This document shows positions 1 to 64,000 of a DNA stretch of 64,000 bases, in pieces. Made by a program: the position numbers and the translations under genes. The stretch lies in contig NZ_FRBN01000003.1 of assembly GCF_900142625.1 (NCBI RefSeq), positions 62,001 to 126,000 of the forward strand, read 5' to 3'. The stretch comes from Roseovarius marisflavi. Its GTDB lineage: Bacteria; Pseudomonadota; Alphaproteobacteria; Rhodobacterales; Rhodobacteraceae. Numbering within the stretch: the first letter of the stretch is position 1; each line of letters begins with the position of its first letter. Under the pieces are notes generated by a model, which saw nothing but the letters and a program-made list of their open reading frames with translations, ran no database searches and had not been told where the DNA came from.

Positions 1-1
1 A

Positions 2-1906
2 ATGATCGCGGAGGCGCGGGAAAAAGGTTTTATCACCTATGACCAGCTGAACGAAGTTCTGCCCCCCGATCAGGTTTCTTCGGAACAGATCGAAGACGTG
101 ATGTCGATGCTCAGCGAAATGGGCATCAACATCATCGAGGGGGAAGAGGCGGAAGACGAAGAACGCACCACCGCCCTGGCCGAAGTGGGCAAGCGCGGCG
201 AGATCACGCTTGGCTCTGGCAAAGAGGAAAAGCTGGATCGTACCGACGATCCGGTGCGCATGTACCTGCGCGAGATGGGCAGCGTCGAACTTCTGAGCCG
301 TGAGGGCGAAATTGCGATCGCCAAGCGAATTGAGGCCGGGCGCAACACGATGATCGCGGGCCTCTGCGAAAGCCCGCTGACCTTTCAGGCGATCACGATC
401 TGGCGCGACGAACTCTTGGGTGAAGACATTCTGCTGCGTGATGTGATCGACCTTGATGCGACCTTCGGCACCCACCTTGGCGATGAAGAGGGCGGCGAAC
501 CCGTCGTCGAAGCCGCCAATGTCGGCAGCGCGCCGACCGCTGCTACGCCCTCTGCCGGGGCAGAGCAGCCCGAGCTTGACGCCGATGGCAATCCGATTGC
601 CGATGACGATGACGACGAAGAAGACGAACAGGCCAACATGAGCCTGGCCGCAATGGAGGCCGCCCTCAAGCCGCGTGTGCTTGAGACGCTGGACCGGATC
701 GCGGATGATTACGTCAAGCTGTCTGAAATGCAGGACAGCCGGATTTCGGCCACGCTCAACGAGGATGGATCGTTCAGCAAGACGCAGGAAACCACCTACC
801 AAACGCTGCGCTCGGAGATTGTCGAGCTGGTGAACGAGCTTCACCTGCACAACAACCGGATCGAGGCGCTGATCGATCAGCTTTACGGCATCAACCGCCG
901 GATCATGCAGATCGACAGTGCGATGGTGAAGCTCGCCGATCAGGCCCGCATCAACCGCAGCGAATTTGTCGAGGCCTATCGCGGTCGCGAACTTGATCCC
1001 AACTGGGTCGATGACATGGCGAAAAAGCCGGGTCGCGGCTGGCAGATGTTCATGGAGCGCTCGCCCGAGAAAGTAACCGAGCTGCGCTCTGACATGGCGC
1101 AGGTCGGGCAATATGTCGGTCTTGATATCTCGGAATTCCGCCGCATCGTGAACCAGGTGCAGAAGGGCGAAAAAGAGGCGCGTCAGGCCAAGAAGGAAAT
1201 GGTCGAGGCAAACCTGCGTCTGGTGATCTCGATTGCCAAGAAATACACCAATCGCGGCCTGCAATTCCTTGATCTCATTCAGGAAGGCAACATCGGCCTG
1301 ATGAAGGCGGTGGATAAATTCGAATATCGCCGCGGCTATAAATTCTCGACCTATGCCACATGGTGGATCCGTCAGGCCATCACCCGCAGCATCGCCGATC
1401 AGGCGCGCACCATCCGTATTCCGGTGCATATGATCGAGACGATCAACAAGCTGGTGCGCACAGGTCGCCAGATGCTGCATGAAATCGGCCGCGAACCGAC
1501 GCCCGAGGAACTGGCCGAAAAGCTTCAGATGCCACTTGAGAAAGTGCGCAAGGTGATGAAAATCGCCAAGGAGCCGATCAGCCTTGAGACCCCGATTGGC
1601 GATGAAGAAGACAGCCAGCTTGGCGATTTCATCGAAGACAAGAACGTGATCCTGCCGCTGGATTCGGCGATTCAGGATAACCTCAAGGAAACCACGACGC
1701 GGGTTTTGTCCTCGCTTACGCCGCGCGAAGAGCGGGTGCTGCGGATGCGCTTTGGCATCGGCATGAACACCGATCACACCCTCGAAGAGGTCGGCCAGCA
1801 GTTCAGCGTGACCCGCGAACGTATCCGCCAGATTGAGGCCAAGGCGTTGCGCAAACTCAAGCATCCAAGCCGGTCGCGCAAGCTCCGGTCATTCCTGGAT
1901 CAATAG
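2..1906 (+). CDS. rpoD: RNA polymerase primary sigma factor RpoD (5' partial)
   Basis: Housekeeping sigma-70 factor directing RNA polymerase to most promoters. The frame is open to the window edge, and the first visible residues already belong to region 1.1 ([12 protein letters not shown]), so the true start lies upstream and the ATG at base 2 is probably internal. Region 1.2 begins near residue 80 ([11 protein letters not shown]). An acidic linker ([10 protein letters not shown], about residue 200) sits in the non-conserved insert. Region 2, with the core-binding and -10 melting helices ([13 protein letters not shown]), spans about 400-480, and region 4.2 ([19 protein letters not shown]) is at the C-terminus. 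The visible 634 residues are nearly full length for the family. The product is certain; only the 5' end is missing. Confidence 0.97.
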
Positions 1907-1913
1907 GGTCGGC

Positions 1914-2201
1914 ATGTCTCTTTGGTCTAAATTGTTCGGCGGCGGTGGAAGTGGCAACAGCAACGCCAGACCCGAGCCCGAGGCGGAAACCTACAAGGGG
2001 TTTCTCATCTTTCCCGAACCGCAGCCCGGTGAGGGCGGTTACCGCGTCGGGGCGCGCATCGAAAAGGAGATCGCCGGCGAGGTGAAGGTGCATCAGCTTC
2101 TGCGCGCCGATGCGATCCTGAACATTGACGATGCTGCCGCCTTCTCGGTACGCAAGGCGAAACAAGTCATCGACGAACAGGGCGAGCGGATTTTCCGCTG
2201 A
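1914..2201 (+). CDS. HlyU-family small protein
   Basis: A 95-residue protein starting at the ATG seven bases after the rpoD stop. A longer reading frame runs back into rpoD, but the family normally begins MSLWSKLFGG, which fixes this start. The N-terminus has a glycine-rich stretch followed by a compact domain (YKGFLIFPEPQPGEGGYRVG). HlyU homologues are annotated as transcriptional activators by analogy with the Vibrio hemolysin regulator. The alphaproteobacterial short form is uncharacterised, and no helix-turn-helix is obvious here. Probably cotranscribed with rpoD or from within its 3' end. Family call is by sequence resemblance; function is uncertain. Confidence 0.75.
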   Translation: MSLWSKLFGGGGSGNSNARPEPEAETYKGFLIFPEPQPGEGGYRVGARIEKEIAGEVKVHQLLRADAILNIDDAAAFSVRKAKQVIDEQGERIFR

Positions 2202-2213
2202 TCCGCCAAGCGC

Positions 2214-2235
2214 GTAGGGTGGGTGAAACCCACGC
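2214..2235 (+). repeat. REP-like 22-nt palindromic element, copy 1
   Basis: A 22-nt unit beginning GTAGGGTGGGTGAAACCCAC. It contains a perfect 6-bp hairpin, GTGGGT-GAA-ACCCAC. The same 22 nt occurs twice more in this window, at 44430-44451 (direct) and 44478-44499 (inverted). It lies just after the HlyU gene, an intergenic position typical of REP elements. Confidence 0.85.
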
Positions 2236-2327
2236 TGCACCGGCCAAAGTCAAACACGCGCTGCCTTGATGGGTGGCGCGTTTTTTAATGGCTTGAGCCT
2301 GACCATAAACTGGCGCAGCTTGGGAGA

Positions 2328-2735
2328 ATGCACACCAGCTTTCATATTCCGACCCATGGCCAGGGTCTCTACGAGTTTACCGATCAGGTGGCAGGATGGG
2401 CGCGCGGCGAGGGGCTTCTGACGCTGTTTGTCCGCCACACCTCGGCCAGTCTGCTTATTCAGGAAAACGCCGACCCTGAGGTGCAGACCGATCTGCGCAA
2501 CTTCTTTCACCGGCTGGTGCCGCCGACCACTGACCCAAGCATGGGCTATCTCACCCACACCTATGAAGGCCCCGATGACATGCCCGCCCATATCAAGGCG
2601 GCGATGATGCCGGTCAGCCTGTCGATTCCGGTGATTTCCGGGCGGATGCAACTTGGAACCTGGCAGGGGATCTATTTGTTTGAGCACCGCAATGCGCCGC
2701 ATGACCGGCAGGTTGTGGCGCACCTGACGGGCTGA
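2328..2735 (+). CDS. YjbQ/UPF0047 family protein
   Basis: A 135-residue single-domain protein of the YjbQ family, whose members have a conserved histidine/acidic site and weak thiamine-phosphate synthase activity in E. coli assays; the physiological role is unsettled. Conserved elements are VRHTSASLLIQENADPEVQTDL (about residues 36-57, the metal-site histidine and Asn/Asp), a middle segment around MPAHIKAAMM, and GTWQGIYLFEHRN near the C-terminus. The ATG is the first start available in frame. The GGGAG before it is only about one base away, unusually close for a ribosome site, so initiation may be weak. It converges with the cyclo-ligase gene five bases downstream. Confidence 0.85.
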   Translation: MHTSFHIPTHGQGLYEFTDQVAGWARGEGLLTLFVRHTSASLLIQENADPEVQTDLRNFFHRLVPPTTDPSMGYLTHTYEGPDDMPAHIKAAMMPVSLSIPVISGRMQLGTWQGIYLFEHRNAPHDRQVVAHLTG

Positions 2736-2740
2736 GGCCG

Positions 2741-3334
2741 TCAGGCCGGAACCAGCAGGGCGTGATCCATCGGTATGTCAAACCGATGCGGGTGAATCGT
2801 TTCCATCCGCTGCATGTCATAGCCCACGCCGATCACTGCCGGACTGGGCCCGGTGGTGCGCATCGCCGCAATCGTGCGGTCGAAAAAGCCGCCGCCATAG
2901 CCCAATCTGTACAATTGTGCATCCAGCCCCACCACCGGGGCCAGTACGATGTCGGGGATCACAATGGCCGCATCGGCGGGCGGGATCGGGATGTTCCAGA
3001 CGCCTTTATCGAGCTTGGTTGCCGCGTCCCACTGTCTGAAAATCAGCGGGGTGGCCTTGGCCACCACGACGGGCAGGGCGGTTCCGGCCCCTGATTTACG
3101 GCAGGCTGCGGCCCAGTGCCGTAGGTCGGGTTCGCCCCGAAAGGGCCAGTAGAGCGAAATTATGCGCCCGGATATGTCACCAAGCAGCGCATCGAGACGC
3201 TTTGCCAATTCTTTATCGGCGGCCTGACGAACAGAGACCGGAATCTTCTGCCGGGCCTCGATCAGGCGGTCCCGTTCGGATTGGCGCCATCGGTCAAGGT
3301 TATCAGGCGGGCAGGGGAGATTGGTCACGGGCAA
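2741..3334 (-). CDS. 5-formyltetrahydrofolate cyclo-ligase
   Basis: Converts 5-formyl-THF to 5,10-methenyl-THF with ATP hydrolysis, returning stored folate to one-carbon metabolism in the cytoplasm. The 197-residue length is usual. An N-terminal basic segment ([16 protein letters not shown]) precedes the nucleotide-binding body, and the family signature [13 protein letters not shown] is at about residue 150. It closes with the conserved region around [17 protein letters not shown]. The gene is converging on yjbQ. In many proteobacteria this gene (ygfA) lies directly downstream of the 6S RNA gene, and a matching RNA candidate is present upstream here. Confidence 0.93.
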
Positions 3335-3348
3335 AGCCTTGGGCAGGT

Positions 3349-3503
3349 GTCACTATAGCTCAAACATGAGCATGTCCGGTGTCGCTGTCCTCTTCAAGGG
3401 CGTCATCTGGTCATGGAATGCGACAGGAACAAGGGCAACCAAAGGCCTATCTAGCGGTGAAAATTCCCCTCTACCCAAAACCTTGCGGCTGTCCTATAGT
3501 GAC
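3349..3503 (-). ncRNA. ssrS: Candidate 6S RNA upstream of the folate cyclo-ligase gene
   Basis: The 232-base gap between the cyclo-ligase and nrdR starts contains a perfect 10-bp inverted repeat, GTCACTATAG (3349-3358) and CTATAGTGAC (3494-3503). It would close a rod-like RNA of about 155 nt. 6S RNA has this size, a closing stem around a large bubble, and is commonly found just upstream of the cyclo-ligase gene in proteobacteria. The strand is assigned from that synteny; the inverted repeat alone does not decide it. The internal fold and bubble sequence were not verified. Confidence 0.45.
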
Positions 3504-3566
3504 TGTGGACAACTTGGGCAACAGACCCATGACCACAGAGGCAAGGACAGAAAAGGGGGACGGCCG

Positions 3567-4049
3567 ATGCGCTGCCCGTTTTGCGGAAATATTGACACTC
3601 AGGTAAAAGATTCACGCCCCGCCGAGGATCATGTTTCGATCCGGCGCAGGCGGTTTTGCCCGGCCTGTGGGGGCCGTTTCACGACCTATGAGCGCGTGCA
3701 GCTGCGCGATCTTGTGGTGGTGAAAACCAATGGCCGACGCGAAGATTTCGACCGTGACAAGCTTGAACGTTCGATCCGGATCGCATTGCAGAAACGCCCG
3801 ATCGAGCCCGATCGCATCGAACAGATGATCAGCGGTATCGTGCGGCGGCTAGAGAGCATGGGCGAGACCGATATCCCCTCGAAAACCGTGGGCGAGATCG
3901 TGATGGAAAGCCTGGCGCGGATTGATACCGTCGCCTATGTGCGCTTTGCCAGCGTCTATAAGAACTTTCAGGCGGCGGATGATTTTGACAAGTTTGTCAG
4001 TGAGTTGCGCCCCGAAGATGCGGTCACCAACCCCAAACCGGACGCGTGA
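3567..4049 (+). CDS. nrdR: Transcriptional repressor NrdR
   Basis: ATP/dATP-sensing repressor of ribonucleotide reductase genes. The 160 residues match the family. The N-terminal zinc ribbon carries CPFCGN (Cys3, Cys6) and CPACGGRF (about Cys31, Cys34), followed by the ATP-cone domain ([20 protein letters not shown] onward). The frame is open upstream, but the ATG directly before RCPFCG is the universal NrdR start. It overlaps ribD by four bases (GTGA), so the two are cotranscribed, an order common in alphaproteobacteria. No NrdR box was recognised in front of the gene. Confidence 0.96.
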
Positions 4050-5146
4050 CCGGGTCTGACGCGCGCTTTATGGCCCTGGCCCTGTCGCTTGGTCGGCGGG
4101 GGCAGGGCCAGTGTTTTCCCAATCCTGCCGTGGGCTGCGTGATCGTGCGCAAGGGGCGGATCGTCGGGCGTGGCTGGACCGCGCCGGGCGGTCGCCCGCA
4201 TGCCGAGCCGCGCGCGCTTGCGCAGGCCGACGAGGCGGCGCGTGGCGCGACTGCGTATGTCACGCTTGAGCCCTGTTCGCATCATGGTGAAACCGCGCCC
4301 TGCGCCGAGGCGTTGATCGCGGCTGGCATCGCGCGCGTTGTGGCGCCGTTTGACGATAATGATGCGCGGGTCTCGGGGCGCGGCTTTGCGATGTTGCGCG
4401 CGGCGGGCATTGCCGTCACCACTGGCGTGATGGCGTCCGAGGCCGGGCAGGATCTGGCCGGGTTCATCCTGCGCAACGAATTGGGTCGGCCCTGGGTGAC
4501 GCTCAAGCTTGCGACCTCTTTTGACGGGCGGATTGCCACCGCCACGGGGCACAGTCAATGGATCACCGGCCCGCAAGCGCGGCGCGCGGTGCATGGCCTG
4601 CGGGCGCGTCATGATGCGGTGATGGTGGGGGCTGGTACGGCGCGCGCCGATGATCCTGGCTTAACCGTGCGCGACATGGGTCCGCGCCGCCAGCCGGTGC
4701 GCGTGGTGGTGTCGCGGCGCCTTGATCTTCCGCTGATGTCCGACCTGGCGCGCACGGCCAAAGATGTGCCGCTCTGGCTGTGTCACGGGCCAGAGGCCGA
4801 CGCGGCCCTGACCGAGGCCTGGCAGGGTATCGGCGCCCGGCTTTTACCCTGTGACGTGCGGGCGGGACAGATGGATATGGCGTCGGTGCTCGGCGCACTT
4901 GGGGCTCAGGGCCTGACGCGGGTGTTTTGCGAAGGCGGCGGATCGCTTGCCGCATCGCTGTTGTCGGCCGGGCTTGTGGATGAATTGGTTGGTTTCACTG
5001 CCGGTCTTGCGATCGGCGCCGAGGGCCTGCCGGGGGTGGGGGCCATGGGGCTGGCGCGGCTGGAAGAGGCGGCGCGCTTTAGCCTGATCGAGACGCGCGA
5101 TGTGGGTGGTGACGTCATGCACCGCTGGCAGCGGACCCAACCTTAG
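4046..5146 (+). CDS. ribD: Bifunctional riboflavin deaminase/reductase RibD
   Basis: Catalyses the second and third steps of riboflavin synthesis: deamination of the diaminopyrimidine, then NADPH reduction of the ribosyl side chain. The N-terminal deaminase zinc site shows HAEPRAL (about residue 52) and [15 protein letters not shown] (about 75-90). The C-terminal reductase begins around residue 150 ([16 protein letters not shown]) and includes [13 protein letters not shown] near 295. The start is a GTG overlapping the nrdR stop. Length 366 is normal. Its 3' end overlaps the convergent LacI-type gene by four bases. The riboflavin synthase gene, usually next, lies about 11.8 kb away. Confidence 0.95.
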
Positions 5147-6174
5147 ACGCCCTGCACTCTGCGACAGGTGTTGCGCGCGACCACAGAGATGTCACAGCTG
5201 TTGTGTTGAATTTCCGTGCTTTCCTTGGTGACAAGCCGGGCAAGCTCGCGTCCGGCCAGCTCGCCGATGGTGCGCGCGGGCAGGCGCACGGTGGTCAATC
5301 CCGGCTCCATCTCGCGCGAGCCTTTGAAGTCGCCGATCCCGATGATGGAAATATCGTCCGGCACCTTGAGGCCACGGCGCATCGCCGCATAAATCGCCCC
5401 GACCGCCAGAACATCATTGCCGCATAAAATGGCCGTCGGCAGCGCGGGCTGGCTCAGCATGCGGCTGACCGCCTCTTTGGTGTCCGAGATGCTGTAGGGG
5501 GTCTCGACAATCCATTCCTCCGGCGTCGCGCGCGACAGGTCGGCAAGCACCGACATCGCCCCCTTCTGTCTGTCGCGGGCGCGATCATTGTCCGTGGTCG
5601 GGGGAAAGACCATGCCGATATCGCGATGCCCGAGATCCACGAGGTGCTGCGCCGCCAATTGCCCGGCCCGCCGGTTATCGACCCCGATTGTGGGCAGGAT
5701 CGAGGTGGCGCTGTAATTCCAGATTGAAATCGCGGGAATACTCTGGCGCTCGATCAGGGTGTAACTTTCGGCCGAATGATCGAGCCCGATCAGGGCCACC
5801 CCATCGACGCGATGCTCAAGGAATTTGCGCAACACGCCGTATTCACGTTCAAGGTCATAGCCGTGCGAGGCCACGAGGATGGTAAAACCATAAGGCTCGA
5901 CCGCATCCGAGAAGGCCTGAATCACCTCGGCAAAGATGGCGTGATCAATCGTCGGCACCACCAATCCGATGGTGCCGCTGCGAATGCCGTGGATCGTCTG
6001 GGCGGCGCGGTTGCGGATATAGCCAAGGCGGCGCACGGCGGCGTCGATCTTTTTGCGAGTCGCCGGGTTGACCAATTCGGGGTGGTTATAGCTGCGCGAG
6101 ACGGTCGAGATCGACACCTTCGCGGCCTTGGCGACGGCGACAATATCGGCATTTTTAGGTTTTGGATCAGACAT
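5143..6174 (-). CDS. LacI-family transcriptional regulator (SauR-like by context)
   Basis: A 343-residue LacI/GalR-type regulator. The N-terminal helix-turn-helix and hinge are clear (VAVAKAAKVSISTVSRSYNH), followed by a periplasmic-binding-protein-like ligand domain from about residue 65 (GTIGLVVPTIDHAIFAE). It is transcribed away from tctABC-sauST. The 101-base intergenic region holds a near-perfect LacI-family operator at 6200-6213, so it probably controls both itself and the operon. In Cupriavidus necator the sulfoacetate genes are governed by a LacI-type SauR next to sauSTU; the same role is inferred here. The ligand cannot be read from sequence. Confidence 0.85.
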   Translation of the reverse strand: MSDPKPKNADIVAVAKAAKVSISTVSRSYNHPELVNPATRKKIDAAVRRLGYIRNRAAQTIHGIRSGTIGLVVPTIDHAIFAEVIQAFSDAVEPYGFTILVASHGYDLEREYGVLRKFLEHRVDGVALIGLDHSAESYTLIERQSIPAISIWNYSATSILPTIGVDNRRAGQLAAQHLVDLGHRDIGMVFPPTTDNDRARDRQKGAMSVLADLSRATPEEWIVETPYSISDTKEAVSRMLSQPALPTAILCGNDVLAVGAIYAAMRRGLKVPDDISIIGIGDFKGSREMEPGLTTVRLPARTIGELAGRELARLVTKESTEIQHNSCDISVVARNTCRRVQGV

Positions 6175-6199
6175 TTGCCGCCCGTGATTGAGACATTTA

Positions 6200-6213
6200 T
6201 GAAAACGTTTGCA
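6200..6213. promoter_or_regulatory. LacI-family operator between the regulator and tctA
   Basis: TGAAAACGTTTGCA is a 14-bp palindrome with one mismatched pair, centred on CG and matching the usual LacI/GalR half-site pattern. It lies in the divergent promoter region, 26 bases from the regulator start and 63 bases before the tctA ATG, where it could block both promoters. Confidence 0.75.
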
Positions 6214-6275
6214 AAACTATTTTCATCCCCTAGCCTAAGAAGTCAACATCTGTCCAAACGGGTTGGGAGGCCTTG

Positions 6276-7787
6276 ATGGAATTCCTCTATTATTTTGGTG
6301 ACGTCTTCACGCCGATCAATTTCGGGTTGCTGATGCTTGGCACCATCGGGGGGCTCATTCTTGGGGCGACGCCCGGCCTGTCGCCGACCATGGCGGTGGC
6401 GCTTTTGATCCCCTTCACCTTTCAGCTTGAGGCGGCGCAGGGGCTGATCCTGCTCGGGGCGGCCTATACCTCGACCGTCGCCGGGGGGGCGGTTTCGGCG
6501 ATCCTTTTGAAAATTCCCGGCGCCCCGGCCAATATCGCCACAACCCTTGACGGGCACACGATGGCGCAAAAGGGCGAGGGCGCCAAGGCGCTTCAGCTCA
6601 GCTTTCTGGCCTCTGCGGTGGGTGGCGTGTTCGGCGTGCTGTTGCTGATCTTCCTGACGCCGGTGCTGGCGAAATGGGCCTTGGCCTTTGGGCCGAGCCA
6701 CCTGTTTTGGCTGGCGATCCTTGGCGTGACGGTGATCGGCACGCTTGATAGCCGCTCGGTGGTCAAGGGATTGCTCTCGGGCTGTATCGGGCTTTGGCTC
6801 TCGACCATCGGGTTTGACGATATCATGGGCGCGCAACGTTTTATCTTTCACCCCGCTCTTGGCGGCGGCATCAACATCATCGCCGCGCTGATCGGGCTGT
6901 TCGCGATTCCGCAGGTGATCACCATGTTCGCCAAGGGCCGACGCAATGACGGGGCCGAGGTGATCGAGGTGCAAAAACACTCGATCCTTGATGCGATGAA
7001 AGAGCTGATGCGCAACAAGCGCGCCATGGGAATCGGTACGATTACCGGCTCGATCATCGGCCTCATTCCCGGTGTCGGCGGCCAGATCGCGGGCCTTGTC
7101 GCCTATGATCAGTCCAAAAAGTTCAGCCCGGATCGCGACAAGTTCGGCACCGGCCACCCCGAGGGCGTGATCGCCGCCGAGGCCGCCAATAACGCCATGG
7201 TCGGGCCCAGCCTTGTGCCGCTTCTGACCCTGTCGATCCCCGGCTCGCCGACCGCCGCCGTCTTGCTTGGCGGGCTTCTGATCCACGGGATTTTTCCGGG
7301 CACCGACCTGTTTGACAATCACCCCGATGTGGCCTGGACCTTTATCAACTCGATGCTGATCGGACAGATCCTGATGTGTATTTTCGGGCTTTACGTGGCG
7401 GGCATGGCGGCGCGGGTCGCGCAGGTGCCGCAATCGGTGATGGCGGCGGTGGTGCTTGGGCTTGCCGTCTTCGGAAGCTATTCGGTGCAATCGAGCATGG
7501 GCGATGTCTATGTCATGGCGGCGCTCGGGGTGATGATGTATTTCCTCGAACGCTTCGGCTTTTCCGCAGCACCTCTTGTGTTGGGGCTGATCCTTGGGCC
7601 GATTGCCGAGGCCAACTTTATCCAGGGCTCGATGATTGCGCGCGCCACCGATGGCCTTGGGCCGTATTTCCTGACCGGGCCGCTCAACATCTTCCTGATT
7701 GCGGTGGTTATCCTCTCAATCCTCTATTCCGCCTATATGGAGCTGCGCACGCGCCGCTATACCAGCAAAGAGGAGATCATGGCATGA
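6276..7787 (+). CDS. tctA: Tripartite tricarboxylate transporter, large permease TctA
   Basis: Large membrane subunit of a TTT-family secondary transporter driven by ion gradients, working with TctB and the periplasmic protein TctC. It has about 12 hydrophobic segments over 503 residues. The family repeats are visible as GLILGATPGLSPTMAVALLIPFT (about residues 25-47) and GSIIGLIPGVGGQIAGLVAY (about 253-272). The ATG follows GGGAGG by five bases and is preferred over the TTG one codon earlier. It overlaps tctB by ATGA. TctA homologues carry varied carboxylates; the adjacent sauS/sauT genes suggest sulfoacetate here, which is inference. Confidence 0.93.
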   Translation: MEFLYYFGDVFTPINFGLLMLGTIGGLILGATPGLSPTMAVALLIPFTFQLEAAQGLILLGAAYTSTVAGGAVSAILLKIPGAPANIATTLDGHTMAQKGEGAKALQLSFLASAVGGVFGVLLLIFLTPVLAKWALAFGPSHLFWLAILGVTVIGTLDSRSVVKGLLSGCIGLWLSTIGFDDIMGAQRFIFHPALGGGINIIAALIGLFAIPQVITMFAKGRRNDGAEVIEVQKHSILDAMKELMRNKRAMGIGTITGSIIGLIPGVGGQIAGLVAYDQSKKFSPDRDKFGTGHPEGVIAAEAANNAMVGPSLVPLLTLSIPGSPTAAVLLGGLLIHGIFPGTDLFDNHPDVAWTFINSMLIGQILMCIFGLYVAGMAARVAQVPQSVMAAVVLGLAVFGSYSVQSSMGDVYVMAALGVMMYFLERFGFSAAPLVLGLILGPIAEANFIQGSMIARATDGLGPYFLTGPLNIFLIAVVILSILYSAYMELRTRRYTSKEEIMA

Positions 7788-8251
7788 CCCCATCCTTGCC
7801 GCGCCTTCAGCATGTCATCGGCTCGGGCATCGTGGCCGCCGTCGGCCTCTGGGTCGCCTACGTGAGCTATACCCAGCAACCCTCCGAGGCGTTCCTGTTT
7901 CCGCGCCTGATCGCCACGGTGTTCGTGGTGCTGGCGCTCTGGACCTTTGCCAAGGCCTGTCTTGGCTGGACCAAGGTCGGCAATGGGATTTCGATAAGCC
8001 AGATGGCAAACCTGACGCCGGGCCTGATCGTGACGCTGATCTATATCTTTTGGGCGGCCAAGGGGCTTGGGTTCTACACCGCCACCCCGATCGCCTTTTT
8101 CATCCTGCTGAGCCTTTATGACCCGGCTTCGCATCGCGAGGTGAAATCATGGCTCAAACGTCTTTTCATAACGGCCTGTTTCGTGGCCGTCATGTACGGT
8201 CTCTTCGCAAAACTTCTAAAAGTGTACACACCGCGAGAGATATTCTTCTGA
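7784..8251 (+). CDS. tctB: Tripartite tricarboxylate transporter, small permease TctB
   Basis: A 155-residue membrane protein with four predicted hydrophobic segments, as is normal for the TctB subunit. They start near GSGIVAAVGLWVAYV, FLFPRLIATVFVVLALW, LIVTLIYIFWAAKGLGF and LFITACFVAVMYGLF. The ATG overlaps the tctA stop (ATGA), with AAGAGGAG nine bases ahead inside tctA. TctB proteins diverge strongly in sequence, so the call rests on topology, size and position between tctA and tctC. Confidence 0.88.
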   Translation: MTPSLPRLQHVIGSGIVAAVGLWVAYVSYTQQPSEAFLFPRLIATVFVVLALWTFAKACLGWTKVGNGISISQMANLTPGLIVTLIYIFWAAKGLGFYTATPIAFFILLSLYDPASHREVKSWLKRLFITACFVAVMYGLFAKLLKVYTPREIFF

Positions 8252-8296
8252 ACCGTAACAGCGGCAGAACTCATCATCCCAGGGAGGAACCAACCA

Positions 8297-9265
8297 ATGA
8301 AACAACTGCTAGCAGGGGCCGCAATCGCCCTTATGGGCCTGACCACCACAGCCTTCGCAGAGGGCGCCGAAAATTATCCAGAACGCCCCGTCATGATGAT
8401 GGTCAGCTATGGTGCCGGCGGCGCCACCGACTTTCAGGCGCGCATCGTCACCATGACGGCGGGCAATGAGGATGCGCTTGGCATGCCGATCGCGATCCTC
8501 AACAAGCCGGGTGCCGGCGGGCGTGTCGGCTGGAACTGGCTGGCCACGCAGGCCGATGCCGATGGCTATACGCTTGGGGCCTATAACGTGCCGCACTTCA
8601 TCGCCCAGTCGATCAAGGGCGGGGTCGAGTATTCCACCGACAGCTTTGAGCCGATTGCAAACTGGGGCGCCGATCCGGCGGTCTTTGTGGTCGGGGCCGA
8701 CAGCGACTTCAACTCGATGCAGGACGTGGTTGCCTTTGCCAAGGAAAACCCCGGCAAGCTGACCTTCTCGGGGGCGGGCCTTTTCGTGGGCCACCACATC
8801 GCGGCGCTTCAGCTTGAAAAGGCGGCGGACGTCAAGATGGCCTATATCCCCAACAACAAGGGCGGCGCCGGTGCCATGAAGGCCGTCATCGCGGGCGAAG
8901 TCATGGGCGGGATCAACAACCTCTCGGATGCTTTCCGCGCCGAACAGGCCGGTAACGTCAAGATCCTCGGCGTGTTCGATCTTGAGCGCAACGAGTTCCT
9001 GCCCGACGTGCCGACGCTCAAGGAACAGGGCTATGACATCGACAACGCCTCGGTCAACTTTCGCGGCATCATGGTGCCCAAGGGCACACCCGAAGACGTG
9101 ATCGAAAAGCTGGCCGCGACGGTGCCCGCGATGTTCGAGAACGGCAAGGTTGCCGGCAAGATGAAAGCGGGCGGATCGCCGATGAAGATCATGACCCGCG
9201 ACGAGGTCAAGCAGATGTGGGCCGACCGCGCGGCGACCCTCAAAGAGCTGCTTGCAGGCCTCTGA
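8297..9265 (+). CDS. tctC: Tripartite tricarboxylate transporter substrate-binding protein TctC
   Basis: Periplasmic binding protein that delivers substrate to TctAB. A Sec signal peptide ends about residue 21 (MGLTTTAFAEGA). The mature protein opens with the Bug/TctC pattern YPERPVMMMVSYGAGGATD. The conserved loop around VAFAKENPGKLTFSGAG and the C-terminal ELLAGL region fit the family; 322 residues is typical. AGGGAGG lies about 11 bases before the ATG. A strong GC hairpin follows the stop codon and probably keeps tctC message abundant relative to sauST. Confidence 0.93.
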   Translation: MKQLLAGAAIALMGLTTTAFAEGAENYPERPVMMMVSYGAGGATDFQARIVTMTAGNEDALGMPIAILNKPGAGGRVGWNWLATQADADGYTLGAYNVPHFIAQSIKGGVEYSTDSFEPIANWGADPAVFVVGADSDFNSMQDVVAFAKENPGKLTFSGAGLFVGHHIAALQLEKAADVKMAYIPNNKGGAGAMKAVIAGEVMGGINNLSDAFRAEQAGNVKILGVFDLERNEFLPDVPTLKEQGYDIDNASVNFRGIMVPKGTPEDVIEKLAATVPAMFENGKVAGKMKAGGSPMKIMTRDEVKQMWADRAATLKELLAGL

Positions 9266-9274
9266 AACCACTGC

Positions 9275-9304
9275 CCCCCACCCCCCGTTACGGGGTGGGG
9301 GTTT
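9275..9304 (+). terminator. GC-rich hairpin between tctC and sauS (attenuator or mRNA stabiliser)
   Basis: CCCCCACCCC at 9275-9284 pairs perfectly with GGGGTGGGGG at 9292-9301 (10 bp, 7-nt loop) and is followed by only TTT. The short T-run suggests partial termination or 3' protection of the binding-protein message rather than a full stop, since sauS follows 24 bases later. Confidence 0.7.
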
Positions 9305-9327
9305 GCTCTGACCAAGGACCGAAAATC

Positions 9328-10731
9328 ATGAATGCACCAGACGCCATTGCCCAAGTCGATGCCATCGTCGCCCGTGCCCACGCGGCCCAAAAGGCCTATG
9401 AGGCGAATGGCTCGCAGGCCCGCTATGATCGCGCTGCACAGGCCGCCGCCTGGGCCATCATGGAGCCGAGCCGCAATCGCCATCTGGCCGAGCTTTCGGT
9501 TGAAACCACCGGCCTTGGCAATGTGGCCGACAAGATCATCAAGAACCACCGCAAGACGCTTGGGTTGATGCGCGACATCGCGCAGGCCAAGACCTATGGC
9601 GTGATTGCAGAGGATGACGAGAGCGGCATCACCACCATCGCCCGCCCGATGGGGGTGATCGGCGCCGTGGTGCCTTCGACCAACCCGGCGGCGACGCCCG
9701 CCAACAATATCATCAACGCGCTCAAATGCGGCAATGCCATCGTGCTGTCGCCCTCGCCCAAGGGGGTGCCCGCCTGCGAGGTTCTGCTGGATTATATCCA
9801 TGCCGAGTTCGACAAGATCGGCGAGGATCATGACCTTGTCCAGATGGTGCCGGCGCCGGGATCAAAGGACAAGACACAGCGCCTGCTTGAGATCAGCGAC
9901 CTGATCGTCGTCACCGGCTCGCAAAACAACGTCAAACGCGCCTATACCTCGGGCACGCCGGCGCTTGCGGTCGGCGCCGGCAATGTCACCGTGATCGTTG
10001 ACGAAACCTCTGATCTGCGCGCCGCCGCCGAGAAGATCACTGCCTCCAAGACCTTTGACAACGCGACCTCCTGCAGTTCTGAAAACGCCATCGTGGTGGT
10101 CGACGCGATTTTTGAGCCGTTCATGGCCGAGCTTGCCAAAACCGGCGGGGCGCATGTTCGCGATGAGGCGAAAATCGTGTCCAGGCTCTGGCCCGATGGC
10201 CACCTCAACCGCGCCGTGATTGCGCAGGACGCCGACAAGATGCTTGGCGCCCTCGACATGGCGGGCGAGGTGCCCGCCGACACCAAATTCCTGGCCGTCG
10301 AGACCACCGGCATCGGCCCCGAACATCCGCTTTCTGGCGAAAAGCTGTCGCGGGTGGCGGCCTTGTACCGGGCGCGCGATTTCGAGGATGCGGTGGCGAT
10401 CACCGCGCGCATTCTGGCCCATCAGGGGGCAGGGCATTCTGTCGGGTTGCATTCCACCGTTGACGCGCGCGCCGTTGCGATTGGTCAGGTCATTCCCACC
10501 TGTCGGGTGATCGTCAATCAGGCGCATTGCTTTGCCACCGGCGGGGCCTTCAACAACGGCATGCCGTTTTCGCTCTCCATGGGCTGTGGAAGCTGGGGCG
10601 GCAATTCGATTGATGACAACCTGCATTGGAAACACTTCATGCAGACCACCAAGGTGATCCGCGAAATCCCGCCGCGCGAACCCAAGGTCGAGGATATCTT
10701 CGCCGCCTATTGGGACGTGGCGGGGCGATGA
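9328..10731 (+). CDS. sauS: Acylating CoA-dependent aldehyde dehydrogenase (sulfoacetaldehyde dehydrogenase SauS-like)
   Basis: A 467-residue CoA-acylating aldehyde dehydrogenase related to the EutE/AdhE N-domain group. The catalytic cysteine lies in NATSCSSENAIVV (about residue 250), the nucleotide-binding loop in MGVIGAVVPSTNPAATP (about 108-124), and the late signature FATGGAFNNGMPFSLSMGCG near 405. With the adjacent ligase it would take a carboxylate to its CoA thioester and then reduce it to an aldehyde. In C. necator sauS performs sulfoacetyl-CoA to sulfoacetaldehyde. Gene order and the LacI regulator match that pathway, but xsc, needed to desulfonate sulfoacetaldehyde, is not in the window. 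The ATG is chosen because upstream codons belong to the spacer. Confidence 0.8.
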   Translation: MNAPDAIAQVDAIVARAHAAQKAYEANGSQARYDRAAQAAAWAIMEPSRNRHLAELSVETTGLGNVADKIIKNHRKTLGLMRDIAQAKTYGVIAEDDESGITTIARPMGVIGAVVPSTNPAATPANNIINALKCGNAIVLSPSPKGVPACEVLLDYIHAEFDKIGEDHDLVQMVPAPGSKDKTQRLLEISDLIVVTGSQNNVKRAYTSGTPALAVGAGNVTVIVDETSDLRAAAEKITASKTFDNATSCSSENAIVVVDAIFEPFMAELAKTGGAHVRDEAKIVSRLWPDGHLNRAVIAQDADKMLGALDMAGEVPADTKFLAVETTGIGPEHPLSGEKLSRVAALYRARDFEDAVAITARILAHQGAGHSVGLHSTVDARAVAIGQVIPTCRVIVNQAHCFATGGAFNNGMPFSLSMGCGSWGGNSIDDNLHWKHFMQTTKVIREIPPREPKVEDIFAAYWDVAGR

Positions 10732-12239
10732 GACTGGACTGGGACACCCCGCCAAAAGGCACGGTGCGCGACTGGCTTGATCATCGCGCGGGCGAGGATG
10801 GTGTCGCCTTTATCTTTACCGAGGATGGCGCGACGCTGCGTTGGTCCGAGTTGCTTGCAGAGGCGGCGCATGTCGCGTCACAGTTGACGATGGCGGGCCA
10901 TGCCAAAGGCGAAAGCGTTGCAATCCTGCACCCCAACGGGCGCGCAGCGGTGATCGCGCTTTACGGCGCGCTTTACGGCGGGTTCCGCGCAACGATGATC
11001 AACCTTGCCGCCGGGCGCGACGCGATTGCCTATGCGCTTGATCACAGCGGCGCGCGCACCGCCTTTGTGCACGACAGCGCCGCCGAGATGTTCGCCGCCG
11101 CACGCCCCGAAACAGTGAGCCGCTTTTCGGGCGGGGCGGAGCCGGTCACGGCGAGTGTGCTGCACGATATCACGCCGCAGGATCATGCGCTTTTGATGTA
11201 TACCTCTGGCACCACGGGGCGGCCAAAGGGGGTGGTGCATACCCACGCCAGCCTGTTGGCCGGCGGCTGGACCACGACGATTGCGCATGGCTTGCGCCCC
11301 GAGGATCGCGGGCTTTGCGTTTTGCCGATCTATCATATCAACGGGTTGTGCGTCTCGGTCATGGGGGCGCTTGTGTCGGGGGGCTCGATTGCCATGTCGG
11401 CAAAGTTTTCGGCCGGGCGGTTTTGGGTCGATGCGGGGGCATCCGGGGCGACGTGGTTTTCGGTCGTGCCCACGATCATCAGCCACCTGCTGCACGCCCC
11501 GGGCAACCCCGACGCGATCACCAGACAGCGGTTGCGCTTTGGCCGCTCTGCCTCATCGGCGCTTGCGCCGGATGTGCAGACCGCGTTCGAGACCCGCTTT
11601 GACGTGCCGATCGTGGAAACCATGGGCCTGACGGAAACGGCGGCACAAATCCTGTCCAACCCGCTGCCGCCGGGGGTGCGCAAGATCGGCTCTCCGGGGG
11701 TGGCCTATGGCAACGAGGTGGCGATCCTTGGTCCCGATCTTCGGCCTTGCCCGCCCGAGGTTGAAGGCGAAATAGCCATCCGCGGGCCCAATGTCATGCT
11801 GGAATACCTCAAGAACCCCGAGGCGACCGCCGGAACCTTTGCGGGGGACTGGCTGCGCACCGGCGATCTGGGGCGGATCGATGCGGATGGCTATGTCTAT
11901 GTCACCGGGCGGCTCAAGGAGTTGATCATCAAGGGCGGTGAAAACATCGCCCCGCGCGAGATTGACGAGGCGCTTTATACCCATGGCGATGTGATCGAGG
12001 CGGCGGCCTTTGCGCGGTCCTGCACAAGTTACGGAGAACGTGTCGAGGCTGCGGTGCGGTTGCGCGATGGCTCGGCTCTGTCGGGGGCCGATCTGCGGCA
12101 AATCTGCGTTGATCGTGTTGGTCCATTCAAGGCGCCCGATGTGGTGCATATCATTGATGAGCTGCCCAAGGGCCCCTCGGGCAAAATTCAGCGCCTGAAG
12201 CTGGCCGAGGTGCTTGGCACGCTGGAGCCCTCAGGCTAG
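10728..12239 (+). CDS. sauT: AMP-forming acyl-CoA ligase (sulfoacetate-CoA ligase SauT-like)
   Basis: A 503-residue member of the acyl-adenylate superfamily. The P-loop-like motif LLMYTSGTTGRPKGVVHTH is at about residues 155-173, the A5 region ETMGLTETAAQ near 300, the adenylate-binding segment WLRTGDLGRIDADGYVYVTGR near 375-395, and the catalytic lysine motif PSGKIQRLKL close to the C-terminus. Translationally coupled to sauS (ATGA overlap). A ligase feeding an acylating dehydrogenase is the SauT/SauS arrangement described for sulfoacetate in C. necator. Other carboxylic acids remain possible because the substrate pocket was not analysed. Confidence 0.8.
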   Translation: MRLDWDTPPKGTVRDWLDHRAGEDGVAFIFTEDGATLRWSELLAEAAHVASQLTMAGHAKGESVAILHPNGRAAVIALYGALYGGFRATMINLAAGRDAIAYALDHSGARTAFVHDSAAEMFAAARPETVSRFSGGAEPVTASVLHDITPQDHALLMYTSGTTGRPKGVVHTHASLLAGGWTTTIAHGLRPEDRGLCVLPIYHINGLCVSVMGALVSGGSIAMSAKFSAGRFWVDAGASGATWFSVVPTIISHLLHAPGNPDAITRQRLRFGRSASSALAPDVQTAFETRFDVPIVETMGLTETAAQILSNPLPPGVRKIGSPGVAYGNEVAILGPDLRPCPPEVEGEIAIRGPNVMLEYLKNPEATAGTFAGDWLRTGDLGRIDADGYVYVTGRLKELIIKGGENIAPREIDEALYTHGDVIEAAAFARSCTSYGERVEAAVRLRDGSALSGADLRQICVDRVGPFKAPDVVHIIDELPKGPSGKIQRLKLAEVLGTLEPSG

Positions 12240-12250
12240 CGCCCAATTCC

Positions 12251-14284
12251 TCAGCGCCAGAATCCGGCGTAAGAGGCAAACACCCCCTGAAGCTTGGCCA
12301 GGGCGCGATTGGCGGTGCCGGCACGCGGCAGATCGCCGGTGCTCAGGCGGTCGATGACCACCTCGACCGGGCAGGCCGCGCGGGTTTTGGGATCGAAATA
12401 GCGCGGGTAGTCAATCAAACTGGCATGCACCAGTCCCTCAAGCGTTGGCGACGCGCGCCGCCGCCGGCGGGGCGGCTCTCCGAGGTCGCGGGTCAGGCCC
12501 CAGCCCGCATAAAACGGCGCACCGGTGGTGGTGACGCGCACGCCGAGCAACAACGCCTCGAAGCCCAGAAGCGAGGTCATGGTCCAGACCTCCTGAACCT
12601 GCGCCAAAATCGCGGCCGGATCGGTGCCGCCCACGACCAGATCGGCAAGAGTGTCAAGCTGCTTGGGGGCAATGGCGCCGGGGCGCAGGCCCGCTTCGAC
12701 ATCGGGATGGGGTTTATAGAGGATTACCGCCTCGGGGTTCTTGTCGCGCACCAGTTTCAGCAGCGCCAGATTGGTGTTGATCGCCCCCGCGCCAAGCCGG
12801 ATCGAGGCGTCATCCTCGACCTGACCAGGCACCAGAATGCGATGGCCGGGCGGAAGATCGGGCGCAGCCCCCCCGAGATTATACTTGCTCAGGCCAGCCC
12901 CCGTCAGGCGACGGATCAGACCTTCGGCGCGCAGCCGTTGATCCGGGCGCAGCGCGGCGCGCGCCGCGATCAGGCGCTCAAGGCGGCTCTCGCAGGTCGG
13001 ATCGTAGTAAATTCCGAGATCGTCACAGACCAGCGACAGCGGCGGCACCAGATCGGCCCCAAGCCCGCGCGAGCGCAGAAAGCCATCCTCGACACGCACC
13101 GCGCCCTCGGGGCCGACCTCGGGCTTGGAGGCCCAGACTATCGCGGGGCGATCCGGCAGCCCCTCGGCGGAACTTGGGAATTGCACCCGGCGATACTTGC
13201 CGAAAAACCGCTGCAGCGGCGCGCGTTTCCAGAGCCGCATGCCATGCGCACTCCAGCCCTTGTGGTCCTCGCGCCAGGCGCGGCTTTGGGCTTCGAGCGT
13301 GCTGATCGCGGTGTCGAGATCACATAAGGCGTCGCGATAGGGGTCGTACCATTTGGGATAAAGCAGCATCACCCCGGCAAAAAGCTGCGCCCGCGTGAGG
13401 GTGCGCGCGCGCCGGTCAAGGCGGATCGGATGGCGATCGTCGCTCAGACCCCACCCGGCATAAAAGGGCTGGCCAAAGACCCGTGGGCGGTGGCCCGCGA
13501 AAATCGCCTCGAACCCGAGCTGCGAGGTGACGGTATAAACCGCAATCGCCCCCTCCAGCAGGGAAAACGGGCTTACCGGATCGCTGAACAGGGTGATGCG
13601 GTCGCTTTGATCGCTGGCGCTGAAATAGCCCGGGCGATGCCCGGCATCGGTTTCTGGATGGGTTTTGATCAGGATGCGCGCGCCGGGGTTATCCTCTTGG
13701 GCATAGTAGAGCATCTCGCGAAAGCTGTTGGCATCGGCCCCGCCACGGGTCACGCTGGCATCGCCGCGGGTCTGGTCGATCACCAGAACATAGCCCGGAT
13801 CGGGGCAGGGATGGTTTGGGTCAAAGGCGTTGTATTTTGACAAATGGGCCTCGGCGAGGCGCGCGATGCCTGCGCGCGCGCAGTCCAACAGGGCGGTGTC
13901 ATCCAGCGGATGCGTCTTGAGAATGTGTTCAAGATCAGAGGGTTGCGCGCTGTCGAATGCCGCACCGCGATGGTCGATCACAAGGCCGAGCGGCGGCTCG
14001 CCGTCGCGCCCCGGATGAACCGAGCGCAGGAAGGCATCCTCAACCCGGATCAGGCCCGCCCCGGTGCGCCGGGCCATGGCCTCGCCGCGATGCGCATAGG
14101 GGCTGTGGCCCCAGACCGCGATCAGGTCATCGGCGCCGGGCGTGCCAAGCGTCAGGTCATAGCCTGCAAGCGACAGGATGCGGGACACGCGGCGCTGGCG
14201 CAGAAATCCGGCGTTGTAATAGAAAACCCGCCGGGATGTGGTGGTCCCGGCGGGGTCAGATCTGCGGGCGGTGTCAGAGTCCAC
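12251..14284 (-). CDS. kpsC: Capsule Kdo-linker glycosyltransferase KpsC-like (two GT modules)
   Basis: KpsC builds the poly-beta-Kdo linker on which group 2 type capsules are assembled, at the cytoplasmic face of the inner membrane. The 677-residue protein has the expected duplication. The N-module shows DQTRGDAS and KTHPETDAGH, then TSQLGFEAIFAGHRPRVFG. The C-module shows PGQVEDDASIRLG and KPHPDVEAGLRPG, then TSLLGFEALLLGVRVTTTG. The open frame extends to a TTG at 14332, but that would overlap the upstream gene by 59 bases. The GTG at 14284, overlapping the upstream stop by 11 bases, is preferred. Converges with sauT. Confidence 0.87.
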   Translation of the reverse strand: MDSDTARRSDPAGTTTSRRVFYYNAGFLRQRRVSRILSLAGYDLTLGTPGADDLIAVWGHSPYAHRGEAMARRTGAGLIRVEDAFLRSVHPGRDGEPPLGLVIDHRGAAFDSAQPSDLEHILKTHPLDDTALLDCARAGIARLAEAHLSKYNAFDPNHPCPDPGYVLVIDQTRGDASVTRGGADANSFREMLYYAQEDNPGARILIKTHPETDAGHRPGYFSASDQSDRITLFSDPVSPFSLLEGAIAVYTVTSQLGFEAIFAGHRPRVFGQPFYAGWGLSDDRHPIRLDRRARTLTRAQLFAGVMLLYPKWYDPYRDALCDLDTAISTLEAQSRAWREDHKGWSAHGMRLWKRAPLQRFFGKYRRVQFPSSAEGLPDRPAIVWASKPEVGPEGAVRVEDGFLRSRGLGADLVPPLSLVCDDLGIYYDPTCESRLERLIAARAALRPDQRLRAEGLIRRLTGAGLSKYNLGGAAPDLPPGHRILVPGQVEDDASIRLGAGAINTNLALLKLVRDKNPEAVILYKPHPDVEAGLRPGAIAPKQLDTLADLVVGGTDPAAILAQVQEVWTMTSLLGFEALLLGVRVTTTGAPFYAGWGLTRDLGEPPRRRRRASPTLEGLVHASLIDYPRYFDPKTRAACPVEVVIDRLSTGDLPRAGTANRALAKLQGVFASYAGFWR

Positions 14285-15428
14285 TGCCGCCAAGCGTATC
14301 GCCTGCGGTCGAGACCGAGCCGACGGCACCAAGCGTGCCGGTGAGGGCCGCGATGACCTTGGCCCATTGGGCGAAGGGGGCTTCTGTCACATAGATCGTA
14401 TCATCGTCGCGGATCGCGAAATCACGCGCGACAAACATGCCGTTTGGCTTGGTCAGGTCAAGGACATAGATCATCCGCTGCGCGCCGACGAGATCGCCGC
14501 GCGCAAGCACCTGATTGGCAATGTCGGCCGGTTCGTTGCGCAGCACGAACACGCCGGTCGGATCGGCGGCGGTGGTGGTCAGGCCACCGACCTGCGCAAT
14601 CGCCTCAATGGCGCTCAGGGTTTGGGTTTCAAAGGTCACGCGGGCCTGTGCGCCGGTTGCGCCAAGCGCGGTATAGGCGCGGGTATCAGCTTCGACCAGA
14701 ATCCGGTCGCCACCGCGAAGCGCGATGTCAAACTGCGGGTATTTGTACAGATCCCGGAACCAGACCTTGCTGCGCTTGTCGCCCCGAATCACGGTGATCT
14801 GAGCCACTTCGGGTTCGATCGCGATACCGCCTGCCGAGGCAATCATGTTGGAGAGTGTGCGCGTCGGGCGTTCAATCGGATAGACACCCTGTCCGGTGAT
14901 CGCCCCGCTCAGCGACACGGTCGAGCCGTTGCCCGCAAGACGGCGCACCTCGACCTGGGGGTCCGGGGTTTGCTCGTCAAGCTTGGTGGTGATGATGCGG
15001 CGGATGCCCTCGGGCGAGTTTCCCGCGGCGCGGATGCGGCCCGCATAGGGCACAAAAATAAAGCCCGAGCCGTCAACCTGTACCTCTTCCAGAATGGTCT
15101 GGCTTGAGGCCTCGCCGGCCAGAAGCCCGTCATCGACGTTCTCCCAGATCGTCAGGCCAAGCGTGTCGCCGGGGCTTATCGTATCAGACCCTAGCAGGCC
15201 TGCGTTCTTGAAATCATCGGTGAACCCAAGCGCTGGCTGCACCGCGGTGGCGCGGGTCACCCTGTCGTTCACGCTCACTACAAAGGCGTCGCCCTGTCGC
15301 TGAACCGAGCCTGAGTAGATCTCGCGCTTGCTGGGCCCGACACGTGGCAGGACGCCACAAGAGGCGACGATTGACACAATGGCCAAAGCTGCGACGGGCT
15401 TCGCCCATCGGAAATGTTGGGATTTCAC
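14274..15428 (-). CDS. Polysaccharide export outer-membrane lipoprotein (OPX, Wza/KpsD family)
   Basis: A 384-residue outer-membrane polysaccharide export protein. The signal peptide ends in a lipobox, SIVASCGVL, placing the lipidated Cys near residue 24. The export domain is at about 83-180 (TISPGDTLGLTIWENV; VDGSGFIFVPYAGRI) and is followed by SLBB repeats (VSLSGAITGQGVYPIERP). A C-terminal hydrophobic segment (WAKVIAALTGTLGAVGSVS) would be the barrel or membrane helix. It lies between kpsS and kpsC on the same strand, so it is the likely exit pore for the same capsule. The KpsM/T transporter and KpsE partners are not in the window. Confidence 0.88.
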   Translation of the reverse strand: MKSQHFRWAKPVAALAIVSIVASCGVLPRVGPSKREIYSGSVQRQGDAFVVSVNDRVTRATAVQPALGFTDDFKNAGLLGSDTISPGDTLGLTIWENVDDGLLAGEASSQTILEEVQVDGSGFIFVPYAGRIRAAGNSPEGIRRIITTKLDEQTPDPQVEVRRLAGNGSTVSLSGAITGQGVYPIERPTRTLSNMIASAGGIAIEPEVAQITVIRGDKRSKVWFRDLYKYPQFDIALRGGDRILVEADTRAYTALGATGAQARVTFETQTLSAIEAIAQVGGLTTTAADPTGVFVLRNEPADIANQVLARGDLVGAQRMIYVLDLTKPNGMFVARDFAIRDDDTIYVTEAPFAQWAKVIAALTGTLGAVGSVSTAGDTLGGSGL

Positions 15429-15523
15429 TGCTCGGTCTCCTCGACCTGTTTTTGTTCTGCCTCAGTTTTTTTGTCAACCTACAGGAATCGTAAGTTAAAA
15501 TCCAGCGTTACCGAGGTCAGAGG

Positions 15524-16906
15524 TCAGGGGACAATCCGCAACTGTTGCCTTGGGGCCGCGGTGCCGGATTCGAGCGCGTCATAGGGGTCTTCTGGTGCCA
15601 GCATCATATCGACCGCTTGACGCAGCAATTGGCGCCGCCCTTGCGCCGAGTAAAAACCGCCGGCAATCTGGCTGGTTTCAAGCAGATAGCGGCGATAATC
15701 GGTATAGGCGCGCCGGTCCGGGCGTTCGGCCCCGGCAAAGAAGTCGCGCAGCGGTTTGGTGCTCACAAACTCGGGTTTGGCATAGACTGCCTGTCCGAAA
15801 GTGCGCAGCGGAATGCCGCGCCAGAGCACCTGTTGCGCGGCCGTGGAATTGACGGTGACCGCGCTGCGCGCCTCATCCAGAAGTTGTGCAAGCTTGCCGC
15901 CGCGCACATAATGCACCCGCCCCTTTACCCCGTGCGCACGCACCAGACGGCGCAGCTCGGCGCGGATCGGGGCGCGGCCATCTTCAAGCGGATGCGCCTT
16001 GATCACCAGATGATGATGCGGCGGCGCCCCAAGGGCAAAGCCCTCGATCACGGTTTCCAGAAACTCGGTCATGCTTGAGAACGGCGAATGCGACTGAAAA
16101 GACGAGTCATGTTCAAGCTGTAGCAGGGCAAGGTGATAGGGAAAGCCGCCATGGCGGATGCGCCAGGTGGCGAGGCGGCGCTCGATCGCCTGAAGCGGCA
16201 TCAGCAACAGACGCTTGATATAAAGGTGAAATTCCTCGCGCACGCTCAGCGCGCGATGCGGGCGGAAATTGCGATAGCGCCGGTTCGCGAGCAGGACAAA
16301 GCCGTGGTAAAGCGCGCCATAGAAGATATGCTGACGCATGTCGCCCCAGCTTGCCGGCGGCAGGGCGGTGTCCATATCCGAGGTTTCCAGCGCCGCGCGC
16401 ATCTGCGGCACGCTCATTTCCATGAGCTTTGAGTTGCCATTGGTTCCGTCACGCTCGTAGGTGACCCAATAGGGCCGCATATAGCCCTCTTCATAGACAT
16501 GCACCGTCAGCCCCGCGTCGCGCGCAATCGCCACGGCCTGTGCGTGAATGGGGCGGGTGTCGCCGTAAAGCACGATATCGGTGATGTTTTTGTTGGTCAA
16601 AATTTGGCGAAAGGCCTCGGGCCAGTCAAGCGCGCTGCCGGTATAGGGGATATAGGTCTTGGCGTCGCGCCAGAAGGCCTGATCGCCGGCGTTGAAACCG
16701 ACACGCCAGACCTGCGCATTGGCCCGGCGCAGCATCTGCCCGAGTTTCTGAAAAAATGGCCCGTGCGGCCCCTGAAGAAACAGGAACGCGCGGTTTTGCC
16801 CGGTCAGACCTGTCATGGCCTTTGCTGTCCCTTTCCACTCGCCACGCCCCTCATAGCGCAGCATTTCGGCAAAAATAAGCCCTGCAATGCGCCCCTCGCT
16901 TGCCAT
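15524..16906 (-). CDS. kpsS: Capsule polysaccharide Kdo transferase KpsS-like
   Basis: KpsS adds the first beta-Kdo to the lysophosphatidylglycerol acceptor of capsule. The 460-residue protein has LFLQGPHGPFFQKLGQMLR (about 42-60), YEEGYMRPYWVTYERDG (about 138-154), the QxxxD-type motif LQLEHDSSF (about 262-270) and KAHPLEDGRAP (about 303), all typical of the family. NSTAAQQVLWRGIPLRTFGQAVY (about 353-375) matches the late GT-B motif shared with KpsC. The first 30 residues are weakly conserved, and translation may begin at the Met before TGLTGQNRAF. It lies 95 bases upstream of the OPX gene in the same direction. Confidence 0.87.
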   Translation of the reverse strand: MASEGRIAGLIFAEMLRYEGRGEWKGTAKAMTGLTGQNRAFLFLQGPHGPFFQKLGQMLRRANAQVWRVGFNAGDQAFWRDAKTYIPYTGSALDWPEAFRQILTNKNITDIVLYGDTRPIHAQAVAIARDAGLTVHVYEEGYMRPYWVTYERDGTNGNSKLMEMSVPQMRAALETSDMDTALPPASWGDMRQHIFYGALYHGFVLLANRRYRNFRPHRALSVREEFHLYIKRLLLMPLQAIERRLATWRIRHGGFPYHLALLQLEHDSSFQSHSPFSSMTEFLETVIEGFALGAPPHHHLVIKAHPLEDGRAPIRAELRRLVRAHGVKGRVHYVRGGKLAQLLDEARSAVTVNSTAAQQVLWRGIPLRTFGQAVYAKPEFVSTKPLRDFFAGAERPDRRAYTDYRRYLLETSQIAGGFYSAQGRRQLLRQAVDMMLAPEDPYDALESGTAAPRQQLRIVP

Positions 16907-16958
16907 GGGCGGGCGTCACCGCTAGGTCGAAGGCATAAGACTAGGGGAGACAGGTTAA

Positions 16959-17546
16959 ATGTTTACTGGCATCGTCACGGATGTGGGCCGCATTCGGCAG
17001 GTTGAACAGCGCGGCGATCTGCGCGCGCGCATCACCACCAAGTATGACACGACCCGTGTCGATATTGGCGCCTCCATTGCCTGTGACGGGGTGTGTCTGA
17101 CGGTGGTGGCGCTTGGCCCCGATTGGTTTGACGTGGATATCTCGGCCGAGACAGTCTCAAAGACCAACCTTTCGGCATGGGCCGAGGGGCGGCGCGTCAA
17201 CCTTGAACGCGCCCTCAAGGTCGGGGATGAACTTGGCGGGCATATCGTGTCGGGTCATGTCGATGGTCTGGCCGAGGTGGTTGGCCTGCGCGACGAGGGC
17301 GACAGCACCCGCGTGACATTGCGCGCCCCCAAAGAGTTGGCACGCTTCATCGCCTCCAAGGGCTCGGTCGCGCTGAACGGCACGTCGCTGACGGTGAATG
17401 AGGTGTCGGGTTGCGATTTCGGCATCAACTTTATCCCCCACACCAAAGAGGTCACCACATGGGGCGATGTGGCGCCTGGGGATATGGTCAACCTCGAGAT
17501 TGACACGCTGGCGCGCTATGTGGCGCGGCTGGCCGAGGTGGGATAA
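16959..17546 (+). CDS. ribE: Riboflavin synthase alpha chain
   Basis: Dismutates two 6,7-dimethyl-8-ribityllumazine molecules to riboflavin. The 195 residues hold two tandem lumazine-binding barrels. The first begins MFTGIVTDVGRI and the second IVSGHVDGLAEVV (about residue 95), each with the S/T-L-T-V region (DGVCLTVV; NGTSLTVNEV). An AGGGGAGACAGG ribosome site precedes the ATG. In related genomes this gene sits immediately after ribD; here capsule and sau genes intervene, so it must have its own promoter in the 52 bases after kpsS. No FMN riboswitch is visible. Confidence 0.96.
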   Translation: MFTGIVTDVGRIRQVEQRGDLRARITTKYDTTRVDIGASIACDGVCLTVVALGPDWFDVDISAETVSKTNLSAWAEGRRVNLERALKVGDELGGHIVSGHVDGLAEVVGLRDEGDSTRVTLRAPKELARFIASKGSVALNGTSLTVNEVSGCDFGINFIPHTKEVTTWGDVAPGDMVNLEIDTLARYVARLAEVG

Positions 17547-17550
17547 CCGC

Positions 17551-18201
17551 CTAGTCGTTATCGCTAAGCCCTGCGCCGGCCCCGGCAAGGCGGCTTTGGG
17601 CCGTGTCGGGCGCATAGGTGCGATGGGCGAACTCTGTCAGGATCTGCGCGATCTCGGGCGTAATATCGCCGCGCGTCACAGGCGCGAGCGGCGTGCCGTC
17701 CCCGTCAGGGGCCGAGGTGATGCGCACACCTGCGGCGCTGTCACGGTCCAGCGCGCCGGGAATGGTCTGGTTGATGCATGTCTCAGCACCAAAGCTCACC
17801 GTGAGGCCCGGCCATTCCAGTGTCAGCGTGGTCTCGTTATCCTGCGCGGCGGCGGCCACATAAGGCAGCAACAAAAGCGGAAAGGATGTCTCGCCAAGCT
17901 CAAGCGCCTTGCCCTCTGCGATGTCTTTGGCGTGATCGCAAATCGCCGCGCCGCTGATCAACGGACAAAGCGCGCCGCCCTTGGCCGCCCATGTGCCGGT
18001 GTCGTCAAGCGGGCAGAGGGTCTCGTATTCCGCGCCGTCATTCTGGCGCAAGAGGCCCGCCAAGGCCTCGGCCCCCGGCAAGCCCGCCGCACAGAGCCAG
18101 CGGGTGGCCTTGCCGGCCTCTTCCGCCAGGCCCCAGCTTAGCCCCGCACCGCGCGCCGCCTTGCGCGACAGGCCTTCGATTTCGTTCAGTGACCAGGTCA
18201 T
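17551..18201 (-). CDS. DUF3726 family protein
   Basis: A 216-residue cytoplasmic protein without signal or membrane segments. It opens MTWSLNEIEGLSRKAARGAG and has a body rich in Ala, Gly and acidic residues. It resembles the uncharacterised DUF3726 family of Rhodobacterales. Three cysteines (two near CPLDDTG/CPLISGAAICDHA) could be functional but no established motif is formed. The start overlaps the stop of the 563-residue gene by ATGA, so the two are translationally coupled and are probably partners. It is the last gene of the LysR-ALDH-M19-BCCT operon. No function can be assigned. Confidence 0.75.
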   Translation of the reverse strand: MTWSLNEIEGLSRKAARGAGLSWGLAEEAGKATRWLCAAGLPGAEALAGLLRQNDGAEYETLCPLDDTGTWAAKGGALCPLISGAAICDHAKDIAEGKALELGETSFPLLLLPYVAAAAQDNETTLTLEWPGLTVSFGAETCINQTIPGALDRDSAAGVRITSAPDGDGTPLAPVTRGDITPEIAQILTEFAHRTYAPDTAQSRLAGAGAGLSDND

Positions 18202-19889
18202 GCGCGGCCCTCCAGATACGGGTAGGTCCAGTCATCGGCATTGCCGCCCGCCAATTCGCCGGGGAAAGGCGCGTGCTGAAACATGTTGATGCGCAGCCAG
18301 CGATCCGAGCGCGGATCGAAATGGCATGCCCCGAAGAACGACAGCTTGGCGCGCAGCATGTCGATGGGCAGAACGCTGGCGTCAATCGTGTTGTCGCGGA
18401 TTTCGGCATAGGGAAGGCGCGCGGCGATCTGGGCGCGGCGCACCACGTGGCGATGCTCGGGGTGCTTGAGCAGGAAACCGGCCACCGGCCCCTTGGGGAA
18501 ATCGGCCAGATCGGCAAACATGCGTGCGGCGTCGCGCCCCGGGCAAAGCGGTTGCTCATAGGGTTCGATCGGCTCGTCAAACCGCTCGCCAAGGCGCGGT
18601 TCAAGCTTTGCCTCGGAGGTGTACCAGACCCGTGCGGTTGCGTCCCGCCCGGCCCAGTCGATCTCAAGCGCCCAGCCATAGACGTCTTGGGTGATGGCGC
18701 GCAGATCGCTCACCTGCATCGCCCCGTCGATGCGCCATGTGGCACCCTCATCGGCGGCCATGCAACAGCTTAGCCCATCCACCAGATCGCCGTAGGGCTC
18801 CATCAAAAGCGAGGCCAAAAGCTCTTGCCCCTCGACGGCAAGCGCGGTTTCCCCCCAGAGCCAGAGGCGGTTCCAGGGCATGTCGCCTGTCAGGTCGGCC
18901 TCGGCCAGATGCGCAATCAGCGCCTCCATATCGGCGCGCAGGTCGTCCAGTTTCGCAATCTGGATCGGGTGCTCTGACTGCCAGCTTTGCGCATGCAGGC
19001 GCGCGCGCTTGGCAAAGTCGCAAAAGCTCTGCGCGGCTTCGGGGGTGGCCTCGGGCAGGGCGCGAATACGGGCCAAGGCCTCTTCGCGCGCCGCGATCCA
19101 GTTGTTGAGCAGCGCGGGATGGTTCAAAATGAACGGCGCCATGCCAAGCCCGGTTGAATTGCCAATGCCAAAGCGGCGGCGCAGCTTGGGCGCCAGCGGC
19201 ACGGCGGTCTCGGGCGCGCGCAGGGCGGCCATATGCTCGACCAGATCCATCACAAAGGCGCGGGTCAGGAAAACCGACAGCATCTCGATCTGGAAGGGGG
19301 CCTGAAACTCATCCCGCTCAGCGGTGGTTTCGCGATCCGCAGCGCCAAACTTGCCCGAGCCATAAACGGCGGTGGTGCGCATGAGATAGCCGACATCGTC
19401 AATCCGGCCCTGATCGGGCTGTTGCCCGTGCGCAAGGCAATCGACCACATAATCCCAGAGCCGCACCGAGCGGTTGGCGCGGCTCAGCGATAGCTCGGTC
19501 TCGGTGATGCGCCCGGCCTCCTGGCGGGGCACGTTTTGGTACAGGCGCTCAAGATCGGCGCGGGTGGGGATGCCGTCAAACAGGGTAAATGTCGCGTCCC
19601 ATTCCGTGGCAATCACCCGGTCCGAGCGTTTCTCGGGCGGCAGGTCATTGGCAAAGGCAATCAGCGAGTAGCTGCGATGCGGCCCGTGCGCGGTATAGAC
19701 CGCGCGCCCGACGCCGCGCGCGTCGATGTCGAAAACACCGCGCTCGAATTGCCAGTTTTCGGCCTTGAGGCGGCGCAAAAGCACGCGCATGAAAGAAAGT
19801 CGGGATTGATGAAAAGACCCAAGCCGGGCCAGACGCATGACCACATTGGGGTCGCGGGGCGCGATGCGAATGCTGTCGGTCTGTTGCAT
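18198..19889 (-). CDS. Unknown 563-residue protein of the BCCT operon
   Basis: No family was recognised. The frame is open much further upstream into the BCCT gene, but the ATG at 19889 with AAGGACA before it gives a coherent protein starting MQQTDSIRIAPRDP. It is soluble, with no signal peptide. Likely conserved blocks include YGSGKFGAADRE (about 185), GNSTGLGMAPFILNHP (about 258), WYTSEAKLEPRLGERFDEP (about 425) and PIDMLRAKLSFFGACHFDPR near the C-terminus. The dense glycine, aspartate and arginine blocks look like an enzyme active site rather than a structural protein. It is coupled by ATGA to the DUF3726 gene. Position within a transporter and dehydrogenase operon suggests a catabolic role. 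Confidence 0.7.
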   Translation of the reverse strand: MQQTDSIRIAPRDPNVVMRLARLGSFHQSRLSFMRVLLRRLKAENWQFERGVFDIDARGVGRAVYTAHGPHRSYSLIAFANDLPPEKRSDRVIATEWDATFTLFDGIPTRADLERLYQNVPRQEAGRITETELSLSRANRSVRLWDYVVDCLAHGQQPDQGRIDDVGYLMRTTAVYGSGKFGAADRETTAERDEFQAPFQIEMLSVFLTRAFVMDLVEHMAALRAPETAVPLAPKLRRRFGIGNSTGLGMAPFILNHPALLNNWIAAREEALARIRALPEATPEAAQSFCDFAKRARLHAQSWQSEHPIQIAKLDDLRADMEALIAHLAEADLTGDMPWNRLWLWGETALAVEGQELLASLLMEPYGDLVDGLSCCMAADEGATWRIDGAMQVSDLRAITQDVYGWALEIDWAGRDATARVWYTSEAKLEPRLGERFDEPIEPYEQPLCPGRDAARMFADLADFPKGPVAGFLLKHPEHRHVVRRAQIAARLPYAEIRDNTIDASVLPIDMLRAKLSFFGACHFDPRSDRWLRINMFQHAPFPGELAGGNADDWTYPYLEGRA

Positions 19890-19922
19890 TGGCCTGTCCT
19901 TTTCCGGTCTTGAATTTAAACG

Positions 19923-19947
19923 GGGCGGCCCCGGTAAAGGGCCGCCC
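19923..19947 (-). terminator. Intercistronic GC hairpin between the BCCT gene and the 563-residue gene
   Basis: GGGCGGCCC (19923-19931) and GGGCCGCCC (19939-19947) form a perfect 9-bp stem with a 7-nt loop, directly after the BCCT stop codon. Read on the minus strand it is followed by GTTTAAATT, a poor U-run. Partial termination or message stabilisation of the transporter part is likely. Confidence 0.6.
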
Positions 19948-19954
19948 TGAAATG

Positions 19955-21508
19955 TCAGCGCATCTCGCGGCCTTTTGCAAGGGTGATACGGATCGCATCC
20001 CAAAGCGAGGGCAAAAGCACAAGCGACACCGGCACGGCCGTGACCACGATAAAGCTTTGCAATTTGCCGACGCCGCCGGCCCCGGTATAGATCAGGATGA
20101 TCGCCATGATTCCCATCGCTACGCCCCAGAACAGGCGCACGGGCAGGGCGGGCCTGTCCTCGTTCGACATGGCCACCGCGATCACATAGGTCATCGAATC
20201 GCCGGTCGTGGCCACGAAGATCGTGGTCAGGATCAGGAACAGAACCGACACGATAAAGCCCATCGGCAATTGCTGGGTGATCGCCAGAAGGGCGGCGGGC
20301 AGGTTGAAGCCCTCGAAGGCGGTCGAGACCGAGCCTTGATTGGCCAGCTCGTAGGCGATGCCGGAGCCGCCGACGATGGTGAACCAGAATGCGGTCACGA
20401 CGGGGGCCACAATCGACAGCATGATCACGATAGAGCGGATCGAACGCCCCCGGCTGACGCGCGCGATGAACATCGCCATCAGCGGACCATAGCCAAGGAA
20501 CCACCCCCAAAAGAACACCGTCCACCAGCCAAGCCAGCCCGGCTCGCCAAACACACCCGCCTCGCCACGATAAAGCGCCATCGGGAAGAAATCGGTCAGA
20601 TAGGTGGCAAAGCCGCCGAAGAAGCTTTTGAAGATGAACATCGTCGGCCCGGCCACCAGCATGAACAGCAACAAGGCGGCGGCAAGGAGCACGTTCACCC
20701 GGCTCAGGATCTGGATACCCTTGGTCAGCCCCGACGCCGCAGAGGCGGTATAGAGCGCCACAAGCGCCAGGATCACCATCGCTTGGGTGACAAACCCGTC
20801 GGGAATGCCGAACAGCGCGTTCAGACCATAGCTGACCTGAAGTCCGAGAAAACCGATCGGCCCCACGGTGCCCGCCACCACGGCGATGATGCAGGAGGCA
20901 TCGGCAATAAGGCCAATCGGCCCCTTGATCGCCGCATCGCCGAACACCGGGTACAGCAAGGTGCGCGGCGCCAGCGGAAGACCTTTTTCATAGTGGTAAT
21001 GCATCAGCATGACCGTGGTCAGCGCGCCAAGGATCGCCCAGGCGAGAAAGCCCCAGTGCATGAAGCTTTGCGCAAGCGCGGGGTTTACGGCGGCGGCACT
21101 GGCGGCTTCGGCACCGAAATGCGGTGGTGACGACAGGAAATGCGCCATCGGCTCGCCTGCGGCCCAGAACACACCGCCCCCGGCCAGAAGCGTGCACATG
21201 ATCATCGCGCCCCACTGGAACAGCGGAAATTCAGGCGCGGCAAGCCCGCCCATGATCGCGCGCCCACCGGGCAGAACCACAAGCACAAGCCCGATCAGGA
21301 AGGTGGCCAGCAACAAAAGCTGCCAATAGAGGCCGAAATACTTGGCCGACCAGGCAAAACCGGTGTCGACCATGCTTGACAACAGATCGAGGTCAAACAG
21401 GGCAATCACGCAGAACAGCGCGATAAAGCCGCCGGTTATGGCAAACAGAGGCTTGTTGATGTGATGCATCTGCCCTTTGGCTGCATCCGTGTGGGTGATG
21501 TCGGACAT
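19955..21508 (-). CDS. BCCT-family betaine/carnitine/choline-type transporter
   Basis: A 517-residue secondary transporter with about 12 membrane segments. The BCCT signature lies in segment 8 (GWLGWWTVFFWGWFLGYGPLMAMFIARVSRGRSIR, about 320-355; its Trp-rich aromatic box binds quaternary ammonium). HWGFLAWAILGALTTVMLMHYHYEKG is near 150-175. Family members import betaines, choline, carnitine or related compounds, and some import DMSP or taurine. There is no long C-terminal osmosensory tail, so a catabolic rather than osmotic role is likely. It follows the M19-like gene by 41 bases, with a GGAGG ribosome site, and is followed by a hairpin. Confidence 0.93.
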   Translation of the reverse strand: MSDITHTDAAKGQMHHINKPLFAITGGFIALFCVIALFDLDLLSSMVDTGFAWSAKYFGLYWQLLLLATFLIGLVLVVLPGGRAIMGGLAAPEFPLFQWGAMIMCTLLAGGGVFWAAGEPMAHFLSSPPHFGAEAASAAAVNPALAQSFMHWGFLAWAILGALTTVMLMHYHYEKGLPLAPRTLLYPVFGDAAIKGPIGLIADASCIIAVVAGTVGPIGFLGLQVSYGLNALFGIPDGFVTQAMVILALVALYTASAASGLTKGIQILSRVNVLLAAALLLFMLVAGPTMFIFKSFFGGFATYLTDFFPMALYRGEAGVFGEPGWLGWWTVFFWGWFLGYGPLMAMFIARVSRGRSIRSIVIMLSIVAPVVTAFWFTIVGGSGIAYELANQGSVSTAFEGFNLPAALLAITQQLPMGFIVSVLFLILTTIFVATTGDSMTYVIAVAMSNEDRPALPVRLFWGVAMGIMAIILIYTGAGGVGKLQSFIVVTAVPVSLVLLPSLWDAIRITLAKGREMR

Positions 21509-21549
21509 GTATTCCTCCGTAAGGGTTGTCCGTGGGGGGCGAGGATGCC

Positions 21550-22545
21550 CTAGTGATCCGGCGGCGCGTCTGCCGGGGTGAAGTTTTCGTCAAAGAACCG
21601 AAGCCAGTTGCCGCCCATCAGCGCGTCAACCTCGGTTGCGTCAAAGCCGGTGCGGGCAAGCCCTTCGCGGATATTGCCGAAATCGCGGTTGTCGCGGAAC
21701 CACACGGGCTGGGGCGGGAAACCGGGGGCAGAGGCAGAGCCTTCGCCATAGTCGATTTCCTTGGTCCAGCGCCCGGTGCGCATCCACTCGACAATGCTGT
21801 CGGGCTGATCCTGGCAGAGGTCGCTGCCGATGCCGAAATGGGCGACGCCAAAGGTTTCCGCGGCGCGCGCGATCATCTCGCAAAAGCTGTCGACGGTGCA
21901 GTCGGATTTATCCTTGAGGTGATGGGGATAAAGCGAAAATCCCATCATGCCGCCGTTTTGCGTGACCGCGCGGATCACATCGTCGCGCTTGTTGCGCAGG
22001 GCCGGCTGCCAGCTATGAAGATTGGCATGGGTGATGGTAATCGGGCGGGTCGAGATATCGGCCGCCTCGATGGTCGAGCGGTCGGCGGAATGGCTCATAT
22101 CGACCACAAGGCCGACGCGGTTCATTTCCTTGATCACCTGACGGCCCATGCGGGTGATGCCGGGGTCCTCGGCCTCGTAACACCCCGTCGCCAAAAGCGA
22201 CTGGTTGTTATAGCTCAGCTGCATGAAACGCGCGCCAAGCCGGTGCAGGATCTCGACCAGACCGATATCATCCTCGATCGGGCTGGGGTTCTGAAAGCCA
22301 AAGAAGATCGCGGTGCGCCCGGTGTCCTTGGCGCGGCGCACGTCGTCGCCGGTGAACCCCTGAAAGATCAGCTCTGGAAAACGCTCGAACCAGCGGTTCC
22401 AGGCCTCAAAATTCAGCACGGTTTCGCGGAAATTCTCGTGATAGGAAATGGTGACATGCACCGCGTCCACACCGCCCGCGCGCATCTCGCGGAACACCTT
22501 TTCCGACCAGTTGGCGTATTGCAGCCCGTCGATCACCACGCTCAT
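21550..22545 (-). CDS. M19 (membrane dipeptidase)-like protein lacking canonical metal ligands
   Basis: A 331-residue TIM-barrel protein of the M19/renal dipeptidase superfamily. The fold is clear from VVDMSHSADRSTIEAA (about 166-181), THANLHSW and RNKRDD (about 193-210), GIGSDLCQDQPD (about 260) and the terminal GGNWLRFF. In canonical enzymes the N-terminal HxD and a bridging Glu bind the two zincs. Here the corresponding segments read VIDGLQYANW and IFFGFQNPS, so the His, Asp and Glu are replaced. A similar variant subgroup is found next to glycine betaine and dimethylglycine catabolic genes in Pseudomonas. A dipeptidase function is therefore doubtful. Coupled to the ALDH gene by an ATGA overlap. 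Confidence 0.82.
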   Translation of the reverse strand: MSVVIDGLQYANWSEKVFREMRAGGVDAVHVTISYHENFRETVLNFEAWNRWFERFPELIFQGFTGDDVRRAKDTGRTAIFFGFQNPSPIEDDIGLVEILHRLGARFMQLSYNNQSLLATGCYEAEDPGITRMGRQVIKEMNRVGLVVDMSHSADRSTIEAADISTRPITITHANLHSWQPALRNKRDDVIRAVTQNGGMMGFSLYPHHLKDKSDCTVDSFCEMIARAAETFGVAHFGIGSDLCQDQPDSIVEWMRTGRWTKEIDYGEGSASAPGFPPQPVWFRDNRDFGNIREGLARTGFDATEVDALMGGNWLRFFDENFTPADAPPDH

Positions 22546-23993
22546 TTCGGCACACCTGCCGAGATATAGGCGGTCTTGACGGTGGTGTAGAATTCCGCCG
22601 CCGCGCGGCCCTGTTCGCGGGGGCCATAGGAACTGTCGCCGCGCCCGCCGAAGGGCACGTGGTAATCGGTGCCCGCCGTCGGCAGGTTGACGGTGACAAC
22701 CCCGGTGCGCGCGTTGCGCCGGAAATGCGTGGCGCGCGCAAGGCTTTGCGTGACGATTCCAGAGGTCAGGCCGAAGTTGGTGTCGTTGACGACGGCGAGC
22801 GCCTCTTCATAGCCATCGACCTTGATCACCGAGGTGAGCGGCGCGAACATTTCCTCGCGGTTGATGCGCATGGCGTTGGTGGTGTTAACAAACACGCCGG
22901 GCGTCATGTAATAGCCCTCGGTGTCGCGGGTCACACGCGTGCCGCCACAGGCAAGCTCGGCACCCTCGGATTTGCCGAGATCGACATAGGCGAGGTTCTC
23001 GTTAAGCTGGGTTTCGCTGACCACCGGGCCAAGCTGTGTGCCTTCCTCAAAGGCGTGGCCGACCTTCATCGCCTCGGCCCCCGCCACAAGCTTTTCGACA
23101 AAGGCGTCGTGGATGCCCGCATGCACCACAAGGCGCGAGGAGGCGGTGCATTTTTGCCCTGTGCCGCCAAAGGCCCCGCCAAGCGCAAGGGTGACGGCCA
23201 GATCAAGATCGGCGTCTTCCATCACGGCAAGTGCGTTCTTGCTGCCCATTTCCATTTGCACCTTGGTCAGGTTCTGGATCGCGGCGGTTGCGATGCCCTT
23301 GCCCACGGGCACAGAGCCGGTGAAGGAAATCGCGTTCACTTTTGGGCTTTCGACCAGACGCTGGCCAATGCTGCCGCCCGCGCCCATCACAAGGTTGAAC
23401 AGGCCCTTGGGGATATCCTGACGCGAGATGATCTCGGTCAGCGCATAGGCCGAGGCGGGGGTCATGTTGGCTGGCTTCCAGATCACCGCGTTGCCATAGC
23501 AAAGCGCCGGTGCGATCTTCCAGCTGGCGGTGGCGGTGGGAAAGTTCCAGGGGCTGATCACGGCGACGGTGCCGATGGGTTCGCGGCGCACATCCACCTC
23601 GACACCGGGGCGCACGGAATCGGCATTCTCGCCAAGCTGGCGCAGGCATTCGGCGGCGTAATAGGTAAAGAACTGACCGGCCCGAAACACCTCGCCCTTG
23701 CCCTCGGCCAAGGGCTTGCCCTCTTCGCGGCTCAGCAGGCGGCCCAGCTCTTCGGCGCGCGCCATCATCTCGTTGCCGATCGACATCAAGACGGCCTGCT
23801 TGCGCTCCATCCCGTAGGCGGCCCATTCGATCTGGGCGGCGCGGGCGGCGTCAAGCGCGTGCTCAAGCTGATCGGGATTGGCCTGCGCGTATAGCCCGAT
23901 CAGGTCGCTGATATCGGACGGATTGCGGTTTTCGATCTCTGCGTCTCCGGCGACCCAGTCACCTGCGATGTAGTTGAGATATGTCTTGGCCAT
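22542..23993 (-). CDS. NAD(P)-dependent aldehyde dehydrogenase (ketoglutarate-semialdehyde type)
   Basis: A 483-residue ALDH. The cofactor and proton-relay motifs are present: VISPWNFPTATASWKIAPAL (about 145-164), FTGSVPVGKGIA (about 223), the Glu of MEMGSKNALAV (about 247) and the catalytic Cys in GGTGQKCTASSRLVV (about 281). The C-terminal block NLPTAGTDYHVPFGGRGDSS and EFYTTVKTAY closely resembles alpha-ketoglutarate semialdehyde dehydrogenases, which act in hydroxyproline and pentose degradation. The substrate could be another semialdehyde. It is the first structural gene after the LysR gene, 96 bases away, with palindromic sites in the gap. Confidence 0.88.
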   Translation of the reverse strand: MAKTYLNYIAGDWVAGDAEIENRNPSDISDLIGLYAQANPDQLEHALDAARAAQIEWAAYGMERKQAVLMSIGNEMMARAEELGRLLSREEGKPLAEGKGEVFRAGQFFTYYAAECLRQLGENADSVRPGVEVDVRREPIGTVAVISPWNFPTATASWKIAPALCYGNAVIWKPANMTPASAYALTEIISRQDIPKGLFNLVMGAGGSIGQRLVESPKVNAISFTGSVPVGKGIATAAIQNLTKVQMEMGSKNALAVMEDADLDLAVTLALGGAFGGTGQKCTASSRLVVHAGIHDAFVEKLVAGAEAMKVGHAFEEGTQLGPVVSETQLNENLAYVDLGKSEGAELACGGTRVTRDTEGYYMTPGVFVNTTNAMRINREEMFAPLTSVIKVDGYEEALAVVNDTNFGLTSGIVTQSLARATHFRRNARTGVVTVNLPTAGTDYHVPFGGRGDSSYGPREQGRAAAEFYTTVKTAYISAGVPK

Positions 23994-24062
23994 GGTTTGA
24001 TCCCTTTCCTTGCGTCATGCATAAAAGGCCACAGATCAAACTTCAGAACAAACGTAAAATTG

Positions 24063-24091
24063 TTGAATTTAATTCAGCATAATTGAATTTC
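24063..24091 (-). promoter_or_regulatory. Palindromic AT-rich operator candidate upstream of the ALDH operon
   Basis: TGAATTTAATTCA (24064-24076) is a perfect 13-bp palindrome of the T-N11-A kind used by LysR regulators. TTGAATTT recurs 20 bases on (24083-24090), one helical side away. It lies 71 bases before the ALDH start, ends at the LysR stop codon, and stands out in a GC-rich region. Confidence 0.55.
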
Positions 24092-24971
24092 AGCCGCCAT
24101 CGACCGAAATCTTCGCCTGCCGGATCGTGCGCGCCAGCACACGGGCGGCGGGGGTCAGCATTTTCTCGGGCTGTGTCACCATCCAGACCTCGCGCCGGGC
24201 GGTGCTGTCGGTGAGCGGCAAAAACGCGAGATCGGAGAATTCCGGCAGCACGGTCAGTTCCGGCAGAACGGTCACCCCGACGCCCGCGCGCACCAGGCTC
24301 AGGATCGAGGTGGTGTTGTGCACCATCAGCATCGAGTTGGCCAGAATCGGCGCGAAATCGGCGTCGGTGATATGCTGGCACAGGCCATTGGCGATGAAAT
24401 TCTCACCCGCCAGATTGCCCCAGCCAAGGGTTTTCCATGCGCGCGTCAAAGGATCATCGGCGCGACAGACAAGGCCGAAGGCATCGGTAAAGACAAGGTG
24501 GCGGTCAAACCCCGGCATCGGCGGCAGGCTTGCCAGCCCGATATCGGCGCGCTCGGCGGTCAGCTCGCGCTGAACGCTGGCGGAATCGCTGTCGCTCATG
24601 TCGATGCGCACGCCGGGATGGGCGGTCATGTAGCTTTGCAGGATCGGCGGCATCACCGCCTGCGCGACTGAGGGCGTGACCGCAAGGCGCACATGGCCAA
24701 GCTCGGCGCGCGACAGCCCTTCGATGGCGGAAATGGTGCGGTCAAAATGCGCCAGCTCGCGGCTGGCCTCGATCTGTACCAGTTCGCCGAGGGGGGTAAG
24801 TCGCGATTTGCGCGCGGTCTCGAACAGCGGCGCGCCGATGTGATCTTCGAACTGCTTGAGCATCATCGACACCGCCGAGGGCGTGCGCCCAAGCGCGGTG
24901 GCGGCCTCGGCGAGGCTTCCGTGATCGGCGACGGTGCGAAAACAGCGCAGCATTTCGATTTTGATCGACAA
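24090..24971 (-). CDS. LysR-family transcriptional regulator
   Basis: A 293-residue LysR-type regulator. The winged helix is at the N-terminus (IEMLRCFRTVADHGSLAEAATALGRTPSAVSMMLKQFE), followed by the effector-binding domain from about residue 90. It is encoded upstream of and in the same direction as the ALDH-M19-BCCT operon rather than divergent from it. Palindromic sequences overlapping its 3' end probably form the operator of that operon. The effector is likely the BCCT substrate or a breakdown product, which is inference from position. Confidence 0.88.
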   Translation of the reverse strand: MSIKIEMLRCFRTVADHGSLAEAATALGRTPSAVSMMLKQFEDHIGAPLFETARKSRLTPLGELVQIEASRELAHFDRTISAIEGLSRAELGHVRLAVTPSVAQAVMPPILQSYMTAHPGVRIDMSDSDSASVQRELTAERADIGLASLPPMPGFDRHLVFTDAFGLVCRADDPLTRAWKTLGWGNLAGENFIANGLCQHITDADFAPILANSMLMVHNTTSILSLVRAGVGVTVLPELTVLPEFSDLAFLPLTDSTARREVWMVTQPEKMLTPAARVLARTIRQAKISVDGG

Positions 24972-25085
24972 ATTCAGCCCTCCTGAAGATTCGCCCGCTT
25001 AAGTCGCGTGATCCTGAATAAGAGGGGCGCGCCCGTGCCGTCTATGGGGTTCGCGACCCTTGCCGCGCGGGACGCGACGGCGCGA

Positions 25086-25871
25086 TCAGCCTTGGTGCGG
25101 GCGGTCGGGCACGCGGTCTTCGATCTTTTTGAACGCCAAGGCGATGATCCCGGCGATGATCATGTAAACCAGAGCCAGCAAAAGCAGCGGTTCATAAACA
25201 ATGAAGGTGTCAGAGCGCACCCGGCTTGAGACCGAATAAATCTCGATCACCGTGATCGTCGCCACCAGAGGCGTCGCCTTGAGTTGCAGGATGGTTTCCC
25301 CGCCAAGCGTCGGCAGAACATTGCGGATGGCCTGCGGCAGCCATATCCGGCGGAACATGGTCAGGCGCGGCATGCCAAAGGCGCGCGCGGCCTCAAGCTG
25401 ACCTTTGTTGACCGAGGCAAAGGCACCGCGCATCACCTCGCCCTCGTAACCTGCATAAGACAGGGTGAGCGCCAGCACCGCGTAGGGCCAGGCCTGTCGC
25501 AGATAGGGCCAGAGTTCAGAGCCGCGAATCCACGGGAATTGCGGGAAAAGCGAGCCGAGCCCGTAGTATAAAAGCCAGATTTGCAGCAAGAGCGGCGTGC
25601 CCCGGATCACCGTGCAGAATGCCTTTGCCGGGGCGGAAAGATACCATGGGCCCACGGCCTGCGCCAATCCAAGGGGCACCGCAAGGGCAAAGCCAAGCAC
25701 GGTTGTGACGACCAAAATCCAGATCGTGCGCCATAGCCCTTCAAGCGCGAGCGGGGCGTATTCCGGCAGCCAGTCCCAGCGAAGCGAGAGCGCGCACCAC
25801 AGGAACAGCCCGGCAAAAAGCGCCATCAGAAAGATCCGATGCGGTTGCATGAACGCGCGCCAGCCGGTCAT
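25086..25871 (-). CDS. Polar amino acid ABC transporter permease (HisM/OccM type)
   Basis: A 261-residue inner-membrane permease of the histidine/lysine-arginine/octopine family. The EAA loop coupling to the ATPase is EAARAFGMPRLTMFRRIWLPQAIRNVLPT (about 180-208), and five or more hydrophobic segments surround it. The open frame extends 14 codons further, but the ATG at 25871 overlaps the previous permease stop (ATGA) and is the natural start. Substrate is probably arginine or a methylated derivative, inferred from the divergent aminotransferase and DDAH genes. Confidence 0.9.
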   Translation of the reverse strand: MTGWRAFMQPHRIFLMALFAGLFLWCALSLRWDWLPEYAPLALEGLWRTIWILVVTTVLGFALAVPLGLAQAVGPWYLSAPAKAFCTVIRGTPLLLQIWLLYYGLGSLFPQFPWIRGSELWPYLRQAWPYAVLALTLSYAGYEGEVMRGAFASVNKGQLEAARAFGMPRLTMFRRIWLPQAIRNVLPTLGGETILQLKATPLVATITVIEIYSVSSRVRSDTFIVYEPLLLLALVYMIIAGIIALAFKKIEDRVPDRPHQG

Positions 25872-26620
25872 TTCATGCCCCCCTTGAGCGAGTGTTGCCC
25901 GCGTCGCGCCCATTTCTCGATCCGCGCGAAAAGCGCGCCGGAAAACAGCGTGACGATCAGGTAAAGGGCGCCCGCGGCAAGGAAAAACGTGAAATAGGCG
26001 CGGGTGCTGCCGGCCGCCTGTCGGGTTTCAAGGGTCAGCTCGCTAAAGCCGACGATGGCCAAAAGCGCGGTATCCTTGGTGGCGATCAGCCACAGATTGG
26101 CCAGCCCAGGCGTGGCAAAGCTCATCATCGCGGGGATCGTCACCCGCCGCAGCGTCATCAGCGGCGGCATGCCAAAGGCGCGCGCGGCCTCAAGTTGACC
26201 GGGCGGGATCGCCTGAATGGCGCCGCGTAAGACCTCGGTCGAATAGGCGCCCTGCACCACGCCAAGCACCCAGATGCCGGCCACGACGCCGCTGATCTCG
26301 ACCCGGCCATAGCCCATGGCGACAGAGGCCTGATTGATCAGGTCGCTGCCCACGTAATAAAGGATCAGGATCAGCACGAGTTCGGGCACCGCGCGGATCA
26401 CAGTGGTGTAGATCGCCAGCAGATCGCGCAGGATCGGGCCGCCGTAAAGCTTGCCATAGGCCCCGAACAGCCCGATCACCAAGCCAAAGCCAAAGGCCCC
26501 AAGCGCAATCTGCAAAGAGTTGGCCAGCCCGCGCAACAGGTTGCCGCCCCAGCCCGGAGGCGAGAGCGACAAAAGTTGCACGGACTGGCTTAGCCCGAGG
26601 GTATCGAGCAGGCTTTCCAA
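25868..26620 (-). CDS. Polar amino acid ABC transporter permease (HisQ/OccQ type)
   Basis: A 250-residue permease, partner of the gene that follows. It contains LANSLQIALGAFGFGLVIGLFGAYGK (about 31-56) and the EAA loop EAARAFGMPPLMTLRRVTIPAMMSFATPG (about 144-172). The middle RAVPELVLILILYY is characteristic of HisQ-like subunits. It starts six bases after the binding-protein stop and overlaps the next permease by ATGA, so translation is coupled. Confidence 0.9.
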   Translation of the reverse strand: MESLLDTLGLSQSVQLLSLSPPGWGGNLLRGLANSLQIALGAFGFGLVIGLFGAYGKLYGGPILRDLLAIYTTVIRAVPELVLILILYYVGSDLINQASVAMGYGRVEISGVVAGIWVLGVVQGAYSTEVLRGAIQAIPPGQLEAARAFGMPPLMTLRRVTIPAMMSFATPGLANLWLIATKDTALLAIVGFSELTLETRQAAGSTRAYFTFFLAAGALYLIVTLFSGALFARIEKWARRGQHSLKGGMK

Positions 26621-26626
26621 ACCGGC

Positions 26627-27391
26627 TTAGTAGATGCTGGCTTTGAAGTAGCGCGAGGTGATCGCGGCATGGGTGCCGTCGGCCAGAATGGTGGCGATGC
26701 CCTTGTTGAGCGCCGCGCGCAGATCGCTATCGCCCTTGCGCACACCGGCGCCAACACCCTGACCAAGGATCGCCGGATCATCGGCGACGGTGCCCTTGAC
26801 CTCGCAACAGGCCCCGGTATCGGTCGAGACGAAATCGGCCATGGCGATGCTATCGGCCTGCGTGGCGTCAATCCGGCCCGCAACCAGATCCTGATTGGCC
26901 TCGTCCTGGGTCTGATAGATGCGGATTTCGGCGGCATCGGTGAAATATTGCTGGGCATAGGCCTGATGGATGGTCGAGGCCTGAACGCCGAGTATCTTGC
27001 CCTTGAGGCCCTCGGGCGTGGCATCGAGATCAAGCGCCTTGTCGCCGACGACCACGGTGGGCGTGTTGTAGTAAGCCTCGGAAAAGTCGATGGTTTTCAT
27101 GCGCTCTTCGGTGATCGACATGGACGCCATGATCGCGTCGATCTGCCCGCCGGTCAGCGAGGGGATGATGCCATCCCAGGCCACCGGCGTCAGCACGCAA
27201 TCCAGCGCGGCGGCGGCGCAAACGGCGTCGATCACTTCAACCTCCCAGCCGATCCAGGTGCCCGAGGCATCAACCGAGGCAAAGGGCGGATAGGGTTCGG
27301 CGGCAATACCGATCTTGACCTCTTCGGCCAAGGTGGCGGTGGCGGCAACCGCACCAAGGGCGGCGGCGGCAAGGATGGTTTTCAATGTCAT
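26627..27391 (-). CDS. Cationic amino acid binding protein (HisJ/LAO/octopine type)
   Basis: A 254-residue periplasmic binding protein with a Sec signal peptide cleaved near residue 22 (AATATLAEEVK). It opens KIGIAAEPYPPFASVDASGTWIGWEVEVIDAVC. The loop MASMSITEERMKTIDFSEAYYNTP (about 89-112) and DATQADSIAMADFVST (about 172-187) match the lysine-arginine-ornithine/octopine family, whose members favour guanidino or basic amino acids. A Cys-Cys pair (TGACCEVKG, about 193) suggests the usual disulphide region. It is expressed with the ATPase upstream and the two permeases downstream. Confidence 0.9.
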   Translation of the reverse strand: MTLKTILAAAALGAVAATATLAEEVKIGIAAEPYPPFASVDASGTWIGWEVEVIDAVCAAAALDCVLTPVAWDGIIPSLTGGQIDAIMASMSITEERMKTIDFSEAYYNTPTVVVGDKALDLDATPEGLKGKILGVQASTIHQAYAQQYFTDAAEIRIYQTQDEANQDLVAGRIDATQADSIAMADFVSTDTGACCEVKGTVADDPAILGQGVGAGVRKGDSDLRAALNKGIATILADGTHAAITSRYFKASIY

Positions 27392-27445
27392 GGTCGTTCT
27401 CCCGTGTTGGTTATGGTTCTTGGGTCGTGTCCCGCGCCCGTTTCT

Positions 27446-28261
27446 TTAGCCGACGGTTTGCAGGAATTGCTTTAGACGCGCCGATTTGGGCGCGCCGAAA
27501 AGTTGGTCGGGGGGGCCTTGTTCCTCGATCTGGCCCTCAAAGAGATAGACCACGTGATTGGCCACCTCGCGGGCGAATTTCATCTCGTGGGTGACAAGCA
27601 GCATGGTGCGCCCCTCGGCGGCCAGATCGCGGATCACGGTCAGAACCTCGCCGACAAGTTCCGGGTCAAGCGCGCTTGTGGGCTCGTCAAACAGCATCAC
27701 GCTTGGGTCAACTGCCAAAGCCCGTGCAATCGCCGCGCGCTGTTGCTGACCCCCCGATAGAAAGGCGGGAAAGGTATCGGCCTTATCCGCCAGCCCGACC
27801 CGGTCAAGCAACACGCGTGCACGCGCGATCGCCTCGGCGCGCGGGGTCTTGAGGACATAGACCGGCACCTCGATCACGTTTTCCAAAAGGGTGCGGTGGG
27901 TCCAGAGGTTAAAGGCCTGAAACACCATGCCAAGGCGGGTGCGAATGCGCTCGATCTGGCGGCGGTCGGCAGGGCTTCCGTCGGCGCGCATGGCGATTTC
28001 CTCGCCCGCGACGACAATCTTGCCAGAGCTTGGCGTTTCCAGAAAGTTGATACAGCGCAGCATCGTCGATTTGCCCGACCCAGAGCCGCCGATGATCGCC
28101 ACCACATCGCCCTTGCGCGCGCTAAGCGACACGCCCTTGAGCACTTCGAGCGCGCCAAAGGATTTATGCAGGTTCTCGACGACAATCGCCATGTCCGCCG
28201 GGGCGGGGGCCTTGGACTGTCGGGCTTGGGCGGTCACGGGGTTGCACTCTCCGATGGGCAC
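27446..28261 (-). CDS. Polar amino acid ABC transporter ATPase (HisP/OccP type)
   Basis: A 271-residue ABC ATPase. Walker A is GGSGSGKST (about 58-66), the signature is LSGGQQQRAAIARAL (about 168-182), and Walker B is VMLFDEPTSALD (about 189-200) with the switch His in LLVTHEMKFA. The insert VAGEEIAMRADGS and QIERIRTRLGMVFQAFNLW is typical of the HisP group. The N-terminal 23 residues are extra, and the Met before AIVVENLHKSFG may be the real start. First gene of the transporter operon, divergent from the TetR gene. Confidence 0.92.
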   Translation of the reverse strand: MPIGECNPVTAQARQSKAPAPADMAIVVENLHKSFGALEVLKGVSLSARKGDVVAIIGGSGSGKSTMLRCINFLETPSSGKIVVAGEEIAMRADGSPADRRQIERIRTRLGMVFQAFNLWTHRTLLENVIEVPVYVLKTPRAEAIARARVLLDRVGLADKADTFPAFLSGGQQQRAAIARALAVDPSVMLFDEPTSALDPELVGEVLTVIRDLAAEGRTMLLVTHEMKFAREVANHVVYLFEGQIEEQGPPDQLFGAPKSARLKQFLQTVG

Positions 28262-28294
28262 GCTTTTCAGCTTGTAGTAAGGCCGATGAAGGTT

Positions 28295-28314
28295 AATTAT
28301 GCAAGCGTATAATT
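28295..28314. promoter_or_regulatory. Inverted-repeat operator candidate in the TetR/ABC divergent region
   Basis: AATTAT (28295-28300) and ATAATT (28309-28314) form a perfect 6-bp inverted repeat with an 8-nt spacer. It lies 34 bases from the ATPase start and 15 bases before the preferred TetR start. Its AT-richness and position suit autoregulation by the TetR protein and control of both sides. Confidence 0.5.
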
Positions 28315-28328
28315 ACGCGCACCGCAGG

Positions 28329-28982
28329 ATGGGGATGACCGTGCAAGGGGACCGCCGAAAATTCAGGCGCGAGGGGGCCGATCAGCGCAAAGAGGCGCTG
28401 GTGCGCGCCACGCTCGGGTTGATCGCCGAAGAGGGCGTGCGCGGCGCCACCGTGCGTGCCATCGCCGAGCGCGCCGAGGTCACGCAAGGCCTGATCCGGC
28501 ACTATTTTTCCACCAAGGAAGATCTGGTGTTGGCGGCCTATACCCAACACATGGATGCGCTCACCGAGCAGACCTTTGCCAAGGCGGAGGGGGCCACGCC
28601 AAGGGCGCGGTTGGCGGCACTGGTCGTGGCCTCGGTCACGCCGCCGGTGGCGGATGCGGCATCGGTCGCGCTTTGGGCGGGGTTTTTGACGCAGGTGCGT
28701 CAGGATGCGCGCATGCAGGAGGTTCACGCGCGCAGCTATCACGGTTTTCGCGACCGGCTTGAGGCGCTGATTGCCGAGGTTCTGGCGCAAGACGGGCGCG
28801 CCGCCGATTCGCGCGACTGCCGCCCGCTTGCGATTGCCTGCAATGCGGTGATTGACGGGCTCTGGCTTGAGGGCGGCGCGCTTGCCGACGCGTTTGAGGA
28901 GGGAGAGCTTGCGGCGATTGCGGTGCAATCGGTTGGCGCGATCCTTGGGATGAACTTGACAGGAACAGAGGCGCAGGAATGA
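28329..28982 (+). CDS. TetR-family regulator (BetI-like)
   Basis: A 217-residue TetR-type repressor. The helix-turn-helix is TVRAIAERAEVTQGLIRHYFSTKEDLV (about residues 42-68), followed by the BetI/TetR_C_6-type ligand domain. The frame also has an ATG at 28299, but that codon lies inside the inverted repeat at 28295-28314, so the ATG at 28329 (or 28335) is preferred. It overlaps the aminotransferase gene by ATGA. Its place between the transporter and catabolic genes suggests that it controls both in response to the imported amino acid. Confidence 0.85.
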   Translation: MGMTVQGDRRKFRREGADQRKEALVRATLGLIAEEGVRGATVRAIAERAEVTQGLIRHYFSTKEDLVLAAYTQHMDALTEQTFAKAEGATPRARLAALVVASVTPPVADAASVALWAGFLTQVRQDARMQEVHARSYHGFRDRLEALIAEVLAQDGRAADSRDCRPLAIACNAVIDGLWLEGGALADAFEEGELAAIAVQSVGAILGMNLTGTEAQE

Positions 28983-30160
28983 GATTTTCATCTATAACAG
29001 ACCGGCTTGCCGGGCTTGGCGGCGCCAAGTGGGAGGTGCATTCGCGTGCCAAGGCCCTCGCGCGTGAGGGCCGCGATGTCATTCAGCTTACGATTGGCGA
29101 GCCGGATGTGCCGACGCCCGACGCCCTCAAGGACGCGGCCTATGCGGGCATGCGCGCCGGGCGAACGGGGTATTCGGACGGGCGCGGCGAGCCGGGTCTG
29201 CGCCGCGCCTTGGCCGAGCGCTATAGTGTGACGCGGGGCCGGGCGTTTCACCCCGATCAGGTGATGTGCTTTCCCGGCACGCAAACCGCGCTTTACGCCG
29301 TGCTGATGGCCGTGGCCGAGGCCGGATCAGAGGTGCTTGTGGGCGATCCGATGTACGCCACCTATGAGGGCGTCATTCGCGCAAGCGGGGCCGATATGGT
29401 GCCGGTTCCCCTGCGCCCGGAAAACGGATTTCGCATGGCGGCGACGGATGTGGAGCGCGCCATAACCCCCAGAACCCGCGCGATTTTGCTGACCACGCCG
29501 CATAACCCGACCGGCGCGATCCTGCGCCCCGAGGATATCGCGGCGATCGGGCGGCTGGCGATCAAACACGATCTCTGGATCATCTCGGACGAGGTCTATG
29601 AGGAGCTTGTCTTCGAGGGCGCGACCTTTGTTTCACCCCTGGCACAGGCCGATCTGGCGGGGCGGGTCGTGGCGGTCTCGTCGATTTCAAAATCCCACGC
29701 CGCGCCGGGGTTCAGAAGCGGCTGGTGCGTCGGCTCGCTCGACTTTACCTCCGCGCTGTTGTCGCTGTCGGAAACCATGCTGTTCGGCAATCAGCCCTTC
29801 ATCGCCGATATGACAGAGGCGGCGGTGCGCGCGGGCTCTGACGTGGCGCCGGGGATGCGGGCGCGCTTTGCGGCGCGCGCCGATCTTCTGGCGCGCCGAC
29901 TTGGGGCCGAAACCGGGCTTTACGTTCACCGCCCCGAGGCGGGGATGTTCGCGATGATCAACACCCAGAGCACCGGCATGAGCGGGCACGATTATGCGCT
30001 TGATCTGCTTGAGAAAACAGGCGTTGCGGTGATGCCGGGCACATCCTTTGGCGAGACATTGAACGATTGGGTGCGCGTCGCGCTCACGGTCGAGGATGCG
30101 CCGTTTGGCGAAGCGATTGACCGGATCGTGGCGCATGCGCGCGCCACCTCTGGCACCTAG
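28979..30160 (+). CDS. Class I/II aminotransferase, arginine:pyruvate transaminase (AruH)-like
   Basis: A 393-residue PLP aminotransferase. Visible motifs are the Asn of TTPHNPTGAIL (about 176), SDEVYEEL (about 202), the Schiff-base lysine in SSISKSHAAPGFRSGW (about Lys237) and the arginine near DWVRVAL. The sequence follows AruH of Pseudomonas closely by eye, for example LVGDPMYATYEGV and VPVPLRPENGFRM. AruH moves the alpha-amino group of L-arginine to pyruvate, giving 2-ketoarginine. Neighbouring DDAH and a basic amino acid transporter support a guanidino substrate. Other amino acids remain possible. Confidence 0.82.
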   Translation: MRFSSITDRLAGLGGAKWEVHSRAKALAREGRDVIQLTIGEPDVPTPDALKDAAYAGMRAGRTGYSDGRGEPGLRRALAERYSVTRGRAFHPDQVMCFPGTQTALYAVLMAVAEAGSEVLVGDPMYATYEGVIRASGADMVPVPLRPENGFRMAATDVERAITPRTRAILLTTPHNPTGAILRPEDIAAIGRLAIKHDLWIISDEVYEELVFEGATFVSPLAQADLAGRVVAVSSISKSHAAPGFRSGWCVGSLDFTSALLSLSETMLFGNQPFIADMTEAAVRAGSDVAPGMRARFAARADLLARRLGAETGLYVHRPEAGMFAMINTQSTGMSGHDYALDLLEKTGVAVMPGTSFGETLNDWVRVALTVEDAPFGEAIDRIVAHARATSGT

Positions 30161-30172
30161 AAAGGACAGGAC

Positions 30173-30958
30173 ATGACCAGCCCCAGTTTTGAATTCCGCC
30201 GCGCGATCACCCGCAAGCCGGGCGCAAGTATCATCGACGGGCTGCGCGCGGAGGATATCGGCAGGCCCGATCTTGAGCAGATGCTGCGGGATCACGCCGC
30301 CTATGTGGCCGCGCTCAGGAGCACCGGCGCCGAGGTGGTCGAGCTTCCGGCGTTAGAGGCGTTTCCCGATGCGGTGTTTGTCGAGGATACAGCACTTTGC
30401 CTTCCGCAGGGCGCGGTGTTGATGCGCCCCGGCGCGCCAAGCCGTCTGGGCGAGGTGGCAGAGATGGCCCCGGCACTGGCGGCATTTTACGGCGACACCC
30501 TGCGCGAGATTGCGGCGCCGGGTTGTATCGAGGGCGGCGATATCCTTGTCACCGGGCGCGAGGTTCTGGTCGGGCTGTCGGCGCGCACCAACCCGGAGGG
30601 CGTGGCGCAACTGGCCGAAATCGTCGGTGACGGGGGTCACACTCTGCGCCGGGTCGACACGCCCGAGGGGGTCTTGCACTTCAAGACCGATTGCGGCTTG
30701 CTGGATGGTGAGACCATCCTGGCCACCGGGCGGCTTGCGGCCTCAAGCTGCTTTGACGGCTATAAGGTGTTGCTTGTGCCCGAGGGCGAAGAGGCGGCAG
30801 CCAATTGCATCCGCTTCAACGGGGTGGTTATCATGGCGGCTGGCTTTGTGCGCACCGCCGAGATGCTGGATCGCGCCGGGTTCGAAGTGGTGCAGATCAA
30901 CAATTCGGAATGCGCCAAGCTTGATGGCGGCATGTCCTGCCTGTCCTTGCGGTTTTAA
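30173..30958 (+). CDS. Dimethylarginine dimethylaminohydrolase (DDAH)
   Basis: Hydrolyses asymmetric dimethylarginine or monomethylarginine to citrulline and the methylamine, in the cytoplasm. The 261-residue length and residues fit the short bacterial DDAH. The acidic substrate residues are in FPDAVFVEDTALCL (about 61-74), the general-acid His in GVLHFKTDCGLL (about 165), and the nucleophile is Cys256 in GGMSCLSLRF at the C-terminus. It starts 12 bases after the aminotransferase with an AAAGGACAGG ribosome site. Arginine deiminase is related, but it is longer and has other motifs. Confidence 0.9.
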   Translation: MTSPSFEFRRAITRKPGASIIDGLRAEDIGRPDLEQMLRDHAAYVAALRSTGAEVVELPALEAFPDAVFVEDTALCLPQGAVLMRPGAPSRLGEVAEMAPALAAFYGDTLREIAAPGCIEGGDILVTGREVLVGLSARTNPEGVAQLAEIVGDGGHTLRRVDTPEGVLHFKTDCGLLDGETILATGRLAASSCFDGYKVLLVPEGEEAAANCIRFNGVVIMAAGFVRTAEMLDRAGFEVVQINNSECAKLDGGMSCLSLRF

Positions 30959-31061
30959 GCAGCTACCTGGCGCAAATCCGATTGTAAGCGCGGCTCGCTT
31001 TTGCCAATGATTTCCCCATCGGCTTGGGGCCACAGAATACATTATATAAGGAGCGCCACAG

Positions 31062-32384
31062 ATGAGCGTGCAATGGACACCAGAGGCAGAGCGCGGCACG
31101 CCTTATTGGTGGGCAGCACTGGACGCGCCGGAACCGGGGCAGGAGTTGCCTGATACCTGCGATCTTCTGGTGATCGGCGCGGGCTATGCCGGGCTTTCGG
31201 CGGCCCTTGCGGCGCAGGAGTGTGGCGCGCGGGTGGTCGTGGTGGATGCAGGCGAGCCCGGACAGGGCGCCTCGACGCGCAATGGCGGCATGTTTGGCGC
31301 GCATCCCCGGTTGGGCTGGTCAGAGTTGGCGCGCAAATTCGGCGCCGAAGTGGCCGATGCGCTTTTTGCCGAGGCCAAGCCTGCGCTTGACTGGGCCAAG
31401 GCCCTGATCGCGGACAACGGGATTGACTGCGACCTGCAACAGACCGGGCGGATTCAGTTGGCCTGGACGCCTCGGCACTTCGCCAATCAGCGCAGGCTGG
31501 CGCAAACCGTCGCCGGGAAATCCGAGGTCGAGGCGCGTATCGTCGAGCGCGCCGACCTGGGGCAGGAGATTGCTACCGGGCATTACTTTGGCGGTCTTCT
31601 GTTTCCCGAACATTGCGCCATTCACCCGGCCAAGTTTCATCAGGGGCTTTTGCGGGCCGTGCGTGCGCGGGGCATTCCGGTGGTGAGCCATGCGCCGGTG
31701 ACCGCGCTTGAGGCGGCAGGCACAGAGCATCTTGCCCATACGCCCAAGGGCCGGATTTGCGCCGCCAAGGTGGTTCTGGCGACCAATGGCTACACGACGA
31801 AGGCCTTTCGCTGGCATATGGCGCGGGTGTTTCCACTGCCGAGTTACCTTATAGCGACCGAGGAATTGCCCGCCAACCTGATCGGTCACATCGCGCCGGG
31901 GCGCCGGATGATGGTCGAGACCCGCGCGCGCCACAGCTATTTCCGGATTTCGCCCGATGGCAAGCGCGTGCTGTTTGGCGGGCGCGCCTCGATGAAGGTG
32001 CTTGATGAGGTGAGCGCCGGCGCGCGGCTTTACGAGACCATGACCGGAATCTGGCCCGAGCTGCGCGGCACGCGCCTCACTCACAGTTGGCTTGGCTTCA
32101 CCGGCTATTCGTTTTCGCACATGCCCTATGTGGGCCATGACCGGGGCGTGCATTATGCCATGGGCTTTTCCGGCTCGGGCACGGTGATGGCGCCCTGGCT
32201 TGGGGCCAAGGCCGCCTATCAGGCGATGGGGGATGTGCGCGGGCAGACCGCCTATAGCGCGACACCGCTGCGGCCAAGCTGGCTCCATCCAGCGCAAAAG
32301 CCGCATTTCCTTGCGGCGGCGGATATGTGGTATCGGCAAGTTGTCGATCGAAAAGAAAACTGGCAGGCGCGAAAGGAAAATTGA
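31062..32384 (+). CDS. FAD-dependent amine/amino acid oxidoreductase (PuuB/OrdL-DAO type)
   Basis: A 440-residue flavoprotein of the D-amino-acid-oxidase fold. The dinucleotide-binding motif LLVIGAGYAGLSAALAAQECG is at about residues 32-52, the conserved ASTRNGGMFGAHP near 72, and the C-terminal FAD-closing region GFTGYSFSHMPYVGHDRGVHYAMGFSGSG near 345. Members oxidise gamma-glutamylputrescine, other secondary amines or amino acids. There is a 103-base gap after ddah and an AAGGAGCG ribosome site, so it may have its own promoter. It is followed one base later by the CMD gene. The substrate may be a polyamine or methylated amine. Confidence 0.82.
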   Translation: MSVQWTPEAERGTPYWWAALDAPEPGQELPDTCDLLVIGAGYAGLSAALAAQECGARVVVVDAGEPGQGASTRNGGMFGAHPRLGWSELARKFGAEVADALFAEAKPALDWAKALIADNGIDCDLQQTGRIQLAWTPRHFANQRRLAQTVAGKSEVEARIVERADLGQEIATGHYFGGLLFPEHCAIHPAKFHQGLLRAVRARGIPVVSHAPVTALEAAGTEHLAHTPKGRICAAKVVLATNGYTTKAFRWHMARVFPLPSYLIATEELPANLIGHIAPGRRMMVETRARHSYFRISPDGKRVLFGGRASMKVLDEVSAGARLYETMTGIWPELRGTRLTHSWLGFTGYSFSHMPYVGHDRGVHYAMGFSGSGTVMAPWLGAKAAYQAMGDVRGQTAYSATPLRPSWLHPAQKPHFLAAADMWYRQVVDRKENWQARKEN

Positions 32385-32385
32385 A

Positions 32386-32772
32386 ATGAGCGTTTTTGAC
32401 GAAGATCTGTTTTTGCAGGGGCTGGAACAGCGCAAGGCGACGCTGGGGGCCGAGTATGTGGAAAAGAACCTGGCGGCGGCCGATGATTTTACCCGCCCCT
32501 TTCAGGAGGCGATGACCGCCTGGTGCTGGGGCTTTGGCTGGGGTGACGAGGTGATTCCCGCCAAGACCCGGTCGATGATGAACCTCGCGATGCTGGGCGC
32601 GCTTGGAAAGATGCACGAATGGGAAATCCATTGCCGCGGCGCGATCAACAACGGCGTCACCCCCGAGGAAATCCGCGCCATCATCCATGTGGTCGGGATA
32701 TACTGTGGTGTACCTCAGGCGCTTGAATGCTTTCGCGCGGCCAGGAAGGTGCTCGCCGAACAGGGCAAGTGA
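32386..32772 (+). CDS. Carboxymuconolactone decarboxylase (CMD) family protein
   Basis: A 128-residue all-helical CMD/AhpD-like protein. The core VIPAKTRSMMNLAMLGALGKMHEWEIHCRGAINNGVTPEEIRAIIHVVGIYCGVPQALEC is the family domain, with the conserved E-x-H-x-x-x-A-x-x-x-G helix. The paired AhpD cysteines (CxxC) are absent, so a peroxidase role is unlikely. The frame is open upstream, but the ATG after GAAAGGA is the natural start. The preceding oxidoreductase stop is immediately before it, so the two are cotranscribed. The precise reaction is unknown. Confidence 0.82.
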   Translation: MSVFDEDLFLQGLEQRKATLGAEYVEKNLAAADDFTRPFQEAMTAWCWGFGWGDEVIPAKTRSMMNLAMLGALGKMHEWEIHCRGAINNGVTPEEIRAIIHVVGIYCGVPQALECFRAARKVLAEQGK

Positions 32773-33113
32773 GTCGGGCTTGCGGCCCGTTTTCCCGGCC
32801 CCGGTATAGCTTGGGGCGGACCATCGACACCAAGAGGCGCGCAAGTGCCACAACCGATAGGGGCTTGAGGCGGAAATGCCCCAAGCCCTTGTTTTAAGGG
32901 CCTAAGCCCGACATTGGGGGGCTGTTGCGCCCGACTTTCCCCCGTGGTGGTTCAAGGGGTGTGTGATTTAAACGTCACAGCACGGGCAACAAGCGCAGCG
33001 GGGCCGGGGGTTACGTTGACAGTCGGGGGGTGTTTGCCGCATTCCATGCTTCAAGCCGCGTCCAATGACTGGTGCGGCGGATCTTAAAAACCTGCTATTG
33101 AGGAGGGTCACCC
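32773..33113 (+). other. 341-base non-coding region upstream of the porin gene
   Basis: No credible gene. It carries a small hairpin (GCCCTT-GTTTT-AAGGGC near 32884) without a U-run. A -35-like TTGACA lies at 33016-33021, about 95 bases before the porin start, but no good -10 was found at normal spacing. GAGGAGG at about 33100-33106 is the porin ribosome site. The region probably contains the porin promoter and a long leader. Confidence 0.5.
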
Positions 33114-34313
33114 TTGAAAAAGCAACTTCTTTGCACCAGCGCGATCGCACTTGGCTGCGCCATCGCTGCACCCGCATCTGCCCAGGAATGGGACATGGAT
33201 TGGGGTGGTTTCTTTAACACCCACGTCGCATACACTGACGTAGGCGGCAGCGGCGTTCTGCCCACACAGGATTTCGACGGCGTAAACGTCTTCGTAAACC
33301 GCGAAATTCACTTCACTCCCTCGGTTACGCTCGACAACGGCCTGACCTTCGGTGTGAACGTCCAGATGGAAGCTGACAACAGCAGCGCGCCGTCTTCGGA
33401 CATCGACGAAACCTACATGACCATCTCCAGCGACACGATGGGTAAAATCATTCTCGGCAACGAGAACTCGGCTGGTTACCTGTCGATGGGTTCGGTTTAC
33501 ACACCTGGCGTTGGTTCGCTTGGTATCAACTCGGGTTCGATCTCGGGCTTCATGCCGCTGACCGGTTCTGCTTACACCTTCCGTTCGGCCGCTGGTTCGT
33601 CGCTGACCGAAGTTGGCAGCAACAACGACGTTCCGCGCATCACCTACTTCACACCGTCGTTCAACGGTCTGACCGTTGGCGTTTCGTACGCTCCGAATGG
33701 CGATTTCGCCACCGGCAACGCACGTAACAACGGCGCCGTGGATCACGATGCTGCTGGTGGACTGCGTGACATCTTCGACATCGGCGCAAGCTACAAGCAG
33801 TCGTTCAATGGTGTTGATCTCGCTCTGGCCGGTCGTTACGGCACAGGCGAGCGTCAGGCACAGCCTGCCGTTGCTGCTGTTCCCGCAGTTCCTGGTAACG
33901 CCGGTACTGCTGCTATCGCAGCTGCACCCGGTGGTGATCCCGAAACATGGGGCATCGGCGCTACAGTTGGCATGAGCGGCTTCACCGTTGGTGCAACCTA
34001 TGCCGAAAACGACTCTGACGTTGCTGGCGGCGCAGGCGATCAAGAAGGTTGGAGCCTTGGCGCAACCTACGACATCCCTGGTCCGTGGACAGTTGGTCTT
34101 GACACCTACCAGGGTGAATTCAAGAACGGCGCCGGTGTCTCGAAAGACGAGTACGAAGCCTACAAACTCGGCGCATCGCGCAGCCTGGGTGCCGGCGTAA
34201 GCTGGGATGTCTATGCCATCTATGCAGAAACCACCAACGGTTCTGTCGGTGGTCTTACAGACACCAAAATCGACGCGACCATCATTGGTACCGCAATTAA
34301 CCTGAGCTTCTAA
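33114..34313 (+). CDS. Rhodobacter-type general porin (TTG start)
   Basis: A 399-residue outer-membrane beta-barrel porin. The signal peptide (KKQLLCTSAIALGCAIAAPASAQ) is cleaved near residue 23, and the chain ends with the barrel-targeting phenylalanine (AINLSF). Alternating beta strands and the loop around VGVSYAPNGDFATGNARNNG fit the Gram-negative porin family. Initiation at TTG is supported by a strong GAGGAGG seven bases ahead and by the signal peptide starting right after. An Ala/Pro-rich insert (AQPAVAAVPAVPGNAGTAAIAAA, about 253-275) is probably a surface loop. Codon use differs from neighbours, with more TTC and GGT, as in highly expressed genes. Confidence 0.92.
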   Translation: MKKQLLCTSAIALGCAIAAPASAQEWDMDWGGFFNTHVAYTDVGGSGVLPTQDFDGVNVFVNREIHFTPSVTLDNGLTFGVNVQMEADNSSAPSSDIDETYMTISSDTMGKIILGNENSAGYLSMGSVYTPGVGSLGINSGSISGFMPLTGSAYTFRSAAGSSLTEVGSNNDVPRITYFTPSFNGLTVGVSYAPNGDFATGNARNNGAVDHDAAGGLRDIFDIGASYKQSFNGVDLALAGRYGTGERQAQPAVAAVPAVPGNAGTAAIAAAPGGDPETWGIGATVGMSGFTVGATYAENDSDVAGGAGDQEGWSLGATYDIPGPWTVGLDTYQGEFKNGAGVSKDEYEAYKLGASRSLGAGVSWDVYAIYAETTNGSVGGLTDTKIDATIIGTAINLSF

Positions 34314-34334
34314 TCCGGTTAATCTAAAAATAGG

Positions 34335-34371
34335 CGGCGGGGGGTGACTTTTCCCCCCGCCGTTTTTATTT
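34335..34371 (+). terminator. Strong intrinsic terminator after the porin gene
   Basis: CGGCGGGGGG (34335-34344) pairs perfectly with CCCCCCGCCG (34353-34362), 10 bp with an 8-nt loop, followed by TTTTTATTT. It starts 21 bases after the porin stop. Confidence 0.93.
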
Positions 34372-34415
34372 GTCTGACTGTAACGACTCCAAACTGACAA
34401 CGGGCTGGGTGGACC

Positions 34416-35246
34416 ATGAAGAAAAGTATCGTCTGGATGGCGTCCTACCCGAAATCGGGGAACACCTGGACACGTATTTTTCTGGCCAATTATATGGCAA
34501 ATGCATCCAAACCGATCCCGATCAACAATGCGCATCGCATTGCGATCGGGGATGCGATTGCCAAGACCTACAGCATGGTGGCCGGACGGCCGATTGATAC
34601 CCAGGACATCGACCTGACGCTGCAAATGCGGCCGCGCGTTTTGCGCGGGATCGTCTCCAATAATGCCGATATCAACCTGGTCAAAACCCATAACGCCCGG
34701 ATCGTGGCGCATGGCATTCCCCTTATACCGGATGATTTGACCCGCTCGGCCATGTACATCATGCGTAATCCGCTTGATATGGTTCTGTCTTACGCGCGCC
34801 ATTACGGGATTTCTCAGGCGGATGCCTGTCATGCCGTCAGCCATCCCGACAATGTCAATATGCCGACCGAGTCGATGGTCGTGCAATTCATCGGGTCATG
34901 GTCGGACCATGTCCGAAGCTGGACCGGGAAATCGGCCTATCCGGTTCTTGTCTTGCGCTATGAGGACCTGCTGGCAGACCCGCATACGCATTTTGCCAAG
35001 GTTGTTGAACATGTCGGCTTGCCGGTCGAGCCAGAGCGTCTGGACCGCGCCATCAGGTTTGCCAGTTTCAAAGAGCTGTCGGCCCAGGAAAAAACCCAGG
35101 GCTTTGTCGAGAAATCGCAGGAAAGCGACCGGTTTTTTGCAAAGGGCACAAGCGATCAGTGGAAAACCGATCTTGAGCCGCGCCTTGTCAAAAAGATGAA
35201 ACGCGCGCATCGCAAGGTCATGACACAATTTGGATATCTCGAATGA
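34416..35246 (+). CDS. Sulfotransferase domain protein, paralogue 1 of 3
   Basis: A 276-residue PAPS-dependent sulfotransferase. The 5'-phosphosulfate loop ASYPKSGNTWTR is at about residues 9-20 and the 3'-phosphate motif MRNPLDMVLSYARHYG at about 112-127. The C-terminal KGTSDQWKTDLEPRLVKKMKRAH matches the family's PAPS-closing segment. No signal or membrane segment, so it is cytoplasmic. The acceptor is unknown and could be a carbohydrate, lipid or small hydroxylated metabolite. It overlaps paralogue 2 by ATGA, and the base composition is visibly lower in GC than in surrounding operons. Confidence 0.88.
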   Translation: MKKSIVWMASYPKSGNTWTRIFLANYMANASKPIPINNAHRIAIGDAIAKTYSMVAGRPIDTQDIDLTLQMRPRVLRGIVSNNADINLVKTHNARIVAHGIPLIPDDLTRSAMYIMRNPLDMVLSYARHYGISQADACHAVSHPDNVNMPTESMVVQFIGSWSDHVRSWTGKSAYPVLVLRYEDLLADPHTHFAKVVEHVGLPVEPERLDRAIRFASFKELSAQEKTQGFVEKSQESDRFFAKGTSDQWKTDLEPRLVKKMKRAHRKVMTQFGYLE

Positions 35247-36079
35247 CAGATATGCGGCGCATTATCTGGCTGGCATCCTATCCCAAGTCCGGCAACACCT
35301 GGACACGGATTTTCCTGGCCAATTACATTGCCAACCCGTCAGAACCGCTATCTTTGGGTGAAATGACGAAATACAGCACGGGCGATGCAATCCTTCGGCA
35401 TTACAATACAGTGGCTGGCCGTCTGATCGACCCGAAAAACTTTCCCCTGACGCTGTCTTTGCGCGACAAGGTCCTGCGCGGTATCATTTCAAACAAGGCT
35501 GATGCGTATCTGGTGAAAACGCATAGTAGCCGCAGAGCCGTGCAGGGGGTTGAGCTTATTCCCCCCAAATATACCCGCTCGGCGATCTATATTCTGCGCA
35601 ATCCTCTTGATATGGTCTTGTCGTCGGCCCGGCACTACGCAATATCGACTGAAAAGGCTGTGGAGAGCATCTCTCAAAGCGGAAAAGTCGTTCCACCCAG
35701 CGATAAAACAGTTCCGGTCGTTCAGGGGTCGTGGTCGGAGCACGTGAAAAGCTGGACCTCGTTTGCGCCCTATCCGGTGCTTGTCCTGCGCTATGAAGAC
35801 ATGCTCAGCGATCCGCAGGAGAATTTCGGCAAAATTCTCACCCATCTGGGAATCCCGATCGACAAGGACAGGCTGGACCGGGCCATTCAATTTTCCAGCT
35901 TCAATCAATTGAAAGAGCAGGAAGAAAAGACCGGCTTTGTGGAAAAGGCCGAGCATGCCGAAAGCTTCTTTGCTTCGGGTAAAAGCGATCAGTGGAAAAC
36001 CGAGCTGTCGCCTGAATTGGTCCAAAAAGTGTGCGATGCGCATCGCGACACGATGAAACGACATGGGTATCTGGAATGA
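35243..36079 (+). CDS. Sulfotransferase domain protein, paralogue 2 of 3
   Basis: A 278-residue sulfotransferase closely related to paralogue 1. It shares LASYPKSGNTWTRIFLANYIAN (from about residue 10; nearly identical in both), LRNPLDMVLSSARHYA (about 118-133) and KSDQWKTELSPELVQKVCDAHR at the C-terminus. Sequence identity by eye is well over 40% along the whole length, so the pair comes from a recent tandem duplication. Its start overlaps the first gene's stop by ATGA, and its own stop overlaps paralogue 3 the same way. The acceptor substrate is unknown. Confidence 0.88.
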   Translation: MTDMRRIIWLASYPKSGNTWTRIFLANYIANPSEPLSLGEMTKYSTGDAILRHYNTVAGRLIDPKNFPLTLSLRDKVLRGIISNKADAYLVKTHSSRRAVQGVELIPPKYTRSAIYILRNPLDMVLSSARHYAISTEKAVESISQSGKVVPPSDKTVPVVQGSWSEHVKSWTSFAPYPVLVLRYEDMLSDPQENFGKILTHLGIPIDKDRLDRAIQFSSFNQLKEQEEKTGFVEKAEHAESFFASGKSDQWKTELSPELVQKVCDAHRDTMKRHGYLE

Positions 36080-36945
36080 GCAATCTGCGCCGCATCATCT
36101 GGCTGGCAAGCTATCCCAAATCGGGCAACACATGGATGCGCAGCCTGCTTGCGCATTACTTCATGCCCGCAGGGCAGGCGCCCGATATCAACAACCTGCG
36201 CCAATTCACCACCGGCGACACGCGTCAGGACTTTTTTGATGCGGCGGCGGGGGGGCAGTTTCGCGGCGAGAGCCTTGAGGATTGGGTCAGGATGCGCACA
36301 AAGGCGCTGCGACTGATTGCGGGGTCAAAGCCGGATTACCATTTTGTCAAAACCCACTGCCAGACAATTCGGATGTTTGATCATGACATCATCCCCCCGG
36401 ATCTAACGGCGGCGGCGATCTATATCATGCGCAACCCGTTTGACCTTGCCCCATCCTTTGCCCGCCATCAGCGTGCCGATATCGACACCGCTATCAAGAT
36501 GATGTGCTATCCAGACACAGTTATGGGCACGCCGAACGGGATTTACGACCTGTTGGGCCGTTGGGACGATCACATCAATGTCTGGAACAATGCCCCCGGC
36601 CTGCCGCATTATGTGGTGCGCTATGAGGATCTTCTGAGCCATCCGGCCAAGACCATGCGCAAGCTTCTGGAAAAGTTCCTGAGCGTCAAGGTGGAGGGGC
36701 CAAAGCTGGCCCGTGCGATCAAGGCGACAAGCTTTGAGGCGATGAAAAAGCAGGAAGAGACCCTTGGGTTTACGGAAAAACCGCAAGGCATGACCGCGTT
36801 TTTTGCCAAGGGGCAGGCGGGCGTCTGGCGCGAAGATCTGACGCCGCAGCAGGTGGGCCGTATCCGCGAGGCATTCCTGCCGACACTTGAAAAGTGGTAT
36901 CCCGAGATGCTGGCGGAAACTGCCGAATTCGCGAAAGCGGGCTAA
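36076..36945 (+). CDS. Sulfotransferase domain protein, paralogue 3 of 3
   Basis: A 289-residue sulfotransferase. It keeps ASYPKSGNTWMRSLLAHYF (about 12-30), MRNPFDLAPSFARHQ (about 118-132) and KGQAGVWREDLTPQQVGRIREAF near the C-terminus. It is more divergent than the first two, and the conserved Ser region of the 3' motif reads APSFARH rather than VLSYARH. The frame is open into the preceding gene; the ATG of the ATGA overlap is the start. GC content returns towards that of the rest of the window. The three genes form one translationally coupled unit. Confidence 0.87.
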   Translation: MSNLRRIIWLASYPKSGNTWMRSLLAHYFMPAGQAPDINNLRQFTTGDTRQDFFDAAAGGQFRGESLEDWVRMRTKALRLIAGSKPDYHFVKTHCQTIRMFDHDIIPPDLTAAAIYIMRNPFDLAPSFARHQRADIDTAIKMMCYPDTVMGTPNGIYDLLGRWDDHINVWNNAPGLPHYVVRYEDLLSHPAKTMRKLLEKFLSVKVEGPKLARAIKATSFEAMKKQEETLGFTEKPQGMTAFFAKGQAGVWREDLTPQQVGRIREAFLPTLEKWYPEMLAETAEFAKAG

Positions 36946-36967
36946 TACGAAAGCGCGAAGCGAAGAT

Positions 36968-36995
36968 TTGTTTTCTCGCCTAGAGTGATTATACT
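36968..36995 (+). promoter_or_regulatory. Candidate sigma-70 promoter for the lipoprotein gene
   Basis: TTGTTT (36968-36973) and TATACT (36990-36995) are separated by 16 bases, 41 bases before the lipoprotein ATG and just after the third sulfotransferase stop. Confidence 0.4.
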
Positions 36996-37035
36996 CCACG
37001 CAGAGATCAGAAACATCAGCCATCGGAGGTCTGCC

Positions 37036-37539
37036 ATGACGCGCAAGACACTGTTCCTTCTGGGTGCAACCATTGCTCTTGCTGCCTGTACGGTGGCTCG
37101 TCCAACTGTGGTCGCTAGATTGGGGGCTGACCCGGTAGTGTCTGGCGGCACCTATAGTAGCGGCGGAGGCGTGAGCGTCGCCGTAGATGTGCGCGAAAAT
37201 AACGGAAAAACAATGCTTTGCGGCGTCTGGGCGCAAAGCCGCGCGCAATCTGTCCTGACCAATGACGTTGAGCCAAGGCTGCTTGGCTCTGGCTCTGTCT
37301 CCTTTGGTGATGACGTCTTGGTGCGTGGCCTTTTGTTCATGCCCGAGGTCGCCCCGGCACCCGAGTATGCAGGCCAGCAGGCGGGATGTGTGGTCACCGA
37401 GCGCACCTGGCAGGCAGGCGACGACACCCGCCGACCGCAAATCCATATTCCCGGACAGGTCGTGCATGTTGAAGGCGACGATATCGGAACCTTCGCGGTG
37501 ACCTTCCGTCAAACCGGCCCGGGGGCTGGCGACAGCTAG
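37036..37539 (+). CDS. Small predicted lipoprotein of unknown function
   Basis: A 167-residue exported protein. The signal peptide ends in the lipobox LAACTV (lipidated Cys about residue 18), and CGGAGGT six bases ahead supports the ATG. The mature part is rich in Gly, Val and Ala and has two further cysteines (MLCGVWAQ, about 60; AGCVVTE, about 115) that could form a disulphide. The middle SGGTYSSGGGVSVAVDVRENNGK suggests beta structure. No family was recognised. It stands alone between the sulfotransferases and the convergent cox cluster, whose coxF stop overlaps its end by four bases. Confidence 0.7.
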   Translation: MTRKTLFLLGATIALAACTVARPTVVARLGADPVVSGGTYSSGGGVSVAVDVRENNGKTMLCGVWAQSRAQSVLTNDVEPRLLGSGSVSFGDDVLVRGLLFMPEVAPAPEYAGQQAGCVVTERTWQAGDDTRRPQIHIPGQVVHVEGDDIGTFAVTFRQTGPGAGDS

Positions 37540-38321
37540 GCGGTCTCGGTCTCTGGTCGGCGCTGACCGCTTCGGCGTATCTTGATCACCTGAGCAAGGA
37601 TCGACAGCGCGATCTCATCCGGCGTTACCGCGTCAATCGCAAGGCCCGCTGGCGCGTTGATCCGCGCCAGTTCTGCCTCATCCGCACCCGCCTCGCGCAG
37701 GGTTTCTGCCAAAGTGGTGAATTTCCGGTGGCTTGCGACAAATCCGATGTAATCCGCGCCGCACCCTAGCGCGGTCTTCAACCCATCAAGATCACCCTTG
37801 CCTTGGGTCGCGACCACAACCATGCGCCGCGCGCCCGCTGGCAGCGGGCCAAGCGCTATGGCGCTGTCATGGAGGATGATGTCAAAGCTGAACGATCCGG
37901 CCAGTGCCGCCAGCGAACGCGCCACCGGCGAGGCGCCGATGATCACCAATTCGGGCTGCGGCAGGACCGGTTCGATAAACAGATCCATCGAGCCTTTGCT
38001 GGGGCATCCATTGCGTGCAAACTCTATCCCCTGATGCTCCTCGGGCGCGCCAGGCTCGTCCTCGGGGCGCAGGGATATCAGGCGCGGGGTGCCATCACCA
38101 ATTGCCGCGACGGCCGCGCGTGTCATCGCCCCGCGCACGCATCCGCCGCCGACCCAGCCCTCTGCAATCGTGCCATCCGCAAGGATAAGTGCCCGCGCAC
38201 CGGGCTTGGCCGCCGTCGCGCCGACCGTGCGCACCACCGTGGCAATCGCATAGGGGCGGCGCGCCTCGCGCAGGCGGGCGACAGCCGTTGCAATGGCGTT
38301 CTCAAGCAATTCCGGGGCCAT
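37536..38321 (-). CDS. coxF: XdhC/CoxF-family molybdoenzyme maturation protein
   Basis: A 261-residue XdhC/CoxF protein, thought to deliver or sulfurate the molybdenum cofactor of CO dehydrogenase and xanthine dehydrogenase. The N-domain has VVRTVGATAAKPGARALILADGTIAEGWVGGGCVRG (about 28-62). The Rossmann-like C-domain has PELVIIGASPVARSLAAL (about 127). Its start codon shares one base with the coxE stop (TAATG). It is the last gene of coxMSLDEF. Confidence 0.88.
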   Translation of the reverse strand: MAPELLENAIATAVARLREARRPYAIATVVRTVGATAAKPGARALILADGTIAEGWVGGGCVRGAMTRAAVAAIGDGTPRLISLRPEDEPGAPEEHQGIEFARNGCPSKGSMDLFIEPVLPQPELVIIGASPVARSLAALAGSFSFDIILHDSAIALGPLPAGARRMVVVATQGKGDLDGLKTALGCGADYIGFVASHRKFTTLAETLREAGADEAELARINAPAGLAIDAVTPDEIALSILAQVIKIRRSGQRRPETETA

Positions 38322-39505
38322 TACAACCGCTCCAGTTCGGGCTCAAGCGCGGCCAGATCGGCTAGCGTCGTGGCGGGCGCAAATAGATCGAGATAGGGCA
38401 GGGCGGCAGCCATGCCACCGGCAACCGGCGCATAATCTTTCCAGCCTTTCAAAGGGTTGAGCCAGATGATCTTGCAGCCCCGCTTGCGCAGACGAGCCAG
38501 GGCCTTTGCCAGTCTCTCGGGTGGATCAGTGTCATAGCCATCCGACAGAATGATCACCACGCTGCGCCCGTTGACGAAACGGCGCGCCGGGCCTCTGGCG
38601 AATTCATCAAGCGCCGCGCCGATCTTTGAGCCGCCGCCAAAGCCCTCGGCCAAGAGGCTCAGCCGGTTCAGCGCCCGCATCGGATCGGTGTCACGCAAAG
38701 CCTCAGTGATGCGCACAAGGCGGGTGTGAAACAGATAGGCGTCGGTGCTTTCATCCGCCCGCATCAGGCCGGACAGAAAGGCGAGGAACACCCGCGCATA
38801 GATCGTCATCGAGCCGGACACATCGCAAAGCGCCACGATCCTAATTGGGCGGTCAGGGCGGGCCTTGCGCGGCAGGGCAAGCGGCTCGCCGCCGGTCGAC
38901 AGGCTCTGACGGATAAGGCGGCGAAAATGGATCTGATCACCCTTGCGCGCCGCGCGACGGCGGCGCGAACGATGATCGCGAAACGCAGCCGCAAGGCGGC
39001 GCGCGGTGGCCTCGGCGGCGGCGATATCCTGTGGGCTGACCAGTTGGCGCATGTCCTTGCGCATCAGGTTTTCAACCTGGCTCGCGATGAGCTTGCCGGT
39101 GCCGTCGCCATCGGCGCTTGCGTGATCGGCGCCATCGTCGGGGCTATGGAGTGCACCGCGCGCACCTGCGTTTTCGCCCTGTGGGTCGCGGGTGTTGGTG
39201 GAATGCCTCTCGGTTCTGTTCTCCCTTGGCACGGCTTTTTCGCGCACCCGCCCATCGGTGCACCAATAGCTGTCAAACAGCAGGTCAAAGCGCGCGGCCT
39301 CATCGGCATTGGCGGCGCAGACCGCTTTGAGTGCAAGGTGGGCCTCGTCGGGGTCGCAGGCGGTGACATGGGTCAATGCGGCAAGCGCGGTCTGGGTCTC
39401 GCCCACCCCAAGGCGCAGGCCACTGTCGCGCAGATGTGCCATAAACCCGGCCATGCGCGCGGCGGGGCCGGTGTCGCGCGCGGCAAAGCGGGTGATCCGG
39501 CTCAT
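38321..39505 (-). CDS. coxE: VWA-domain CO dehydrogenase maturation protein CoxE
   Basis: A 394-residue protein with a C-terminal von Willebrand A domain. The metal-adhesion motif is ALCDVSGSMTIYARVF (DxSxS, about residue 228). An Arg-rich segment, RDHRSRRRRAARKGDQIHFRR, precedes it. In Oligotropha, CoxE works with the AAA ATPase CoxD to assemble the [CuSMoO2] centre of CO dehydrogenase. It overlaps coxD by ATGA and is followed directly by coxF. Length is normal for the family. Confidence 0.92.
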   Translation of the reverse strand: MSRITRFAARDTGPAARMAGFMAHLRDSGLRLGVGETQTALAALTHVTACDPDEAHLALKAVCAANADEAARFDLLFDSYWCTDGRVREKAVPRENRTERHSTNTRDPQGENAGARGALHSPDDGADHASADGDGTGKLIASQVENLMRKDMRQLVSPQDIAAAEATARRLAAAFRDHRSRRRRAARKGDQIHFRRLIRQSLSTGGEPLALPRKARPDRPIRIVALCDVSGSMTIYARVFLAFLSGLMRADESTDAYLFHTRLVRITEALRDTDPMRALNRLSLLAEGFGGGSKIGAALDEFARGPARRFVNGRSVVIILSDGYDTDPPERLAKALARLRKRGCKIIWLNPLKGWKDYAPVAGGMAAALPYLDLFAPATTLADLAALEPELERL

Positions 39506-40380
39506 GCGGCACGCCCGGCAAGACGCGCGGCCACCTCGGGCGGGATCGCCTCGCGGTCGCTTTGGGTCTTGAGCAGCGTGCCAAGTGCGGCCTGCAGGAG
39601 CACGGGGTCATGACTCAGGTCATTCACACCAAGCCCGGCAAGCGCGGCGGCAAAATCAAGCATCTCGGCAATGCCGGGGTTCTTCTCAAGGTCTTCGCGG
39701 CGCAGGGCCTGGACAAAGCCGACGATCTGCGCGGCCAGTGTGGCCTCGGTCTCGGGGGCCCTGATTTGCAGAATTGCAAGCTCTACCGCAGGTTCAGGAT
39801 AATCGCCATGCGCATAAATGCAGCGCCTGCGCAGGGCATCCGATAAATCGCGCGTGCCGTTGGCCGTCAGGATGACGATCGGCCTCGTGGTGGCCCTGAT
39901 GGTGCCAAGTTCGGGAATGGTAATCTGAAACTCTGACAGTATTTCAAGAAGATAGGCCTCAAATTCCTCATCTGCACGGTCGATCTCGTCGATCAGAAGC
40001 ACCGGCGCGACGGGCTGTCGGATGGCCTGCAAAAGCGGGCGCTCCAGCAGGTAATCGTCGGAAAATATCCGCGCCTCGACGTCTTTGCCGGTCTCGCCCG
40101 CCTCAGAGGCGGCGCGAATGGCCAAAAGCTGGCGCGGATAGTTCCACTCATAGATCGCCTGCGCCGCATCTAGCCCTTCATAGCATTGCAGACGGATCAG
40201 CATCGTATCGCGCAGGGCGGCCAGCACCCGCGCGACTTCGGTCTTGCCAACCCCGGCGGCCCCCTCAAGCAAAAGCGGGCGGCCAAGCGAGAGGGCAATA
40301 TGCACGGCCATGGCAAGATCATCGGCAGCAATATAGCCATGATCCGCCATTCCTTTCTGTAGCGCCCGCCATTCCTGCAT
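39502..40380 (-). CDS. coxD: MoxR-type AAA ATPase CoxD
   Basis: A 292-residue AAA+ chaperone. Walker A is EGAAGVGKTEVARVL (about 38-52), Walker B is VLLIDEIDRADEEFEAYLLE (about 128-147), and sensor 1 is VILTANGTRDLSDALRRR (about 170-187). In Oligotropha, CoxD is needed to sulfurate and load copper into the CO dehydrogenase active site. It is separated from coxL by 87 bases containing three hairpins, so its expression is probably lower than that of the structural genes. Confidence 0.92.
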   Translation of the reverse strand: MQEWRALQKGMADHGYIAADDLAMAVHIALSLGRPLLLEGAAGVGKTEVARVLAALRDTMLIRLQCYEGLDAAQAIYEWNYPRQLLAIRAASEAGETGKDVEARIFSDDYLLERPLLQAIRQPVAPVLLIDEIDRADEEFEAYLLEILSEFQITIPELGTIRATTRPIVILTANGTRDLSDALRRRCIYAHGDYPEPAVELAILQIRAPETEATLAAQIVGFVQALRREDLEKNPGIAEMLDFAAALAGLGVNDLSHDPVLLQAALGTLLKTQSDREAIPPEVAARLAGRAA

Positions 40381-40403
40381 GTTTATTTCACCGTTCCAAA
40401 AAT

Positions 40404-40460
40404 ACTCCGGGGGAGTCCAAGAAAATTCGGAGAATTTTCTTGGATGGGGGCAGCGCCCCC
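40404..40460. repeat. Three consecutive perfect hairpins between coxL and coxD
   Basis: ACTCC-GGG-GGAGT (40404-40416), a 12-bp stem CCAAGAAAATTC-GGA-GAATTTTCTTGG (40417-40443), and GGGGGC-AGC-GCCCCC (40446-40460) lie almost end to end. Such clustered palindromes resemble the repeated intergenic units common in Rhodobacterales. Here they would fold at the 3' end of the coxMSL message. Confidence 0.85.
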
Positions 40461-40467
40461 GTGACCG

Positions 40468-42885
40468 CTAACCGTGCAGACCAAGATCATTGGCCGCTTT
40501 CCAGATCCGCCAGTGATCATGCGGCATATGCAGCTGGCGCAACCCTAACGGGCGCAACGCGTCATGCACCGCATTGGAAAACGCCGGAACGCCGCCGACA
40601 TTCGGGCTTTCGCCCACACCCTTGGCGCCAATCGGGTGATGCGGGCTTGGGGTTTCGGTGTGATCGGTGGTGTAATGCGGCGTTTCCCAGGCCGTTGGCC
40701 AAAAGAAATCCATCAGCGTGGCGGTCTTGCAATTGCCCATATCATCATAGGCAATCTCCTGCGCCATGGCGATGGCATAGGCCTCGGTCAGCCCGCCATG
40801 CACCTGCCCCTCGATCACCATCGGGTTGATCCGGGTGCCGCAATCGTCAAGCGCATAGACCTGACGGATATGCACCTCGCCGGTATCCACATCCACATCC
40901 ATCACGCAGATATAGGCCCCGAACGGATAGGTCATGTTCGGCGGGTCATAATAGCTGACCGCTTCAAGCCCCGGCTCGACGCCCGGAATGGCCTGATTAT
41001 AGGCGGCATAGGCGATCTCGGCCATGGTCTTGAACCGCTCGGGCGCTCCCTTGACGACAAAGCGGTCGACGTCAAATTCGACATCATTGTCATGCACTTC
41101 CAAGAGGTAGGCCGCGATCATCTGCGCCTTGGCACGGATCTTGCGCCCGGCAAGGGCTGTGGCCGCCCCCGCCACCGGGGTGGAGCGGCTGCCATAGGTG
41201 CCAAGCCCGTAGGGCGCGGTATCGGTGTCGCCCTCTTCGATGGTGATGCTATCGGCGGGGATGCCGATTTCGCTGGCCAGGATCTGGGCAAAGGTGGTGG
41301 CATGGCCCTGGCCCTGGCTGATCGTGCCAAGGCGGGCGATGGCGCTCCCGGTGGGGTGAATGCGGATTTCGCAGCTATCAAACATCCCCATGCCAAGGAT
41401 ATCACAGTTCTTGACCGGCCCCGCGCCGACGATCTCGGTGAAAAAGCTAAGCCCGATGCCCATCAATTTGCGGGTCTCGCCGCGCTTGAAGGCCTCAAGC
41501 CGGGTCGCCTGTTCGGCCCGCAGCCCGTCGTAATCCACCGCCGCAAGTGCCTTGTCCCAGGCGGTGTGATAATCGCCGCTGTCGTATTCCCAGCCAAGCG
41601 CCGACTGATAGGGGAACTGATCCTCGCGGATAAAGTTGATGCGGCGCAGTTCGGCGGCGTCCATGCCAAGCTCGATTGCCAGGAGTTCGATCATGCGTTC
41701 GATGAAATAGGCGGCCTCGGTCACGCGGAACGAACAGCGATAGGCCACCCCGCCGGGCGCCTTGTTGGTATAGACCCCGTCAACGCCCACATAGGCCACC
41801 GGAATGTCATAGGACCCGGTGCAGATATGGAAAAAGCCCGCCGGAAACTTGGTCGGGTCGGCGCAGGCATCGAACGCACCGTGATCGGCGGTGACCTTGG
41901 CCTCAAGGGCGGTGATCTTGCCGTCCTTGGTCGCCGAAATCCGCCCTTTCATCCAATAGTCGCGGGCAAATGCGGTCGCCATCAGGTTTTCCATCCGGTC
42001 CTCGACCCATTTCACCGGCTTGCCGGTGACGATAGAGGCCACGATGGAACAGACATAGCCCGGATAGACCCCGACCTTATTGCCAAAACCGCCGCCGATA
42101 TCGGGGCTGACGACGCGGATGTTGTGCTCTTCGATGCCCGACAAAAGCGAGGCGACGGTGCGCACCACATGCGGCGCCTGAAAGGTGCCATAGAGCGTCA
42201 GCTTGCCGTTCACCTTGTCCATCGAGGCCACACAGCCGCAGGTTTCAAGCGGGCAGGGATGAGTGCGGTGGTAATAGATCATCTCTTCGGCCACCACATC
42301 GGCGCTGTCGATCACCTGTTCGGTGGCGGACTTGTCGCCTTCTTCCCAGAGGAAAATGTGGTTCGGGTGGCGGCGTTCGCCATGCGCACCGCTGGTCTCG
42401 CCTGCGATATCCTCGCGCAATACCACATCGCTTTGCAGGGCTTTGAACGGGTCGACGATCACCTCAAGCTCTTCGTATTCGACCTCGACGAGTTCGACCG
42501 CGTCGGCGGCGACATAGCGGTCGCGCGCAACCACATAGGCCACCTCTTGGCCTTGAAACAGCACCTTGCCATCGGCCAGCACCATCTGCTTGTCGCCCGC
42601 CAGCGTCGGCATCCAGTGCAGGCCGAGCGGCTCCAGATCCTTGGCCGTCAGCACCGCGACAACCCCGTCAAGCGCAAGCGCGGCACTGGCATCAATCGAC
42701 ACCACCCGCGCATGGGCATAGGGCGAGCGCACGAAATCGCCGTGCAGCATGCCGGGCAGCTTGATGTCATCGACATAGTTGCCCTTGCCTTGGGTAAAGC
42801 GGGCGTCCTCGACCCGCTTGCGCGAACATCCCAGGCCCTTGAGCTTGGCAACGCGGTCTTCGCGATCCGGTGTCAGGTCGTTCAT
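40468..42885 (-). CDS. coxL: Form I aerobic CO dehydrogenase, large (molybdenum) subunit CoxL
   Basis: An 805-residue molybdenum hydroxylase subunit that oxidises CO to CO2 at a Mo-Cu centre. The active-site loop reads [13 protein letters not shown] (Cys about 384), matching the form I signature AYxCSFR; form II enzymes have AYxGAGR. Further motifs are [14 protein letters not shown] (about 263), the molybdopterin-binding [15 protein letters not shown] and the late [13 protein letters not shown], which holds the catalytic Glu. It overlaps coxS by ATGA. It is the catalytic partner of CoxS and CoxM in the cytoplasm near the membrane. Confidence 0.96.
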
Positions 42886-43376
42886 TGCGCGGCCTCCTTG
42901 GCGGTGTTGATGTCACTGGCTGCGGCAAGCACGGATTTTACGATGTTCTGATAGCCGGTACAGCGACACAGGTTCCCGGCCATGCCAAAGCGCACGTCTT
43001 CTTCGGTGGGGTTGGGGTTTTCCTCAAGCAGCTTGGCGGCGCGGGTGATCATGCCGGGGGTGCAAAAGCCGCATTGAAGCCCGTGATGCTCCTTGAAGGC
43101 CTCTTGCAGGGCATGACGGCTATCGGGGCTGCCAAGGCCCTCGATGGTGGTGATCTCGGCGCCATCGGCCTGCGCCGCGAACATGGTGCAGGATTTGACC
43201 GATTTGCCGTTCAGCGTGACGGTACAGGCGCCGCAATGCGAGGTTTCACAGCCGACATGCGGCCCGGTGATGTTGAGCCGCTCGCGCAGCACGTAAATCA
43301 GCAACTCGCGCGGCTCTGCCAGAATATCATGGGCCTCGCCGTTCACGGTCAGGGTGATCTGCATTTTCTTGCTCAT
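42882..43376 (-). CDS. coxS: CO dehydrogenase small (2Fe-2S) subunit CoxS
   Basis: A 164-residue iron-sulfur subunit carrying two [2Fe-2S] clusters. The plant-type cluster ligands are in [21 protein letters not shown] (about 41-61), and the second cluster in CGFCTPGM and CRCTGY (about 100 and 134). It passes electrons from the CoxL molybdenum site to the CoxM flavin. It starts 14 bases after coxM and overlaps coxL by four bases. Confidence 0.96.
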
Positions 43377-43390
43377 GGTGATGTTCCCTC

Positions 43391-44245
43391 TCAGGCCCGG
43401 CCCCAGGCGCGGGTGATCGCGCGGGCGATGATGATGGCGGCGACGTGACGCTTGAAGGCGACAGGGCCGCGATTGTCCTCGGTGGGGTCAATGTCGGCGA
43501 GGGCGGCATCGACGGCCGCGCTCACGGCCTCGGCGCCGACATCGGTGCCGACAAGTGCCGCGCCTGCGGCGGCGGACCAGACCGGCACATCGCTGAGGTT
43601 GGTCATGGCGATCGAGGCAGCGGCGCAGGTGTCGCCCTCGCGGGTCAGCATGACGGCGGCGGCGGCGGTGGCATAGTCGCCAATCTTGCGCTTTTGCTTT
43701 TCGTAGGCAAACCCGCCCTTGGGGGCCTCAAAGCTTATGGCGGTCAGGATCTCGTCATCGCTCCGGGCCGTCATATAGGCCGAGTCGTAGAACGCGCGCG
43801 CCAGGACGCTGCGCGTGCCCTCGGGGCCCTCAAGGTGAAATGTGGCATCAAGGCATTGCATCAGGCCGGGCATGTCATTGCCCGGATCGCCATTGGCGAC
43901 ATTGCCACCGATGGTGCCCATGTAGCGCACCTGCGGATCGGCGATCTGAAGCGCGGCCTCGCCGAGGATCGGCGCGAGGCTCATCAGCGCGTCACTGTCG
44001 ATCACCTCGTGTTGGGTGACCATCGCGCCAAGGGTGACGCGGGTGCCGTCAATGGTGATGCCGCGCAGGGCCTTGATCGCCTGAAGGTCGATCAGATGCG
44101 GGACTTCGGCCATGCGCAGCTTCATCATCGGAATAAGGCTGTGCCCGCCTGCAATGACGCGCGCGTCGTCGCCATGTTCGCGCAAGAGCGCAAGCGCAGA
44201 GGGTAGATCACCGGGGCGGTGATACTCGAAGGCTGCTGGTATCAT
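43391..44245 (-). CDS. coxM: CO dehydrogenase medium (FAD) subunit CoxM
   Basis: A 284-residue FAD-binding subunit of the molybdopterin dehydrogenase type. The FAD loops are [14 protein letters not shown] (about 32-45) and [16 protein letters not shown] (about 110-125), and [16 protein letters not shown] is near 195. It hands electrons to the respiratory quinone pool. It is the first gene of coxMSLDEF, transcribed away from the CoxC stop; its upstream 277 bases hold direct repeats likely to bind the LytTR regulator. Confidence 0.94.
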
Positions 44246-44350
44246 GTGGCGTCTCCTCCCAAAGACAGGGCCGGTACGGCGACCGTTGGGAAGAGCCTAG
44301 GCAGTGGTGGGCGATTGTCTGCCGATCTGTCCTCAGCGCCGCCTTGCGGT

Positions 44351-44396
44351 GCACGAATTGCGATATGCATGCACGAGTTGCGAAACCCGTTTACGA
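44351..44396 (-). promoter_or_regulatory. Direct repeats with 20-bp period upstream of coxM (LytTR-type site candidate)
   Basis: GCACGAATTGCGA (44351-44363) and GCACGAGTTGCGA (44371-44383) differ at one base and are exactly 20 bp apart. A degenerate third unit keeps ACGA at 44393-44396, also in phase. LytTR regulators, including CO-sensing RcoM, bind direct repeats of about two helical turns. The neighbouring CoxC-type protein has a LytTR domain. Confidence 0.6.
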
Positions 44397-44429
44397 CGCC
44401 TTAAGGTTGAGCGCCCGCGCGCGCCAAGT

Positions 44430-44451
44430 GTAGGGTGGGTGAAACCCACGC
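44430..44451 (+). repeat. REP-like 22-nt element, copy 2
   Basis: Identical to the unit at 2214-2235. It lies between coxC and coxM and faces an inverted copy 26 bases away. Confidence 0.9.
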
Positions 44452-44477
44452 TGTTGCGGGATGGCGCGACCGGGCGG

Positions 44478-44499
44478 GCGTGGGTTTCACCCACCCTAC
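44478..44499 (-). repeat. REP-like 22-nt element, copy 3 (inverted)
   Basis: The exact reverse complement of copy 2. Together they can form a 22-bp stem with a 26-nt loop, 23 bases after the coxC stop codon, which may act as its transcript end. Confidence 0.9.
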
Positions 44500-44522
44500 G
44501 GAATGCCGCCGCGTTCTATGCC

Positions 44523-45641
44523 CTAAAGCCCGAGCGCCTCGCGCAGAGCGGGCAGGCGAGAGCGGCTGACCGGTGTGGTCACGGTTTGCTCGCCAAGGAT
44601 GAAATGACAGATGCCGTTGTCCTTGCGCCGCTCGAAATGCACGATATGGGCCGGGTTGATCAGATAGCTGCGATGCGATTTCACAAATGGCCCGGCGGCG
44701 AGGCGGCGTTCGGCCTCGGTGATCGACCAGACGCAGAAATACCGCTCTGATCCGGCATAAAGCAGGGTGTAATGCCCCTCGGCGCGCACAAAAGCCACAT
44801 CGCTTGCGTCAATGAAATGCGTCTGGCCGTTCTGCTCGTATGGAATGCGCAGCACGGGCGGGGGCATGGGCGTAACGGCAGGGGCCTTTTCCTGTGACGC
44901 GGGGGCCGGGGCGGCATCGGCGCTCGCGGCAGGCGTCAGAAAGGTCACGCCCGACAATAGAAACGCGCCGCAGAGCACGAAGCTGCTGAGAACCACGCCG
45001 ATGGCGAGGGTTTCATTGCCGATAAGCGGTCCGATCTCGCGCAGGCTGGCCTCGGCGACAAAGCGCGTCCCCGAGATGGCGGCGAAATGCACGGCAAAGA
45101 CCGAGGCCCCGAAACAGACCGTGCCAAGCAGGATATTGCGGGGGCGCCGCTGGCCATAGGCCACCCAAAACGCCCCGATGTTCAGGCCGCAGGAGGCCAG
45201 CACCGCCACTGCCACACCCGGAAGCGTATAGACCGCGCGGCACAGTTGCAGGCCGGACATGCCAATGTAATGCATCGTCACCACGCCAAGCCCGACAATC
45301 GCCCCCGCCAGCGTCAGGATCAGCGGCGTGCGAGGATAGAAATGCAACAGCAAAAGCGCCAGCCCGACCATCAGGATCGCCACCAGAGCCGAGCCGAGCG
45401 TGATCATCGCATCATAGTATATCGGGATCGGAAGTTGCAGCCCGAGCATCGCCACGAAATGCATTGACCAGATGCCGCCACCAAGCGCCACGGCGGCCAG
45501 TGTCACCGAGAGTTTGCGCATCGCCACCGTCTGACCGGCGATGCCCCTGGTCAGCGAAAACCCGGTAAACCCCGCCATCATCGAGATGCTGAGTGAGGCC
45601 GCAACCAGCCAGAGGTTATGGGTGTAGTCCAGAAATTCCAT
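44523..45641 (-). CDS. coxC: MHYT-LytTR membrane regulator, CoxC-type
   Basis: A 372-residue protein combining an N-terminal MHYT sensor with a C-terminal LytTR DNA-binding domain. Seven hydrophobic segments contain the MHYT repeats WSMHFVAM (about 56), TMHYIGM (about 120) and a diverged AVHFAAI (about 180). The LytTR domain follows a Pro/Ala linker (DASDVAFVRAEGHYTLLYAG; VKSHRSYLINPAHIVHFERR). CoxC and CoxH of Oligotropha share this build and are proposed to sense CO or another gas through metal bound by the MHYT residues. It is encoded upstream of and in the same direction as coxM. Confidence 0.88.
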   Translation of the reverse strand: MEFLDYTHNLWLVAASLSISMMAGFTGFSLTRGIAGQTVAMRKLSVTLAAVALGGGIWSMHFVAMLGLQLPIPIYYDAMITLGSALVAILMVGLALLLLHFYPRTPLILTLAGAIVGLGVVTMHYIGMSGLQLCRAVYTLPGVAVAVLASCGLNIGAFWVAYGQRRPRNILLGTVCFGASVFAVHFAAISGTRFVAEASLREIGPLIGNETLAIGVVLSSFVLCGAFLLSGVTFLTPAASADAAPAPASQEKAPAVTPMPPPVLRIPYEQNGQTHFIDASDVAFVRAEGHYTLLYAGSERYFCVWSITEAERRLAAGPFVKSHRSYLINPAHIVHFERRKDNGICHFILGEQTVTTPVSRSRLPALREALGL

Positions 45642-45692
45642 TCAACGCCATTAGGTTATTTGAATTGCGCCGCCGCGCTTGTTGGGGTTGCG

Positions 45693-45702
45693 TTGACGTC
45701 AA
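45693..45702. promoter_or_regulatory. TTGACGTCAA palindrome upstream of coxC
   Basis: A perfect 10-bp palindrome 52 bases before the coxC start, in the 115-base gap after proC. It contains a -35-like TTGACG. It could be a regulator site or chance. Confidence 0.3.
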
Positions 45703-45756
45703 GAGCAAAGCCTAGTGAGCAAAGGCCAGGCTGACAAGGTTCTTGGGCGCGCGCGG

Positions 45757-46488
45757 CTAGTCGCCGCTTTCAAGCCGGTTCAGGCCGGTGACAAGAGCGT
45801 CGCCCATGCCTGCCGCGTCCATATGCTGGCGCAGACGCTGGTTGTATCCGCCGGGCGTGTTGAGCGCCTCAAGCAGGTCGCCGCAGGGGCTGCTGACAAG
45901 GTTGGTGCCGACGAGCATGCGCAAGAAGGCCTCGCCCTGAGTGGGATCAGAGACCCGCGCCGCCAGCCAATCGGCGGCTTGCCCGACCATCCGGGTGGCG
46001 GGCGACAAGACCGCCTGCGCACAAAGATAGGCGTCAAGCTCGGCGGCGTCGCGCAGGGCGAAAACCTGATTTTCAGGCGCAAACAGCGAGGCGACAAACC
46101 CGGTATCCCCCATCGTAAGAATGGGCGAGCCGCCCTGTGCAATCCCCGGAAACGGCAGCATGATTGCCGCGCCGTGGGCCGGGGCCACAAGCGGCGCAAG
46201 GGCGTCAAGCGGCAGGCCCGCCATGAAGGAAATCACCTGTTGATCGGCGCGAAATGTCAGCCTCGACAGGATGTCGGGCGCGGTCTCGGCCATCAGGCCG
46301 ATGAAAATCGTGTCGCTTTGGTCAATCACGCCCTGATTGTCGGCGATGCTGACGCTTTCGAACTCGGCGGCAAGGCGGGCGGCATGGGCTGCGCCGCGAT
46401 TGGAGACGGTGATCTTATGCCCGGCCCCGGCAATGCCGCGCACGGTGGCCGATGCAATTGTGCCGGTGCCGATAAATCCAAGCCGCAT
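45757..46488 (-). CDS. Pyrroline-5-carboxylate reductase-like protein (ProC family)
   Basis: A 243-residue NAD(P)-dependent reductase. The Rossmann motif is at the very start (LGFIGTGTIASATVRGI), and the C-terminal helical domain carries the P5C reductase pattern LVSSPCGDLLEALNTPGGYNQ (about 198-218). Canonical ProC makes proline from pyrroline-5-carboxylate. This copy is somewhat short, and the motif usually written A-S-P-G-x-P-x is diverged. It starts two bases after the demethylase stop, so it likely serves the same pathway, perhaps reducing a pyrroline product, rather than being the biosynthetic enzyme. Confidence 0.78.
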   Translation of the reverse strand: MRLGFIGTGTIASATVRGIAGAGHKITVSNRGAAHAARLAAEFESVSIADNQGVIDQSDTIFIGLMAETAPDILSRLTFRADQQVISFMAGLPLDALAPLVAPAHGAAIMLPFPGIAQGGSPILTMGDTGFVASLFAPENQVFALRDAAELDAYLCAQAVLSPATRMVGQAADWLAARVSDPTQGEAFLRMLVGTNLVSSPCGDLLEALNTPGGYNQRLRQHMDAAGMGDALVTGLNRLESGD

Positions 46489-46490
46489 GT

Positions 46491-48527
46491 CTAGAGATCC
46501 TTCATCAGGCGCAGCGCGTCATAGATCGCTGCGTGGGTGTTGCGTGCACTGACCGCATCGCCAATGCGAAACAGTTGAAACCGGCCCTCGGGGTTGGTCC
46601 TGATCGCCTGAGGGTGGCCATTTATCAGGGCGCTTTGATCGACCTCGCCAAGGTTGCTGGAAAGCGGTTTGAGGTCAAAGTAAAGCTCGTCCAGCGGCAG
46701 GGTGCCATGGTTGACCACGATCTGATCGACCTCGCGGGTATAGCTGTGATCGGAGTAATCCGTGCCGATGGTCGCCAAGAGGCGATTGCCCGCGCGGGCC
46801 ACCGACAAAAGGCGGCGCACGACGGTCATGGTCACGTCCTTGTCCTGAAGGCTGCGCATGTAGGGCACAAGGTTCATGCCCATGACCTCGGGGGCAAAGC
46901 TTCGGTCGGGGGTCATGATCTCAAGGCGGGCACCGGCATCGGCCAGTACCTCTGCGGCCTGCATCGCGACGTGATCACCGGCGTCGTCAAACAGCAAGAC
47001 CTCGCGTCCCGGTTTGGCATCGCCCGACAGGATATCCCAGGCGGTGACGGTCAGGTCATTGCCACCCTGCAAGATATCCTGTTGCGGCATTCCGCCGGTG
47101 GCGATGATCACGAGGTCAGGGGAAAGGGCTGTGATATCAGGGGCTTCTGCGTAGGTGTTAAATCGAAACATGACGTCGCGCGCGACGCATTGCGCCATCC
47201 GCCAGTCGATGATGCCGATCATCTCGGAGCGGCGCTTGGTCTGCACCGTGAGGCGGATTTGTCCGCCCGGCTGATCTGCGGCCTCGATGACAGTGACCTG
47301 ATGACCCCGCTCTGCGGCAACGCGCGCCGCCTCGAGCCCGCCGGGCCCGGCCCCGACCACGACGACGCGGCGCGGCGTTGCGGCGGGGGCGATGACATGC
47401 GGCATGCTTTGCTCGCGTCCGGTGGCGGCGTTGTGGATACAGAGCGCCTCGCCGCCCTGATAGATCCGGTCAAGGCAATAGGTGGCGCCGACGCAGGGGC
47501 GGATATCGTCTTCGCGCCCCGCCATGATCTTGGCCACGATGTGCGGGTCGGTCATATGGGCACGGGTCATGCCGACCATATCCAACTGGCCGCTGGCCAC
47601 CGCATGGCGCGCCGTGGCCACATCGGGAATGCGCGCGGCGTGGAATGTCGGAAGGCCAACCTCGGCGCGAATGCGCCCCGCGAAATCAAGATGCGGGGCC
47701 GAGACCATGCCCTGCACCGGGATCACATCGGTCAGGCTTGCGTCGGTATCGACCCGGCCCCGGATCACGTTGAGAAAATCGACCATGCCGCTGTCGCGCA
47801 GGCGCTTGCCGATCTCGACGCCGTCGCTGCTCGTGATGCCATTGGTGGCCAGATCATCGGCCGTATAACGCAGGCCTACGATGAAATCGGGGCCGACCCG
47901 CTCTCGAATGGCGCGCAGCACATCAAGGCTGAAGGTCATCCGCGCGGCCAGATCACCGTTGTAAGCCCCCTCAAGCGTGTTCTGGCGCGGCGACCAGAAG
48001 GCATCCATCAAATGGCCATAGGCCTCAAGCTCAATCCCGTCGAGTCCGGCGGCCTGCATCCGCTCGGCGGCATCGGCGTAATCGGTGATGATGCGGGCAA
48101 TATCCCAATCCTCCATCACCTTGGGAAAGGCGCGATGCGCCGGTTCGCGCAGGGCAGAGGGCGCCAGCGACGGCAACCAGTCGCCCTTGTTCCAGTTGGT
48201 GCGCCAGCCAAGGTGGGTGAGCTGGATCATCACCGCACAGCCATGATCGTGGCACTCATCGACGAGCTTTTTCATCCAGGGCACCACTTCGTCACGATAG
48301 GCGAGGATATTGTTGAAAGCCGGCGGGCTGTCGCGGCTGACCACCGCCGACCCGGCGGTCATGGTAAGGGCCACACCGCCGCGCGCGCGCTCGACGTGAT
48401 AGGCGCGATAGCGATCCTTCGGCAGGCCATCTTCGGGATAGGCGGGTTCATGGCTTGTGGTCATGATCCGGTTTTTCAACGTCAGATGCTTGAGCGCATA
48501 GGGCTGGAGCAGCGGGTCTTTTGACAT
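46491..48527 (-). CDS. FMN/FAD N-methyl amine demethylase (DgcA/N-methylproline demethylase type)
   Basis: A 678-residue fusion of an old-yellow-enzyme barrel and a pyridine-nucleotide-disulphide type FAD domain, as in trimethylamine dehydrogenase and 2,4-dienoyl-CoA reductase. The barrel has KNRIMTTSHEPAYPEDG (about 18-34) and GLDGIELEAYGHLMDAFWSP (about 160). The second half opens RVVVVGAGPGGLEAARVAAERG (about 390). The iron-sulfur segment reads CVGATYCLDRIYQGGEALC, with three cysteines where trimethylamine dehydrogenase has four. By eye it resembles dimethylglycine and N-methylproline (stachydrine) demethylases. The frame is open further upstream; the ATG before SKDPLLQPY is chosen. Confidence 0.82.
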   Translation of the reverse strand: MSKDPLLQPYALKHLTLKNRIMTTSHEPAYPEDGLPKDRYRAYHVERARGGVALTMTAGSAVVSRDSPPAFNNILAYRDEVVPWMKKLVDECHDHGCAVMIQLTHLGWRTNWNKGDWLPSLAPSALREPAHRAFPKVMEDWDIARIITDYADAAERMQAAGLDGIELEAYGHLMDAFWSPRQNTLEGAYNGDLAARMTFSLDVLRAIRERVGPDFIVGLRYTADDLATNGITSSDGVEIGKRLRDSGMVDFLNVIRGRVDTDASLTDVIPVQGMVSAPHLDFAGRIRAEVGLPTFHAARIPDVATARHAVASGQLDMVGMTRAHMTDPHIVAKIMAGREDDIRPCVGATYCLDRIYQGGEALCIHNAATGREQSMPHVIAPAATPRRVVVVGAGPGGLEAARVAAERGHQVTVIEAADQPGGQIRLTVQTKRRSEMIGIIDWRMAQCVARDVMFRFNTYAEAPDITALSPDLVIIATGGMPQQDILQGGNDLTVTAWDILSGDAKPGREVLLFDDAGDHVAMQAAEVLADAGARLEIMTPDRSFAPEVMGMNLVPYMRSLQDKDVTMTVVRRLLSVARAGNRLLATIGTDYSDHSYTREVDQIVVNHGTLPLDELYFDLKPLSSNLGEVDQSALINGHPQAIRTNPEGRFQLFRIGDAVSARNTHAAIYDALRLMKDL

Positions 48528-48684
48528 GAAACGGACCTTTCCTTTTGTGTAATCCAAGCCATATGCCGGGCCAAGAATGTGCCCGCGCGCAGGGCCAGCC
48601 AACAAGAAGAGCGTGCGAAAGTAAAACGAAATCCGCAGCTGAGGTTTGACAACGGGCACCCAAGATTGACGCTGGCATCTGGAC

Positions 48685-48696
48685 CTTTGCGCAAAG
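48685..48696. promoter_or_regulatory. 12-bp perfect palindrome between the demethylase and Liv-type transporter genes
   Basis: CTTTGCGCAAAG lies in the 277-base divergent region, 158 bases from the demethylase start and 108 before the binding-protein start. A -35-like TTGACG is 14 bases to its left. No regulator gene is adjacent; the nearest is the GntR gene at 54.8 kb. Confidence 0.45.
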
Positions 48697-48804
48697 CTGT
48701 GGGATGCAAGGAAAGCTGTCCGGTTTGGCCAGAGCCGAGCCCTTGGGGGGACAGGATAAAAGCAGGGCAGGGGAAACCGGCCCATGATCAAGGGAGATGA
48801 CGAT

Positions 48805-49938
48805 ATGAATTTGAAAACACTTGCCATGGCCGGCGCGCTTGGCATCGCGGCCTGTGCCGCGCAGGCAGAGGTCAAGGTTGGCATGATCACCACGCTTTCG
48901 GGCGGCGGTGCGGGCCTTGGGATTGACGTGCGCGACGGCTTCATGCTGGCGATCGAACAATCGGGGCGCTCGGATATCGAGGTGATCATCGAGGATGATC
49001 AGCGCAAGCCCGATATCGCCGTGCAACTGGCCGACAAGATGATCCAATCCGACAAGGTTGACGTGATGACCGGTATCATATGGTCCAACCTGGCGATGGC
49101 CGTCGTGCCCGGTGCCGTGGCGCAGGGCAAGTTTTACCTGTCACCCAACGCCGGGCCGTCGGCGCTTGCGGGCAAGGGCTGTAACAAGAACTACTTCAAC
49201 GTCGCCTGGCAGAACGACAACCTGCACGAGGCGGCGGGGGCTTATGCCACCGATGAGACCTTCCTGAACGCCTTTATCATGGCGCCGAATTATCCGGCGG
49301 GGCAGGACGCGCTGACCGGGTTCAAGCGCTACTTTGATGGCAACATTGCCGGCGAAGTCTATACCCAGCTCGGGCAGACCGATTACGCCGCCGAGATCGC
49401 CCAGATCCGCGACAGCGTTGCCGATCACGTGTTCTTCTTTCTGCCCGGCGGCATGGGGATTTCCTTTCTCAAGCAATATGCCGATTCCGGTGTGGATAAG
49501 CCGCTTATCGGTCCCGCCTTCAGCTTTGATCAGGGGATATTGCAGGCGGTTGGCGATGCCGCTCTGGGCGTGAAAAACACAAGCCAGTGGAACAAGGATA
49601 TCGACAATCCGGCCAACGCGGCCTTCGTGGCAAGCTTTCAGGAAAAGTACGGCCGTCTGCCCTCGCTTTACGCAAGTCAGGGGTTTGACACCGCCAACCT
49701 CTTGATCAGCGCGGTCGAGACCGCCGATGTCAACGATCCCGATGCGTTCCGCGCCGCGCTGGAAGCCGCGAATTTTGACAGCACGCGCGGGGATTTTGCC
49801 TTTGGCAACAACCACCACCCGATCCAGAACATCTATGTGCGCGAAGTGATCAAGGAAGGCGACGTCTATACCAACAAGATCGTCGGCACCGCCCTGACCA
49901 ATCACGCTGACGCCTATGCGCCAGAGTGCAAGATGTAA
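48805..49938 (+). CDS. Branched-chain-type ABC substrate-binding protein
   Basis: A 377-residue periplasmic protein of the LivK family with a Sec signal (NLKTLAMAGALGIAACAAQAE). The mature chain opens VKVGMITTLSGGGAGLGIDVRDGFMLAIEQSG, the usual ligand-domain start. DVMTGIIWSNLAMAVVP and SLYASQGFDTANLL are further family blocks. A Cys pair (about 120 and the C-terminal PECKM) may be bridged. The ATG at 48784 is also in frame, but AGGGAG eight bases before the 48805 ATG and the signal peptide support the latter. Such proteins often bind non-branched compounds, and the divergent demethylase hints at a methylated amine or betaine. Confidence 0.9.
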   Translation: MNLKTLAMAGALGIAACAAQAEVKVGMITTLSGGGAGLGIDVRDGFMLAIEQSGRSDIEVIIEDDQRKPDIAVQLADKMIQSDKVDVMTGIIWSNLAMAVVPGAVAQGKFYLSPNAGPSALAGKGCNKNYFNVAWQNDNLHEAAGAYATDETFLNAFIMAPNYPAGQDALTGFKRYFDGNIAGEVYTQLGQTDYAAEIAQIRDSVADHVFFFLPGGMGISFLKQYADSGVDKPLIGPAFSFDQGILQAVGDAALGVKNTSQWNKDIDNPANAAFVASFQEKYGRLPSLYASQGFDTANLLISAVETADVNDPDAFRAALEAANFDSTRGDFAFGNNHHPIQNIYVREVIKEGDVYTNKIVGTALTNHADAYAPECKM

Positions 49939-49945
49939 GACCACT

Positions 49946-49971
49946 GGCCGGGCCTTTCATCGGGCCCGGCC
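49946..49971 (+). terminator. Intercistronic hairpin after the substrate-binding protein gene
   Basis: GGCCGGGCC (49946-49954) pairs with GGCCCGGCC (49963-49971), 9 bp with an 8-nt loop and no U-run. It lies seven bases after the stop and 15 before livH, so it probably stabilises the binding-protein message or gives partial termination. Confidence 0.65.
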
Positions 49972-49986
49972 GTTGAGCGCGCGCGC

Positions 49987-50904
49987 ATGTCCCTGATCCT
50001 TTTCATTGAACAGATGCTGAACGGGGTTCAGTTCGGTGTCATGCTGTTTTTGATGGCGGCCGGGCTGACGCTAATCTTTGGCGTCATGGGGCTTATCAAT
50101 CTTGCGCATGGCTCGCTTTACATGATCGGGGCCTTTGCCGCCGCATGGGTCGCTGGCATGAGCGGATCGTTTGTTCTGGCGCTGATCGCCAGCCTTGCGG
50201 CGGCGGCGGCGGCGGGGGCCCTGATCGAGCTGATGGTGATCCGCCGACTTTATGACCGCGACCATCTGGATCAGGTTCTGGCGACCTTTGCCCTTATCCT
50301 GATCTTTTCCGAGGGCACACGCTGGCTTTTCGGGTCGTTCCCGCTGTTTTTGGAAATTCCGCCTTATCTGTCGGGGCCGGTGACCCTTCCGGGGGGGATC
50401 GAATATCCGCTGTACCGGCTGGCGATCATCGGGGTCGGCTTGCTCGTGGCGGCGGGGTTGTTCGCGCTGATTGCGCGCACCCGCATCGGCATTCAGATCC
50501 GCGCCGGAGAGGCTGACCGCGAGATGATCGCGGCGCTTGGCGTCAATATCTCGGCGCTCTACACCATCGTCTTCGCGCTTGGTGCGGCGCTTGCCGGGCT
50601 GGCGGGCGCCCTTATCGGGGCCATTCAATCGGTGCAGGTCGGAATGGGCGAGCCGGTGCTGATCCTGGCCTTTGTGGTGATCGTGATCGGCGGCATCGGC
50701 TCGATCAAGGGCGCGCTTGTGGGGGCGATCCTTGTCGGGCTGACCGATACGCTTGGGCGGGTGTTGCTTCCGGCGGTTTTCGCGCAATTCATGGCACCGC
50801 AGGCCGCCAGTTCGGTCGGCTCTTCGCTGGCGTCGATGTCGATCTACATACTCATGGCCGGGGTGCTTGTGATGCGCCCCAGCGGCCTGTTTGGAAAGGC
50901 CTGA
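49987..50904 (+). CDS. livH: Branched-chain-type ABC permease LivH
   Basis: A 305-residue inner-membrane permease with about eight hydrophobic segments. Family blocks are LNGVQFGVMLFLMAAGLTLIFGVMGLINLAHGSLYM (about 9-44) and the ATPase-contact region RAGEADREMIAALGVNI (about 170-186). It follows the binding-protein gene by 48 bases, across a hairpin, and lacks an obvious ribosome site. Its stop is one base before the livM ATG. Confidence 0.93.
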   Translation: MSLILFIEQMLNGVQFGVMLFLMAAGLTLIFGVMGLINLAHGSLYMIGAFAAAWVAGMSGSFVLALIASLAAAAAAGALIELMVIRRLYDRDHLDQVLATFALILIFSEGTRWLFGSFPLFLEIPPYLSGPVTLPGGIEYPLYRLAIIGVGLLVAAGLFALIARTRIGIQIRAGEADREMIAALGVNISALYTIVFALGAALAGLAGALIGAIQSVQVGMGEPVLILAFVVIVIGGIGSIKGALVGAILVGLTDTLGRVLLPAVFAQFMAPQAASSVGSSLASMSIYILMAGVLVMRPSGLFGKA

Positions 50905-50905
50905 G

Positions 50906-51889
50906 ATGCGCCGCGAACCCCTTTTGAACGCTGCGGTCTTTCTCGGCCTTTTGGCGGTCGTGCTCTGGGCGCGCGCGACGGACGAGCCGTTTACCATCAC
51001 GCTGGCGACGCGTGTGGCCATTCTGGCGCTGGCCGGTGTCGGCCTTAACCTTGCGCTCGGGCTTGGCGGGCTGGTCAGCCTTGGGCATGCGGTGTTTTTT
51101 GGCATCGGCGGCTATGCCATGGGCATTCTCGCCAGTCACGCCCAGAGTTACAGCCCGTTGATCGAGTGGCCGGTGCTGATCGAGGGCACGAAATCCATGC
51201 CGGTGATCTGGCTGGTGGCGATGGCGGCCAGCGGTCTTGCGGCGCTTGGTATCGGCGCGCTGAGCCTGCGCACCTCGGGCGTTTATTTCATCATGATCAC
51301 CCTCGCCTTTGGCCAGATGTTTTACTATTTCGCCATAAGCTGGCCCGCCTATGGCGGCGAGGACGGGCTTTCGATCTATGTGCGCAACGGGTTTCCGGGG
51401 CTCAACACGCTCGACCCGATCCAGTTTTTCGCAATCTGCTACGTGATCCTCGGGCTGGCGCTCTGGCTGTTTTCGCGCCTGTCGCGCTCGGCCTTCGGGC
51501 TGGCGCTTGGGGCGGCGCGCCAGAACGGCGAGCGGGTGATGGCGGTGGGCATCGCGCCCTATCGGTTGCGGCTTGTGGCCTTTGCCCTTTCGGGGGTGAT
51601 CACCGGGCTTGCCGGCGCACTTTTCGCCGATCTCAACCGCTTTGTCAGCCCGACCATGTTCAGCTGGCAGACCAGCGGCGAGATCATGGTGTTCGTCATC
51701 CTTGGCGGGGTGGCGCGGCTGTTTGGACCAGTTGTCGGTGCGGCGGTGTTTATCCTTTTGGAACATGTCCTTGGGGGCTTAAGTGAATTCTGGCACATCT
51801 ATCTTGGCGCGGTGCTTTTGGTGGTGGTGCTGTTTGCGCGTGGCGGCATTATCGGGCTTATCGCGGGACGCGAGGTGCGCCATGACTAG
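50906..51889 (+). CDS. livM: Branched-chain-type ABC permease LivM
   Basis: A 327-residue permease with about ten hydrophobic segments. It has the LivM core GLGGLVSLGHAVFFGIGGYAMGIL (about 51-74) and GAARQNGERVMAVGIAPYRLRL (about 203-224). The ATG at 50906 is preceded by GGAAAGG within livH; upstream codons in the same frame are not needed. The stop overlaps the livG start by eight bases. Confidence 0.92.
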   Translation: MRREPLLNAAVFLGLLAVVLWARATDEPFTITLATRVAILALAGVGLNLALGLGGLVSLGHAVFFGIGGYAMGILASHAQSYSPLIEWPVLIEGTKSMPVIWLVAMAASGLAALGIGALSLRTSGVYFIMITLAFGQMFYYFAISWPAYGGEDGLSIYVRNGFPGLNTLDPIQFFAICYVILGLALWLFSRLSRSAFGLALGAARQNGERVMAVGIAPYRLRLVAFALSGVITGLAGALFADLNRFVSPTMFSWQTSGEIMVFVILGGVARLFGPVVGAAVFILLEHVLGGLSEFWHIYLGAVLLVVVLFARGGIIGLIAGREVRHD

Positions 51890-52637
51890 CCCGCTTCTGG
51901 ACATTCGCGGCATCAGCAAATCCTTTGGCGCGATACGGGCCTCCGAGGATGTGTCGCTGACATTGATGAGGGGGGAGATTCACGCGCTGATCGGCCCGAA
52001 CGGTGCAGGAAAATCGACCCTTATCAAGCAGATAGCTGGCAATCTTAAACCCGACAGCGGCAGTATCTGGTTCGATGGGCGCGATGTGACCTCGCTTGAT
52101 ACGGTGGCGCGGGCGCAGGCCGGGCTTGGCCGCACCTTTCAGATTTCGTCACTGGCGATGGAGATGAGCGTGCTGCAAAACGCGGTGCTTGGGGCGCTTG
52201 GCAAACGCGGCCGCGTGATGCGGTTTTGGCGCGACGTGATGCGCGACGCGGCCCTGTTGCAGGTGGCCCATGCAGCCCTTTCCGAGGTTGGCCTTGCCGC
52301 GGCCGTAGGCACGCGCGTGGCGGATCTCTCGCATGGGCAGCGCCGCCAGCTTGAGGTCGCGGTCGCCCTCACGCAATCGCCCAAGGCGTTTTTGATGGAC
52401 GAGCCGATGGCCGGGCTCGGCGGCGAGGGCACGGCCCGCCTGACGCCGTTTCTGGATGGCCTGCGCCACCGCGCCCCGATCCTTCTGGTCGAGCATGACA
52501 TGGACGCGGTCTTTGCCCTTGCCGACCGGATCAGCGTGCTGGTCTATGGTCGCATCATCGCCACCGGCAAGCCCGATGCGATCCGCCAGAACGCCGAGGT
52601 CCGCGAGGCCTATCTTGGCGATGAGGCCTTGACATGA
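51882..52637 (+). CDS. livG: Branched-chain-type ABC ATPase LivG
   Basis: A 251-residue ABC ATPase. Walker A is GPNGAGKSTLIKQI (about 39-52), the signature is LSHGQRRQLEVAVAL (about 149-163), and Walker B is AFLMDEPMAGLGG (about 168-180), with the switch His in LLVEHDMDAVF. The longer open frame running back into livM is ignored; translation starts at the ATG overlapping the livM end. It is coupled to livF by ATGA. Confidence 0.93.
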   Translation: MTSPLLDIRGISKSFGAIRASEDVSLTLMRGEIHALIGPNGAGKSTLIKQIAGNLKPDSGSIWFDGRDVTSLDTVARAQAGLGRTFQISSLAMEMSVLQNAVLGALGKRGRVMRFWRDVMRDAALLQVAHAALSEVGLAAAVGTRVADLSHGQRRQLEVAVALTQSPKAFLMDEPMAGLGGEGTARLTPFLDGLRHRAPILLVEHDMDAVFALADRISVLVYGRIIATGKPDAIRQNAEVREAYLGDEALT

Positions 52638-53323
52638 GCCTGTTGCAACTGTCCAACGTCACCGCCTTTTACGGCCCCGCGCAGGCGCTTTTTGACGTCA
52701 GCCTTGACCTCGAAGAAGGCGAGGTTCTGGCGCTGATGGGGCGCAACGGCATGGGCAAGACGACGACGATCAAGGTGATCTTTCGCCTGCTCAGGCACCA
52801 AAGCGGATCGGTTATGTTTGACGGGCGCGATCTTGGGCCGCTGCCAAGCCACCGCGCGGCGCGTGCGGGGCTTGGGCTTGTGCCCGAGGGGCGGCGCTGT
52901 TTTGCCAACCTGACGGTGCGCGAAAACCTGATCGCGGCGGCGCGCCCGGGGCTGTGGGATCTGGCGGGTATACAGCGGTTTTTCCCGCGCCTGGGCGAGC
53001 GGGCCGAGCAAAACGCCGCCTCGCTGTCGGGTGGCGAGCAACAGATGCTGGCGATCGGGCGTGCCTTGATGACCAACCCGCGCGTTCTTGTGCTGGACGA
53101 GGCGACAGAGGGGCTTGCCCCCGTGGTGCGCCAGGAAATCTGGGCCGCGATTGCGCGGCTCAAATCCGAGACCGGGCTGTCACTGATCGTGGTGGATAAA
53201 TCCCTGCGCGAACTGGCGGGCGTGGCGGATCGCGCGGTGATCCTTGAAAAGGGGCGCTCGGTCTGGAGCGGGGCCTTTGACGGGCTGACCCCCGAGGTCA
53301 GGGACCGGTATCTGGGGATTTAG
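52634..53323 (+). CDS. livF: Branched-chain-type ABC ATPase LivF
   Basis: A 229-residue ABC ATPase. Walker A is GRNGMGKTTTIKVI (about 36-49), the signature is LSGGEQQMLAIGRAL (about 132-146), and Walker B is VLVLDEATEGLAP. In Q-loop and D-loop terms it is intact, although the His switch is replaced (LIVVDKSLREL, Lys at the usual His), a change seen in some LivF proteins. It ends the transporter operon and is followed 11 bases later by the convergent PNPOx remnant. Confidence 0.92.
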   Translation: MSLLQLSNVTAFYGPAQALFDVSLDLEEGEVLALMGRNGMGKTTTIKVIFRLLRHQSGSVMFDGRDLGPLPSHRAARAGLGLVPEGRRCFANLTVRENLIAAARPGLWDLAGIQRFFPRLGERAEQNAASLSGGEQQMLAIGRALMTNPRVLVLDEATEGLAPVVRQEIWAAIARLKSETGLSLIVVDKSLRELAGVADRAVILEKGRSVWSGAFDGLTPEVRDRYLGI

Positions 53324-53334
53324 GGCGGTGCCCT

Positions 53335-53697
53335 TTAGCCGATTTTGAACCGCGTTGCATGTTCGGGCAGCGCGACGCCTTCAAGGTTTCGCGGATCAGC
53401 AAGAGGCGCGCCGATTTCGGTGCGCAGCGGAATGACCCCGGCCCAGATCGGCAGGGCATAATCGTCGTCCTCGTCATTCGGGCCGCCGGTGCGGATCTTG
53501 GCGCTGCCCTCGGTGATCTCCATCCCCAACACCATGGTCGCCTTGATGTCCTGCGCGTGATCGGGGCGCAGGGTGTCATAGCGGCCGGGATAGAGCCCTT
53601 CCATGAACTGGCGCAGTTTTTTGCGCTTTTCATCCGGGTCCTCGACCATATGCGCGGTGCCAAACAGCATCACCGAGCGGCTGTTGACCGAATGATG
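53335..53697 (-). pseudogene. Truncated pyridoxamine 5'-phosphate oxidase-family gene (N-terminus deleted)
   Basis: The frame encodes the C-terminal two thirds of a PNPOx-like FMN-binding protein, HHSVNSRSVMLFGTA through NLEGVALPEHATRF. Family homology stops abruptly at the HHSVN motif near 53697, where an N-terminal part with the first FMN-binding strand should follow. The frame continues beyond only as antisense of the next remnant. A head-to-head neighbour is truncated at the same place, so one deletion probably removed both 5' ends and the shared promoter. Confidence 0.75.
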
Positions 53698-53698
53698 C

Positions 53699-54118
53699 AT
53701 GCCTGTCCGGGACTGCGGAACGCGGGCCTCGCTGGTGCCACAGCCCGCCCTGGCAGAGTTCATGCAAAGTGGTGATTTTGCCACCCACCTGCGCCGGATG
53801 CGCCGTACCTATGCCAAGCGGCAGGCAAGCCTTGTTCGCGCGCTTGAGGGGGCGGCCGGTTACCTTGATGTCCGGAATGACCCCTCGGGCATGCATCTGT
53901 GTTGCGATCTGCGGGGCGGTATCGGTGTTTCGGACGCAGAGATATCGGCACGCGCAACAGAGCAGGGGCTTTGCGTGCGGGCGCTGTCGTCGCATGCGGT
54001 TTTGCCCGATCCGCCAGAGGCGCTCTTGCTGGGCTATGCGGCCTTTGACGAGGCGACATTGGGCCGGGCTGCCACGACGCTTGTCGCCGTGCTGCGCGAT
54101 CTTGCGAAACCGCTCTAG
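53699..54118 (+). pseudogene. Truncated MocR/PdxR-type regulator (C-terminal aminotransferase fragment)
   Basis: Encodes only the last part, about 125 residues, of a GntR-aminotransferase (MocR) regulator: ALAEFMQSGDFATHLRRMRRTYAKRQ followed by the small domain GMHLCCDLRGG and VRALSSHAV. The GntR DNA-binding domain and the PLP lysine region are missing, roughly 330 residues. The first 15 residues of the open frame are junk from the junction. MocR genes are often divergent from PNPOx-like genes, which is the arrangement before the inferred deletion. It cannot be a functional regulator. Confidence 0.8.
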
Positions 54119-54807
54119 CCGCGCTGATCGGCAAGCAGATGCGTCTTTATCCGCTGAAAGCCATATCCGATATGAACCCGCTGAACATAGCCGACGGCCG
54201 CCATATCGCCCGCTTCAAGCGCGTTGCAAAGGTCAGATAGCTCGTCCAGCAGCGATTTGGCGACCTCGGCGCCGACAATGGTACTGACGCGGTGCCAGGT
54301 GCTTGCGGCCTGATAATAGGTCTGAAGCCAGAACGAGCGCAGCACGACATTGCCGATCAGATCGGCGATCAGCTTGTTCAGGCGATCGTTGAGTTTGACG
54401 TAGGTGCGCGGGTCGACATTCATGCCCCAGGCCTGAACCTCTTGCAGCAGGGCCTGCGCCAGGGCGATGTGATCTTCGCCGACCTGTTTGGGCGAGAGGG
54501 TTCCGATCAGCATCGCCAGTTCAAGGCGCATTTCATAGACCTGCCTGATTTCGGCGTCAGAGAGGGCAACAACCACCGTGCCGACGCCGTTGCGGGTTTC
54601 GACAAGCCCAAGGTGGCTTATGCGGCTGATGGCATCGCGCACCGGCGTGCGGCTTACGCCGAATTCTCGGGCAATCACGGCCTCCTTGAGCTGATCGCCT
54701 GGCTGATAATCCAGAAAGCAGATCCGCTCCAGAATGAGCCGCTGAATGCTTTCCACGATGGTTTCGCCGTCGGGGCCCGGTGCCAGGTGTTTGTCGATCA
54801 AAGACAA
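54115..54807 (-). CDS. GntR-family (FCD-type) transcriptional regulator
   Basis: A 230-residue GntR regulator. The winged helix (LKEAVIAREFGVSRTPVRDAISRISHLGLVETRNG, about 41-75) is followed by an FCD-type helical ligand domain with a metal-site-like pattern (LNDRLNKLIAD; HRVSTIV). The only start in this frame is TTG, with GAGG eight bases ahead. It points away from the histidine kinase gene, and the region between holds an inverted repeat. Possible targets are the kinase, the oxygenase and LysE genes, or the Liv operon. Confidence 0.85.
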   Translation of the reverse strand: MSLIDKHLAPGPDGETIVESIQRLILERICFLDYQPGDQLKEAVIAREFGVSRTPVRDAISRISHLGLVETRNGVGTVVVALSDAEIRQVYEMRLELAMLIGTLSPKQVGEDHIALAQALLQEVQAWGMNVDPRTYVKLNDRLNKLIADLIGNVVLRSFWLQTYYQAASTWHRVSTIVGAEVAKSLLDELSDLCNALEAGDMAAVGYVQRVHIGYGFQRIKTHLLADQRG

Positions 54808-55009
54808 GGCTTCATCCTCAGTTTGGCAGGGCCGATATCCCCATCTGGATACTGTATTCGCCCGGTTTGTTCAATCAACACTCAAAAGTCGGGCCAAGGC
54901 GCGAGTCTGCGCGCGACATCCGAAAATCGCGGTTTGAGAGCGGCAAAAAACCAGGCGCGCGGCCAGCTCGCGGTGCATTTTGCCCCTGACACACAAAAAA
55001 TGATCAATC

Positions 55010-55029
55010 TTATACTTTAGGGTGTATAA
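55010..55029. promoter_or_regulatory. Inverted repeat TTATAC-N8-GTATAA between the GntR and kinase genes
   Basis: Perfect 6-bp arms (55010-55015 and 55024-55029) with an 8-nt spacer. The right arm overlaps a consensus -10 TATAAT (55025-55030), placed 74 bases before the kinase start. Binding there would directly block transcription. The -35 is weak. Confidence 0.5.
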
Positions 55030-55103
55030 TTTATGCGCGATATATCTTTGCGAGAGTGTAGGCTAAGCGCGATTAAGTCAGTTGGTTTAGAAAGGGGGTG
55101 GAC

Positions 55104-56477
55104 GTGCTGTATTCTGCACCTGCACGTGTCACGGTTCACAAGCACCTCGACGAGGCGACGACGCTTCGCATTCTCAATGCCTTTGCGGTTGATCTGATCG
55201 CCATTCCCAGCGTTGAAGATCTGTTCTGGTATGTGGCGCAGAATGTCGTCGGGCAACTGCGCTTTGTTGATTGCGTGATCTATCAGGCAAATCAGGACCA
55301 GACCGAGCTTACCCAGGTGGCCGCCCTTGGTGATAAGAACCCTTATGGGCGCAACATCCTGAACCCGCTTAGAATCCCGTTTGGCCAGGGCATCACCGGA
55401 CAGGTGGCGCAAAGCCGGAACGCGATCATCGTCGATGACCTTCTGAAAGATCAGAACTATATTCCCGATACGCAACCGGCCCGCTCGGAGATTTGCGTGC
55501 CGCTGGTGTCGCGGGGCCGCGTGGTCGGCGTCATCGACAGCGAACACCCGGACCCCGGCGCATTTGGCGAGGCCGAACTGGAAGTTCTGACCACGGTTGC
55601 GGCGATGGCCAGTGCCAAGATAGAGCTTTTGGCGGAAGCTGAACGATCAAAACAACGCTATCAGGATCTGGTGAAATCCCATGCTCAGCTGAGCGAAGAG
55701 ATAACCAATCGCAAGGCGCTGGAGGCCAAGTTGTTCGAGGCGCGAAAGCTTGAGGCGATTGGTCGTTTGACCGGATGGTTCGCGCATGATTTCAACAATC
55801 TGCTTACCGTGATTTCGGGCAACCTCGAACTTCTGGACGCCGACATCACCCAGCCTTTGTCACGCGCAGGCCTGAACGATGCCCGAACGGCTGCGGGGCG
55901 GGGGGCGAAACTGATCCGGGATATGCTGGCGTTTTCCCAACGCACCCGACTGAACCCGCAGATGTGTGACCCCAACCGGCTCGTCACGGCCACTTGCGAC
56001 CACAAGAATGGCCTCTTGACCCGGCCGGTCGATCTTAGACTGACAGATGACCCATGGATGATTCATGTAGATCCGAAAGTGGCTGAAGACGCTTTGGTCA
56101 ATCTTATCGTGAATGCGCAGGATGCGATGCCTGAGGGCGGCAGGCTGGAGATTGCGACAGAAAATATCCTGCATACCTTTTCCTGCAATCAGACCCTCGC
56201 AATAGATCTGACCCCCGGACGATATCTGCGCCTGAGTGTCAGAGACGATGGCGAGGGGATACCCGAAGAGCGGCTGCAAAAGATTTTTGACCCGTTTTAT
56301 ACAACCAAGCCCGTTGGTGCGGGCACAGGCCTGGGCCTGTCGATGGTCTTTGGCTTTATGCAGCAATCGGGGGGCACAGTCGAAGTTCAGTCCAAAGTTG
56401 CAAACGGGTCCACATTCCGGCTGTATTTTCCGGCTGTCACAAGCAATGGCAACGGTTTGTTAACCAAAACTCCTTAA
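55104..56477 (+). CDS. GAF-domain sensor histidine kinase
   Basis: A 457-residue soluble histidine kinase. A GAF domain covers about residues 20-175 (GQGITGQVAQSRNAIIVDD; GVIDSEHPDPGAFGEAELEVL). A short coiled coil follows, then the phospho-acceptor box IGRLTGWFAHDFNNLLTVISG (His about 231) and the ATPase domain with N-box NLIVNAQDAMPEGG, G1 RDDGEGIP and G2 GAGTGLGLSMVFG. There is no receiver or transmembrane segment and no response regulator next to it. GTG at 55104 is preferred over GTG 55098 because AAAGGGGG ends at 55098. GC content is lower than in the flanks. Confidence 0.87.
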   Translation: MLYSAPARVTVHKHLDEATTLRILNAFAVDLIAIPSVEDLFWYVAQNVVGQLRFVDCVIYQANQDQTELTQVAALGDKNPYGRNILNPLRIPFGQGITGQVAQSRNAIIVDDLLKDQNYIPDTQPARSEICVPLVSRGRVVGVIDSEHPDPGAFGEAELEVLTTVAAMASAKIELLAEAERSKQRYQDLVKSHAQLSEEITNRKALEAKLFEARKLEAIGRLTGWFAHDFNNLLTVISGNLELLDADITQPLSRAGLNDARTAAGRGAKLIRDMLAFSQRTRLNPQMCDPNRLVTATCDHKNGLLTRPVDLRLTDDPWMIHVDPKVAEDALVNLIVNAQDAMPEGGRLEIATENILHTFSCNQTLAIDLTPGRYLRLSVRDDGEGIPEERLQKIFDPFYTTKPVGAGTGLGLSMVFGFMQQSGGTVEVQSKVANGSTFRLYFPAVTSNGNGLLTKTP

Positions 56478-56508
56478 CCAAAAGTTACGTCAAACTTATG
56501 GGGGGGTG

Positions 56509-57579
56509 ATGGCGATTTTACCAAAGACTCGGAATGACGGCGTGGGAAAACTTCCGCTTATTGATGTGAAGGGTCTCAGGTCAGGTGATTCTCTCGAACT
56601 CAGAAAAGTGGCAGAGGCCATAGGGCAGGCGGCCCGTGATATCGGATTTTTCAGGATCGGGGGCCACGGTATTGACCCGGCACTTATTGAAGCAACATAC
56701 CAGTCGGCCAAGCAGTTTTTTGCGCTGCCGGAGACCACCAAGCAACGATATTATATTGGTAAAAGCACAAATCACCGCGGTTATGTGCCGTTTACCGAAA
56801 AGGGCGATTATCCCGATGAGGTCAACCGCAGCTATGAGGCCTTCGACCTTGGGCTTGATCTGCCAGATGATGATCCCGATTATCTTGCGGGCAACCGCGT
56901 GCTGGGCCCGAATGTATGGCCCGATCTGGCAGGGTTCAAAGAAACGGTGGCGCGGTATTATGGCGAAGTTTCGGCGCTTGGGCGACTGGTCTGTTCGGCG
57001 CTTGAGTTGCATCTCGGGCTACCACCCGGCGCGATGACCGATCACATGAGCAAGCCGGTTTCGCAACTCCGGTTGCTGCATTATGTCCGCCAAGAACAGA
57101 CGGCCGATCACCGGTCGGTGAATATGGGCGCGCATACCGATTATGAATGCCTGACCCTGCTGCACACGCGCAACGAAGGATTGCAGGTCATGACACAAGA
57201 TGACCGCTGGATCGACGTGCCCGTGGATCCGTCGGTCCTGGTGGTCAATATCGGCGATATGCTTGAGGCCTGGAGTAACGGCTTGCTGCGCTCGACCCCG
57301 CATCGGGTGCTGAACCACAGCCCGGAGCGATTTTCGCTGCCATACTTTGTGGCCACCAATCACGATACGCTCATAAAGCCCTTCGCCCAACTGGTAAGCG
57401 CAAAGCGAAAAACCAAATATGAGCCGTTCCTGGCTGGGGCACATCTTGAACGTATGCTGGTGCGCGATTTTCCGTATTTGCGACATGCCAGGCTGAATGG
57501 CGCGACCGATTATCCCATTGGCGCAGACCCGTCCACTCAAAACCCATTTGAAAACCGATTGAACCGGAGCACAGCTTAA
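56509..57579 (+). CDS. 2-oxoglutarate/Fe(II)-dependent oxygenase (isopenicillin N synthase family)
   Basis: A 356-residue oxygenase. The DIOX_N segment is at about 17-110 (LPLIDVKGLR; AARDIGFFRIGGHGID). The iron ligands are His and Asp in GAHTDYECLTLL (about 210) and the distal His in STPHRVLNHSPERFSLPYF (about 265), where the R-x-S pair (RFS) would bind 2-oxoglutarate. The complete facial triad implies an active enzyme, but the substrate is unknown. It lies 31 bases after the kinase stop and three before lysE, so the three are probably one transcript. The ATG is preferred over the GTG one codon earlier. Confidence 0.88.
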   Translation: MAILPKTRNDGVGKLPLIDVKGLRSGDSLELRKVAEAIGQAARDIGFFRIGGHGIDPALIEATYQSAKQFFALPETTKQRYYIGKSTNHRGYVPFTEKGDYPDEVNRSYEAFDLGLDLPDDDPDYLAGNRVLGPNVWPDLAGFKETVARYYGEVSALGRLVCSALELHLGLPPGAMTDHMSKPVSQLRLLHYVRQEQTADHRSVNMGAHTDYECLTLLHTRNEGLQVMTQDDRWIDVPVDPSVLVVNIGDMLEAWSNGLLRSTPHRVLNHSPERFSLPYFVATNHDTLIKPFAQLVSAKRKTKYEPFLAGAHLERMLVRDFPYLRHARLNGATDYPIGADPSTQNPFENRLNRSTA

Positions 57580-57582
57580 ACG

Positions 57583-58236
57583 ATGCCACACCTTGACGCG
57601 ATCCTTGCCGTTGCCTTAGCCGGGCTTGCCCTAAGCGCAACCCCCGGACCCTCGATGCTCTATGTCCTGTCGCGTAGCGTCGGGCAGAGCCGTGCCGCCG
57701 GCCTTGCTTCGGCGCTTGGCCTTGGGCTGGGAGGAATGGTGCTTGCGGTCGCCACGGCCCTGGGGCTGGCGGCTGTGTTTGCCAGGTTTGACTGGCTCGT
57801 TCTTGGCCTGCGCTATGTCGGCTCGGCCTATCTGGTCTGGTTGGGCCTGAGGATGATCCGCGATGCGCGCAGCAGTGCCCGTTTTTCGCTTGAGGCCCGG
57901 GAGGTCAGCGAGAGTTCGTTTTCCTCAATCATCTGGCAGGGCGTTCTGGTTGAGCTGCTCAATCCCAAGACGGTTTTGTTCTTTGCTCTGTTTTTGCCGC
58001 CATTTGTCGATGCGGGGGCCGGGCCACTGGCGCAAAGCAGCGTACAGCTGCAATTGCTTACTCTGGGGGTTCTGGTGCCTCTCACGGCGATCCCGTCAGA
58101 TATACTGGTGGCCTATATGGGCGGCACGATGACCCAGGTCATCAACCGCCAGCAGGTCGCGCGTGAGTGTCTTGCCTGGGCTGGGGGGCTGCTTCTGATT
58201 GCGATTGCCCTGAACCTGCATTTCGAATTTATCTGA
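57583..58236 (+). CDS. LysE/RhtB-family amino acid exporter
   Basis: A 217-residue membrane protein with six predicted segments. The N-terminal signature LAGLALSATPGPSMLYVLSRSVGQSRAAGLASALG and the loop LVELLNPKTVLFFALFLPPFVD (about 122-143) define the family, which exports amino acids and related small molecules. It starts three bases after the oxygenase stop. The pairing suggests that it exports the oxygenase product or an unwanted amino acid analogue. A 7-bp hairpin (AGGCAGG/CCTGCCT, 58255-58277) without a U-run follows. Confidence 0.9.
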   Translation: MPHLDAILAVALAGLALSATPGPSMLYVLSRSVGQSRAAGLASALGLGLGGMVLAVATALGLAAVFARFDWLVLGLRYVGSAYLVWLGLRMIRDARSSARFSLEAREVSESSFSSIIWQGVLVELLNPKTVLFFALFLPPFVDAGAGPLAQSSVQLQLLTLGVLVPLTAIPSDILVAYMGGTMTQVINRQQVARECLAWAGGLLLIAIALNLHFEFI

Positions 58237-58328
58237 GGCTGGTTCTGCCGCGCGAGGCAGGACAATTTTGCCTGCCTTGAAGGAGCGTTTCAAAGATCCG
58301 CTAAAACGGCGCCGGTGATTTGCATGCC

Positions 58329-58342
58329 TTGACTTTGGTCAA
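58329..58342. promoter_or_regulatory. FNR/NnrR-type box upstream of nosR
   Basis: TTGAC-TTTG-GTCAA is a perfect dyad of the CRP/FNR superfamily and fits the NnrR/DNR half-site TTGAC or TTGAT. Its centre is 42.5 bases before the nosR ATG. In class II activation, at -41.5, the transcript would start at or next to the ATG. Confidence 0.8.
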
Positions 58343-58377
58343 CGCTTTTTGGCGGTTGCTGCCCTACCCATCAGGGC

Positions 58378-60567
58378 ATGTTTAGATCGCCGCATATACG
58401 CTTTATCGCCCTTGTGATCCTTTTGAGCACACCGCTTGTGGTGCGCGCCGCCGAGCCCGCCTTGCTGGCGCGGTTCCTGTCCGAGGTCACCGCCGATCAG
58501 CTTGTGCCGCAGGCGGACGGCTTTGGCGCGCTACGCGATGACGTTCCGGTGGCGCCGGTGCTCAAGGGCGGCGAGATCGTCGCCTGGGCGTTCCTGACAT
58601 CCGATTTTGCGGGCACGACCGGGTATTCCGGCAAGCCCATTCATGTGATTGCCGCGATTGACCCGGATGCGGTGATGACCGGCGCGGTTCTGGTCAAGCA
58701 TTCCGAACCGATCGTGTTGATCGGCATTCCCGAATCCAAGATGCGCCGCGTGATCGAGGGCTACGCCGGGCTTGATCTCAAGGCCGAGGCGGACGCGTCG
58801 GGCACGGCGCATGACCTTGATATCATATCGGGGGCGACGGTCACGGTCATGGTGATCGACGACAGCCTTGTGCGCGGCGGGCTTAAGGTGGCGCGCGCGC
58901 TTGGGCTGGGCGGGCTGGCGCCGGTGGTGCAGACAGGTCCGGCGCGCAGCCTGCGCGAGGAGGACGGCGCGCGGCGCGACTGGCAGGCCCTGACCGGCGA
59001 CGGCTCGGTGCGCGGGCTGATGCTGGATGTGGGGCAGATCAACCGCGCCTTTGGCGACACCGGCGACGCCCGCGCCGCCGCCCGACCCGAACCCGGCGCC
59101 GATGAGGATACCTTTATCGACATGCGCGCCGCCCTTGTCAGCGTGCCTACCATCGGCCAGAGCCTGTTGGGCGAGGCCGAATACGGCAACCTTCAGAACT
59201 GGCTTGGCGAGGGCGAGCACGCCATTCTGGTTGCCGGTCGGGGGCGCTATTCCTTCAAGGGCTCGGGCTATGTCCGGGGCGGGATTTTCGACCGGATACA
59301 GCTAATTCAAGGCGACCGCTCGGTCCGGTTCTTTGATCGCGACCACCGTCGCCTTGGCGAAATCAGCGCGAGCGGCGCGCCGAGTTTCAACGAGCTTGAC
59401 CTGTTCCGCATCCCCGCCGACAGTGGCTTTGATCCGGCAGAGCCGTGGCGGCTTCAGCTTCTGGTGCAGCGCGCGGTTGGCGCGGTCGAGAAAACCTTTC
59501 TGACCTATGATCTGGGCTATCGGCTTCCTGAAAGCTACCTTGTGCCGCTGGCCCTCGCGCCAGTGGTCGACGCCTCCGAGGAAGAGGCCGCCGCCAAAAC
59601 CGCCCTCTGGCAGCGGATATGGCGTGACAAGACGGTCGAGATCGCCGTGCTGGGTGCGATGCTTGTCGTGCTGACCCTTGCGTTTTTCTTTCAACTTCAG
59701 ATCACCCGCCACGCGCGCGCCTATTACTGGTTCCGGATCGGGTTTTTGAGCATGTCGCTGGTTTTCACGGGCTGGTATGCCAACGCCCAGCTTAGCGTCG
59801 TGAACCTTATGGCACTGGCCGGATCGCTGCGCAGCGGCTTTACCTGGGATGCCTTTTTGATGGACCCGCTGGTGTTCATCCAGTGGTTCGCCGTCGCCGC
59901 CGCGCTGCTTTTCTGGGGCCGGGGGGCCTATTGCGGCTGGCTGTGCCCGTTTGGCGCGCTGCAAGAGCTGACCAACCGTGTGGCGCGGTTTTTCAAGCTG
60001 CCGCAATGGGAGCTGCCCTGGGGGCTGCACGAGCGGCTCTGGCCGCTGAAATACATGATCTTTCTGGGCCTCTTCGGGGTCTCGCTGGCCTCGATTCCGA
60101 TGGCGGAAAAACTGGCCGAGGTCGAGCCGTTCAAAACCGCGATCATCCTCAAATTCGTGCGCGACTGGCCGTTTGTCGTCTTTGCCGTGCTCCTGCTGGT
60201 GATCGGGCTGTTCGTGGAGCGGTTCTATTGCCGCTACCTCTGTCCGCTCGGCGCGGCGCTGGCGATCCCGGCCAGGATGCGGATGTTTGACTGGCTCCGG
60301 CGCTATCGCGATTGCGGCAGCCCCTGCCAGACCTGCGCCAATGAGTGCCCGGTGCAGGCGATCCATCCGACAGGCGAGATCAACCCCAACGAATGTGTGA
60401 ACTGCCTGCATTGCCAGGTTTTGTACCAGTCCGACGACAAATGCCCGGTGATTATCCGGCAACTGAAACGGCGCGCGCGTGATCATGCGAGCGCCGAGGT
60501 TAATAAAGGCGCGCTGAGCCGCGCCCTTGGTTCGCAAGAGGAAACAAAGGAGACCTCAAATGTCTGA
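58378..60567 (+). CDS. nosR: Nitrous oxide reductase expression/electron-transfer regulator NosR
   Basis: A 729-residue polytopic flavoprotein needed to express and feed electrons to NosZ. A signal segment ([19 protein letters not shown]) leads to a periplasmic FMN-binding domain, with the flavinylated Thr in [10 protein letters not shown] (about 152). Several membrane segments follow at about 420-620, with two CxxxCP motifs (CGWLCP, CRYLCP), and two [4Fe-4S] motifs occupy the cytoplasmic C-terminus ([16 protein letters not shown]). Few bases separate the FNR-type box from the start, and no good ribosome site is visible. The stop overlaps the nosZ start by eight bases. Confidence 0.96.
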
Positions 60568-62470
60568 CTTCAAGGATACCCTCAAACTTACGCGCCGCGG
60601 TATGCTGGGCGCCACGGCCACCGGCGCGCTTGCGGCCACGACCGGCGCAGGTGTCGGCCTTTTTGCCGGGGCGGGTCCGGCACAGGCGGCGGGCAAATAC
60701 GCCCTCGCGCCCGGTGAGCTGGATGAATACTACGGCTTCTGGTCCTCGGGCCAGGCGGGCGAGCTTCGCATTATGGGCTTTCCGTCGATGCGAGAGTTGA
60801 TGCGTGTGCCGGTGTTCAACCGCTGCTCGGCCACCGGCTGGGGCCAGACCAACGAGTCGCTCAAGGTTCTGACCGAGGGCCTTATGCCCGAAACCAAAGA
60901 GTATCTCGCCGCCCGGAACATGAAAACCTATGACAACGGCGATCTGCATCACCCGCATATGTCCTTCACCGACGGCACCTATGACGGGCGCTATCTGTTC
61001 ATGAACGACAAGGCCAACACCCGCGTGGCGCGGGTGCGCTGCGACGTGATGAAATGCGACAAGATCATCGAAATCCCCAATGCCGGCGATATTCACGGGC
61101 TGCGGACGCAGAAATACCCGCGCACCGGCTATGTCTTTGCCAATGGCGAACACGAGATACCGCTGGTCAACGATGGCTCTATTCTCGACAATCCCGAAGA
61201 ATACGTGAACATCTTTACCGCCATCGACGGCGACACGATGGAGATCGCCTGGCAGGTGATCGTCTCGGGCAACCTTGATAACGTCGATGCGGATTATCAG
61301 GGCAAGTATGCGTTCTCGACCAGCTATAACTCGGAAATGGGCGTGACCCTTGCCGAGATGACCGAAAGCGAGACCGATCACTGTGTGATCTTCAACATCA
61401 AGGAAATCGAAGCCGGCGTGGCCGCAGGCGATTACCAGGAGCTGAACGGCGTCAAGGTGCTTGACGGGCGCAAGGGCAAGAACAAGAAATACACCCGCTA
61501 TGTGCCCATCCCCAACAGCCCGCATGGCGTGAACACCGCGCCGGATCAAAAGCACGTGGTGATCAACGGCAAGCTGTCGCCGACCTGTTCGGTGATTGAC
61601 GTGACCAAGGTCGATGCGCTGTTTGATCAGGACGCCGATCCGCGCTCTTGCATCGTGGCCGAACCTGAACTTGGCCTCGGGCCATTGCACACCGCCTTTG
61701 ACGGCAAGGGCAATTGTTACACCACGCTCTTTCTCGACAGCCAGGTGGTCAAGTGGAGCATGGACAAGGCCATCCGCGCCTATGCGGGCGAGGCGGTCGA
61801 TCCGATCCTTCACAAGACCGATGTGATGTATCAGCCGGGGCACAACCATACCTCGATGGGCGAAACCAAAGAGGCCGATGGAAAATGGCTGATCTCGATG
61901 AACAAGTTCTCCAAGGACCGGTTCCTGAACGTCGGGCCGCTCAAGCCCGAGAACGAACAGCTTCTGGATATCACCCAGGATGACATGCCGGTGGTGCATG
62001 ACGGTCCTACCTTTGCCGAGCCGCATGACTGTATCATCGTACATCGTTCCAAGGTGACCCCGGCCAGTGTCTGGAGCCGCGATGACCCGATGTGGGAAGA
62101 CGCCCGCAAACAGGCCGCCGCCGATGGGGTCGTGCTAGAGGACGGCGCCGATGAGCCGATCCGGGACGGCAACAAGGTGCGGGTCTACATGTGGTCGCAG
62201 GCGCCGATGTTCAGCCTTGAAAAGTTCACGGTCAAACAGGGGGATGAGGTGACGATCTATGTCACCAACCTTGATGATGTGGATGACGTGACCCACGGGC
62301 TTACCCTGTCAAACCACGGTGTCGCGATGGAAGTCGGGCCGCAGGCCACCGCCTCGGTTACCTTTACCGCCGATCGTCCGGGTGTTCACTGGTACTATTG
62401 CCAGTGGTTCTGTCATGCGCTGCACATGGAAATGCGCGGTCGCATGCTGGTCGAGCCGCGGGAGGCCTGA
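60560..62470 (+). CDS. nosZ: Nitrous oxide reductase NosZ, clade I (Tat-exported)
   Basis: A 636-residue periplasmic copper enzyme reducing N2O to N2. The twin-arginine signal [20 protein letters not shown] marks the clade I, Tat-dependent type. CuZ-site histidines begin with GDLHHPHMS (about 130) and continue through [16 protein letters not shown]. The C-terminal cupredoxin carries the CuA motif [12 protein letters not shown] (about 612-623). The open frame upstream lies within nosR; the ATG after AAAGGAGAC is the start. Four bases separate its stop from the nosD start. Confidence 0.97.
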
Positions 62471-62474
62471 GCCG

Positions 62475-63743
62475 ATGCGGTGCTTCGCCCCCCTTCTGGC
62501 GCTTTGCCTTTCGCTGCCCGGCCTTGCCGTGGCAGAGGAGCGCGCTGTGCCGGCCGGGGGCGGGGCGCTGGCGCTGGCCATAAAAACCGCCGGGGCGGGG
62601 GATACCCTCCGCCTTGGCCCCGGTCGCCATCAGGGCGGGCTGGACATCACGCGCCCCGTGACGATTGACTGCGCGGCGGGCGCAGAGATTGACGCGGGCG
62701 GGCAGGGCAGTGTTCTGACGCTTCGCGCGCCGGAGGTGACCATTTCCGGCTGTACCCTCACCGGATCAGGCAGCGATCACGAGGCGCTTGATAGCGGCAT
62801 TCGCCTTCTCAAGGGGGCGGACGGCGCGCGCATTATCGGCAACCACCTGAGCGGCAACCTCTACGGCGTCGACATTCATGGCGCCCGCAACGCAAAGGTC
62901 AAAGGCAACACCATCGAAGGCCGACAGGATCACCGCATGAATGCGCGCGGCAATGCTGTTTATCTCTGGGATGCGCGGGGGGCGGAGGTTGTGGGCAACG
63001 ATATCCGCTGGGGCCGTGACGGAATCTTTGTGAATACCTCGCATTCCAACGCCTTTGTCGGCAATCGCTTTCGCGACCTGCGCTTTGCGGTGCACTTTAT
63101 GTACGCCAATAAATCCGAGGTCAGGGGCAATCTGTCGATCGGCAATCACCTTGGCTATGCGGTGATGTTTTCCAAGGGCCTCAGGCTCTTGAACAATGTC
63201 TCTCTGGGGGATGCCGAGCACGGCATCATGCTGAATTACACCAATAGCTCGGAGGTGCGCGGCAACCTTGTCAGAAATGGCGGCGACCGCTGTCTGTTCA
63301 TCTACAACGCCCATAAGAACCGGGTCACCGGCAACCGGTTCGAGCGCTGCGGCATCGGCGTGCATTTCACCGCCGGCTCCGAGCGCAACGCGATCAGCGG
63401 CAACGGCTTTGTCGGCAATCGCACGCAGGTAAAATATGTCGGTTCCAAATGGCTTGACTGGAGCGATGGCGGCATCGGTAACTACTGGTCCGATTTCGCC
63501 GCCTATGACCTCAATGGCGACGGGCTTGCCGACACGCCCTATCGCCCCAACGACAGCATGGATCATATCCTGTGGACCCAGCCGTCGGCGCGGCTGCTTT
63601 TAGGCGCACCCGCGGTGCAGCTGGTGAAATGGGCGCAATCGGCCTTTCCGGCGCTCTTGCCCGGCGGGGTGATCGACAAGGCCCCGCTGATGCAGCCGGT
63701 CGATATTGCGATACCAGATTGGGAGGTCCGGCATGACGGATGA
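62475..63743 (+). CDS. nosD: NosD, periplasmic copper-site maturation protein
   Basis: A 422-residue right-handed beta-helix protein with a Sec signal (FAPLLALCLSLPGLAVAEE). Repeated strands of the NosD type are clear (ARIIGNHLSGNLYGVDIHGARNAKVKGN; NEFERCGIG-like repeats), ending in GNYWSDFAAYDLNGDGLADTPY, the family signature. It assists the NosFY ABC complex in building the CuZ sulfide-bridged centre. GGGAGG lies nine bases before the ATG, inside the nosZ end. The stop overlaps nosF by 11 bases. Confidence 0.93.
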   Translation: MRCFAPLLALCLSLPGLAVAEERAVPAGGGALALAIKTAGAGDTLRLGPGRHQGGLDITRPVTIDCAAGAEIDAGGQGSVLTLRAPEVTISGCTLTGSGSDHEALDSGIRLLKGADGARIIGNHLSGNLYGVDIHGARNAKVKGNTIEGRQDHRMNARGNAVYLWDARGAEVVGNDIRWGRDGIFVNTSHSNAFVGNRFRDLRFAVHFMYANKSEVRGNLSIGNHLGYAVMFSKGLRLLNNVSLGDAEHGIMLNYTNSSEVRGNLVRNGGDRCLFIYNAHKNRVTGNRFERCGIGVHFTAGSERNAISGNGFVGNRTQVKYVGSKWLDWSDGGIGNYWSDFAAYDLNGDGLADTPYRPNDSMDHILWTQPSARLLLGAPAVQLVKWAQSAFPALLPGGVIDKAPLMQPVDIAIPDWEVRHDG

Positions 63744-64000
63744 CACGCGGGCCCTCACGGTCTCGGCCCTGACGAAGAGCTACGGAAAGGCCGAGGTTCT
63801 CGGCGGCATCGACCTTAACCTTGCCGCCGGGGAGCGGGTTGCGCTTTTGGGGCATAACGGCGCCGGAAAATCCACCCTGATCAAGCTTGTGCTTGGGTTG
63901 ATCCGGCCCAGTTGCGGCCAGATCCGTGTTGCCGGTCACACCCCCGGCAGCATGGCCGCGCGCAGCGCCACCGCCTATCTGCCCGAACAGGTGGCCTTTC
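63733..64000 (+). CDS. nosF: NosF, ABC ATPase for NosZ maturation (3' partial)
   Basis: The first 89 residues of an ABC ATPase are visible before the window ends. It begins MTDDTRALTVSALTKSYGKAEVLGG, and Walker A is GHNGAGKSTLIKL (about residues 39-51). The next segment GQIRVAGHTPGSMAARSATAYLPEQVAF matches NosF. The start ATG overlaps the nosD stop in another frame by 11 bases. NosF powers the NosDFY machinery that supplies sulfur for the CuZ centre. nosY and nosL are expected just beyond the edge. Confidence 0.9.
   Translation, partial: MTDDTRALTVSALTKSYGKAEVLGGIDLNLAAGERVALLGHNGAGKSTLIKLVLGLIRPSCGQIRVAGHTPGSMAARSATAYLPEQVAF

Follow-up and report, generated by a model that had tools for sequence, protein, structure and literature searches.

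Sulfotransferases and porins related to the proteins described here

The solved structures nearest to a model of ST1, the first of three sulfotransferases (ST1–ST3) encoded in the window (the whole 64,000-nucleotide stretch of Roseovarius marisflavi DNA analysed), are Teg12 (3mgb), StaL (4eec) and Teg14 (3nib). A full-length fold, PAPS motifs and a catalytic His are common to these enzymes and the window sulfotransferases, but the latter have no glycopeptide biosynthetic cluster and belong to a porin-linked clade. RaxST, a cytosolic PAPS enzyme, has likewise been proposed to modify a secreted protein ahead of its export; its reported target is Tyr in a small secreted peptide, whereas the acceptor proposed here is Ser/Thr of an outer-membrane porin. 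Lasso-peptide-like loci (L246, L247 and L250) encode apparently peptide-directed members of the same sulfotransferase family, but with other neighbours and outside the porin side of the sulfotransferase tree. No Asn_synthase, Transglut_core3 or Hpr-kinase-like genes were found among the scanned window neighbours. For the porin, the nearest solved structures are Omp32 (1e54), PorB and the OmpF family (tied in Z) and, by sequence, the Rhodobacter porin (2por). Solved general porins have the same barrel, with a long loop (L3) following its fifth strand, and differ, as compared by entry titles, in the covalent L3 sulfate proposed here. To our knowledge, neither Ser/Thr sulfation in a bacterial protein nor a porin with a covalently attached charge at its constriction has been described, and the titles and opening parts of abstracts retrieved for porin and sulfotransferase made no mention of porin sulfation.

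A porin gene followed by three sulfotransferase genes

Open reading frames and Pfam confirmed the three sulfotransferase genes and ATGA overlaps of the original prediction (Table 1), supporting coupled translation; the ST3 start was set at the internal ATG, the longer GTG frame from 36031 being a mechanical call. Matches to Sulfotransfer_1 (PF00685) are full length (E-values of 8e-28, 6e-28 and 4e-24 and 97.9, 98.4 and 85.7 bits for ST1, ST2 and ST3, respectively, versus a gathering cut-off of 22) and are the only ones in the genome, and those to Sulfotransfer_3 (PF13469) are partial (ST2 over the cut-off, ST1 and ST3 slightly under). As had been noted from the sequence, all three keep the PAPS-binding motifs: PKSGNTW, KTH, RNPxDxxxS and FFAxG..W, which we take to represent the 5'-PSB, catalytic His and 3'-PB, are invariant or nearly so across 14 and 43 aligned sequences. 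The ST1 model (pLDDT 94) adopts a sulfotransferase fold (Z of 24.4 to 3mgb; 2.7 Å over 235 residues); TPST is absent among the best 50 structure matches listed for ST1, which excludes nothing. On the basis of Pfam, motifs and modelled fold, ST1–ST3 are PAPS-dependent sulfotransferases, with their activity predicted. We saw no PAPS gene adjoining them within the window, in agreement with the original prediction, and an APS kinase domain is encoded elsewhere in the genome (contig C47).

Table 1 Features of the porin–sulfotransferase locus, in window coordinates
Feature	Position	Strand	Basis and remarks
Porin_4 outer-membrane porin, 399 aa	33114-34313	+	TTG start, GAGGAGGG upstream; PF13609; proposed substrate
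Ser140 codon TCG, loop L3, proposed O-sulfation site	33531-33533	+	Porin alignment, model
Intrinsic-terminator-like hairpin and T-run, porin/ST1 gap	34332-34365	+	Hairpin scan
ST1, PAPS sulfotransferase	34416-35246	+	Pfam, sequence tree, structure model
ST2, PAPS sulfotransferase	35243-36079	+	Pfam; ATGA overlap with ST1 at 35243-35246
ST3, PAPS sulfotransferase, second subgroup	36076-36945	+	Pfam, tree; ATGA overlap with ST2 at 36076-36079

The description of ST1 and ST2 as close duplicates holds loosely (55% identity; ST3 is 38% identical to ST1). Their low GC content, earlier read as a sign of import, is real (53.9, 52.2 and 57.5% for ST1, ST2 and ST3, 57.2% for the porin and 61.8% for the window), but recent import is rejected because the cassette is genus-wide: a sulfotransferase match occurs in 35/35 sampled same-genus genomes, a porin was seen upstream in 33 (the remaining two stop at contig edges; for G019 and G004, the porin was assigned on the basis of match coordinates identical to those of contigs L034 and L037), and 51 of the 55 sulfotransferase frames in genus loci L034–L058 fall below the locus mean GC.

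The original prediction overlooked the gene directly upstream, a porin gene (PF13609, E-value of 1e-52, 180 bits versus a cut-off of 27) that ends 102 bp before ST1. It is the only full, intact Porin_4 match of the genome, and its modelled product (pLDDT 79) is a barrel of the general-porin fold. The other window neighbours were assigned by Pfam to FAD oxidoreductase, CMD, arginine-deiminase-like, XdhC and CoxE families. Terminator-like sites across the region number 7 versus 5.1 expected from shuffles, and the hairpin between the porin and ST1 has the longest stem among them. The same architecture was found in 63/71 porin–sulfotransferase gaps of relatives versus 15/71 shuffled gaps (a single mononucleotide shuffle per gap, with L102 counted twice); in five hairpin-less gaps of the genus, the sulfotransferase starts were perhaps called too far upstream.

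Linkage and co-occurrence in relatives

Outside the genus, 56 of the 71 loci with an A2 score of at least 330 bits show a porin no more than 3.5 kb away, 5 lie at a contig edge and 10 are without porin, versus a porin near the sulfotransferase in 1/16 loci at 250–300 bits and 0/3 below 250, a relation that is partly built in because the A2 profile was made from porin-linked sulfotransferases. The tally is of loci rather than genomes, and L088 and L089, second sulfotransferase loci of genus members, entered it as non-genus; flanking DNA was taken mainly for class matches above about 250 bits, and genes were called as longest open reading frames, so neighbour assignments are approximate. In a tree of 155 of the 193 sulfotransferase frames (those outside 240–420 aa and most genus members were excluded), the midpoint root separates 18 rows, all of them porin-less, from 137 others, which comprise 108 with a porin, 15 with none and 14 at contig edges. 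The orthologues of the window genes (R. lutimaris, L034) fall on the porin side, and ST1–ST3 belong to the porin-linked clade as defined. A constant tie of the homologues to another known pathway would, by the terms of the original prediction, have counted against it, and this is partly the case: most porin-clade homologues adjoin a porin, but not all do. Ten neighbours of porin-less loci were scanned for hidden porins, of which seven belong to other families and three have no Pfam match; these three resemble wrong-frame reading frames. PAPS-synthesis genes (CysD, CysN/APS kinase) lie near the sulfotransferase in 12/129 loci (domains confirmed in 10), and other types of protein-modifying enzyme adjoin some porin–sulfotransferase pairs.

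Much of this linkage represents one inherited arrangement, given that genes from a single housekeeping block are present at 63/67 linked loci of other genera; DUF3576 and YggS flank the porin and sulfotransferase in 40/43 loci displaying both genes. In the window's genome, DUF3576 and YggS adjoin each other with no porin or sulfotransferase between them; these two and the L,D-transpeptidase remained in the block that the porin–sulfotransferase pair left. The persistence of the block without the pair indicates that the porin and sulfotransferases moved as a unit. The window porin type occurs in 5/120 family genomes, which are those with a porin-clade sulfotransferase; G095 and G197 of the family sample also have sulfotransferases (L081 and L082), which group in the tree with the porin-less rows. 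Across the class, 76/77 sulfotransferase-positive genomes (E ≤ 1e-90) have the porin type (E ≤ 1e-15) versus 159/309 others, by tallies compiled by hand. Loosening the sulfotransferase threshold to E ≤ 1e-80 gave 76/81, adding G350, G353, G456 and G558 without porin; of their loci, L236, L234 and L237 are on the porin-less side of the tree and L233 is not.

A porin residue that tracks the sulfotransferase

In the porin model, Ser140 lies just before a short helix (141–145). Its alignment column (452) holds Ser or Thr in 97/106 porins from sulfotransferase loci versus 7/48 from genomes without the enzyme, in which Asp is the commonest residue (reading frames outside 290–560 aa were excluded from the count, as was L034, for which the window stands in). 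In the scan set, this column was the best of 236 tests (43/48 linked versus 5/28 unlinked; Bonferroni 8e-8), and held-out porins gave 54/58 versus 2/20 (P 6e-12); the scan was post hoc, and the two sets are not phylogenetically independent, since some held-out porins are related to those scanned. Linked porins with Ser and unlinked paralogues with Asp in the same motif coexist in G317, G430 and G517 (one genus) and in G579. Paralogues away from the sulfotransferase locus in enzyme-bearing genomes have Ser/Thr in 14/21 cases, and 5/68 directly linked porins have Asp. A tree-controlled test of the site was only suggestive, with about 5 to 0 for Ser/Thr among 13 well-supported independent pairs (median p 0.06), 0.1 versus 2.3 for Asp (p 0.5) and 2.4 versus 0.3 of 10 for same-genome paralogues (p 0.5). 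Given the position of Ser140 before the helix, Ser, Thr and Asp may be N-caps.

Three genomes that keep Ser and were scored as lacking the enzyme (G447, G471 and G552) have one Sulfotransfer_3 match each, away from the porin. A Tyr-rich or acidic porin signature was considered and rejected, as Tyr, Ser, Thr, Asp and Glu contents are alike in linked and unlinked porins. Genes resembling 2OG-Fe(II) oxygenases adjoin the sulfotransferases at L172, L175, L178, L183, L192 and L194; the linked porins of the first four, which represent few lineages, bear Asp.

Proposed porin sulfation and alternative explanations

We narrowly favour a model in which ST1–ST3 O-sulfate the porin before export, probably at Ser/Thr of L3, giving a pore with a fixed negative charge. 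Porin transcription would mostly end at the hairpin, and the three coupled sulfotransferases would be made in smaller amounts, either from read-through transcripts or from a promoter that escaped recognition. In the cytosol, PAPS would serve these enzymes as donor for O-sulfation of the unfolded porin prior to Sec export, most likely at Ser140 and perhaps also at Ser142 and Ser144 of L3, and the mature trimer would be more acidic, with sulfate esters near its constriction. In lineages without the enzyme, the Asp often found at the Ser140 position would provide an encoded negative charge. That the porin is the acceptor is the best-supported element and appears probable; Ser140 as the site is a tentative assignment, and an effect of sulfation on porin selectivity is somewhat more doubtful. 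Gene arrangement, conservation, co-occurrence and residue correlation join the enzymes to the porin, and the inferred enzyme–substrate link could still be confounded by synteny, common ancestry or helix capping. Counting for the model, Teg12 and StaL act on peptide antibiotics; counting against it, the main acceptors of the Teg/StaL and SULT enzymes are hydroxyls of phenols or small molecules rather than aliphatic protein Ser.

An envelope target, as originally suggested, is plausible, and the sulfotransferases could instead modify an envelope glycan or LPS, with the porin adjacent because both serve the outer membrane. Bacterial sulfotransferases are often glycan-directed, and the capsule genes at 12–17 kb put forward as the acceptor source do exist (two Capsule_synth and one Poly_export by Pfam), but nothing was found tying them to ST1–ST3 and it is a porin that recurs beside the enzymes. 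This reading, which gives no reason for a porin residue to follow the presence of the sulfotransferase, seems unlikely to us; the identified members of the 15 commonest neighbour clusters are not glycan-synthesis genes, with the weak point that at least four clusters are unassigned. We give about the same low weight to sulfation of the porin at Tyr or at residues other than Ser140: the linkage evidence names no residue and RaxST of Xanthomonas is said to sulfate Tyr, but no Tyr-only column was found to separate linked from unlinked porins at p<1e-4.

Slightly less probable is that the linkage is frozen synteny, with Ser/Asp reflecting helix N-capping and shared ancestry and the true acceptor being an unrelated small molecule or lipid. 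The single block shared by most linked loci, the weak tree-controlled support for the site and the position of Ser140 at a helix start would all fit, but the pair left the block jointly as its neighbours remained, the porin type and the sulfotransferase co-occur across genera, and the Ser140 column replicates in held-out porins. A role of the porin as the channel by which a sulfate ester made by the enzymes leaves or enters the cell, rather than as their substrate, would account for a conserved channel–enzyme pairing and for the PAPS genes beside some pairs. We regard it as very improbable given the general-porin fold, the lack of obvious scaffold-making genes among identified neighbours and the variable copy number (porin arrays with one sulfotransferase, single porins with three).

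Implications

Extended to the class, porin sulfation would rely on a dedicated sulfotransferase, accompanied in some lineages by PAPS-synthesis genes of its own, that O-sulfates L3 Ser/Thr of the adjacent porin, with Asp replacing sulfo-Ser/Thr upon enzyme loss; we consider this generalization possible but doubtful. Phospho-sites and acidic residues exchange in evolution, a parallel for exchange between sulfo-Ser/Thr and Asp. Standard proteomics can miss sulfation, since the sulfate group readily falls off or is mistaken for phosphate. If porin sulfation is true, the protein modification would be unusual in kind, and a major porin type of many Alphaproteobacteria would differ from the gene-encoded protein, its pore carrying an enzyme-added sulfate. 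It would also explain what a number of orphan 'sulfotransferase domain' genes do, couple outer-membrane permeability to cellular PAPS supply and revise the view of permeability, of ion selectivity and of recognition by phages or predators in widespread bacteria.

Sulfotransferase genes and the upstream porin

Alignments of the three PAPS-type sulfotransferase (ST) genes, ST1–ST3, show that each encodes a full-length Sulfotransfer_1 protein (Pfam) retaining PKSGNTW, KTH, RNPxDxxxS and a C-terminal FFAxG..W motif; with the overlaps also found, the predicted ATGA-coupled trio with PAPS motifs stands. They are the sole Sulfotransfer_1 family matches in the 4.08-Mb genome. The ST1 model (pLDDT 94) best matches Teg12 (3mgb; Z 24.4, 2.7 Å, 235 residues, 31% identity), followed by StaL and mammalian SULTs. 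PAPS can probably be made, because an APS kinase domain is encoded on a different contig. The small protein directly 3′ of ST3 has no Pfam match and looks lipoprotein-like by eye; a similar family occurs in 13 genus loci and in none of the other loci examined.

Directly upstream lies a porin gene overlooked in the original prediction. It is the only intact Porin_4 gene found in the genome, a second, partial match (contig C49, 169773–170270) being short with an internal stop. Relatives share this arrangement, in which the porin, a terminator-like hairpin and the ST follow one another: 16 of 21 genus porin–ST gaps contain a hairpin (< −9 kcal/mol) with a T-run (versus 2 of 21 shuffled gaps), as do 47 of 50 gaps from other genera (versus 13 of 50). 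The TTG start (33114–33116) of the genus porin follows a GAGGAGGG-type ribosome site, and TTG ahead of a KKQ signal-peptide start occurs 19 times in cassette porins of loci L034–L058; ATG matches among the 12 examples listed in the KKQ start search fall within ST3. TTG is unusual for a protein that is presumably abundant.

Features of the window and groups of relatives' loci (L numbers)
Feature	Position or loci	Strand	Description
Capsule export genes	12251–16906	−	Two Capsule_synth and one Poly_export protein
Porin	33114–34313	+	Porin_4 (PF13609); ends 102 bp before ST1
Ser140 codon (TCG)	33531–33533	+	Residue at the ST-tracking porin column
Terminator-like hairpin	34332–34365	+	GC-rich stem with T-run, between porin and ST1
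ST1	34416–35246	+	Sulfotransfer_1
ST2	35243–36079	+	Sulfotransfer_1; ATGA overlap with ST1
ST3	36076–36945	+	Sulfotransfer_1; ATGA overlap with ST2
Small protein	37037–37539
Carbon-monoxide-dehydrogenase-type cluster	37536–42885	−	XdhC and VWA_CoxE (Pfam), then ATPase and large subunit resembling MoxR and CoxL by eye
PAPS-gene loci	L163, L180, L181, L182, L195, L198, L200, L202, L210, L214, L224, L225
JmjC_2, 2OG-Fe(II) oxygenase-like or TPR–Sulfotransfer_3-like loci	L232, L235, L192, L194, L172, L175, L178, L183, L210, L160, L086, L159, L169, L181, L196, L224

Distribution and porin linkage

ST3 relatives were present in 35 of 35 other sampled genus genomes (97% identity in R. lutimaris), which does not support the proposed recent import. 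The porin stands upstream of the ST in 33 of these 35, the contig end being reached in G005 and G030, and the outer neighbours of the cassette vary from species to species. Beyond the genus, ST matches occurred in 8 of 246 family genomes (E ≤ 1e-15), 99 of 386 class genomes (E ≤ 1e-30) and 22 of 397 genomes of a phylum-wide draw.

Flanks were collected for 14 loci, 20 genus loci and 93 further loci, and 129 loci were annotated. Counted by locus, a porin lay within 500 bp upstream in 20 of 22 genus loci (2 at a contig edge). Elsewhere, loci scoring ≥330 bits against a profile of porin-linked STs (n = 71) had it ≤500 bp upstream (45), ≤3.5 kb upstream (6) or ≤500 bp downstream (5), with 5 at an edge and 10 without; at 300–330 bits (n = 17) the counts were 6 and 2 upstream at these distances, 2 on the opposite strand, 2 at an edge and 5 without. 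Porins accompanied 1 of 16 loci at 250–300 bits and none of 3 below 250 bits. The midpoint root of the ST tree (155 rows; SH-aLRT 89%) separates 18 rows, none with a porin, from 137 (108 porin, 15 none, 14 edge), among which the orthologues of ST1/ST2 make up one subgroup and those of ST3 another. The porin label changes 22 times on this tree, against a shuffled mean of 40.5 (0 of 500 shuffles as low), and the porin–ST link is firm. Locus L215, which starts at a contig end, carries about nine tandem ST ORFs of the porin clade with no porin in view.

Co-occurrence was examined by genome. Window-type porins (E ≤ 1e-20) were found in 5 of 120 family genomes, all five with a porin-clade ST (Fisher 5e-9); in one, G159, the five porin matches are not on the contig that carries the ST (L080). 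Across the class sample, the porin is present in 76 of the 77 genomes whose ST reaches E ≤ 1e-90, versus 159 of 309 others; in G459, the one genome without it, the ST lies at a contig end, and a looser ST threshold gives 76 of 81. A porin common without the ST and an ST rare without the porin is the asymmetry expected for a substrate and its modifying enzyme.

Synteny cuts both ways for this linkage. Since 63 of 67 linked loci outside the genus set include one or more members of a housekeeping block (LeuRS, DUF3576, the Ala_racemase_N protein YggS and a YkuD L,D-transpeptidase), most linkage there represents one ancestral arrangement; where both DUF3576 and YggS are visible (n = 43), the ST lies between them in 43 and porin plus ST in 40. 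The DNA examined lacks the block in all 20 linked genus loci, as it does in L079, L162, L165 and L228. On contig C72 of the window's genome, the genes for DUF3576, YggS and L,D-transpeptidase remain together. The tblastn matches of DUF3576 and YggS are 333 bp apart, a distance that includes the unmatched end of DUF3576, and the 3.3-kb block gave neither an ST nor a porin match. The porin and STs therefore departed as a unit, or were lost and regained as one.

Neighbouring genes in relatives

A CysD and/or CysN–APS kinase homologue lies within a few kilobases of the ST in 12 of 129 loci, with domains confirmed for genes of 10 and similarity alone for L202 and L225; the count excludes L209 and L213, where GTPase matches were weak. 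L180 and L195 have the order porin, ST, CysD, CysN/APS kinase, with the PAPS genes directly behind the ST. L182, L202 and L214 are cut off by a contig edge, and no porin is visible at L198. The CysD, CysN and APS kinase parts are apparently fused in L198, and APS kinase is retained beside a reduced CysN part in L181, L182 and L224. These neighbours support PAPS-dependent activity in the porin context, without naming the acceptor.

TPR–Sulfotransfer_3-like proteins were recognised by similarity in 10 linked loci, with Pfam confirming those of L232 and L210, and Pfam also places one in porin-less L171; 2OG-Fe(II)-oxygenase-like genes lie near six porin–ST pairs (Pfam-confirmed in L192 and L194), and a JmjC_2 gene sits between porin and ST in two loci. 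Such neighbours, seen in other Alphaproteobacteria, may mark wider porin-modification islands. L173 and L185, with an ST and no visible porin, encode TPR–GT41 (O-GlcNAc-transferase-like) proteins. Porin-less ST relatives also lie in lasso-peptide-like clusters (L081, L240, L245–L248, L250), with Asn_synthase in L246 and L250, Transglut_core3 in L247, and Hpr_kinase_C matches in L081, L240, L245, L246, L248 and L250 (above the Pfam cut-off in L245 only); their products are possibly sulfated or phosphorylated lasso peptides. As context rather than proof, the protein-modifying-type neighbours and lasso-like clusters hint at peptide or protein acceptors in this part of the family. The capsule, earlier suggested as acceptor, found no support in that role, although its export genes are present.

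A porin residue that tracks the sulfotransferase

A column scan (236 tests) compared 48 directly linked non-genus porins with 28 from genomes lacking such an ST. One column stands out, with Ser/Thr in 43 of 48 linked versus 5 of 28 ST-less porins (P 3e-10, Bonferroni 8e-8; 43 and 6 in an earlier alignment); the other five linked porins have Asp, as do 12 of the 28. Held-out porins gave Ser/Thr in 20 of 20 genus linked porins, 34 of 38 others in ST loci and 2 of 20 in a second ST-less batch (P 6e-12), whereas the next-best columns yielded one (aromatic) at p 0.002 and otherwise failed to replicate. Over all porins, Ser/Thr occupies 63 of 68 directly linked, 34 of 38 elsewhere in ST loci, 14 of 21 paralogues elsewhere in ST+ genomes (Asp 6) and 7 of 48 from ST-less genomes (Asp 18). 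Within three genomes of one genus (G317, G430, G517), the residue is Ser in the linked porin, whose motif reads ...[S/V/A]-S-PNA..., and Asp in the unlinked paralogue, with N-D-PNA, N-D-PTA or N-D-NNA; G579 likewise pairs IN-S-GD with unlinked LN-D-GD. The window's residue, Ser140, is almost invariant among 27 genus porins. Linked porins of the L172, L175, L178 and L183 lineage have Asp at this position, and in all four loci a 2OG-Fe(II) oxygenase-like gene adjoins the ST on the opposite strand.

Controlling for the porin tree, Ser/Thr went with the ST locus in a mean of 4.9 of 13 well-supported independent pairs whose members differ in belonging to an ST locus, and against it in 0.1, while 8 were neutral (p 0.06 at the median, range 0.03–0.38). 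Against ST-less genomes only (6 pairs) the values were 4.0 and 0.1, for Asp 0.1 with the locus and 2.3 against, and for paralogues in ST+ genomes 2.4 and 0.3 of 10 pairs (p 0.5). The tree-controlled support is suggestive, not decisive.

In the porin model (mean pLDDT 79), a strand at 110–115 (the fifth of the barrel by our count) is followed by a long loop at 116–174 holding Ser140 and then by a strand at 175–179; the modelled loop occupies the position of L3, which lines the constriction of general porins. Omp32 (1e54; Z 25.3, 2.8 Å, 295 residues) shares the top Z among the structural matches with PorB and a large number of OmpF-type porins. The linked-porin profile matches the Rhodobacter porin 2por (E 8e-10), the alignment extending up to the strand before its L3. 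A short helix (141–145) starts directly after Ser140 in the model, so helix capping could favour Ser, Thr or Asp at this position; capping accounts for the Ser–Asp exchange but not for its correlation with the ST.

Proposed mechanism

We propose that the porin would be produced in bulk and the STs sparingly, behind the terminator, their translation coupled to one another. Because PAPS is cytosolic and the ST N-termini, with few residues before the first motif, leave no room for a signal peptide, sulfation would take place in the cytosol, ahead of Sec export. Sulfate on Ser/Thr would give L3 a strong negative charge of fixed position. With Ser140, Ser142 and Ser144 all present in the genus porin motif, sulfation at several sites is a possible, if speculative, extension; genus loci carry two or three STs. 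On the sequence evidence, the porin is the likely acceptor of these STs, and Ser140 offers a testable lead as the putative sulfation site.
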